The notes below the pieces were generated by a model. It was not told the origin of the DNA. It saw nothing but the letters and a program-made list of their open reading frames with translations, and made no database searches. Shown in pieces: positions 1 to 33,514 of a DNA stretch of 33,514 nt; position 1 is the first letter of the stretch; every line of letters begins with the position of its first letter. The translations under genes and the position numbers were made by a program. Origin of the DNA: Candidatus Chloroploca asiatica. GTDB taxonomy: Bacteria > Chloroflexota > Chloroflexia > Chloroflexales > Chloroflexaceae. The stretch lies in assembly GCF_002532075.1 (NCBI RefSeq), contig NZ_LYXE01000146.1:1-33514 (forward strand), in the 5' to 3' direction.

Positions 1-72
1 GCCGTGCGCGCGACCGCCGCTTCCGTGGGGGCCGCACTTGCCCTGATCGGTGTCCCTACCACTTTGACGTAG
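1..72 (+). CDS. C-terminal end of an unidentified protein (partial)
   Basis: Frame 1 is open from the window edge to a TAG stop at 70-72 and gives a 23-residue alanine-rich tail ending in GVPTTLT. Too little remains to assign a family. The idea that it is a real gene end rests on its position: a strong hairpin lies 12 bases downstream and a minus-strand gene converges on it. The rest of the gene is outside the window. Confidence 0.4.
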   Translation, partial: AVRATAASVGAALALIGVPTTLT

Positions 73-83
73 CCCTAAAAAAT

Positions 84-148
84 AGGTCGAATCCTTCCCC
101 TGGGAGTGAGGGCGCGACGCCCTCGCTCCCAGGAGAAGGATTCGACCT
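84..148 (-). terminator. Long inverted repeat, intrinsic terminator of the cohesin/discoidin gene
   Basis: The outer arms (84-97 and 135-148) are a perfect 14-bp inverted repeat around GGTCGAATCC. The inner arms (about 100-114 and 118-132) pair again across a CGA loop. Read on the minus strand, the hairpin is followed directly by TATTTTTTAG, a proper U-tract. It therefore fits an intrinsic terminator for the gene ending at 195. It may also stop the convergent + strand gene ending at 72. Confidence 0.75.
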
Positions 149-194
149 GCACGGCCTGTTTGAAGCGAGACGCCCTCGCTTCCAGGCTTGCCTG

Positions 195-2843
195 TTACCT
201 GGTAAGAAGGTCAATTTCTGCGAGTTGCAGAAAGCGGTTGCCATAGTCGTCCTGACTCAATTCGGTGCCAAGGAGCCGGACGCAGCCGAGTGTGCGCGGG
301 GCAATGGCGAAGGTGATCGGCTGGTTGCTCGGTTGGGGATAGCCGAACCGCGTGACCAGGGGCCGCCAGTTGCCCACGTCGGTGAAACGCGGGTCGCGCG
401 GATCACAGGTGTGGGTGGCATCCGTCAACGCATACTGCAGCACAAAGTCTTGGGGAAAGCCCAGCGAGCGATCGTCTGGGCCGGCCCGCGGGCTGAGGCG
501 TACCAGGTCAACCTGGGTCGGTTGGGCCAGCACCACCGCCGCCCACTCACTACTCGCCAAGTGCTCGGTATGGATGCCACTGCTCCAGGCCGTCTGGGGA
601 TTGCCATCACGGAGCAGGCCGGGACTCCAGTCGGCCCAGGTGGACGAGGCGGTGGCGTCGCGCAGCGCGAGGGCGCGTTCTCCGTCAAAGAGGGTCACGT
701 CGGCGAGTTGGAGAAAGCGATTGCCATAGTCATCCTGACTGAGCTCGGCCCCGAACAGCCGGATACAGCCGAGCATGCGTGGGGCAAAGGTGAATTCAAC
801 GGGTTGGTTACTCGGTTGGGGATAGCCGAAGCGGGTGACCAGAGGCCGCCAGTTGCCCACGTCGGTAAAGCGCGGGTCGCTGGGATCACACGTGTGATTG
901 GCATCCGTCACCGCATACTGCAGCACGAAGTCTTTGGGAAAACCCAGCGAGAGATTATCAGGGCCTGCGCGAGGCACGAGCCGCACGCGGTCAACCTGAC
1001 TCGGTTGCGTCAACACCACGGCGGCCCACTCGCTACTCGCCAGGTGCTCGGTATGGATACCACTGCTCCAGGCGGTGTGGGGGCTCCCATCAAGCAAGTG
1101 GGCGACACTCCAATCGGCCCAGGTCGACGAGGCCGCCGCTTCGCGGAGGGCCAACGCGCGTTGGCCGTCCAAGACAGTCACGTCGGCGAGTTGGAGAAAG
1201 CGATTGCCATAGTCATCTTGACTAAGCTCGGCCCCGAAGAGCCGGACACAGCCGAGCGTCCGCGGGGCAAAGGTGAAGTCGATGGGTTGGTTGCTCGGTT
1301 GCGGATAGCCGAACCGCGTGACCAGAGGCCGCCAGTTGCTCACGTCGGGAAAGCGCGGGTCGCGAGGGTCACAGGTGTGATTGGCATCCGTTACCGCATA
1401 CTGCACCACAAAGTCCTTGGGGAAGCCCAGCGAGCGATCGTCCGGGCCGGCACGCGGAGTGAAGCGCACGCGATCAACCTGGGTCGGTTGGGCCAACACC
1501 ACCGCGACCCACTCACTCCCGACGAGATGCTCGGTATGGATGGTACTGCTCCAGACGGTATGCAGCGCATTGTCATTGAGATAGGACGCACGCCAGTCAG
1601 CCCAGGTGGACGAGACGGCGACCTGACTGATGGCGAGCTCGGTGAGGCTCGCGGTCGGAGTGGGGCTCGGGGTTGCCGTCGGGCTCGCCATCGCCGTCGG
1701 GCTCGCCGTCGCCGTTGTTGTTGCCGTGGGGAGTGGAGTTGACGTGATCTGAACCATCAAGCCACGGGTGCTCTCAAGAAACGAGGTGCCGGCGTAGGTA
1801 ATCTCACTCTGCCGCAAGAGTGATGGCTCACCTAGATTAAAGGTGAGCTCAGTCGTGGCCTCATCATGAAGAGCCTGCAAGACAAACGTCCCCACAACAA
1901 ACGTACCACTCGGGAAGGGTGCCTGTAGCGCACCCACAACGAGATCCAGCGTACCTTCGGCATTATTCACCTGACTCAAGAGACGGACAGGCAGCGCCGA
2001 GCCTGGTTCAAGCTTCAGAAGCGCAACCTTGCTGGGATCAAAATCGAGGAACGCCGCGACCCCATCAACCATGCGCGACCCTGCCACCACCTCGATTGTC
2101 ACAGTCATCGTTGAGCCAGCAGCAAGCGTCAGCGTTGAGGGTGTCAGGCGTAACATTATTTGAGCTTCGGGCAACGGCGTTGCAGTTGGCAATTGCGTTG
2201 ACGTCGTTGTTGGTGAACTGGTCGGCGTCGCAGTCAACGTCGGCGTCGGGGTCAGCGTTGCAGTCAACGTCGGCGTCGGGGTCAGCGTTGCAGTCAACGT
2301 CGGCGTCGGAACCTCGGCAATCTCCAGGGTCAAATCCCTGATTGCTTCCAGGATTGAAGTGCCAACCCAGGTAAGATCACTCTGGCGGAGCGGGGAGGTA
2401 TCACCGCGATCGAAGGCGAGCGTGGTCGTGCCTTCAACGTCCAGCGCACGCACTTGAAACGTGGCGACCGCAAATGTCCCACTGGGGAAGGGGGCATTGA
2501 GCGCTCCCACAACCAGATCAACCGTGCCTTCAACGGGATCAACTGTGTTTAGCAAAACCAGCGGCAAGGCCGTCCCCACCTCCAATGACTCAAGCGCCAC
2601 GCGAGAGGGATCAAAGTTGAGGAAGGCCGCAACCCCATCTACCGAACTGGCTCCGGCCTCGACCTCAATAGTCACGGTTGCTGTTTCACCTGGCGCAAGG
2701 GTCAAGGTGGAGGGATTGAGTTGCAACGTGATTGATGACTCAGCATGGAGGCTTACGAGGGGCAAAGCCAGACCCGCCAGCAAGAGTGCGGTCATGATCA
2801 AGCTGAACCAGAGGAAGGATGACAGACGACGGATTGGATCCAT
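195..2843 (-). CDS. Secreted protein with two cohesin-like domains and three discoidin (F5/8 type C) repeats
   Basis: This 882-residue protein was not assigned a gene name. An N-terminal hydrophobic signal (about residues 1-35) is followed by cohesin-like domain 1 (about 42-175), a TPTLTAT linker (175-225), cohesin-like domain 2 (229-365), a second Thr/Pro linker, and three tandem 161-residue modules (about 395-882). Each module has the discoidin-type opening ASSTWADW...DG..HTAWSS and the same internal HTCDP and GYPQPSNQP blocks. Discoidin folds usually bind sugars and cohesins usually bind dockerins, so a surface scaffold or adhesin is inferred. The ATG at 2843 was chosen over an upstream in-frame start because AGAGG lies about six bases before it. 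It lies 171 bases downstream of the dockerin-bearing 1321-aa gene on the same strand. Unlike its neighbour it does not end in an LPL-type tail. No catalytic domain is visible. Confidence 0.85.
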   Translation of the reverse strand: MDPIRRLSSFLWFSLIMTALLLAGLALPLVSLHAESSITLQLNPSTLTLAPGETATVTIEVEAGASSVDGVAAFLNFDPSRVALESLEVGTALPLVLLNTVDPVEGTVDLVVGALNAPFPSGTFAVATFQVRALDVEGTTTLAFDRGDTSPLRQSDLTWVGTSILEAIRDLTLEIAEVPTPTLTATLTPTPTLTATLTPTPTLTATPTSSPTTTSTQLPTATPLPEAQIMLRLTPSTLTLAAGSTMTVTIEVVAGSRMVDGVAAFLDFDPSKVALLKLEPGSALPVRLLSQVNNAEGTLDLVVGALQAPFPSGTFVVGTFVLQALHDEATTELTFNLGEPSLLRQSEITYAGTSFLESTRGLMVQITSTPLPTATTTATASPTAMASPTATPSPTPTASLTELAISQVAVSSTWADWRASYLNDNALHTVWSSTIHTEHLVGSEWVAVVLAQPTQVDRVRFTPRAGPDDRSLGFPKDFVVQYAVTDANHTCDPRDPRFPDVSNWRPLVTRFGYPQPSNQPIDFTFAPRTLGCVRLFGAELSQDDYGNRFLQLADVTVLDGQRALALREAAASSTWADWSVAHLLDGSPHTAWSSGIHTEHLASSEWAAVVLTQPSQVDRVRLVPRAGPDNLSLGFPKDFVLQYAVTDANHTCDPSDPRFTDVGNWRPLVTRFGYPQPSNQPVEFTFAPRMLGCIRLFGAELSQDDYGNRFLQLADVTLFDGERALALRDATASSTWADWSPGLLRDGNPQTAWSSGIHTEHLASSEWAAVVLAQPTQVDLVRLSPRAGPDDRSLGFPQDFVLQYALTDATHTCDPRDPRFTDVGNWRPLVTRFGYPQPSNQPITFAIAPRTLGCVRLLGTELSQDDYGNRFLQLAEIDLLTR
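221..1640 (-). repeat. Three tandem 483-bp repeats encoding discoidin modules
   Basis: The block starting CGAGTTG recurs at 221, 704 and 1187, giving an exact 483-bp (161-codon) period. Long stretches between copies are nearly identical at DNA level, for example the block around GCCATAGTCATC. The reading frame is preserved in all three copies, which indicates recent in-gene duplication or gene conversion. The high identity makes this stretch prone to assembly collapse and copy-number change. Confidence 0.9.
2221..2310 (-). repeat. Three 30-bp tandem repeats in the PT-rich linker
   Basis: Three near-identical 30-bp units, at 2221, 2251 and 2281, encode the TPTLTATL linker between the two cohesin-like domains. 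The unit is ten codons, so copy-number change would alter linker length without a frameshift. Confidence 0.85.
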
Positions 2844-2957
2844 AGAAAACCTCTTGGTAGCACAGGGAAGGTTGGGCAAGATGATATGGTTTCAGAAGGG
2901 CCATGTTTTCGTACCACATGGCGGGCTCGTGATGCCGCAAGAAACAGGGTGCGTGCT

Positions 2958-2998
2958 CCTGAGCTCTCACAGGTCTTGAAGACCTGTGAGGGCTCAGG
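2958..2998 (-). terminator. Hairpin between the two cohesin genes
   Basis: CTCACAGGTC (2966-2975) pairs with GACCTGTGAG (2981-2990). The stem is extended outward by CCTGAGC/GCTCAGG, giving about 17 paired bases with one wobble and a 5-nt loop. No U-tract follows in the minus direction. It sits 17 bases after the stop of the 1321-aa gene, so it may terminate that transcript, stabilise it, or reduce read-through into the 882-aa gene. Confidence 0.55.
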
Positions 2999-3014
2999 AT
3001 GAAACGTGATTGAA

Positions 3015-6000
3015 CTACCGGCGGATCAGGGGCAAATAGACCCGTCCACCTGCGCCAGTCAGGGTCAACTGCCACGGCGCTTCATCTGGCGTGAGCGCTT
3101 GCCCACGCAGGGTCACGAGGCTCTGACGGAGGGCGAGATCATCCACCAGCGTGATCTGGGTTCCCTGCGCATCACGACGCGCACGGAAGGTCATCGTCGC
3201 CAGCGGAACAACCCCGGTCGGCGGTGTTGCGTTGAGCGTCCCGCGCACCAGATTGATCTGCCCCGCAGTGGGAAGCACCTCACGTTGTAATTCCATTTCC
3301 AGGGTCGGATCGACCACCAGATCGACCACCTCCAAGACAGCCGGGTCAAAGTCGAAATAGGCCGCGATGCCATCAAGTCCACCAGAAGGCGCTTCAACCG
3401 CCACCTGCAACGTAACCTCCTCACCGGCCCTGACATCGCGACCTACCTGCGCGAGCGTCAGCGGGGCCTGAGTCAACCCCGTGCGGCTGGCGTTCAGCAC
3501 ATCTGGCTCACCCGACTGGCCAAAATTGCTTACCAGTAACGAGAAATCAACGACGCTAATCATCTCATCGCCATTGAAATCAGCCCGTGCATCGTAGCCA
3601 TCCGCACCGCTCATGCGCCCAAATGTCCCGGCGAGCAGGGAAAAATCGAGCACGGTGATGCGATTGTCATTATTTGCATCGCCTGTCGGCAACGAGCCCA
3701 CCTGGATCACCTGGGTCGTATCGGTAAAGGCCTGCGTATGTGCAACGCGCAGTGACTGGGGATGCTTTACGCGCAGGGTATAGGTACCTGACACCACACC
3801 CGCAAGCTGGAACTGCGCCCGATCATCGGTCGTGTGCTGCGCACGATACAGAGTCGTGGTCGCGGTCGGCACATGCAGGGCCACTTCAAGCGGCACCTGC
3901 AGACGCGCATGCGGCGGCTGAGGGCGTCCTTGAAGCTGGACGGCGACGGTAAAGGGTGCGCCTTCAACGACCGTGATCGTTGCGGGGCGGACGTCTTCTA
4001 GAAGCGACGCCCCCTCAAAGGTGACATCGCTCTGGCGCGGAGCCACCTGGCTTAACGTCAATGCGGTTCCGTCTGGGGCAACCTGTTTGGCACGGAAAGT
4101 CACAGTCGCCAGCGTAAAGGTTCCTTGCGGCCACGGTGCTGTGATGATGCCACGAGCGAGATCAAGCGTGCCAGCCGTATTGTCCAGTTTTTCGAGCAAG
4201 CTAATTGGGAAAGCGGTACCGGCAACCACCTGCGTGACTTCGAGCACCTCGGGATCGAAGGTCAGATAGGCAGCGGCGGCATCTACGTCATAGTCACCCG
4301 TGCGAATCTCAAGCGCCACGTTTATTGTGCCACTCACCGGCATCGTCGTTGCGGCAGGCTTGAGTTCCATCACCACCCCGGTTGCCGGATTGGCGCGGGC
4401 CGCAAAATCCTGTCCGGTCACATTGGCGTTGACCGTCACATTGCGTGTCGCTGGCTCAAAGCGATACCCCTCCTTCGTCGGGGTCAGCGTATAGGTTCCC
4501 GGTGGCACGTCGTTTAAGGTATATGCGCCCTCGGCGTTGGTCGTCGCATTCCGGGTTCCATCGCTGACCGTCACACCGGCGAGGCCAGCGCCCTCCGCAT
4601 CAGTCACCTGACCGCTGATTGTATAGGTCAACAGACGGGCCGCAAAATTCTGTCCGGTCACATTGCCATTGACCGTCACATTGCGTGTTGCTGGCTCAAA
4701 GCGATACCCATCCTTCGTCGGGGTCAGCGTATAGGTTCCCGGTGGCACGTTGTTCAGCGTATACGCCCCCTCGGCGTTGGTCGTCGCATTCCGGGTTCCA
4801 TCGCTGACCGTCACACCGGCGAGGCCAGCGCCCTCCGCATCAGTCACCTGACCGCTGACTCTAACCGCCGGGCAGAGGGAAGCGGTTCCTTCTTGCACCA
4901 GCGCATAGTCAAACAATGTATCAACGCCAATCGCCTCGTTGGGAAAATAGACCTCGGCGCGCAGCCCGGTATGGCCGCTCTGCTGGATCGTCAGACTCAC
5001 CTCGTGACACATCCAGCCCTGCTGACTAACCGTGAACGTACGGTAGGCATTGTATTGCTCGCCGCCCATCGCCCAGAGGGCGAGCGTGCCGGTGCGCGTC
5101 GTCCCGGGTGGAGCGTGGATCATGAGCGCAAAGGTGTAGGTCGCGCCTGGGGTGGGAACATAGGGAATATCCTGGTAGAACGACGTACACTCAGGCTGCT
5201 CACCCCGGTTGGTCGCGAGAAAGCGCGTGCCATGAAACGCCGTCACGCCATAGATGCCCGACTCATAGGTGGTTCTATTGCACGAGCCATACCATTGCCA
5301 GGGAGCCGGGCCAGCGGGGTCTTCAAACGAGTTATTTTGCAGCGTCGCGCTCGCCGCTGTGACCGTGATCGGGAAAAAGACCGACCCCTGTGCTGGGGCA
5401 CGAAACCAAGCGGTGCCCTCCTGGACGAAGTCAAACTCGATGCGATACGAGCCGGGGGTTGCCGGCGCACGCAGGGTAAACTGAAAGACGCCAATGGCCC
5501 CTGGTTGCACTACCCCGGGGCTAGCGATGCGATTCGGCCCAAGCCAGGAGGGATCATAGAACGGCGGATGGTTCTGATCGCGCGGGAGCGCAGTGATCTT
5601 GGTATTGGCATCCCAGGCCCCAGTTCCCGTATTGCGCAATTGCACCTGCACCTGCTGGGTGCTACCGGCCACCATCTGCGGTTGGAAGGTCTGGCTGACA
5701 AACTCGCCGCTGTAGGTTGCGGGGGGTGGCGCAACCGTCCCATTGTAACGGCGAATATCCGATATTCTGCCAGGATCAAGGACTGAAGGACCAAGAGTAG
5801 AGGTTGAATATGAACTGGGATTGTTAATCGTATATCGACCATCACTCCGCCTGCCGATCACAACAACCCAGTGTGCTCCACCATCGACACCTACAATCAC
5901 CGGGCGTCGGTTGCGGAGCTCCGTATCAATGTCACCAGATCCTGAGTATGTTACCCCCGCAGGCATACACTGATTGCGCCAATAGAGCAGACATCCATTC

Positions 6001-6980
6001 AGATACCCTCCTTTATTTGTCAGGCATTGATTCAGTGCAGCAGGGTCGGTAAACGAAGGCTGATAATAATTGAAGAGCATCGCCATAGAAGTCATCGCAC
6101 ATCCATGGCTCCCAATCGTTACACTACATGTTCCCAGTCGATGCGAAGCCCACCGCGCATCACCTTGATTGAAGTAGGGCACGCTGATAGGGGCGATTTC
6201 CTGAGCAAGCATTGGCGGTGCAGCCTCACGATCAATGAGAGTAAAACCTTGATCAGTTGCATCTGGCGCAAGCCCAGGAATGAAAGTGGCAACGATGTCC
6301 GCAAAAACCCCTTCTTGTGAACCTCCTAACGGATAAATGAACTCATAGACATCCGTAGCGTACGTAAGCAACAGATGGGTATTCCAATGATCTCCAGCAA
6401 ACAAGCGATACGCACACGCATCCTGCTGATTAACCACCAGATGTTGACAGGCTGCAGCAGTAGCTGCAGAGCGATGGTTGGATGGTGAGTCTAACCATTC
6501 TTCCAGAGAAAGCTGATCCGGATTCGCAAACATTTGCACTACCAACGGGCTAGTAGCATGATCAACCAAGATGTGCAGCACTCCCTCAGGTTGATAGAGC
6601 GTCGCCTTCCCGGTTGAAGGATACCAAAGGCGATAGCCCTGTTGCGTATTGACGAGTGCCTGCCAGATAGCAGTACGCTCACTTGGCGCACGCTGGATCA
6701 AAGGCAACCACACTTGGGTGCGTTCAACCTGAAGCGGAGGCTCTGTCAGCGTGGTTGTTGGCGTCATCGGCACGGTCGCACGAAATGTTGCGAATGTAGG
6801 CTCAGACAAAGCTGGGCGAGTCTCAAACTGCGCTGAAACAGCAGGCAACGGTTCATACGAAGACGAAGAGACAGCTGCACCTACCGTTGTGTGGCTCAGG
6901 TTAAGGGAAGCCAACAGCAGAGCAACTATGGAGAAGATCATCAGGCTCATCATTCTCGCGAGCAAGGATGGGCGATTCAT
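3015..6980 (-). CDS. Large secreted protein: C39-like peptidase, Ig-like, two carboxypeptidase-regulatory repeats, cohesin-dockerin-cohesin
   Basis: This is a 1321-residue multidomain protein. A signal peptide (about 1-35) and a Ser/Pro/Thr spacer are followed by an internal VWLPLIQR (90-97). A C39-family papain-like peptidase (about 265-410) has Cys294 in SHGCAMTS and His370 in GGAHWVV; the usual third-position Asp is Asn387 in NNP. Next come an NBR1-like Ig domain (about 420-530), a jelly-roll-like region (about 547-700), two 80-residue carboxypeptidase-regulatory-like repeats (about 706-864), a cohesin-like domain (about 865-1010), a type I dockerin (about 1097-1154) with two intact DxNxDxxI calcium loops, and a second cohesin-like domain (about 1168-1300). 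The extreme C-terminus is VYLPLIRR. AGGAAGG precedes the ATG. A secreted, calcium-dependent assembling peptidase is inferred. Its substrate is unknown. Confidence 0.85.
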   Translation of the reverse strand: MNRPSLLARMMSLMIFSIVALLLASLNLSHTTVGAAVSSSSYEPLPAVSAQFETRPALSEPTFATFRATVPMTPTTTLTEPPLQVERTQVWLPLIQRAPSERTAIWQALVNTQQGYRLWYPSTGKATLYQPEGVLHILVDHATSPLVVQMFANPDQLSLEEWLDSPSNHRSAATAAACQHLVVNQQDACAYRLFAGDHWNTHLLLTYATDVYEFIYPLGGSQEGVFADIVATFIPGLAPDATDQGFTLIDREAAPPMLAQEIAPISVPYFNQGDARWASHRLGTCSVTIGSHGCAMTSMAMLFNYYQPSFTDPAALNQCLTNKGGYLNGCLLYWRNQCMPAGVTYSGSGDIDTELRNRRPVIVGVDGGAHWVVVIGRRSDGRYTINNPSSYSTSTLGPSVLDPGRISDIRRYNGTVAPPPATYSGEFVSQTFQPQMVAGSTQQVQVQLRNTGTGAWDANTKITALPRDQNHPPFYDPSWLGPNRIASPGVVQPGAIGVFQFTLRAPATPGSYRIEFDFVQEGTAWFRAPAQGSVFFPITVTAASATLQNNSFEDPAGPAPWQWYGSCNRTTYESGIYGVTAFHGTRFLATNRGEQPECTSFYQDIPYVPTPGATYTFALMIHAPPGTTRTGTLALWAMGGEQYNAYRTFTVSQQGWMCHEVSLTIQQSGHTGLRAEVYFPNEAIGVDTLFDYALVQEGTASLCPAVRVSGQVTDAEGAGLAGVTVSDGTRNATTNAEGAYTLNNVPPGTYTLTPTKDGYRFEPATRNVTVNGNVTGQNFAARLLTYTISGQVTDAEGAGLAGVTVSDGTRNATTNAEGAYTLNDVPPGTYTLTPTKEGYRFEPATRNVTVNANVTGQDFAARANPATGVVMELKPAATTMPVSGTINVALEIRTGDYDVDAAAAYLTFDPEVLEVTQVVAGTAFPISLLEKLDNTAGTLDLARGIITAPWPQGTFTLATVTFRAKQVAPDGTALTLSQVAPRQSDVTFEGASLLEDVRPATITVVEGAPFTVAVQLQGRPQPPHARLQVPLEVALHVPTATTTLYRAQHTTDDRAQFQLAGVVSGTYTLRVKHPQSLRVAHTQAFTDTTQVIQVGSLPTGDANNDNRITVLDFSLLAGTFGRMSGADGYDARADFNGDEMISVVDFSLLVSNFGQSGEPDVLNASRTGLTQAPLTLAQVGRDVRAGEEVTLQVAVEAPSGGLDGIAAYFDFDPAVLEVVDLVVDPTLEMELQREVLPTAGQINLVRGTLNATPPTGVVPLATMTFRARRDAQGTQITLVDDLALRQSLVTLRGQALTPDEAPWQLTLTGAGGRVYLPLIRR
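4397..4858 (-). repeat. Tandem 240-bp duplication encoding the carboxypeptidase-regulatory-like repeats
   Basis: The block beginning GGGCCGCAAAAT recurs with a 240-bp (80-codon) period, with copies at about 4397-4636 and 4637-4858. Most of the length is identical at DNA level. The encoded module carries VSGQVTDAEG...GVTVSDGT...YTLTPTK.GY. The low divergence implies a recent duplication or ongoing conversion. Confidence 0.9.
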
Positions 6981-7084
6981 AGCAAAGCCTTCCTACAATG
7001 ATGCGAGAGCAATCAATCATCAAGCAAGCGGACAAGCAAAGCCACTGCTTTCTCTCGACACACTATCCCATGACATGCTAGGGT

Positions 7085-7549
7085 TCAATGCCGCGACGTA
7101 CCACCTGTCATTTTCATATAAGACAAAAGTCTTACCTGGCGATAGTACTCAACCGCCGCTGCAATGCGGTTGGGGGCACCAAGTTTCTGGCGCAGGCTGA
7201 GCAGGTGTTGGCGCACAGTGGAAAGTGAGAGGTGCAGATGGGCGGCAATCACGCGATCACTTGCACCGCTGGCAACCATTTCGATCACCTTTTGCTCACG
7301 CGGGCTCAGTGGGGTCGCGCAAGGGGTGCATGCGGTGAGTGGCGGGCCATAATGCAGGTCATACTTGAGCGCGGCAACGGTGCGGTTCGCCGCGTCAAGT
7401 TTGTGACCGGCAAGCTGAATATATGTGGTGACGGTGTGAAGGCCAAGATAGAGCTGGGCCGCAATCTGGCCGTCGTTGTGACCACAAAGAACGAGACGCA
7501 TTACGTCATGTTCACGTGGGGTAAGGAGGGGACGGTTGATCGTTGGCAT
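7085..7549 (-). CDS. Small regulator made of two tandem LuxR/GerE-type HTH domains
   Basis: This 154-residue protein contains two complete GerE-like modules and nothing else: LTPREHDVMRLV... at about residues 8-65 and LSPREQKVIEMV... at about 80-140. A short Cys-containing linker (CTPCATP) joins them. No receiver, PAS or ligand domain is present. The start at 7549 was preferred over an in-frame ATG at 7564 because GAGGAG lies seven bases upstream of it. It is transcribed in the same direction as the 1321-aa secreted protein, 104 bases upstream of it, so it is a natural candidate for controlling that locus. One chain with two DNA-binding heads could mimic a LuxR dimer. That is inference. Confidence 0.8.
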   Translation of the reverse strand: MPTINRPLLTPREHDVMRLVLCGHNDGQIAAQLYLGLHTVTTYIQLAGHKLDAANRTVAALKYDLHYGPPLTACTPCATPLSPREQKVIEMVASGASDRVIAAHLHLSLSTVRQHLLSLRQKLGAPNRIAAAVEYYRQVRLLSYMKMTGGTSRH

Positions 7550-7773
7550 CGCTTTGCTCCTCATTTCTGGAGAGAGAACGATCTACATCTCATCTGTACC
7601 AGAGAGGGGCAAAAGACTCTTGTTTTTGCAATGGAGGCACACATTGTTCGTCTGGCAACGAGGTTTTCTGATAATTTGACGCAAAGGCGCAAAGGCGCAG
7701 ATGGTATACTTACCGGCATCGTAGGTGTCTCAGATCGCGAAGACCCTGGTGTGACGACAGCAAAGGAGCATGC

Positions 7774-8628
7774 ATGCGTTACCAACGCGTTTCAAGGAGT
7801 TTTGTCGCCTTGCACCCGCGCCCGATCGGGGTGATTACGTTTTATGGGGGGCAGTTTTTTGGACAGTTGCCAACGACGGCGTATGCCCATTTTCTGGAGA
7901 GTCTGTTCGAGGCGGGGTATAGCCTGATGGTGGTGCCGTTTCAGTTCGGGTTTCGGCACGATCTGATTGCCGAACAGCTTCTGGTTGAGCGTGATACGCT
8001 GCGTGAGCGGCTCCCCCTGTTAGCCGAACTCCCACAGGCCTGGGTGGGGCATAGCGTGGGTTGTAAATATCTGGCCCTGCTTGAAGCGTTCACCGATAGC
8101 GCCACAGGCAAGTTTGTCTTGCCAGGGATGAGCCTGGCGTCGGCAACCCGTACTGGTATTCTTGATGAGCCGTCCCTCTTGCTGGCCCCGGATATGTCCG
8201 ATACCAGGGATGCAGTGCCGTTTCTACCAGTTGTGCCCCGCTTGCTGGATCAGCTTGGCCTCGGCGTGCGGCCTTCCCGGGCCGAGACGCAACGCTTGAT
8301 TGAGCAGGATGATCTCTTTGGGTTGACGGCGCTCATCTCGTTTGATCAGGATACGATTGCCGGGCGCGCCCACGAGTCGCCCGAGGTCAGCGATGTGGCC
8401 TGGTTCCTCCAGACACTAGAAGCACGAACGTCGTATCCGGTGCTACACCGCGAACTGGCTGGGGATCACCTCGAACCGGTTGGCATCCGTTATGGTGACA
8501 TGGTCTATAGCCTGCGGTCGGCAAGTCTGCTTGGGAGCAAATCGGTGCCACGGGCGATCGAGCAGACAGCGCTAGAATTTCTGGCTGAACTCGGGCGTCG
8601 CCGCGACCGTGCGCCACGTAGGCGCTAA
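7774..8628 (+). CDS. DUF1350-type alpha/beta-hydrolase-like protein
   Basis: This 284-residue protein opens with a GVITFYGGQFFGQLP segment that matches my memory of the DUF1350 family, which is best known from cyanobacteria and plastids. A GHSVGCK nucleophile elbow places Ser94 as the candidate nucleophile. The family has no firmly established reaction, so only a hydrolase fold is claimed. AAAGGAG lies five bases before the ATG. There is no signal peptide, so the protein is probably cytoplasmic. A strong hairpin follows 17 bases after the stop, and no + strand gene is close enough upstream to share its operon. Confidence 0.75.
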   Translation: MRYQRVSRSFVALHPRPIGVITFYGGQFFGQLPTTAYAHFLESLFEAGYSLMVVPFQFGFRHDLIAEQLLVERDTLRERLPLLAELPQAWVGHSVGCKYLALLEAFTDSATGKFVLPGMSLASATRTGILDEPSLLLAPDMSDTRDAVPFLPVVPRLLDQLGLGVRPSRAETQRLIEQDDLFGLTALISFDQDTIAGRAHESPEVSDVAWFLQTLEARTSYPVLHRELAGDHLEPVGIRYGDMVYSLRSASLLGSKSVPRAIEQTALEFLAELGRRRDRAPRRR

Positions 8629-8645
8629 ACATGCATGCCTTGGCT

Positions 8646-8682
8646 GTACGAAAATAGCCAGCTTTGCTGGCTATTTTCGTAC
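8646..8682. terminator. Perfect 17-bp-arm hairpin, bidirectional terminator
   Basis: GTACGAAAATAGCCAGC (8646-8662) and its exact complement (8666-8682) are separated by TTT. The core GCCAGC/GCTGGC carries AAAA on one side and TTTT on the other, so each strand has a GC stem followed by a short U-run. It lies just after the DUF1350 gene. The same core recurs in the hairpin at 29148-29196. Confidence 0.75.
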
Positions 8683-9088
8683 GTCCAATGGCTTACGCCC
8701 ATCCCTGACCGGGGGTCAGCGTGCGGTTGCGTTGCTGTCGGGATCAAGGGCAAAGAGCCGGATCCTGCATTGGCAGTTCCTCGGTTACCCCGCGCCCAAC
8801 GTGCCTCCTGAACACCGTCCTCAGCCGTAGCGGCAGCATACCGCGCCCGTGGCGCGGTGTGGGGGGCGTGCGATCATGAAGGTCTGACCTGAAAGGATCC
8901 CCCTATGAATGATGGTGTGTCCACCTCTGTCCCGCCGGTTGATCTGCAGCACGTCTGCGGCCAGTTGTACCAATCTCTCGCTTGCCAGTCCGTTGCTCGT
9001 GCGTTTTTTGGAAGGCGGAAAGCCCGCCAGGGAAGGCCCAGAATACCTTGATGAACTCTCGGGCAAACCCTGGGCGAAGGAGTATCTT
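8683..9088. other. Gene-poor stretch at the left edge of the foreign-looking block
   Basis: Apart from one 48-codon ORF at 8905-9051, this 400-base stretch holds only a small hairpin (ACCGCGCC/GGCGCGGT, 8840-8858). No transposase fragment, integrase, tRNA or clear promoter was seen. It is the transition from locally typical genes to the block with AACGGCCGTT palindromes. Confidence 0.5.
8905..9051 (+). CDS. Short ORF of unknown status, possible gene remnant
   Basis: An ATG at 8905, preceded by AAAGGA at good distance, opens a 48-codon ORF that ends in TGA at 9049-9051, just before the GH5 ribosome-binding site. The product begins MNDGVSTSVPPVDLQH and becomes basic toward its end (GRRKARQGR). 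I recognise no family. It could be a leader peptide, the 5' remnant of a gene damaged at the island edge, or chance. Confidence 0.25.
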   Translation: MNDGVSTSVPPVDLQHVCGQLYQSLACQSVARAFFGRRKARQGRPRIP

Positions 9089-10141
9089 ATGAAAAAGTCA
9101 AAAAGAAAAATCTTTATTGCAATCATCCTATCGCTTTCTGTGATTTGCACCGCGCTGATCCTGATCGCGCCGCGCTACGGAAATCTTTCGATCAACCTGC
9201 CGTTGGAACACAAGCCCGCTTTCGCTGCGGATACCAGCGCGTACCCAAGCCAACTCCGCGCCGAAGGCAACAAACTGATTGACGTGAACCGACAGGTCGT
9301 GACGCTGCGCGGGCTTATGCCTGCCGACCCGGCGGTGCTGAGACGCAAGGGGAAATTTGACCGCCTCTTCTTCGATAGGATGGCCGATTCGGGCGCCAAT
9401 GTCATTCGTCTCCCTGTCCACCCCGAACGATGGGAACGCGATCCCGATTATTTGTGGCGTTACCTCGATCCGGCTGTTCAGTGGAACGGCGAGAACGGCG
9501 TCTACACCATCATTGACCTGCATTTCATCGGAGATATCGGGACGGATCGCGGGGTACAAATGCCCGACATCAAAATTCCAAGCGAGGATTTCGCTCTTGA
9601 GTTCTGGTTGCAGACGGCTTCCTACTTCAAGGATACCCCGCACGTCATCTTCGAGATCTTCAACGAACCGGCAGACATCTCCGCTTCGGACTGGCGGACA
9701 AACGCCCAGGCTCTGGTGGATGCGATCCGCTCCACGGGCGCAGACCAGTTGATTATCGTCGGGGGCATCGAGTATTCCCGTAACCTGTCCTGGGTGTTGG
9801 AAGAACCGATCAAGGGTGAAAATATCGCCTATGCCGCGCACATTTACCCGGCGCACGGCCGTTATTCTTGGGAGCGCTGGTTCGGGGCTGTTGCTGAAAA
9901 GTATCCAGTGGTGATGACGGAATGGGGCTGGATGGAATCTGATCCGGACGGCAAACAGCCTTACCTGGTTGGCCGCCGAAGTTCCTATGGCGAGCCGCTT
10001 ATGGAATACCTCGATCAGCGTGGAATCGGCTGGGTGGCCTGTTGGTATGATGACGAATGGAAGCCAGCTATGTTTGCGTCAGACTTCGAGCAGGCAACCC
10101 CTTTTGGTGAATTTGTCCTGCAAAGGCTATCTGGACAGTAA
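9089..10141 (+). CDS. GH5-type glycoside hydrolase (cellulase family), membrane-anchored or secreted
   Basis: This 350-residue protein has a basic N-terminus and one hydrophobic segment (about 6-27), indicating a signal peptide or anchor. The (beta/alpha)8 cellulase fold follows. It shows the two diagnostic acids of clan GH-A: Glu193 in FNEP, the acid/base, and Glu278 in VVMTEWGW, the nucleophile. AHIYP supplies the conserved His/Tyr segment between them. The likely substrate is a beta-1,4-glucan or related polysaccharide. The ATG at 9089 has AAGGAG seven bases upstream, so the in-frame extension back to 8909 is unlikely to be translated. It has no linker, dockerin or LPL tail, unlike the second GH5 gene at 13267-15027, and appears to come from a different lineage. 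Confidence 0.85.
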   Translation: MKKSKRKIFIAIILSLSVICTALILIAPRYGNLSINLPLEHKPAFAADTSAYPSQLRAEGNKLIDVNRQVVTLRGLMPADPAVLRRKGKFDRLFFDRMADSGANVIRLPVHPERWERDPDYLWRYLDPAVQWNGENGVYTIIDLHFIGDIGTDRGVQMPDIKIPSEDFALEFWLQTASYFKDTPHVIFEIFNEPADISASDWRTNAQALVDAIRSTGADQLIIVGGIEYSRNLSWVLEEPIKGENIAYAAHIYPAHGRYSWERWFGAVAEKYPVVMTEWGWMESDPDGKQPYLVGRRSSYGEPLMEYLDQRGIGWVACWYDDEWKPAMFASDFEQATPFGEFVLQRLSGQ

Positions 10142-10149
10142 CTATCTTT

Positions 10150-10318
10150 GGCATGGTTTATTCGCATCAGGCTGTCCTTTACAAATTTTTACACGGAGGA
10201 ATACGGAGAATTCATGGAGAAGCTGCTTACTTTCCTCCAAAATCTCCGTGACTCCTCCGTGCCCTCCATGTTAAATCCAACATTTGTAAAGGAGCATTCA
10301 GCCTGATTGGACCATGCC
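10150..10318. repeat. Nested 170-nt imperfect inverted repeat (MITE-like or structured RNA)
   Basis: Four nested stems face each other: GGCATGGT/ACCATGCC (10150/10318), TCAGGCTG and TCCTTTACAAA (10167-10185) with their complements at 10283-10306, CACGGAGGA/TCCTCCGTG (10192/10261) and ACGGAGA/TCTCCGT (10203/10249). The core alternates CACGGAG-like words, a style I recall from dispersed intergenic repeats in environmental genomes. No ORF spans it. Together with 10319-10462, which holds a CCTATC-TTTG-GATAGG hairpin, it fills the 320-base gap between the GH5 and lipoprotein genes. Confidence 0.6.
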
Positions 10319-10427
10319 TTATCTTTTATCGGAGGAGAAAAGGCATGGGCGCAAGCCCAATCCAATCAGCCTACCCACCCAACCTATCTTTGGATAGGCG
10401 ACTCGCGCCAACCTTCAGGTTAGACTG

Positions 10428-10439
10428 TGAACATGTTCA
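10428..10439. promoter_or_regulatory. 12-bp perfect palindrome upstream of the lipoprotein gene
   Basis: TGAACATGTTCA is a perfect dyad 23 bases before the lipoprotein ATG. Its GAAC-GTTC half-sites are spaced by two bases, unlike the four of the Gram-positive SOS box, so a LexA site is not claimed. It is an operator candidate only. Confidence 0.3.
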
Positions 10440-10462
10440 TAAACAATTACCTGGAGGACACC

Positions 10463-10999
10463 ATGACATATCTGAGTAAATTTCTTTTGTTAAGCATTAT
10501 TTTGCTGCTGTTGGCAGGCTGTTCCCGCCCCAACGGCAATAGCACGGACACGGCGCAGATTGTGGGGGAGACGGCCGTTCTCATTGCCGACTTCTCTCCC
10601 CCATCCGGTTACGAGCCAGAATTTGGCCTGCACGCCATCGGCTACACCGTGGTAGCCTACAACAGCGGCGACAACGGCGGTCACCTCTATCTGGTGCAGG
10701 CCGGAGAAGGAACCGACGACACGATGATGACCACGCTGGAAGAGACGCTGGCGAATCTGGTTCCCGGCTACCGCGCCGATGACAGCCGGATGACGGTAGT
10801 GGAACAACGGCCGTTTTCCATCCGCGACCAACCCGTCACCCTGATCCTCAGCGAAGGGGCGAAGTGGGACAATGAGCGCGTGCGACAGGTAACGGCTGTT
10901 TTCCAGGGCAAAGAAGGCCCCACGCTGCTCACCCTACTGGAGCCGGTCAGCCAGTGGGATGAGGCGGCGGTGGAGAGTTTTCTCAGCTCAATCCGCTAG
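10463..10999 (+). CDS. Predicted lipoprotein of unknown function
   Basis: This is a 178-residue protein. A short N-terminus and hydrophobic stretch end in the lipobox LAGC, which predicts lipidation on Cys20 and an extracytoplasmic location. The mature part is a single alpha/beta-looking domain of about 155 residues with no motif I recognise. GGAGGA five bases before the ATG at 10463 selects this start over an in-frame GTG at 10427. It is followed 53 bases later by a membrane-anchored protein and then by a membrane-bound hydrolase, all in the same direction with AACGGCCGTT palindromes. They probably travelled together. Confidence 0.7.
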   Translation: MTYLSKFLLLSIILLLLAGCSRPNGNSTDTAQIVGETAVLIADFSPPSGYEPEFGLHAIGYTVVAYNSGDNGGHLYLVQAGEGTDDTMMTTLEETLANLVPGYRADDSRMTVVEQRPFSIRDQPVTLILSEGAKWDNERVRQVTAVFQGKEGPTLLTLLEPVSQWDEAAVESFLSSIR

Positions 11000-11052
11000 A
11001 AAAATGTGGGAGATCGCACCAATCGTCAATCATCAATCGCAGGAGGTACATG

Positions 11053-11490
11053 ATGTCTCAAAATAACAGAAATGTTTCGGTTGTAATCGCTGTGGTTCTG
11101 ATGCTGTTTGTCGCGGTGCTGGTAGCGACGCGGCAGGGAGAGGGGCGAGCAACGGCCGTTCCCGCAGGCTACCAACTCCTGGCCGAAGTGGATTTAAGTG
11201 ACGGCCCCTTTGCCGACGCAGTGGTGGGCGAGTTGCTGGTGGGGGAAACGGCCGTTACCCACCTCCGCCTCTCCCTGCCCAACCTGGACACGCCCCGCTT
11301 TACCCTCCGCCTGCAAGCGGAAAACGGCGAGCCCTACACCGTCCTCCACGCCGAAAATTACCGCACCAACCAGGATGGCGGCGGCGACTGGGAAGAAACC
11401 CTGCCGCCCGGCGCTTACCAACTACGACTGACCGCCGCCCAAAGCGCCGGCCACGTCACCATCTCCCACCGCGCCCAACCAACCAACTAA
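11053..11490 (+). CDS. Small membrane-anchored extracytoplasmic protein, unknown function
   Basis: This is a 145-residue protein. One hydrophobic segment (about 8-25) is followed by a beta-rich domain (FTLRLQAENG...LPPGAYQLRLTAAQ) that looks like a small Ig-like or bacterial pre-peptidase C-terminal fold. No catalytic residues are visible. Two ATGs are adjacent; the second (11053) has AGGAGG six bases upstream and is preferred over 11050. It lies between the lipoprotein and the hydrolase genes. Its size and anchor suggest an accessory envelope protein, which is inference. Confidence 0.65.
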   Translation: MSQNNRNVSVVIAVVLMLFVAVLVATRQGEGRATAVPAGYQLLAEVDLSDGPFADAVVGELLVGETAVTHLRLSLPNLDTPRFTLRLQAENGEPYTVLHAENYRTNQDGGGDWEETLPPGAYQLRLTAAQSAGHVTISHRAQPTN

Positions 11491-11549
11491 CCTTTGTCGC
11501 TTACGTCCCTTTATCCCTTTGGCTTAAATTCTTCTCAAGGAGTTTTGTC

Positions 11550-13082
11550 ATGACTTCTCACAAACCAGCTCTCTCGCACGCGCTCACAGATGAGCCTGAC
11601 ATTACAAAGCAGCGGTTGACAACGGCCGTTGCCAGCCTCGCCCTCACCAGTTTCAGTGGGTTTCTGACGGCGTTATACATGCCGCGTGGGCCGGTAACGG
11701 CCCTTCACCTCTGGATCGTCCTCCTCAGCAGCCTGATAATCGGGTTGGTCGGCGGGCTGGCGCTGCGCAGCCGTTGGGCCTACCTCCTGCTGCCCCTCAT
11801 CTACATCATCACCATCGAACTGACCCGCCTCAACATCGTCGGCCCCACCGTAGACGCCTTGCGCCTGGACAATCCTTTCGGCATCCTCGCCCTCATCGTC
11901 GGGCGCGGCTTTCATGGATTGGTCGCCTTCCCGGCCATGTGGTTAGGCATCGGCCTCGGCCTGGCCTGGGCAGCCGGGCAAACGCCCTGGCGGCAGCCGC
12001 TGCTCCTGTTCCTGGCCTTGTTCGTCGCCGCCCTGGCCGTCTTCAACGCCATCCCCGCCCGCACCCCGCCAGTGCTGGACGCCGAGGGGAACCCCATCCC
12101 CGGCAGTATCGCCGAGTTGACTAAAGTCCGCCTGGGCGGGCAAGAGCAAGCCATCATGCTCCACGGCCGCAGCCCCGACCTCCCCGTGCTGCTCTACCTC
12201 AGCGGCGGGCCAGGGCAGAGCGACCTGGCCTACTCCCGCGTCCTGCTGGCCGACTTGGCCCAAGATTTCATCGTCGTCGGTTGGGACCAACGCGGCGCGG
12301 GTAAATCCTACGCCGCCCTCGACCCCACCAGCGACCTGACGCTCGATCAGGCCATCGCCGACACCATCGAACTGACCAACTACCTGCGCCAGCGCTTCGA
12401 CGAAGAGAAAATCTACCTGATGGGCGAATCCTGGGGTACGACGTTGGGCGTCCTGGCCGCGCAGCAACGGCCCGACCTCTACCACGCCTGGATTGGCAGC
12501 GGCCAGATGGTCAGCCAGCGTGAGACCGATCGCCAGCTTTACCGCGACGTACTCGCCCTGGCCGAGCGCACCGGCGACACCGCCCTGCGCGACCAGATGG
12601 TGGCCTTTGGCGAACCGCCCTACGCCGATGTACCCTATCCCAACGCCATTGTCATGAACAATTACCCCCGCCTCGAAACCCCCTACACGCCCCCCCGCGC
12701 CTATATCGAACGGGGCACGTCCGCCAACTTGGGGCCTTACGGCATCTTCGGCAGCGAATACAACTTTGTGGAGAAGGTCAACGTGCTGCGCGGCCTGATT
12801 GATATGTTCAGCATCCTCTACCCGCAGATTCAACACCTTGATTTCCGCCAGGACGTGCCCCGGCTGGACGTGCCGGTCTACATCCTGGATGGCGCGGCCG
12901 AACTACCGGCGCGGCGCGATCTGGCTCTGGAGTGGTTTGCCTTGCTAGACGCCCCCAGCAAGCAGCTCTACACCTTTGCCAATGCCGGGCATTCCGTCGC
13001 CTTTGAGCAGTTCGAGGCGCTGCGCGACATTCTGACGGGGACGGTTCTGCCGGAAACATATCCGCCCCACATGCGCCAATAA
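11550..13082 (+). CDS. Proline-iminopeptidase-like alpha/beta hydrolase with an N-terminal multi-pass membrane domain
   Basis: This 510-residue protein has two parts. Residues about 25-170 carry four to five hydrophobic helices. The rest is an S33-type alpha/beta hydrolase. The oxyanion motif is SGGPG (218-222), followed by DQRGAGKS and the nucleophile elbow GESWG with Ser294; His481 lies in AGHS. The position where relatives, from memory, have the acid Asp (GRYD) reads GAAE, putting Glu451 there. Substrates in the family are N-terminal Pro peptides or esters. The membrane domain implies activity at the membrane. CAAGGAG precedes the ATG. It is the last complete gene of the palindrome-rich block. 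Confidence 0.8.
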   Translation: MTSHKPALSHALTDEPDITKQRLTTAVASLALTSFSGFLTALYMPRGPVTALHLWIVLLSSLIIGLVGGLALRSRWAYLLLPLIYIITIELTRLNIVGPTVDALRLDNPFGILALIVGRGFHGLVAFPAMWLGIGLGLAWAAGQTPWRQPLLLFLALFVAALAVFNAIPARTPPVLDAEGNPIPGSIAELTKVRLGGQEQAIMLHGRSPDLPVLLYLSGGPGQSDLAYSRVLLADLAQDFIVVGWDQRGAGKSYAALDPTSDLTLDQAIADTIELTNYLRQRFDEEKIYLMGESWGTTLGVLAAQQRPDLYHAWIGSGQMVSQRETDRQLYRDVLALAERTGDTALRDQMVAFGEPPYADVPYPNAIVMNNYPRLETPYTPPRAYIERGTSANLGPYGIFGSEYNFVEKVNVLRGLIDMFSILYPQIQHLDFRQDVPRLDVPVYILDGAAELPARRDLALEWFALLDAPSKQLYTFANAGHSVAFEQFEALRDILTGTVLPETYPPHMRQ

Positions 13083-13083
13083 A

Positions 13084-13193
13084 GTGCGAGCGAGAGCGAA
13101 AGGCGGCCACCGACGCAAGTATATTCGCTGGCTTTACCTGAGCGTGTTAGCCGCGTTCCTGACTCTCCTCCTCATCCGCCTGGTCTGGCAAAC
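13084..13193 (+). pseudogene. N-terminal stump of a membrane protein
   Basis: From a GTG at 13084, one base after the hydrolase stop codon, a frame encodes a basic leader (RRKYIRWLY) and one clear transmembrane helix (LSVLAAFLTLLLIRLVW). It then runs into a 48-bp perfect palindrome and loses protein-like character. This looks like the first 35 or so codons of a larger gene cut off at the right edge of the foreign-looking block. The downstream part is absent from the window. Confidence 0.4.
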
Positions 13194-13241
13194 AAGCACC
13201 GCTCCCATGGCCGTGCATGCACGGCCATGGGAGCGGTGCTT
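13194..13241. terminator. 48-bp perfect palindrome at the convergent gene junction
   Basis: The 24 bases from 13194 are exactly complementary to the next 24, with the centre at 13217/13218 and no designed loop. It lies between the convergent hydrolase block and the second GH5 gene, which ends at 13267. No U-tract is present on either side. It probably works as a bidirectional transcript end. It is also the point where the truncated membrane-protein frame stops making sense. Confidence 0.6.
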
Positions 13242-13266
13242 CGGACTCACCGTCATACCACCGCTG

Positions 13267-15027
13267 CTAACGTCTCACAAAGGGCAAATAAACCATAGGC
13301 GTCAGCACGTAGGGTTCGACCTCTAGCGGAACCTCCACTATCGTGGCTGAAACACGCCGAGGACGTTCACGTAGCGGATCATCAAGCCCCAGCAGATACA
13401 CCACCTGGGCTAGCACTTCGGTCTGTACGAGACTCGTCGGGGTGGCAACACTGGTCACCGTGACAATATAGGAGCCTGGTAGCGCATCAGCCACGGTTTT
13501 GAGCAAGACGCGGAACCGGCCCTCGTCACCAACGATGATCGTCTCGCTGAGCAACTCACCGTTGATCTGCAGCCGTATCGTGTGCCCCACCGGGAATGAC
13601 GTGCCGGTCAGCAGAAAGTAGCTGTCAGGAGCACCATCAGGATAGTTGAGCGTCAGGGTTATGCCAGGCTCAGGGGTGCTAGTCGGCTGCGCGGTTGGCT
13701 GCGCGGTCGGCTGTGCGGTTGGCTGTGCGGTCGGCTGCGTGGTCGGTTGCGCGGTCGGCTGTGCGGTTGGCTGTACGGTCGGTTGCGCGGTCGGCGTTGG
13801 TGTGCCACCCGGCGAAGGTGGGGTGATACGGATCGTACTGGCACGCGCCGCTGTGAATGTCCCCATCGGCGCAGCAATGTCTTGCCATGAACCACTGCCA
13901 TCAACGCCTTCATAGGTCCAACCCATCGCCCCAGCATAGCAGTTGGCGTAGATCGACTCAAGCAATTGCAGTGGCGTCATCCCCGAACCATCGGCATTGG
14001 CGGGAAACTCACCAATAACCACCGGCTTATCAAAGCCAGCTTCCTGCCAACCCAACCGCATCGGCGAGAAAGTCCAGTTATTATCACCATTGGCCCAGGG
14101 GTAATAATGGATCTGATAATAATCCAGATAGCCCTCAGCATCATAGCGAGTCAACGCAGCATCACTGTACCAGTTACCCTCGGCCCCCGGAATAGTATCG
14201 CTATTCCACTTCATCGCTGCGGCACCAACCGTGATCAACTGGTTCGAGTTGCGCCGGATCGCCCCCGTCACTTCGGCAATAAATCGCTGCATCTCAGCAA
14301 GCGACACTGGGTTGTCAATATTCCAGTGGATCGACCCCGACTCCCGAATACCCCACTCGGGCTCATTGATGATCTCCCAGGTGATCACATTGGGATGCGT
14401 CCCAATGGTATAAGAAGTGCCAGCGATCGGGTAGCGCAGCATCGGGATAACGGCGTTGTCAATGAAGGCCTGGCGTTTGGTTGTATCAACCACCAGGTCA
14501 CGCTGATTCTGGATGATGCCATTGGGGCGGGCCAACATATCGAATGACCAGAGCGTAAAGACAATATAGATGTCATGTTTGGCGGCAAGTTTGATCGCAT
14601 CGGCCATGCTCGGGAGCGTATTGGCATCAAACCCGGTCGTCATGCCATTGGCAATCTCAGGGGCACCACGGCCATCAGCAAAGACCCACCAGCGCACACT
14701 GTTGACCCCCCGTGCTTTCAAGGCAGCAAACATCTGATCGGCACTCTCGGTCGTGTACGTGTGCTGCCACCACTCCTCCACCGTGCCAAAATCAGCGCCG
14801 AAGCCCCCATCAAGCCAGGGCACATTCATTCCCGCCAAAAACCAGTGCCCATCACGCCAGGGAACCAGATGGCTCTGATCAGCTGGACAAGCAGCAGCAG
14901 CACGGGCTGTACCTGTAACAGGACTCACGCCTGGGCTCAGGCTCACAATCAGCAGCACAAGCATCATGCAATATGATAGGCCGAGCATGACAGTACGGGT
15001 TGCACCCGAAGGGCTACGGCTCAACAT
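13267..15027 (-). CDS. Secreted GH5-family glycoside hydrolase with PT-repeat linker and C-terminal YLPFVRR tail
   Basis: This is a 586-residue protein. A signal peptide (about 1-45) leads into a mannanase/cellulase-like (beta/alpha)8 domain (about 50-385). Glu222 in INEPEWG is the candidate acid/base and Glu340 in VIGEFPAN the candidate nucleophile, with HYYPW between them. A Gln-Pro-Thr repeat linker (about 395-450) joins a beta-sandwich domain (about 453-560), and the protein ends MVYLPFVRR. The ATG at 15027 has GAGGAGG about seven bases upstream; the in-frame extension to 15048 starts at TTG inside the leader. A promoter with dyads lies upstream. The substrate is a beta-glucan or mannan by family, not provable here. 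Confidence 0.85.
   Translation of the reverse strand: MLSRSPSGATRTVMLGLSYCMMLVLLIVSLSPGVSPVTGTARAAAACPADQSHLVPWRDGHWFLAGMNVPWLDGGFGADFGTVEEWWQHTYTTESADQMFAALKARGVNSVRWWVFADGRGAPEIANGMTTGFDANTLPSMADAIKLAAKHDIYIVFTLWSFDMLARPNGIIQNQRDLVVDTTKRQAFIDNAVIPMLRYPIAGTSYTIGTHPNVITWEIINEPEWGIRESGSIHWNIDNPVSLAEMQRFIAEVTGAIRRNSNQLITVGAAAMKWNSDTIPGAEGNWYSDAALTRYDAEGYLDYYQIHYYPWANGDNNWTFSPMRLGWQEAGFDKPVVIGEFPANADGSGMTPLQLLESIYANCYAGAMGWTYEGVDGSGSWQDIAAPMGTFTAARASTIRITPPSPGGTPTPTAQPTVQPTAQPTAQPTTQPTAQPTAQPTAQPTAQPTSTPEPGITLTLNYPDGAPDSYFLLTGTSFPVGHTIRLQINGELLSETIIVGDEGRFRVLLKTVADALPGSYIVTVTSVATPTSLVQTEVLAQVVYLLGLDDPLRERPRRVSATIVEVPLEVEPYVLTPMVYLPFVRR
13685..13792 (-). repeat. Nine 12-bp tandem repeats encoding the Gln-Pro-Thr linker
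   Basis: The unit GGCTGCGCGGTT, with C/T variants, is repeated nine times head to tail and encodes (PTAQ)n on the minus strand. It is a slippage-prone, in-frame minisatellite that can set the distance between the catalytic and C-terminal domains. Confidence 0.9.
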
Positions 15028-15058
15028 ATGTGTACCTCCTCGTTTCAAAAATCACAAA

Positions 15059-15116
15059 TGACGTTTTTGTCATCGAGAGACAATAGATCAGGCTTGTTCA
15101 TCCGTCAAATATGACG
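15059..15116 (-). promoter_or_regulatory. Promoter and candidate operators of the secreted GH5 gene
   Basis: On the minus strand TTGACG (15108-15103) and TATTGT (15085-15080) are separated by exactly 17 bases, a good sigma-70-type promoter about 55 bases before the start codon. Two dyads share the same half-site: CGTCA-AATA-TGACG (15103-15116) covers the -35 box, and ATGAC-N6-GTCAT (15058-15073) lies just downstream of the -10. That layout would suit repression. Confidence 0.5.
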
Positions 15117-15291
15117 ATCCTGTAATGTATGCAGGGTAGCACGCGGCAATTACGAGCGTATTACCAGTCCTTCGCCCGCAAGAGCCCTAAACCCAAGCCT
15201 TTGCAACGAAACACACGCAAAGCCACCACGGCGCGAATCGTTGGCAGGCAGATTTTCCATAATACGAAAAACTAAACCACCAGGTGGATTT

Positions 15292-15324
15292 TGTAACCGT
15301 GATGTAACTAAAACGGTATATAAT
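15292..15324 (+). promoter_or_regulatory. Candidate activator-dependent promoter of aceA
   Basis: A perfect TATAAT lies at 15319-15324. No -35 box sits at the usual distance; instead TGTAAC occurs twice, at 15292 and 15303, 11 bases (one helical turn) apart. A CCACC-A-GGTGG dyad lies just upstream (15277-15287). Direct repeats replacing the -35 element suggest an activator binding one face of the helix. The remaining 170 bases of the gap to 15117 show nothing else. Confidence 0.4.
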
Positions 15325-15428
15325 AGGTTTCAACGGGGTTGTGAATGACCCTCATTGATGGTAACAGTTTGTGGAGTAGGGTTGGAAAAGTCGTTGCGGA
15401 CTCATCGTCGAGGAAAGGATCTGAACGT

Positions 15429-16703
15429 ATGAATCGTGAGCAGCAGATCGCTCAAATTGCCGAGGTTTGGAATTCACCACGTTTTGCCGGAATTGCACGT
15501 GGCTACAGCGCCGAGGAAGTCTATCGTCTAAGGGGTTCGGTACAGCCCGAGTCAACGCTGGCTCGCATGGGTGCCGAACGCCTCTGGAGTCTTTTGCATA
15601 CCGAGCCCTTTGTCAATACCCTTGGTGCGCTCACTGGCAATCAGGCCGTGCAGCAGGTCAAGGCCGGGCTCAAGGCGATCTATCTGTCAGGGTGGCAGGT
15701 TGCCGCTGATGCCAACCTCGCCGGCCAGATGTACCCCGACCAAAGCCTCTATCCCGCTAATAGTGTGCCGATGGTCGTCAAGCGGATCAATCAGGCGCTG
15801 CAGCGCGCTGACCAGATCCAGCACTCCGAGGGCACCGGCGATACCTACTGGTTCGCGCCGATTATTGCCGATGGCGAAGCTGGCTTTGGTGGCCCGCTCA
15901 ATGTCTTTGAGTTGACCAAGGCGATGATCGAGGCCGGCGCCGCTGGCGTCCACTTCGAAGACCAGCTCGCCTCTGAGAAGAAGTGTGGTCACATGGGTGG
16001 CAAGGTGCTCTTGCCGACCCAGCAGGCTGTCCGTAATCTCGTGGCCGCTCGGCTCGCCGCTGATGTGATGGGTGTGCCAACCCTCATTATTGCCCGCACT
16101 GATGCCAATGCCGCCAATTTGATCACCAGTGATGTGGATGAGCGCGACCATCCCTTCCTCACCGGCCAGCGCTCCCCTGAAGGCTTCTATTATGTCAATC
16201 CAGGCCTCGACCAGGCAATCTCACGCGGTCTGGCCTATGCTGAATATGCCGATATGGTCTGGTGTGAGACGGCTGAACCGAGTATCGAGGAGGCGCAGCG
16301 CTTTGCCGATGCGATCCATGCGAAGTATCCCGGTAAGCTGCTCGCCTATAACTGCTCACCAAGCTTCAATTGGAAGAAGAAATTGAGTGATGCCGATATC
16401 GCTCGCTTCCAGCGTGCGATTGGCGAGATGGGCTATAAGTTCCAGTTTGTGACCCTCGCTGGCTTCCATAGCCTCAATTACAGTATGTTTACCCTCGCCC
16501 ACGGCTATAAGGATCGCGGCATGGCTGCCTACTCTGAGTTGCAGCAGGCCGAGTTCGCCGCCGAAGATCAGGGCTATACCGCTACCCGCCATCAGCGCGA
16601 AGTCGGTACTGGCTACTTCGATGAGGTGAGCATGGTGATTTCTGGAGGTACCTCCTCCACCACTGCCCTCGCTGGCTCAACCGAGGCCGAACAGTTCCAC
16701 TAG
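15429..16703 (+). CDS. aceA: Isocitrate lyase
   Basis: This 424-residue enzyme cleaves isocitrate to succinate and glyoxylate, the first step of the glyoxylate shunt, in the cytoplasm. The diagnostic KKCGH loop is intact, with Cys186 as the catalytic residue. The FEDQ, IARTDA and YNCSPSFNW segments of the family are all present. The length matches bacterial aceA. The ATG at 15429 follows AGGAAAGGA; a longer in-frame ORF from 15345 would add 28 residues that do not look like the family and is rejected. Malate synthase, the next enzyme, lies 126 bases downstream. A TATAAT with paired TGTAAC sites upstream suggests regulated transcription. Confidence 0.96.
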
Positions 16704-16733
16704 GCGCGGACGAAGCCGCAGTCCTCAAAAAGA

Positions 16734-16784
16734 TTTCTGCTGACGCACGATGCAAGCAATGCTTGCATCGTGCGTCAGCAGAAA
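16734..16784. terminator. 24-bp perfect hairpin between aceA and aceB
   Basis: TTTCTGCTGACGCACG (from 16734) continues to 16757 and is exactly complementary to 16761-16784 across an AAT loop. No U-tract follows. Since both flanking genes read the same way and work in one pathway, it may be an intercistronic stabiliser or partial terminator that sets the aceA:aceB ratio, rather than a full stop. Confidence 0.6.
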
Positions 16785-16829
16785 GCTGAAAACTATTTCC
16801 ACATGATGAAATAATGAAAGGACGGATCA

Positions 16830-18428
<1,599 letters not shown>

Positions 18429-18437
18429 GGCATTCAC

Positions 18438-18947
18438 ATGAAGACCGAAAATATGCTCTTGATGGTCTATAGTTTCACCAGCGCCAGTCGGGCCGAAGCA
18501 GTTCGCTCTGTCATCGAAACCCTCGACCGGCAGATTGGGGAACGAACCGGGCACTTTGCCGTGGTGATGAAGCGTGAGGATGGCTCGATCAGCCTCCGCG
18601 AGCCGCGTGATTTCGGTGAGGAATTGGCCGATTTGACCACCTCACTGGTCGGCGGTCTCACCTGGTTTGCCTATACGTTCGTTGGCCTGATGGGGACCCA
18701 GCCTGCTGCGTTTGTGGAACGCGTGACCAGTGAGGCAACCCGCCGGATGGTGCGCGAGACGGGCTTTCCCGAGCAGTCGCTCTATGAGATCGGGGCGGAA
18801 CTTGATACCGGCTCGGCCGCGATTGTTGGTCTGATCCCGGCTGAAGAACGCGATGTCCTTGTCGCTGAACTCGAACGACTCGGCGGCAAGCTCTGGGAAC
18901 ATCCAATCCCATCCGCCATTGTCGCTGAATTACACACCGCTACGTAG
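18438..18947 (+). CDS. DUF1269-like protein of unknown function
   Basis: This is a 169-residue protein. An N-terminal alpha/beta half (MVYSFTSASRAEAV...VVMKREDGSISLRE) is followed by a weakly hydrophobic Gly-containing centre and a C-terminal half with GSAAIVGLIPAEERDVLVAELERLGG. This layout and the GSA...LGG pattern match the DUF1269 family as I remember it. No enzymatic motif is seen. It follows aceB by 9 bases and is almost certainly in the same transcript, which suggests co-expression during growth on C2 compounds. A functional link is unproven. Confidence 0.65.
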   Translation: MKTENMLLMVYSFTSASRAEAVRSVIETLDRQIGERTGHFAVVMKREDGSISLREPRDFGEELADLTTSLVGGLTWFAYTFVGLMGTQPAAFVERVTSEATRRMVRETGFPEQSLYEIGAELDTGSAAIVGLIPAEERDVLVAELERLGGKLWEHPIPSAIVAELHTAT

Positions 18948-18959
18948 CCATGAATCACC

Positions 18960-18982
18960 CCGGGGGGCCACTGGCCCCCCGG
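18960..18982. terminator. GC-rich hairpin between convergent genes
   Basis: CCGGGGGGCC and GGCCCCCCGG pair across ACT. The hairpin lies 12 bases after the DUF1269-like gene and 30 bases from the end of the minus-strand gene at 19012, so it can serve both. There is no U-tract. Confidence 0.6.
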
Positions 18983-19011
18983 AAGTAGCAGGCCCGGTCG
19001 TACGCCCGGAC

Positions 19012-19497
19012 TCAGACGCGCATCTGGTGCTCGCGACGAGCATGAACTAGGGTGCAGATCGCATGCGCCGCACAGCGCGGGCATGTCTCACTCATCAGCA
19101 CCGGTGCGGAACCACCCTCCGACGCAATCGCACTAAAATCAAGGGCGAGCACTCGCTGTACGGTTACTCCCCTGATCTTCGCCAGCGCATGATCAACCTG
19201 TTCCATCAACGACTCATCGAGCGTCCCCGCTACCGTAATGCCGTCAAGGGCCAGCACTAGTTCAATCACTGCTTGATCAAGCGCACCGCACCCTACCGTC
19301 GATAGATCAAGGGCAACCCGACGAGCAAGCGCAGCAAAACTCCGAATGGCAGCAAGACTCCACGCGCCACTCGCAATCGACTCCCACGCGATGGCGATCG
19401 ACCGGAAGGCTTCCACCGAGCGGTAGAGATCATTGAGCTGTGCCTGACTAAAGCCTTGGTCTTGTGTCGTTGCAGAGGTTATTCTGCGAACTGCCAT
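19012..19497 (-). CDS. Unknown protein with C-terminal CxxC motif
   Basis: This 161-residue protein is not recognised. It is mostly helical, Ala- and Ser-rich, and lacks a signal peptide. Near the C-terminus CPRC is followed by further Cys and His residues (AHAICTLVHARREH), a possible metal site. The start at 19497 was chosen because GGAGG lies seven bases upstream; the in-frame upstream ORF to 19641 has no ribosome-binding site and would cross a hairpin. It lies downstream of the two-component pair on the same strand, 240 bases away, and could be their target. Confidence 0.55.
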   Translation of the reverse strand: MAVRRITSATTQDQGFSQAQLNDLYRSVEAFRSIAIAWESIASGAWSLAAIRSFAALARRVALDLSTVGCGALDQAVIELVLALDGITVAGTLDESLMEQVDHALAKIRGVTVQRVLALDFSAIASEGGSAPVLMSETCPRCAAHAICTLVHARREHQMRV

Positions 19498-19604
19498 AAT
19501 CTGCCTCCACGCTGGGGTTCTGCACTCAGTCAAGCTGTTGCGACCGATGCACGCATTGTCAGCAGCTCGCCAAAGGAACAGGAAAGGGCTCAATACTTCT
19601 GGCA

Positions 19605-19638
19605 GAAGAACTGTCAGCCCCATTGCAGACAGTTCTTC
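19605..19638 (-). terminator. Hairpin after the response-regulator gene
   Basis: GAAGAACTGTC (19605-19615) pairs perfectly with GACAGTTCTTC (19628-19638) across a 12-nt loop. It lies between the response-regulator gene and the unknown CxxC gene, both on the minus strand. There is no U-tract, so it may be either a terminator or part of the leader of the next gene. A 13-bp direct repeat (GTAGCAATRCGGA at 19685 and 19708) is nearby. Confidence 0.45.
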
Positions 19639-19735
19639 CACTCATAGCCCCTAGCATATCATGCGGCAAATCCGAGCGCACTACGTAGCAATACGGAATG
19701 ATGCTCTGTAGCAATGCGGAGATGTGAGCGCCACG

Positions 19736-20392
19736 TTAGCTATCGAGGCTCACGATGCCACGACGCACGGCATAGCGAATGAGGTCAAGTGGGGTATGCA
19801 AGCCCAGTTTGCGCATCATGCTGGCGCGATGGGTGTCAACGGTACGCACACCAATCATCAGGCGCTCGGCAATTTCGGCGCTGGTCATGCCCTGGGCGGC
19901 CAGGTAGAGGATCTCGCGTTCACGGGCCGTCAGCGTTTCATACAGATCCAGTGTCGTCTCAACCGTCTGTGAAGCATAGGCATCCAGGGCTTTCTCTGAC
20001 AACGGTGGGCTCAGATACCGACGTCCAGCAGCAGCCTGGTGCAAGGCATAGAGAAAATCATTCGAGAGGGCTTCTTTGAGCACGTACGCGGTCACGCCAA
20101 CCCGTAAGGACTCACGGACATACGATTCATCAGAATGCATCGAGAGAATAATAATCCGTGTGCCTGATGAGATCTGACGCGCCTGACGGGCAACTTCAAG
20201 GCCACTCAACCCCGGCATCATCAGATCAACTACCAGGAGGCTCGGTTGCAAACGTTCAACGAGAGCGAGCGCCTCGAGGCCATTGCCAGCCTCACCGACC
20301 ACCGAACAATCCATTTCATTCTCTAACAAGGCTCGCAAGCCAGCCCGTACGACTGCATGGTCATCGGCAAGCACAATGGTCAACACGCCCAT
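19736..20392 (-). CDS. NarL/LuxR-family response regulator
   Basis: This is a 218-residue protein. The receiver domain (about 3-118) has the acidic pair DD, phospho-acceptor Asp56 in VVDLMMPG, and Lys in YVLKEA. The C-terminal GerE HTH (about 150-212) begins LTAREREILYLAAQG. It is a transcription factor activated by the kinase encoded immediately upstream. The start is the ATG at 20392, sharing one base with the kinase stop (TGATG), so translation is coupled and the two are made in fixed ratio. Its targets are unknown; the nearby divergent thioredoxin-fold genes and the gene at 19012 are candidates. Confidence 0.92.
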   Translation of the reverse strand: MGVLTIVLADDHAVVRAGLRALLENEMDCSVVGEAGNGLEALALVERLQPSLLVVDLMMPGLSGLEVARQARQISSGTRIIILSMHSDESYVRESLRVGVTAYVLKEALSNDFLYALHQAAAGRRYLSPPLSEKALDAYASQTVETTLDLYETLTAREREILYLAAQGMTSAEIAERLMIGVRTVDTHRASMMRKLGLHTPLDLIRYAVRRGIVSLDS

Positions 20393-22386
20393 CAAAAGCG
20401 CTCCTCTGGCGGTGTGAGTGGAATCTCAGCCAGTACCCGAACACCCTCGCCAGGTGTCGACTCAACGGTCAAGTATCCACCCGCGAGGCGCACTCGTTCT
20501 TGCATGCCGATCAGTCCACTTGAGCTATACGCGGTCAAGGCAAGCTCCACATCAAAGCCAACCCCTTCATCCATCACCTGAACCGCCAGGATCGCATCGG
20601 TCGCCCAGACTTGCACCAGCGCCCGCGTTACCTTGGCGTGACGCGCCACATTTGTCAGGGCTTCTTGGACGACACGATACGCGGTGGCCCCCACCGACGG
20701 GGTGATCACCTGTTGATCGAGCCCGGCATGCTGCAATTGCACCTGAATGCCAGTCTGATCGCCATAACGTCGGGTAAACCAGACCAGCGCCGGTAAGAGC
20801 CCCAGATCGTCAAGCATCGCGGGCCGCAGATTCAACGAGAGTGTCCGCACCTGAGTGGTGAGTTGATTCACCTGTCGTTGTACCTGGGCGATCCGTTCGC
20901 GCAGCATTTCGACGGGCATCCGGTCCGACACGGTCAACGCAAGGCTCAGACTCGTCAACATCTGGCCGATCTCATCATGGAGTTCGCGGGCCAGATGGGC
21001 GCGCTCGGTCTCTTGCACCGCCACGAGGCGCTCAGAAAGAGCGCGCATCCGTGCCCGTCCACTGGTCACCTCGCCAAAGAGCCGCGCATTTTGCAACGCA
21101 ATCGCCGCAGGCATCGCCAGCAATTCGGCCATGTCAACATGTTCCGGGGTAAAGAAGTTGGCTTCGGCCTTATCAAGGCAAAAGACCCCGATCACCGTTT
21201 CACCCGCCAGCAATGGAACGCCAAACCAGTTGCGGATATGCCCAAACCCTGGACGAACCTGCCAGCGGGTTGCATTGGCCGTATCCATCACCAGAAAGCT
21301 CCGCCGACGTTCAACAATCGGCTTGAGCACGGGATCAGCCCCAACATCCACCGACAAGCCGACGATGCCTTCGGCCGTCCCAAAGCGTTCATAGCCTCGG
21401 GCAGCGCGAAACACAAGCCGATCATCGCCTTCGAGCAAGAGCACCGCTGCACTATCGTAGGGCACCAGGCTACTCAGATGCTCAAGCAGGGCGGCCATCA
21501 CATGGTCGGCATCGAGACTCCGCGTCAATGCCAGATTCGCCGAGTGCAGCACTTCGGCGACATGGCGCGCATGGCGTTCCGCCTCAAGCGCCTGGATCAA
21601 GGCCTCTTCGGTACGACGCCGATCCGTTACATCGCGCGCAATGCCCTCGATCGCGACCGGACGCCCAAGCGTGTCACGGATCAGGCGGTTTCGTTGCTCG
21701 GTCCAGACCAGGTTGCCATTGCGGTGCTGCCAGCGCAGCATGACTGGGTGGCCGCTATGGGCCCCCGACAAGATGGTCTGCAACAAGAGTCGATCACTCG
21801 GATGGACGATCTTGCTGCTCAGATGAGGGTCTTGATAATGCTCTTCGGGGGTATAGCCGAGCATCGTGGTTGCGGCGGGACTGACATACTCAAACCCCGG
21901 ATCGGGCGTAATCCGGTAGCGGTAGATCATATCAACCGCGTTTTCGGCGAGTAGACGAAAGCGCTCTTCACTATTGATCAGTACCGAGGGGGCCTCACTC
22001 TCGGCGGTATGTCTGATTTCCGTTGCCAACAGGCCATACCCAGGCCCGGTCAGCCCATCAAACAAGGGGTAGGCATGCAAGACCCAACGGTGCGAGCGCC
22101 CCTGAACCAGAATATCGAACTGGATTTCGCGTTTGCTTACCCCCGACGAGGCAGCCTGGGCGATCAACTCAAGCACGGCAGGGGCGTGATCACGAAAAAC
22201 CTCACTCGCATGGTGCCTAACATACTCCAGTGACGTTAACCCGATCAGTTCGGCCATCAGGCTATTGAGCATCAAAACTCGCATCTCGGGATCGAGCAAC
22301 GCAATGCCCACTGGTGCATCCAACAACAGTGTCCAGAGCATTGGCATCGTCTCGGTCGAGCCACCCTGTGGCAAGTGCGAGTTCAT
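20392..22386 (-). CDS. PAS-PAS-GAF histidine kinase of the NarX/DesK (HisKA_3) type
   Basis: This 664-residue protein has no transmembrane segment. PAS 1 lies at about 18-125, PAS 2 with its PAC segment at 140-262, GAF at 275-440, HisKA_3 at 455-525 with the phospho-acceptor His470 in ARELHDEIGQ, and HATPase at 565-655 with the VVQEALTNVARHA N-box and DEGVGF G-box. It would sense a cytoplasmic signal through PAS/GAF, possibly a ligand or redox state; no heme or flavin residue can be assigned by eye. AAGGAAGGG precedes the ATG. It is divergent from the thioredoxin-fold genes across an 80-base gap. Confidence 0.92.
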   Translation of the reverse strand: MNSHLPQGGSTETMPMLWTLLLDAPVGIALLDPEMRVLMLNSLMAELIGLTSLEYVRHHASEVFRDHAPAVLELIAQAASSGVSKREIQFDILVQGRSHRWVLHAYPLFDGLTGPGYGLLATEIRHTAESEAPSVLINSEERFRLLAENAVDMIYRYRITPDPGFEYVSPAATTMLGYTPEEHYQDPHLSSKIVHPSDRLLLQTILSGAHSGHPVMLRWQHRNGNLVWTEQRNRLIRDTLGRPVAIEGIARDVTDRRRTEEALIQALEAERHARHVAEVLHSANLALTRSLDADHVMAALLEHLSSLVPYDSAAVLLLEGDDRLVFRAARGYERFGTAEGIVGLSVDVGADPVLKPIVERRRSFLVMDTANATRWQVRPGFGHIRNWFGVPLLAGETVIGVFCLDKAEANFFTPEHVDMAELLAMPAAIALQNARLFGEVTSGRARMRALSERLVAVQETERAHLARELHDEIGQMLTSLSLALTVSDRMPVEMLRERIAQVQRQVNQLTTQVRTLSLNLRPAMLDDLGLLPALVWFTRRYGDQTGIQVQLQHAGLDQQVITPSVGATAYRVVQEALTNVARHAKVTRALVQVWATDAILAVQVMDEGVGFDVELALTAYSSSGLIGMQERVRLAGGYLTVESTPGEGVRVLAEIPLTPPEERF

Positions 22387-22454
22387 GAGGGTCCCTTCCT
22401 TGAAGCTTATGGCTGGACTATAGTATACGATACTCTACGAGCGTACGTACAGTG

Positions 22455-22467
22455 TATAATACATGTA
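22455..22467 (+). promoter_or_regulatory. TATAAT directly in front of a start codon (leaderless promoter)
   Basis: TATAAT at 22455-22460 ends six bases before the ATG at 22467, so transcription would start at or beside the A of the start codon. No Shine-Dalgarno sequence is present. The gap upstream holds dyads AGTAT-ACG-ATACT (22422-22434) and GTACGTAC (22443-22450), which may be operators shared with the divergent kinase gene. Confidence 0.5.
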
Positions 22468-22802
22468 TGACACTCTCGATTGACTATCTCTGGTGGGCCG
22501 AATGCCCATCACACGAAGAAGGACTGGCGCTCCTCCACGCTGTGATTGCCGCCGAAGGGCTTGATGCCGTCATCCGTCTCGTTGAGGTGCGCGACGAAGC
22601 CGACGCCCAACGCCTGCATTTCCTTGGGTCGCCTACGATTCTGGTCAATGGGCAAGACATTGACCCCCATCCCGTTGCAAGTGGTGCTGCCTCGCTCTAT
22701 GCCCTTACCTGTCGTGCCTACCGACGCGACGATGGGCGCATCACCCCCTTGCCAACTCGTGAATGGTTGCGCAGACGCCTGTCTGCGCTCAGTACCTCCT
22801 GA
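22467..22802 (+). CDS. Small thioredoxin-fold protein with a CPSH active-site variant
   Basis: This is a 111-residue protein. The N-terminal WWAECPSHEEGL segment, the cis-Pro-like LGSPTILVNGQDIDP block and the later LTCRAYR match a small family of thioredoxin-like proteins often annotated near mercury or thiol functions. The usual CxxC is reduced to CPSH, so a single Cys remains, which suggests a glutaredoxin-like monothiol or non-redox role. There is no ribosome-binding site and TATAAT lies six bases upstream, so the mRNA is probably leaderless. A second thioredoxin-fold gene follows after 53 bases. Confidence 0.65.
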   Translation: MTLSIDYLWWAECPSHEEGLALLHAVIAAEGLDAVIRLVEVRDEADAQRLHFLGSPTILVNGQDIDPHPVASGAASLYALTCRAYRRDDGRITPLPTREWLRRRLSALSTS

Positions 22803-22855
22803 GACGATCCATGTGATCTTTATCTTCGGGAGCATTGCAAAGGAGCAACAACCAT

Positions 22856-23389
22856 ATGAGTCGACTACCAATTGGCGCCAGCGCCATCCCTTTTGAATTA
22901 CCTGGAGTTGATGGACGCCACTACCGTCTCGAAACGTTCGCTGACCATCAGGTGCTTGGCTTGATCTTTAGTTGCAATCACTGCCCCTATGTGCAGGCCT
23001 GGGAAGAGCGTATGATTGAGTTGCAGCATGAGTATGCTGAGCATGGCGTGGCGCTGGTCTTGCTTAATGCCAATGATCCGCAGAAGTATCCGGTGGATAG
23101 TTTCGAGGCAATGCAACAACGGGCCCAAATGTTCAAGTACCCGTTCCCGTATCTGCATGACCAGCCGCAAACAACCGCACGTGCCTATGGGGCCGAACGT
23201 ACCCCGGAGGTGTTTCTCTTCAACCAGGCCAGAGAACTCGTCTATCATGGGGCGATCGACGACAACCGCGAACCCGAGCATGTGCAGCAGCACTATTTGC
23301 GCAACGCCATTGAGGCAGTGCTGAAACATCAGCCACCGCCAATCAGTGAAACGCCCGCAGTTGGCTGCACGATCAAGTGGTCAGTCTAG
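22856..23389 (+). CDS. Thioredoxin-like (AhpC/TlpA-type) protein
   Basis: This is a 177-residue protein. The sequence PIGASAIPFELPGVDGRHY opens a peroxiredoxin/TlpA-like fold, followed by the redox motif CNHCPY and the segment TPEVFLFN with the cis-Pro. This CNHCPY subgroup is a thioredoxin-family oxidoreductase without known partner. No signal peptide is visible, so it is cytoplasmic. GGAG about ten bases before the ATG supports the start at 22856. It is co-directional with the CPSH protein and probably co-transcribed with it. tRNA-Ser is encoded on the opposite strand immediately after. Confidence 0.8.
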   Translation: MSRLPIGASAIPFELPGVDGRHYRLETFADHQVLGLIFSCNHCPYVQAWEERMIELQHEYAEHGVALVLLNANDPQKYPVDSFEAMQQRAQMFKYPFPYLHDQPQTTARAYGAERTPEVFLFNQARELVYHGAIDDNREPEHVQQHYLRNAIEAVLKHQPPPISETPAVGCTIKWSV

Positions 23390-23397
23390 GTGTGGAG

Positions 23398-23488
23398 TGG
23401 CGGGGAGAGGGAGATTCGAACTCCCGAGGGCTTTTTACACCCTACTCGTTTTCGAGACGAGCACGTTCAACCACTCCGTCATCTCCCC
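23398..23488 (-). tRNA. tRNA-Ser (anticodon CGA)
   Basis: On the minus strand the 91-nt sequence begins GGGGAGATGACGGAGTGGTT and ends CTCCCCGCCA, with 7-bp acceptor pairing and the T-arm GTTCGAATC. The seven-base anticodon loop CTCGAAA gives CGA (23452-23454), which reads UCG. A long variable arm around GGGTGTAAAAAGCCC confirms the serine class. The CCA end is encoded in the DNA. It is convergent with the thioredoxin-like gene, which ends only 9 bases away. Confidence 0.95.
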
Positions 23489-23545
23489 GAGTGTCTGCTG
23501 TATTATACGCCGATGTGCGAATGCGTCAAGTGAAGGATTGATACG

Positions 23546-24094
23546 ATGTCACACCAACAAGAACGAGGACTCCGCTTACAAGGTGAGGATCTTGGCCGTG
23601 CGCTGGTCTTTTCGAGTTTCTGGGGTTCGATCTTTTATCTGCTCGCTTTTGTGAGTCAGTTGCTCACCTTTCGTCGGCCACCAGCCGAGGTGCAGAGCAA
23701 AACGGCGCTCACAGGGGCGGGCATCTTTGTGGGTGGCTTTGTCGGGTTGGGCAGCCTTGGCATCGCTACCGTATCCCTCCTCAAAGGGCAATCGCCCGCC
23801 GAACAGGCCCGTGAGCAGCTTGGCACCGCCGGTGAAGGCGGAAGCAATAGTGTGTTTGGAACGGCCCTCGGGGCAAGTCTCGGCTCGATCGTGCCCTTCA
23901 GTTTTGCTGTCGGGAGCATGCGCCTTGCCGAGCGGATCGCCGGTATACCCGCAGTAGGGCCTCAGGAACATATCGATTTGCCGCGTGCCGCTGCGGTGAA
24001 TGCGCTGCTAACAGCCCTGATCGCTGCCGCAGTAACCCGGATTACCGGCTGGGTCGCTCGCGATGCCCGGGCCGCCGAACGGACACGGATGTAA
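23546..24094 (+). CDS. Small integral membrane protein of unknown function
   Basis: This is a 182-residue protein. Hydrophobic segments at about residues 18-42, 55-80 (Gly-rich GAGIFVGGFVGLGSLG), 105-125 and 148-168 suggest four membrane helices. No recognised motif or family was found. AAGGA lies about nine bases before the ATG. The gene stands alone between the tRNA and the E1-beta gene; a hairpin follows 7 bases after its stop, so it is probably not co-transcribed with the dehydrogenase. Confidence 0.6.
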   Translation: MSHQQERGLRLQGEDLGRALVFSSFWGSIFYLLAFVSQLLTFRRPPAEVQSKTALTGAGIFVGGFVGLGSLGIATVSLLKGQSPAEQAREQLGTAGEGGSNSVFGTALGASLGSIVPFSFAVGSMRLAERIAGIPAVGPQEHIDLPRAAAVNALLTALIAAAVTRITGWVARDARAAERTRM

Positions 24095-24101
24095 CCATCT
24101 C

Positions 24102-24131
24102 GGGCTGGCTGTGGCCCCGCCTGGCCAGCCC
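24102..24131 (+). terminator. Hairpin after the small membrane protein gene
   Basis: GGGCTGGC (24102-24109) pairs with GCCAGCCC (24124-24131) around a 14-nt loop. The GCTGGC/GCCAGC core is the same as in the hairpins at 8646 and 29148. A clean U-tract is lacking. Confidence 0.45.
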
Positions 24132-24167
24132 TCTTGCCTTGATGTTGATGTTGTTGAGGAGTGACCA

Positions 24168-25208
24168 ATGACCTGGGATCAGGGCCTGCACAAAGGTGTA
24201 ACTACCCTCGCTGCTGAGGACACCACCCAAACCGTGCGTGAATTGACCTATCTCGAAGCAATCCGCGATGGCTTGCGTTTTGCCCTGCAACACGATCCGT
24301 CGGTGGTCTTACTCGGTGAAGATATCGGGGCCTATGGCGGTGCATTCAAAGTAACCCAGGGCTTGCTTGATGAATTTGGCGCCGACCGGGTCATTGATAC
24401 GCCGATGGCCGAACTGGCGATGATCTATGCCGCCGTCGGGATGAGTTTCCAGGGTTTTCATCCGGTGGTTGAGATGCAGTTCGCCGATTTTATTTCGACC
24501 GGCTTTGATGCGCTTGTCCAGTTTGCCGCGACAAACCATTATCGCTGGGGGCAGTCTGTCCCCATCACGATCCGCGCCCCTGGTGCGGGTGGTCTTCGGG
24601 CCGGCCCCTTCCATTCGCAGAGTAACGAGGCCTGGTTTGTCCACACGCCCGGCCTCAAGGTGGTTGCCCCAGCAACGCCTGCGGATGCACGTGGCCTCTT
24701 GCTCAGCGCGATCCGCGATCCGAATCCCGTGATCTACTATGAAACCAAGTACCTCTATCGTTCGCTGAAGGGTGCCGTGCCCGAAGGCGAGGTGACGATT
24801 CCGCTTGGCGAGGCGGCGCTCCGTAAGTCAGGTGAGGAGTTGTCGATCATTACCTATGGGGCCATGGTTCACGAGTCACTCGCCGCCGCCGCACACCTGG
24901 AACGCGAAGGCCACAGCATCGAGGTGCTCGATCTGCGTACCCTCAAACCCCTCGATGAAGCGGCGATCCTCGCGACGGCTCGCCGTACGGGCAAAGTGCT
25001 CATTGTTCACGAAGCCAACCGTACCTGCGGTGTCGGGGCCGAAGTCGCGGCGCTGATTGCCAATGAGGCCTTTGCGTACCTCGATGGCCCGATCAGTCGC
25101 CTTGCCGGCCCCGATACCCCTGTGCCCTATAGTCCACCGCTCGAAGACGCCCATCGCCCCGGGGCCAGTGCCATCATCACCGCTACCCGTGAATTATTGG
25201 CCTATTAG
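24168..25208 (+). CDS. 2-oxoacid dehydrogenase E1 beta subunit (pyruvate or branched-chain type)
   Basis: This 346-residue protein matches the beta subunit of thiamine-diphosphate-dependent E1: an N-terminal pyrimidine-binding region with LLGEDIG and GAFKVTQGL, the DTPMAE...IYAAVG block, FADF...FDALVQ, and a C-terminal transketolase-type domain (LSIITYGAMVHESL...VEVLDLRTLKPLD-like). With an alpha subunit and E2/E3 it would decarboxylate pyruvate or a branched 2-oxoacid in the cytoplasm. Substrate cannot be told from sequence by eye. GAGGAG lies about seven bases before the ATG. No alpha subunit, E2 or E3 gene lies beside it, which is unusual. Confidence 0.9.
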   Translation: MTWDQGLHKGVTTLAAEDTTQTVRELTYLEAIRDGLRFALQHDPSVVLLGEDIGAYGGAFKVTQGLLDEFGADRVIDTPMAELAMIYAAVGMSFQGFHPVVEMQFADFISTGFDALVQFAATNHYRWGQSVPITIRAPGAGGLRAGPFHSQSNEAWFVHTPGLKVVAPATPADARGLLLSAIRDPNPVIYYETKYLYRSLKGAVPEGEVTIPLGEAALRKSGEELSIITYGAMVHESLAAAAHLEREGHSIEVLDLRTLKPLDEAAILATARRTGKVLIVHEANRTCGVGAEVAALIANEAFAYLDGPISRLAGPDTPVPYSPPLEDAHRPGASAIITATRELLAY

Positions 25209-25231
25209 GAGGGGTGCAGCCCCAGCCTACA

Positions 25232-25274
25232 CGGGTTGGTTCGGGCACACGTGCCGTGTGCCCGAACCAACCCG
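25232..25274. terminator. Perfect 20-bp-arm hairpin after the E1-beta gene
   Basis: CGGGTTGGTTCGGGCACACG (25232-25251) is exactly complementary to 25255-25274 across a TGC loop. It stands 24 bases past the stop. There is no U-tract; the stem is long enough to act as a Rho-independent pause or RNA stabiliser. Confidence 0.6.
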
Positions 25275-25309
25275 GAAGAGAACGTAACCAGACTGTCACG
25301 CTCAAACGC

Positions 25310-25339
25310 TTGACCAGACCCTTCCTCATATGCTAGCAT
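25310..25339 (+). promoter_or_regulatory. Weak candidate promoter of the M23/LamG gene
   Basis: TTGACC (25310-25315) is followed 18 bases later by TAGCAT (25334-25339), with an extended -10 TG at 25331. The predicted start of transcription is about 35 bases before the GTG start. The -10 match is poor, so this is tentative. Confidence 0.3.
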
Positions 25340-25382
25340 CACCATAATTGCGAAAAGCACCGTGCCCTCGGGAGCCACCATT

Positions 25383-27584
25383 GTGCGTTATCTGCTTGCC
25401 ATCCTCTGCCTCGTGAGTCTGCTAGTGAGCCTTGGGGCACCTGGAGAGGTCGCCGCCCAGCCCGGAAATGGCGATGTTCAGCGTTTCCTTGAAACCCAAC
25501 CCGGGCCACTCAAGCAACTGCGGGAAGATGGACGGACGGCGGCAAGCATCATCGAGAGTGCAGCCTTTTATTATGGCCTGAGCCCGCAGATTCACCTCGC
25601 CCTGCTCGAAACAACCGCTGGCTTGCTCAGTCAGACTGATCCCGGCGATGAGGCCTTGCAGTCCCCCTTTGGGCACACCGGGCCTCTGGGCTTTGCAGCG
25701 CAGATTGACTGGGCCACCCGCGAGTTACGGGCCGGCCTTGGCCCCTATAGCCGCCCGCCCACCCTGCGCTTTACCGATGGTGTCACCCTGACCCTCACCC
25801 TTGACCAATCCCCCGAGGGGGTCGCTGTCCAACGCTTTCTCGCCAATGGACGTACCTCAACTGAATGGCGCGCAGCCGTCGAACGGTTCGGTGAGGTCTT
25901 TGCTGCCTACTTTGCGAATCAACTGGTTCAGATCGACCCCTCGCGTCCCCCTGGAGAGAATCTCCCGACACCGACCGAGAGCACCCGCTATGGGTTCCTT
26001 TTGCAACCCTGGCCTGCCGGAACACGGGTCGAGCATCTCGCCTATTTTGACCATGTCTATCCTACGGTTGATACCGGCTTACCCGGCAATGGCTATGTAG
26101 TGAATTATCTGGGGCAGGGGGGCGTGCAGTATGATGGGCACGATGGGCACGATTACCATTTCCCTGATCAGCCCATTGGCACACCGATCCTTGCGGCAGC
26201 CTCGGGGATCGCCTATGCGCGTACCCATCGCGGCAATGGCGTCGTCATCCTCCACGACCATGGCTACGAGACGGTCTACTGGCATCTCGACGGCTTTGCC
26301 GAGATCTTTGCTGGTCTGATTGATCGCAATACCGGCGTTCCCGTCCGGGCCGGTGATTTCATTGGGACAAGTGGGCGAAGTGGTTTTGTCCGCGGCACGC
26401 CGCACCTACATTTTGAAGTGCGCCGCTATGGTCGCCAAGTCGACCCCTATGGCTGGTATGGCCCTGGCCCCGATCCTTGCAGTGCGTATGCCGGCTGTTT
26501 GCCGAGTGTCTGGTTGTGGCATGCTTCGCTCATCGGCACCTACAATTTCACGCCGCCCGATCTCCGCTCTGCCGTGCCACAACCGACGCAAGCGACCCAC
26601 GCACAGCATGGCCCACCGGCAACCGTGACGCTCAATCCTCCCGCCGACCTACTCTTCGCTGCGTCGTTTGATGGTCACATTGTGCAGGAGGTTGGACGAG
26701 GGTTTGCCGCCACATCAGGCACAGCCCGGTTTGAGCAAGGACGGGGGAGCGATCAGGCGCTGCTACTCAATCGGTTCGAGCTCGACTATCCCACCGAAGG
26801 CAATCTGAACCTCGCCCAGGGCACCATGAGTCTCTGGGTCAACGTGCCAGACAGTTACCCTCAGGGCACCATCCCGCGGCACTATCTGCTGGCGACGAGT
26901 GCCAACCCCGGCGCAGCCCCGGTCTACCCAGGAACCCTGGCCCTCCGGCGGGATCAGGTTGGACCGGAAGGCGGGCCAGCCTGGGTCTTCTGGACAACGG
27001 CTGACGACGAGGCGAGCCGCGATCTCCTGGCCGCCCCAGACACACTGGCCCCAGGGTGGCACCATCTTGCCATCACCTGGGACGCCGCGACGGGCAGCAA
27101 GGCGCTCTATCTCGATGGAACGCTTGCGGCGGCCACGACCGGCATCACCCTGCCGACCGAAGTTGGCTCACGGCTCCACATCGGTCGCTTCACGAATGGT
27201 GGTGGCCCGAGCAATATGATCCTCGACGAACTACAGATCTTTGACCACGCAATGGAAGCTGAGGCGATCGAGCGCATGGCAACGGCGCTGCCTGAAGACC
27301 GGACAATGCCCGTCGTACTCACCGAGCGCACGATCCGGCTTGACACCAACGCCCTGGCCGCTGATGGCGGCATCGTCGCCGTGCAACTCGGGCTCAATGA
27401 CCAGTTGGAAGACCCCCAGCCCTACTATGATGCCTATCGCTGGACGCTCGAAGCCGAACCTGGCCTGCATGAACTCTCGGTACGGTATACCGACCGGCTG
27501 AATCGCACGACGATCGTCACGCGCACGGTGCTAATCGAAGCCGAAAACCGCGATCGTATCTGGCTCCCGCTGATCGTGTGGTAG
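25383..27584 (+). CDS. Secreted M23 metallopeptidase with LamG-type domain and IWLPLIVW C-terminus
   Basis: This is a 733-residue protein. The signal peptide (about 1-26) precedes a helical region (30-220) and then an M23/LytM peptidase. The zinc motif is HDGHD (His253, Asp257), His301 lies in VYWHLDG, and the HLH motif is His341/His343, so the site is complete. M23 enzymes cut peptidoglycan cross-links. A concanavalin/LamG-like domain spans about 425-645 (TMSLWVNV...GWHHLAITWD...LDGTLAA), followed by a beta-rich domain and the tail IWLPLIVW. The GTG at 25383 was chosen over the GTG at 25362 because GGAG lies eight bases before it and the signal peptide then starts MRYLLAIL. Confidence 0.85.
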   Translation: MRYLLAILCLVSLLVSLGAPGEVAAQPGNGDVQRFLETQPGPLKQLREDGRTAASIIESAAFYYGLSPQIHLALLETTAGLLSQTDPGDEALQSPFGHTGPLGFAAQIDWATRELRAGLGPYSRPPTLRFTDGVTLTLTLDQSPEGVAVQRFLANGRTSTEWRAAVERFGEVFAAYFANQLVQIDPSRPPGENLPTPTESTRYGFLLQPWPAGTRVEHLAYFDHVYPTVDTGLPGNGYVVNYLGQGGVQYDGHDGHDYHFPDQPIGTPILAAASGIAYARTHRGNGVVILHDHGYETVYWHLDGFAEIFAGLIDRNTGVPVRAGDFIGTSGRSGFVRGTPHLHFEVRRYGRQVDPYGWYGPGPDPCSAYAGCLPSVWLWHASLIGTYNFTPPDLRSAVPQPTQATHAQHGPPATVTLNPPADLLFAASFDGHIVQEVGRGFAATSGTARFEQGRGSDQALLLNRFELDYPTEGNLNLAQGTMSLWVNVPDSYPQGTIPRHYLLATSANPGAAPVYPGTLALRRDQVGPEGGPAWVFWTTADDEASRDLLAAPDTLAPGWHHLAITWDAATGSKALYLDGTLAAATTGITLPTEVGSRLHIGRFTNGGGPSNMILDELQIFDHAMEAEAIERMATALPEDRTMPVVLTERTIRLDTNALAADGGIVAVQLGLNDQLEDPQPYYDAYRWTLEAEPGLHELSVRYTDRLNRTTIVTRTVLIEAENRDRIWLPLIVW

Positions 27585-27622
27585 GATACGGTAGCTTTGG
27601 CATTGAGGGCAAAAGGAACACC

Positions 27623-29134
27623 GTGAATATCGCATATCTGCAGCGCATTCTGACCAGCCGGGTCTATGATGTCGCCATCGAGACACCACTCCAGGCCGCA
27701 CCCCGGCTAACGGCCCGCCTCGGCAATGAGGTCTTTTTCAAACGCGAAGATCTGCAGCCGATCTTCTCGTTCAAACTCCGCGGGGCCTATAATCGCATGG
27801 CGCACCTCTCGCCCGCCGAGCGCGAGCGGGGCGTCATCACGGCGTCGGCGGGGAATCACGCCCAAGGGGTTGCTTTTTCGGGGCAACATCTCGACGTACG
27901 AACGGTCATTGTGATGCCCGTGACGACGCCTGAAATCAAGATCCAGGCGTGTCGCGCACGCGGGGCCGAGGTTGTCTTGCACGGCGACAGCTATAGTGAT
28001 GCCGAAGCGCACGCCTATCTGCTGCAGACCGAGCTTGGCCTCACCTTTATCCATCCCTACGACGACCCGCTGGTCATTGCGGGGCAGGGCACAATTGGCC
28101 TAGAGATCTCGCAGCAGATGCGCGCGGAAGACTATTATGTTTTTGTCCCCATCGGTGGCGGCGGCCTGGCTGCTGGCATCGCGGTCTTTCTCAAGAGCAT
28201 CAACCCGGCCATTCGCGTGATCGGGGTTGAGCCCGACGATGCCGATGCGATGTATCAGAGCGTGCAGGCTGGCACGCGGGTGACCCTGAGCCAGGTTGGC
28301 ATCTTTGTTGATGGCGTCGCGGTACGGCGTGTTGGTGAACACACCTTCAATCTCGTGCAAACTTATGTTGACGAGATCGTCCGCGTGACCACTGACGAAG
28401 TCTGTGCCGCTATCAAAGATGTCTTTGACGACACACGTGCGATTCAGGAGCCAGCCGGGGCGCTCGCCGTCGCCGGCATGAAGCATTATGTCAACGAACG
28501 AGGCGTCCGCAACGAGCATCTCGTCGCCTTGACGTGCGGGGCCAACGTCAATTTCGGGCGACTGCGCCATGTTGCCGAGCGGGCCGAGCTTGGCGAGCAG
28601 CGCGAAGCCCTGATTGCAATCACCATCCCTGAGCGTCCGGGCTCTTTCAAACGTTTCTGCCGTGATCTAGGCAACTACAACATCACCGAATTCAACTACC
28701 GCTATGCCCCGCGCACCGATGCCCGCATCTTCGTCGGCATTGAACTAGCGCATCCCGAGCAACGCCTTGCGATCATCGCGCACCTTACCGAGGCGGGCTA
28801 CGAACTCTTTGACCTGACGAACAACGAACTGGCGATTGTTCACCTGCGCCACATGGTCGGAGGGCGCGCCCCAGAAGCTCTCAACGAACGGCTCTTCAGC
28901 TTTGAATTTCCCGAACGGCCCGGGGCCCTCCTTCAGTTTCTCGAAGCACTCGATGCGTCGTGGAACATCAGCCTCTTTCACTATCGCAACCACGGCAGTG
29001 CGCACGGGCGCGTACTCGCCGGCATCCAGGTACCCGACAGCGACCTCGCGCGCTTCCGTGCTTCGCTCGCCCAACTCGGCTACCGTCACGTTGATGAGAG
29101 TGAGAATCCGGCCTATCGGGCCTTTCTCACATAA
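27623..29134 (+). CDS. ilvA: Threonine ammonia-lyase (threonine deaminase), biosynthetic type
   Basis: This 503-residue PLP enzyme converts threonine to 2-oxobutanoate, the first committed step of isoleucine synthesis. The catalytic Lys51 lies in FSFKLRGAYN; SAGNHAQG binds the PLP phosphate region and GGGGLAAG is the second phosphate loop. Two C-terminal ACT-like regulatory domains (about 330-410 and 425-500, each with an ERPG motif) identify the long, isoleucine-feedback-regulated form. The GTG at 27623 has AAAAGGA five bases upstream and fits the family N-terminus better than the in-frame GTG at 27578, which overlaps the preceding gene. A terminator follows. Confidence 0.95.
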   Translation: MNIAYLQRILTSRVYDVAIETPLQAAPRLTARLGNEVFFKREDLQPIFSFKLRGAYNRMAHLSPAERERGVITASAGNHAQGVAFSGQHLDVRTVIVMPVTTPEIKIQACRARGAEVVLHGDSYSDAEAHAYLLQTELGLTFIHPYDDPLVIAGQGTIGLEISQQMRAEDYYVFVPIGGGGLAAGIAVFLKSINPAIRVIGVEPDDADAMYQSVQAGTRVTLSQVGIFVDGVAVRRVGEHTFNLVQTYVDEIVRVTTDEVCAAIKDVFDDTRAIQEPAGALAVAGMKHYVNERGVRNEHLVALTCGANVNFGRLRHVAERAELGEQREALIAITIPERPGSFKRFCRDLGNYNITEFNYRYAPRTDARIFVGIELAHPEQRLAIIAHLTEAGYELFDLTNNELAIVHLRHMVGGRAPEALNERLFSFEFPERPGALLQFLEALDASWNISLFHYRNHGSAHGRVLAGIQVPDSDLARFRASLAQLGYRHVDESENPAYRAFLT

Positions 29135-29147
29135 CCATCTGCGCTCT

Positions 29148-29196
29148 GCTTCGTTGATCAAAAAGCCAGCTACGCTGGCTTTTTGATCAACGAAGC
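29148..29196. terminator. Bidirectional terminator between ilvA and prs
   Basis: The 23-base arms 29148-29170 and 29174-29196 are perfectly complementary across TAC. The core reads AAAAAGCCAGC-TAC-GCTGGCTTTTT, so either strand gives a GC-rich stem followed by U5. It lies exactly between the two convergent genes and should end both transcripts. Confidence 0.85.
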
Positions 29197-29204
29197 AATG
29201 ACCC

Positions 29205-30209
29205 TCACCCAAGGGCAGCGTAATGGCGTTGCGAGAAGATTGTATCGACCGACACCCCACTATGAATGCGCTGGATGACTTCGGCGAGCATGGCACTCAC
29301 GCTGAGCACCGTCAAACCGGGCCAGCGCTGCTCGGGGGTCAGGGGCAGCGTATCGGTAGTCACCAGTTCGCGGAGACCACTCTGGCGAAGGCGCTGGACA
29401 GCGTTGGCAGCAAAGACCGGGTGGACACAGCAGGCATAGACCTCACTGGCCCCTTCGCGGTTGAGCAGGTCAACCACTTCGAGGATCGAGCCGCCCGTCG
29501 CAATTTCGTCGTCAACAATGATGCAGCGTTTGCCAACGACATCACCGATCAGGTTCATAATCTCGGGTGAAGAGTAATTCCCATTATTATCACGACTCGC
29601 AAGGTGTTGCACCCGGCGCTTCTCGGCAATCGCCAGCGGCGCACCAATCGCCTCGGCAAAATTGCGCCCACGCTTGGCAAAGCCCACATCAGGCGAGACG
29701 ACAATGACATTGTCCCAACCCTTCTCAGACCAGTAGCGCACCAGCAGATGCATCGCCGTCAATTCGTCCATCGGGATGTTAAAGAAACCCTGGATCTGCC
29801 CGGCATGCAAGTCAATCGTCAAGACCTGTTGCGCCCCAGCAGCCTGGATCATATCGGCGAGCAAACGCGCCGTGATCGGCACCCGCGGCTGATCCTTCTT
29901 ATCGGTACGCCCATACGCATAGTACGGAATAACTGCGGTCACACGCCCGGCTGAAGCACGACGGCAGGCATCAAGCAGGATCAACAACTCCATAATCCGG
30001 TCACTCAAGTTTGGTGTAGAGAGCGACTGGACGACAAAAACGTCCTTCTCACGCACGCTCTCGTTCAGTTTGGCAAAGATATTCTCGTTACTGAACTTGA
30101 CAATCGTTGCGTCACCAAGCGGGACGTTTAAGCGGTCACAGATCAGTTCAGAGAGCGCACGATTGCCATTCCCCGAAAAGATCCGCATTTCGTCGAAGCG
30201 ACTCCCCAC
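29205..30209 (-). CDS. prs: Ribose-phosphate pyrophosphokinase
   Basis: This 334-residue enzyme makes PRPP from ribose 5-phosphate and ATP, feeding purine, pyrimidine, His and Trp synthesis. The YYAYGRTDKKD flexible loop, the VLTIDLHAGQIQGFF segment and the PRPP-binding loop CIIVDDEIATGGS are present. The GTG at 30209 has AGGAG six bases upstream, whereas the in-frame ATG at 30188 does not, so GTG is taken. It is the last gene of a five-gene operon, 16 bases after the unknown 148-aa gene. Its linkage to unrelated membrane genes may reflect shared growth-rate expression. Confidence 0.95.
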   Translation of the reverse strand: MGSRFDEMRIFSGNGNRALSELICDRLNVPLGDATIVKFSNENIFAKLNESVREKDVFVVQSLSTPNLSDRIMELLILLDACRRASAGRVTAVIPYYAYGRTDKKDQPRVPITARLLADMIQAAGAQQVLTIDLHAGQIQGFFNIPMDELTAMHLLVRYWSEKGWDNVIVVSPDVGFAKRGRNFAEAIGAPLAIAEKRRVQHLASRDNNGNYSSPEIMNLIGDVVGKRCIIVDDEIATGGSILEVVDLLNREGASEVYACCVHPVFAANAVQRLRQSGLRELVTTDTLPLTPEQRWPGLTVLSVSAMLAEVIQRIHSGVSVDTIFSQRHYAALG

Positions 30210-30225
30210 AGCAAGCTCCTTTCAA

Positions 30226-30672
30226 TCACGAGGCAAGACTCGTCAGACGCTCAATCAATTCGGCCCGTTCAATCCGCATCCCAAGGGGCAACGCACTGGC
30301 ACGGAGGGCTTCCTGGTCTTCACTGGCGATCAACAGCATGCTGATCCCAGGGCGTTGCATAAGTGCAGCCAGCATCTGGCTTAACGTCAGCGCTACCAGG
30401 CGTGGTGAACGGCCAAGGCCATGGGTCTGCGCAAAGACCAGCGCCGAATCAGCACTCTGGAAGGCTACCAGAACGCGGGGGCGCGTCGTCTGAGGGGCTG
30501 GCGTCTTGTCACGTTCAGGAACCGCAGGATCACCGGTACGATAGAGATAGAAACGATGCGTCTGATACCGGGCTTCCTGCAGCCGTGTACGCACCATCTC
30601 AAGGGTATCCTCGGCAGCCTCGCTGCGATACCCCTCCTGTCGAGCTACGTCAATGAAGAGTGTTTCGCGCAT
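30226..30672 (-). CDS. Unknown 148-aa protein in the prs operon
   Basis: This soluble-looking alpha/beta protein is not recognised. A charged N-terminus (MRETLFIDVARQEGY) is followed by a Pro-rich hinge near residue 57 and a second half (RVLVAFQSADSALVFAQTHGL...ISMLLIASEDQEAL) that could be a small Rossmann-like fold. No catalytic motif is visible. AAGGAG eight bases before the ATG supports the start. It lies 15 bases after the repeat-protein gene and 16 bases before prs, so it is co-transcribed with both. Confidence 0.6.
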   Translation of the reverse strand: MRETLFIDVARQEGYRSEAAEDTLEMVRTRLQEARYQTHRFYLYRTGDPAVPERDKTPAPQTTRPRVLVAFQSADSALVFAQTHGLGRSPRLVALTLSQMLAALMQRPGISMLLIASEDQEALRASALPLGMRIERAELIERLTSLAS

Positions 30673-30687
30673 CTTGATCGCTCCTTT

Positions 30688-31914
30688 TCACGGCAAGGGT
30701 ACCGGGGTAGGCACAGGCTGAAGCGTTGTCGGACGAGCCGCATTACTCAGCAAGGCCGAGCCAAGCAAACCTAGCTGGACTTCATACGGGGAACCAGCAT
30801 ACTGCGGATGGTACTCCATGCGCACGCGCTCGAAGTATTGGACTCGATAGGCCAGACCATCAGGCATGACCTCATCAAACTCTTCGCTAATCGGCAGACC
30901 AAAGGCCATTCGATCGCCATTCTCCTCCCAAAAGCGTAAAAATCGTCCGCCAACTCCATAGCCAGTCTCAGGAAAGTAGCGCAGATCGGGGCGGCTCACA
31001 AAAAACTGCTGGCGGGCAAAGGTACGGCCCTGCGTAAATTCGACCCCAAGCAAGCCCAATTGAACCTCAAAGGGCGTCCCGGTATGTTCAGGCCAATGTT
31101 CGAGGCGCGCCCGTTCAAACCACTGGATCTCGCGCCCATTGACCCAAACCGGCCCGGTGATGGGCAAGCCGAGGATGCGCAGGCCACCAGCGCGTTCATA
31201 CGCCTGCGCAAAGGTTGCCCCAGGCACCAACGACGGATCACCCGGCACCCCGAGCGGCGGGATGTTCCCACCTGGATCAAGGTTTCCAGGGAGCCAACCC
31301 GATGTCCCGGTATCGCCAAGCGGCGTAGAACTCAGGATCAATTCACGCGTTGGGATAGCCCCAGGCGAGCCAGGTAAGTGCCAGAGCCCCAGCGTGCTGT
31401 TGAGCAGCGCGAGAATGAGCAGAACCAGAAAGCCAAGCAGGATCAGCAAGGGAAGGTGCCAGTGGCGAACATCCTGGGGCGGATCGTCGGCATCAATGAC
31501 CGTCTGAGACGCTTCCAGGCGAATCGTCTCGAGCGTGTCATCACCGGCAACCGATGCCCGCGCAGCACTACCTGCCGGGGCAATCTGGGGGGTACCTGGC
31601 ACCTGATCAACGACCGTACCTTCGACAACCTCTGATGGTGACGCGGGGGCGTCTGGCGATGGTGCGACATCCGCTGCCTCAGGGGGCGGCGTAGCAGCAG
31701 AACCTTGCGCAGAAGATGACACGACACCGTGTCCAGCCGCTGATGATGGCACAACAACCTGAACCGGCTCGTTCGGCGCAGCCGTAGATGATGGCACGCC
31801 GGATTGGACAGCAACCGGCGCATCTGCGGCGGGATTCGCCGCACCATTGACCGGCGGCCCATCATCTACAATCGCATGAGATTCAGTTTCATCACCAGAG
31901 CGCCCGTCGCTCAT
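30688..31914 (-). CDS. Membrane-anchored protein with two LGFP-like WEENG/YFER repeats
   Basis: This is a 408-residue protein. A disordered Ala/Pro/Ser-rich N-terminus (1-150) precedes one transmembrane helix (about 151-174). The outer part ends in two copies of a repeat I associate with Chloroflexota: LGLPITGP...WFERARLEHWPE...YEVQLGLLG-like at about 240-290 and WEENGDRMAFGLPISEEF...YFERVRMEYHPQ...VQLGLLG at about 326-383. The pattern resembles LGFP cell-wall-binding repeats. A wall- or glycan-associated role is inferred. The second ATG (31914) has AAGGA at proper spacing and is preferred over 31920, which overlaps the HIT stop as ATGA. The tail is Pro-rich (VPTPVPLP). Confidence 0.7.
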   Translation of the reverse strand: MSDGRSGDETESHAIVDDGPPVNGAANPAADAPVAVQSGVPSSTAAPNEPVQVVVPSSAAGHGVVSSSAQGSAATPPPEAADVAPSPDAPASPSEVVEGTVVDQVPGTPQIAPAGSAARASVAGDDTLETIRLEASQTVIDADDPPQDVRHWHLPLLILLGFLVLLILALLNSTLGLWHLPGSPGAIPTRELILSSTPLGDTGTSGWLPGNLDPGGNIPPLGVPGDPSLVPGATFAQAYERAGGLRILGLPITGPVWVNGREIQWFERARLEHWPEHTGTPFEVQLGLLGVEFTQGRTFARQQFFVSRPDLRYFPETGYGVGGRFLRFWEENGDRMAFGLPISEEFDEVMPDGLAYRVQYFERVRMEYHPQYAGSPYEVQLGLLGSALLSNAARPTTLQPVPTPVPLP

Positions 31915-31916
31915 TG

Positions 31917-32333
31917 TCATTCCTTGCTAACCTGAGCCGCAATAAGGGCAGCCGTGTCACGGAGATCAGACGGTGACGCCGAACCAGGGCGCCACGGGGT
32001 CAACACCCGATCACTATGCCAACGCGGGATAATATGGACATGGTAATGAAACACCACCTGACCAGCGGCACTTCCATTATTTTGTAAAATATTGAAGCCA
32101 TCGGGCTCAAGGGCAGCCATCAGCGCCCTGGCCACCAGTTGCGTGGTGCGGGTTGTTGCGGCGAGAAGATCCGGGGGCAGATCGAGCAAGCTTGGGAGCT
32201 CTGGCTTGCAAATAACGAGGGTATGACCACGTGAGGCCGGATTAATATCCAGAAAAGCAAGCGTCAGGTCATCCTCATACACCTTGGCCGAAGGAATTTC
32301 GCCGTTGACGATTTTTGTGAAAATTGATGCCAT
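31917..32333 (-). CDS. HIT-family hydrolase (Hint-like)
   Basis: This 138-residue protein of the histidine-triad family hydrolyses phosphoramidate or nucleotide substrates such as AMP-lysine or dinucleotides. IFTKIVNGEIPS opens the typical Hint fold, and the triad is seen in HYHVHIIPRW. Length is normal for the family. It lies 15 bases after the flippase-like gene and directly abuts the repeat-protein gene, so it is translated from the same mRNA. An exact substrate cannot be given. Confidence 0.92.
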   Translation of the reverse strand: MASIFTKIVNGEIPSAKVYEDDLTLAFLDINPASRGHTLVICKPELPSLLDLPPDLLAATTRTTQLVARALMAALEPDGFNILQNNGSAAGQVVFHYHVHIIPRWHSDRVLTPWRPGSASPSDLRDTAALIAAQVSKE

Positions 32334-32348
32334 CCTGAGCCCTTTCAG

Positions 32349-33338
32349 CTATGCAACACTGCCCACACTTGCTTCGTGGTCGTGAGCAGGATAACGGCGG
32401 CCAAACCATGCCAGCGCGAGCACGCCGAGCAAGACACCAAACCAGAGCGTCCCAAAACGGATCAGCAGCGTCGCCGTTGTTGCCGTTGCCACACTCACCC
32501 CAACGAGGGCAACCAGCAGACCAACACTGGTCACCTCACTCACCCCAAGCCCACCAGGCAAAAACGAGACCAGCCCAAAGAGGGTGCTGGCCGCAAAAAT
32601 AAACGTGGCCTGAAGCAAGAGCAACCAGGTACCCTCGACACCCAGACCAACGAGCACATAGTAAAACGCAAGGCACTCAAACCCCCACGAGACGACACTG
32701 ATCAGGGTCGCGATCAGCAAGACACGCCAGTCAAGCAACTGAATCGTGCTCTCATAGATCGTCGTCAGGCGAGGCGCGATCCGGTCGCCCATGGGCAAAC
32801 GACCAATGAAAGCAATGAGCCACAAAGACCAGGTGCGTTGCTGTAAAATCAGGATCCCTACGAGCGTCCCCACGACCAGCAAGGCAAAGACCGGGCGAGC
32901 AGGCGGATAGAGCGTCAGGCCAAGGCCCATCAGCAAGAGCATCGCCAAGCCATCGGTGAGCCGTTCGGCAAGCACAATCGGGGCTGAACGCGAGACAGCC
33001 GTGCCATTGACGCGGCGTAACAGATACGACTTAAAGACCTCACCAAGCTTGCCAGGGGTGACGGCCATCACCATGCCTGAGGTAAAGATCAGCCCGCTAT
33101 CAAATGAACTGACCCCATCGCCACAGCGCAAGAAACGGAGGTAATACTCCCATTTGGCCCAGCGGAGGAGATAATTCAAGAGGGTGAGCCCAAGAATAAG
33201 GGGCATCAGCGCCCACTGAAAACTGCCCAGATCGCGGGCGACCTCACGCACATCGCTAACCAGGCCAATCACGATCATCACCGCGAGACCAATTAGCAAC
33301 GATGCAACCAATTTGCCCTGGAGCGTTTTAAGTGACAT
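32349..33338 (-). CDS. Flippase-like integral membrane protein (UPF0104 / LPG synthase membrane-domain family)
   Basis: This 329-residue protein has seven or eight hydrophobic helices. The motifs LRWAKWEYYLRFL, MVMAVTPGKLGEVFKSYLL, APIVLAERLTDGLAML and FLPGGLGVSEV are those of the family that includes the membrane part of MprF and archaeal AglD. These proteins move or modify lipid-linked molecules; the substrate here is unknown. The ATG at 33338 is favoured because a strong promoter places the transcription start near 33369, downstream of the longer ORF start at 33446. Its ribosome-binding site is weak. It is the first gene of the operon ending with prs. Confidence 0.85.
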   Translation of the reverse strand: MSLKTLQGKLVASLLIGLAVMIVIGLVSDVREVARDLGSFQWALMPLILGLTLLNYLLRWAKWEYYLRFLRCGDGVSSFDSGLIFTSGMVMAVTPGKLGEVFKSYLLRRVNGTAVSRSAPIVLAERLTDGLAMLLLMGLGLTLYPPARPVFALLVVGTLVGILILQQRTWSLWLIAFIGRLPMGDRIAPRLTTIYESTIQLLDWRVLLIATLISVVSWGFECLAFYYVLVGLGVEGTWLLLLQATFIFAASTLFGLVSFLPGGLGVSEVTSVGLLVALVGVSVATATTATLLIRFGTLWFGVLLGVLALAWFGRRYPAHDHEASVGSVA

Positions 33339-33375
33339 GGAGAATATAACCTGCGTGAAACAAGATCCTATGGCG

Positions 33376-33404
33376 ATTATACTCTTCTCATCGCATCTCT
33401 GCAA
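33376..33404 (-). promoter_or_regulatory. Promoter of the flippase-HIT-repeat-prs operon
   Basis: On the minus strand TTGCAG (33404-33399) and a perfect TATAAT (33381-33376) are separated by 17 bases. Transcription should begin near 33369 and give a leader of about 30 nt before the ATG at 33338. Confidence 0.65.
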
Positions 33405-33440
33405 TTGAGCTTTGTTCACCCGCATCATAGCATCCCACCA

Positions 33441-33512
33441 GGGCACCCGCCAGGGGGGGCCCTACACCGGATTCGGCCCCCGCCCCCGTAGGGGCACCCC
33501 TGGCGGGTGCCC
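33441..33512. repeat. Intergenic inverted repeat with GGGCACCCGCCAGGGG ends
   Basis: GGGCACCCGCCAGGGG (33441-33456) and its exact complement (33497-33512) enclose a second pair, CCCTAC/GTAGGG (33460/33493), and a C-rich centre. The element ends at the window edge. Its style suggests a dispersed intergenic repeat of the genome; no other copy is seen in this window. Confidence 0.6.
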
Positions 33513-33514
33513 AC

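Follow-up and report, generated by a model that had tools for sequence, protein, structure and literature searches.

A locus of Candidatus Chloroploca (order Chloroflexales) encodes two predicted secreted proteins rich in cohesins, one of which also carries a dockerin, and we put at about even chances the reading, drawn from sequence, that it specifies a self-docking protein network or scaffold at the cell surface. In our model, the large chain would be secreted and would carry, in front of a fixed cassette of cohesin, X module, dockerin and second cohesin (Coh1-X-Doc-Coh2), a head that varies; here it is a C39-like peptidase. Each copy's calcium-binding dockerin would dock onto a cohesin of another copy, with Coh2 as the first candidate, or may alternatively plug into a cohesin of the smaller, discoidin-bearing partner. 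Copies would thereby be joined to one another and to a partner predicted to bind sugars. The last cohesin is followed by a (Y/F)LP-type tail, which would be the likely hold on the cell, and an upstream tandem-GerE protein probably controls the genes.

The window analysed here is a whole contig of 33,514 nucleotides from genome G000, and a paralogous locus is present on another contig of the same genome. The host is a filamentous photosynthetic bacterium. The open reading frame of the smaller chain opens with a TTG at 2879; judged by eye from the signal peptide, the ATG at 2843 is the likelier start, and the protein probably begins there (Table 1). The regulator belongs to the GerE DNA-binding domain family, with two matching stretches (Pfam, E 4.3e-25). 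It had been described as the locus's own in a sequence-only reading, and this holds up across 12 genomes, where tandem-GerE orthologues stand upstream of a cassette chain at seven of the nine longer matches. The genes may be co-transcribed; scans of the sequence gave no signal for promoters (one promoter-like site versus 2.5 in shuffles) or for terminators (seven terminator-like sites versus 5.9).

Table 1. Features of the locus, with positions in the window.
Feature	Position	Strand	Size and basis
Double-HTH regulator	7085..7564	-	159 aa; two GerE/LuxR-type DNA-binding domains; other domain calls: none (Pfam)
Large secreted chain	3015..6980	-	1321 aa; ORF, Pfam; N-terminal signal peptide by eye
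C39-like peptidase head	5820..6185	-	PF13529, 23.3 bits vs cut-off 24, sub-threshold
Two CarboxypepD_reg-like beta-sandwich repeats	4413..4862, borders approximate	-	PF13620; tandem by eye
Coh1	3969..4370	-	Pfam PF00963; own profile, which Coh1 helped to build, E 1e-47
X module, CarboxypepD_reg-like	3690..3968, borders approximate	-	aligns with pre-dockerin stretch of 3kcp, 2b59
Dockerin, two intact calcium-loop repeats	3504..3689	-	PF00404
Coh2	3060..3461	-	Pfam PF00963; tree: clade of after-dockerin cohesins
Tail VYLPLIRR, candidate surface-anchoring signal	3018..3041	-	conserved in cassette alignment
Partner, secreted, two cohesins and three discoidin domains	195..2879	-	894 aa; ORF, Pfam F5_F8_type_C
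Partner cohesin a	2319..2726	-	cassette search E 5.9e-20; own profile
Partner cohesin b	1746..2153	-	cassette search E 1.2e-19; own profile
Three F5/8C (discoidin) domains	198..1601, outer borders approximate	-	PF00754

At the C-terminal end of the large chain, the modules follow one another in the order Coh1-X-Doc-Coh2. Two stretches match the cohesin family PF00963 (53.0 bits against a cut-off of 24.1) and one the dockerin family PF00404 (23.6 bits against 22.9), and the dockerin was recovered at E 3.6e-30 in a genome-wide search with our own profile, which includes that dockerin. By eye, both of its repeats retain D-x-N-x-D...D, positions that we take to be calcium ligands, and 16 aligned dockerins retain most of the Asp/Asn positions of the loops. 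Three stretches of the large chain match CarboxypepD_reg (PF13620; Pfam, E 1.5e-25), and the third is presumably the X module. Across the cassette alignment, the module order is conserved to as low as 28% identity. For the two cohesins of the partner, Pfam gave no call at E<=1; we accept both because the search with the large-chain cassette, a clean alignment with other cohesins and their grouping in the tree agree. Three stretches of the partner match PF00754 (E 5.5e-22; 78.7 bits against a cut-off of 28.2). The two cohesins and three discoidin domains that had been assigned to the smaller protein thus stand, as does the total of four cohesins and one dockerin, those of the large chain being called by Pfam.

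The large chain had also been described as cohesin-dockerin-cohesin with a C39-like peptidase. The order is borne out, and the peptidase call falls just short of its Pfam cut-off, as it does in the head of Ca. Chloroploca mongolica (Peptidase_C39_2, 23.5 bits, cut-off 24). Searching PDB sequences with the head returned zero matches at E<=0.1. By pattern, the candidate residues are the Cys in GCAMT (293-297), the His in HWVV (370) and the Asn in INNP (385-388), which we presume to be catalytic in a predicted peptidase. The heads of cassette chains differ between species: at the orthologous locus of one species, an M23 head takes the place of C39. The zinc-site pattern H-x3/4-D...HxH was not found as written in three M23 heads, where HxH is present by eye. 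A CHAP/amidase head, suspected by eye for the C118 paralogue, was set aside, the Amidase_6 match reaching only 14.6 bits against a cut-off of 23.2. The sequence-only reading lacks the X module, any distinction of Coh1 from Coh2, the conserved tail, the paralogous locus and the exchange of heads.

Coh1-X-Doc aligns over all three modules with chain A of PDB 3kcp (cellulosomal scaffolding protein A; E 8e-14), and the A1 profile aligns with 3kcp, 4u3s, 4wi0 and 2b59, with the X module directly before the dockerin. We take 3kcp and 2b59 to be the Coh9-X-DocII C-terminal end of the scaffoldin CipA, whose dockerin binds an anchoring cohesin. The 3kcp alignment contradicts the earlier statement that classical cellulosomes separate cohesins from dockerins, since CipA has cohesin, X module and dockerin on one chain, in the same order as here. 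Unlike CipA, the Chloroploca chain continues past the dockerin with a further cohesin and ends in a tail, and Chloroploca has a self-contained partner set, without detected dockerin-bearing cellulases. What is new relative to CipA is the second cohesin and the absence of other partners.

The CipA-like Coh-X-Doc, together with a GH5 gene nearby at 8909-10141, would fit a scaffoldin of the ordinary cellulosome type, recruiting sugar-degrading enzymes that bear dockerins. We regard this as very improbable, however. Within the sensitivity of the profiles, genome-wide searches of G000 found two dockerins and eight cohesins, all within the two paralogous loci; no dockerin was found outside the two Coh-X-Doc-Coh chains, which strengthens the earlier remark that no enzyme of the locus besides the peptidase has one. 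Pfam calls no glycoside hydrolase in these chains and no dockerin in the GH5 protein, and Chloroploca is a phototroph (PMC6180586). A cellulosome would have cognate dockerins on several glycoside hydrolases, and because none of the dockerins detected in G000 sits on one, we reject this reading.

Across 82 Chloroflexales genomes, Pfam detects a dockerin in 21 and a cohesin in 18, a minority of the order, so the modules are not essential to the lifestyle. At 18 of the 39 Pfam dockerin places in these genomes, the dockerin lies between two cohesins in the same reading frame (in four of these cases, one or more module calls are weak), and at two more a frame change splits such a chain; the dockerin chain lacks a cohesin at 11, and the remaining eight are truncated or of some other kind. 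Cohesins and dockerins are known to pair outside cellulosomes, although most of these pairs have no assigned role. Non-cellulosomal proteins of ANME archaea include chains that resemble the Chloroploca chain in combining a single dockerin with as many as five cohesins, but dockerins are also common there on other proteins such as ABC solute-binding proteins and S-layer proteins (PMC9012536), whereas in G000 none was detected outside the cassette chains. Among the matches listed in a literature search of titles and abstract openings, none dealt with cohesin/dockerin in Chloroflexales or with a C-terminal signal in Chloroflexota. Viral contigs searched for relatives gave 37 stretches that matched a pattern, none of them confirmed.

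The genome G173, a distant relative from another family of the phylum, has three neighbouring genes for Coh-CarbReg-Doc, Coh-membrane anchor and M23-Coh-CarbReg-Doc, and G234 has a gene for Coh-X-Doc with one for Coh-membrane anchor behind it, several of the module calls in both being sub-threshold. The modules are those of the Chloroploca chain, in G173 even in the same order (M23-Coh-CarbReg-Doc), but they are divided between genes, and the receptor cohesin is followed by a transmembrane stretch, whereas Chloroploca has one chain and a YLP tail. The single chain looks like such a gene pair fused, and the apparent fusion of a dockerin gene with an anchored-cohesin gene points to Coh2 as the dockerin's receptor. 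Such neighbouring genes in other families also argue against a reading in which the modules do not pair, the cohesins and dockerin being beta-sandwich and calcium-loop modules that serve adhesion or stability, or binding partners from other mat organisms. G032, with four dockerin places and zero Pfam cohesin matches, shows that these modules can occur with no partner in evidence; the retained module order and dockerin loops speak against this reading, and we hold it to be unlikely.

The dockerin could instead sit on Coh2 (or Coh1) of its own chain, forming a rigid stalk, stiffened by calcium, on which the head would be presented without any polymer; we consider this unlikely. Pointing towards it, dockerin and Coh2 lie 13-24 residues apart in 12 of 15 chains and 42-55 apart in three, a spacing that may favour docking within one chain, and two Chloroploca chains have X-Doc-Coh2 with no Coh1 detected by our own profiles. 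Moreover, genome-wide searches of two relatives, G021 and G056, detected a single dockerin and two cohesins in each, all three modules on the same chain, so that pairing inside the organism would be self-pairing, within or between chains. The chains lacking a detected Coh1 and these two genomes count for the self-docking network as well. Yet such a clasp does not explain why Chloroploca has a separate two-cohesin partner, why a 1726-aa chain in G001 carries four partner-type cohesins, or why G234 and G173 have Doc and Coh-membrane anchor in separate genes. A point against the network is that scaffoldins with both modules usually avoid self-binding through two specificities. The earlier idea that a chain with both modules could self-associate and recruit the discoidin protein is supported, with the binding itself predicted.

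An AlphaFold model from eight sequences had a mean pLDDT of 47.2, a poor result from which docking could not be read. With this model, Foldseek gave zero matches at E<=0.001, and the top two of its 931 weak matches were cohesin 5lxv (E 2.6e-3, probability 1.00), which lends the domain assignments weak support. Of the checks proposed earlier, profile searches placed the large chain's cohesins, the dockerin and the discoidin domains over their cut-offs and C39 just under, and structure prediction gave only this poor model.

The large chain stops right after VYLPLIRR. Where a cohesin follows the dockerin, 23 of 24 chains end in a (Y/F)LP-type tail, compared with 2 of 13 where none follows; with near-tails included, three chains of the latter kind still have such an end. 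In random samples, the tail was found in 2 of 27 secreted-like proteins of G000 (one resembling the end of a histidine kinase) and 0 of 116 others, and in 1 of 61 and 0 of 258, respectively, in G043. As these samples held too few secreted proteins to tell, we compared the pattern with a scrambled control: YLPL[VIM]xR-stop occurs 119 times in 12 genomes, and the control 0 times. These counts make the tail a candidate anchoring signal. In LPXTG and PEP-CTERM signals, the motif is followed by a transmembrane helix and a basic end. The Chloroploca tail is like them in being a short conserved motif that terminates secreted proteins, and unlike them in having no transmembrane stretch after the motif.

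More tentatively, the self-docking scaffold may be a single-gene, self-polymerising one that admits no outside partners, whose hydrolase head can be exchanged and whose C-terminal anchor, h-[YFW]-[LVI]-P-...-R, would be an undescribed signal used by many secreted Chloroflexales proteins. If the chain binds itself, it would represent a naturally occurring, minimal self-assembling material whose enzyme head can be replaced. G021 and G056, in which the only detected dockerin shares a chain with the only two detected cohesins, reduce the question to the self-binding of a single chain. The tail, in turn, offers a candidate anchoring signal that can be put to the test, in a phylum about whose cell surface little is known.

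The regulator, the large secreted chain and its secreted partner are consecutive genes, all on the minus strand. The sequence-only reading had placed two cohesins and a dockerin in the large chain and three discoidin domains in the partner, and Pfam agrees, calling the cohesins, the dockerin and CarboxypepD_reg stretches in the former and three F5/8C domains in the latter. Of the two cohesins proposed for the partner Pfam calls neither, but a search with the large chain's C-terminal cassette recovers both (E 5.9e-20 and 1.2e-19), and both align well with the remaining cohesins and are upheld by the tree. The C39-like peptidase stays a candidate, its Pfam match scoring slightly below the cut-off. 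Among the closest named relatives, the cassette is 94% identical in Candidatus Chloroploca mongolica and 90% in Chloroploca sp. Khr17, whose orthologous locus has a regulator 92% identical to that of the window.

Location of features in the window and in fetched loci (L)
Feature	Position	Strand	Content or basis
Double-GerE protein	7564-7085	-	159 aa, two GerE domains (Pfam)
Large secreted chain	6980-3015	-	1321 aa (reading frame, Pfam)
Secreted partner	2879-195	-	894 aa (reading frame, Pfam)
C-terminal tail, large chain	3018-3041	-	VYLPLIRR
Internal tail-motif copy, large chain	6690-6713	-	VWLPLIQR, residues 90-97
GH5 gene	8909-10141	+	Pfam Cellulase, E 1.3e-35; no dockerin
GH5-like gene	13267-15048	-	by eye only; bears YLP tail
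Tail of GH5-like gene	13267-13290	-	VYLPFVRR
Adjacent genes	15345-18428	+	by eye isocitrate lyase-like and malate synthase-like; presumably glyoxylate bypass
Tail-ended gene	25362-27584	+	ends IWLPLIVW
Paralogous locus, contig C118 of the same genome	L001:5317-10923		Coh-X-Doc-Coh chain and two-cohesin partner, followed by a gene for a large LuxR-type ATPase regulator (recognised by eye)
G001 (same genus) multi-cohesin chain	L035:669-5846	-	1726 aa, five cohesins and a dockerin
G019 locus	L052:4849-7676		frame change
G019 locus	L061:1403-4281		frame change
G173, three consecutive genes	L171:5257-9441	+	Coh-CarbReg-Doc; cohesin with C-terminal membrane stretch; M23-Coh-CarbReg-Doc

The C-terminal order in the large chain is cohesin, X module, dockerin, cohesin (Coh1-X-Doc-Coh2). 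The earlier statement that classical cellulosomes keep cohesins and dockerins on different chains does not hold, as a profile built from ten cassettes gives a single match spanning cohesin, X module and dockerin (E 8.3e-14) to PDB 3kcp chain A, which we take to be the Coh9-X-DocII end of the scaffoldin CipA. The same profile also aligns with X-dockerins from other scaffoldins; thus, a cohesin and a dockerin sharing a chain is normal for scaffoldins, and CipA and the large chain have these three modules in common, in that order, on a single polypeptide. What is unusual in the large chain is the second cohesin C-terminal to the dockerin, and that no further partners were detected for it.

Upstream of this cassette, the chains differ. 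Among 18 chains surveyed with Pfam, of which 17 have the complete cassette and one is X-Doc-Coh, eight carry a peptidase domain: three have M23, two a C39-like match below threshold, and the other three trypsin, subtilase and C11, respectively. A search of the M23 heads for a simple zinc-site pattern gave no match, and M23 is treated here as a putative peptidase. Five chains have beta-propeller repeats only, one has other Ig-type modules, and in four no head was called, two of these being truncated at their 5' ends. In the orthologous position, the Khr17 chain has an M23 head and no significant similarity to the first 700 residues of the window's chain (best blastp E 0.058), whereas the C39 head of mongolica is that of the window (92% across residues 1-420), attached, by alignment, to a Khr17-like middle part. 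Judging from these alignments, heads are evidently swapped between chains while the cassette stays constant.

A search of 12 genomes with the double-GerE protein gave 11 matches, of which two are half-length. Seven of the nine longer matches lie upstream of a same-strand cassette chain (contigs C145, C118, C84, C119, C91, C90 and C233), sometimes with small genes or ~3 kb intervening; the C118 match has an internal TAG. No cassette was detected on the contigs of two matches, G002:C70 and G013:C213.

The large chain ends in a tail that recurs widely. In an alignment of related cassettes with identity down to 28%, every sequence has P452, and at least 90% have V449, Y450 and R456. A tail regex found a match within the C-terminal 20 residues in 32 of 216 genes vs 31 of 6055 internal windows, in fetched loci that are a biased sample, having been picked for cohesins and dockerins. 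With a looser regex, the tail ends 23 of 24 dockerin chains having a cohesin after the dockerin (the 24th ends VMLPFIRR), 2 of 13 chains without one (a third ends VYMPWIAR), and two further chains of unclear type. Across 12 Chloroflexales genomes, a DNA pattern for YLPL[VIM]xR-stop gave 119 matches vs 0 in scrambled and 3 per reversed control, with 19 in the window's genome, three in G043, one in G037 and none in G058 or G027. In the window's genome, 16 of the 17 matches outside the window terminate ORFs of at least 282 residues, and 10 of the 12 long ORFs with a visible N-terminus have a strongly hydrophobic, signal-peptide-like stretch there. Eight tail-bearing passengers that were scanned have no single domain common to all, and NCBIfam found no C-terminal signal model in the large chain at E<=0.01. 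We consider the (Y/F)LP-type tail a candidate undescribed C-terminal anchoring or sorting signal on secreted proteins. Separately, the internal motif copy in the large chain lies past the signal peptide, and the C118 partner has a similar internal VFIPSIHKN.

A genome-wide search with profiles built in part from the window's own modules found 2 dockerins and 8 cohesins in the window's 5.8-Mb genome, confined to two paralogous loci (C145, the window, and C118). Each locus pairs one Coh-X-Doc-Coh chain with one chain of two cohesins. By the same profiles, G021 and G056 (100% and 96% complete) have one dockerin and two cohesins apiece, on a single chain holding all three. Pfam places dockerins at 39 and cohesins at 40 sites across 82 Chloroflexales genomes, mostly drafts, in which module absences are bounded by completeness and profile reach. 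By hand tally, 18 of the 39 dockerins are flanked by two cohesins in one frame, with weak calls in four: both in G016 (cohesins and dockerin below Pfam cut-offs in a protein scan), one in G012 (dockerin match covering 23 of 57 positions, one cohesin stretch called by Pfam) and one in G055 (dockerin at 16 bits in the protein scan). In two more, both from G019, a frame change intervenes between the dockerin and the first cohesin; 11 are on chains without any cohesin, and 8 have other arrangements or are truncated by contig ends. Both G019 frame changes fall in the identical interval, first cohesin to dockerin. An extra Coh-Doc-Coh chain, the second on G037:C158, was found by our own profile only. 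The scaffoldin-like G001 chain joins four partner-type cohesins to Coh1-X-Doc; its stop soon after the dockerin, close to the contig end, may be an assembly effect. G032 has four dockerin-bearing proteins (L034, L044, L048, L053), three ending in dockerin plus CP, and zero Pfam cohesin matches genome-wide.

In a 251-genome phylum sample, the cassette matched 15 genomes at E<=1e-10, and in 2 of 10 stretches examined around such matches (G173, G234) a docking gene adjoins a membrane-anchored receptor gene. The G173 trio looks like a minimal surface-docking operon, its anchor cohesin scoring 23.5 bits (cut-off 24.1) and its first dockerin 16.6 (cut-off 22.9). In G234, a Coh-X-Doc gene (dockerin 18.8 bits, cohesin by own profile only) precedes a cohesin gene with a C-terminal membrane stretch. 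This gene order suggests that in the Chloroflexales chain a docking protein has become fused to the cohesin that receives it; on that reading, Coh2 would be the foremost candidate to bind the dockerin.

In a tree of 51 cohesins with many long branches, the window's family has its after-dockerin cohesins together in a single supported clade of 9 rows (100/98); those placed before the dockerin lie apart from it, yet form no exclusive supported clade. In family f2, 4 of 5 before-dockerin rows cluster (98/86), as do six after-dockerin rows with weaker support (94/86). The partner's two cohesins fall inside a 13-row partner-type clade (100/100) that joins Coh1, not Coh2, with moderate support (84/93). 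Two X-Doc-Coh2 chains without a detected Coh1 occur in Chloroploca (G001, G002), the former with Kelch repeats and a C11 peptidase.

Ca. Chloroploca asiatica has been described as a filamentous phototroph from a soda lake with a 5.8 Mb genome (PMC6180586), and a relative, Ca. Viridilinea mediisalina, has a dense fibrillar layer along its filaments (PMC7332563). With no further dockerin detected in the window's genome, two options follow: idle cohesins, or a cassette that docks both with cassettes of its own kind and with the discoidin protein that carries two cohesins. The main rival to a network between chains is a dockerin clasped within its own chain. Our first choice, to which we give about an even chance, is a network linking separate chains, in which the cassette of one chain would dock onto the cassettes of others and also onto the discoidin partner.
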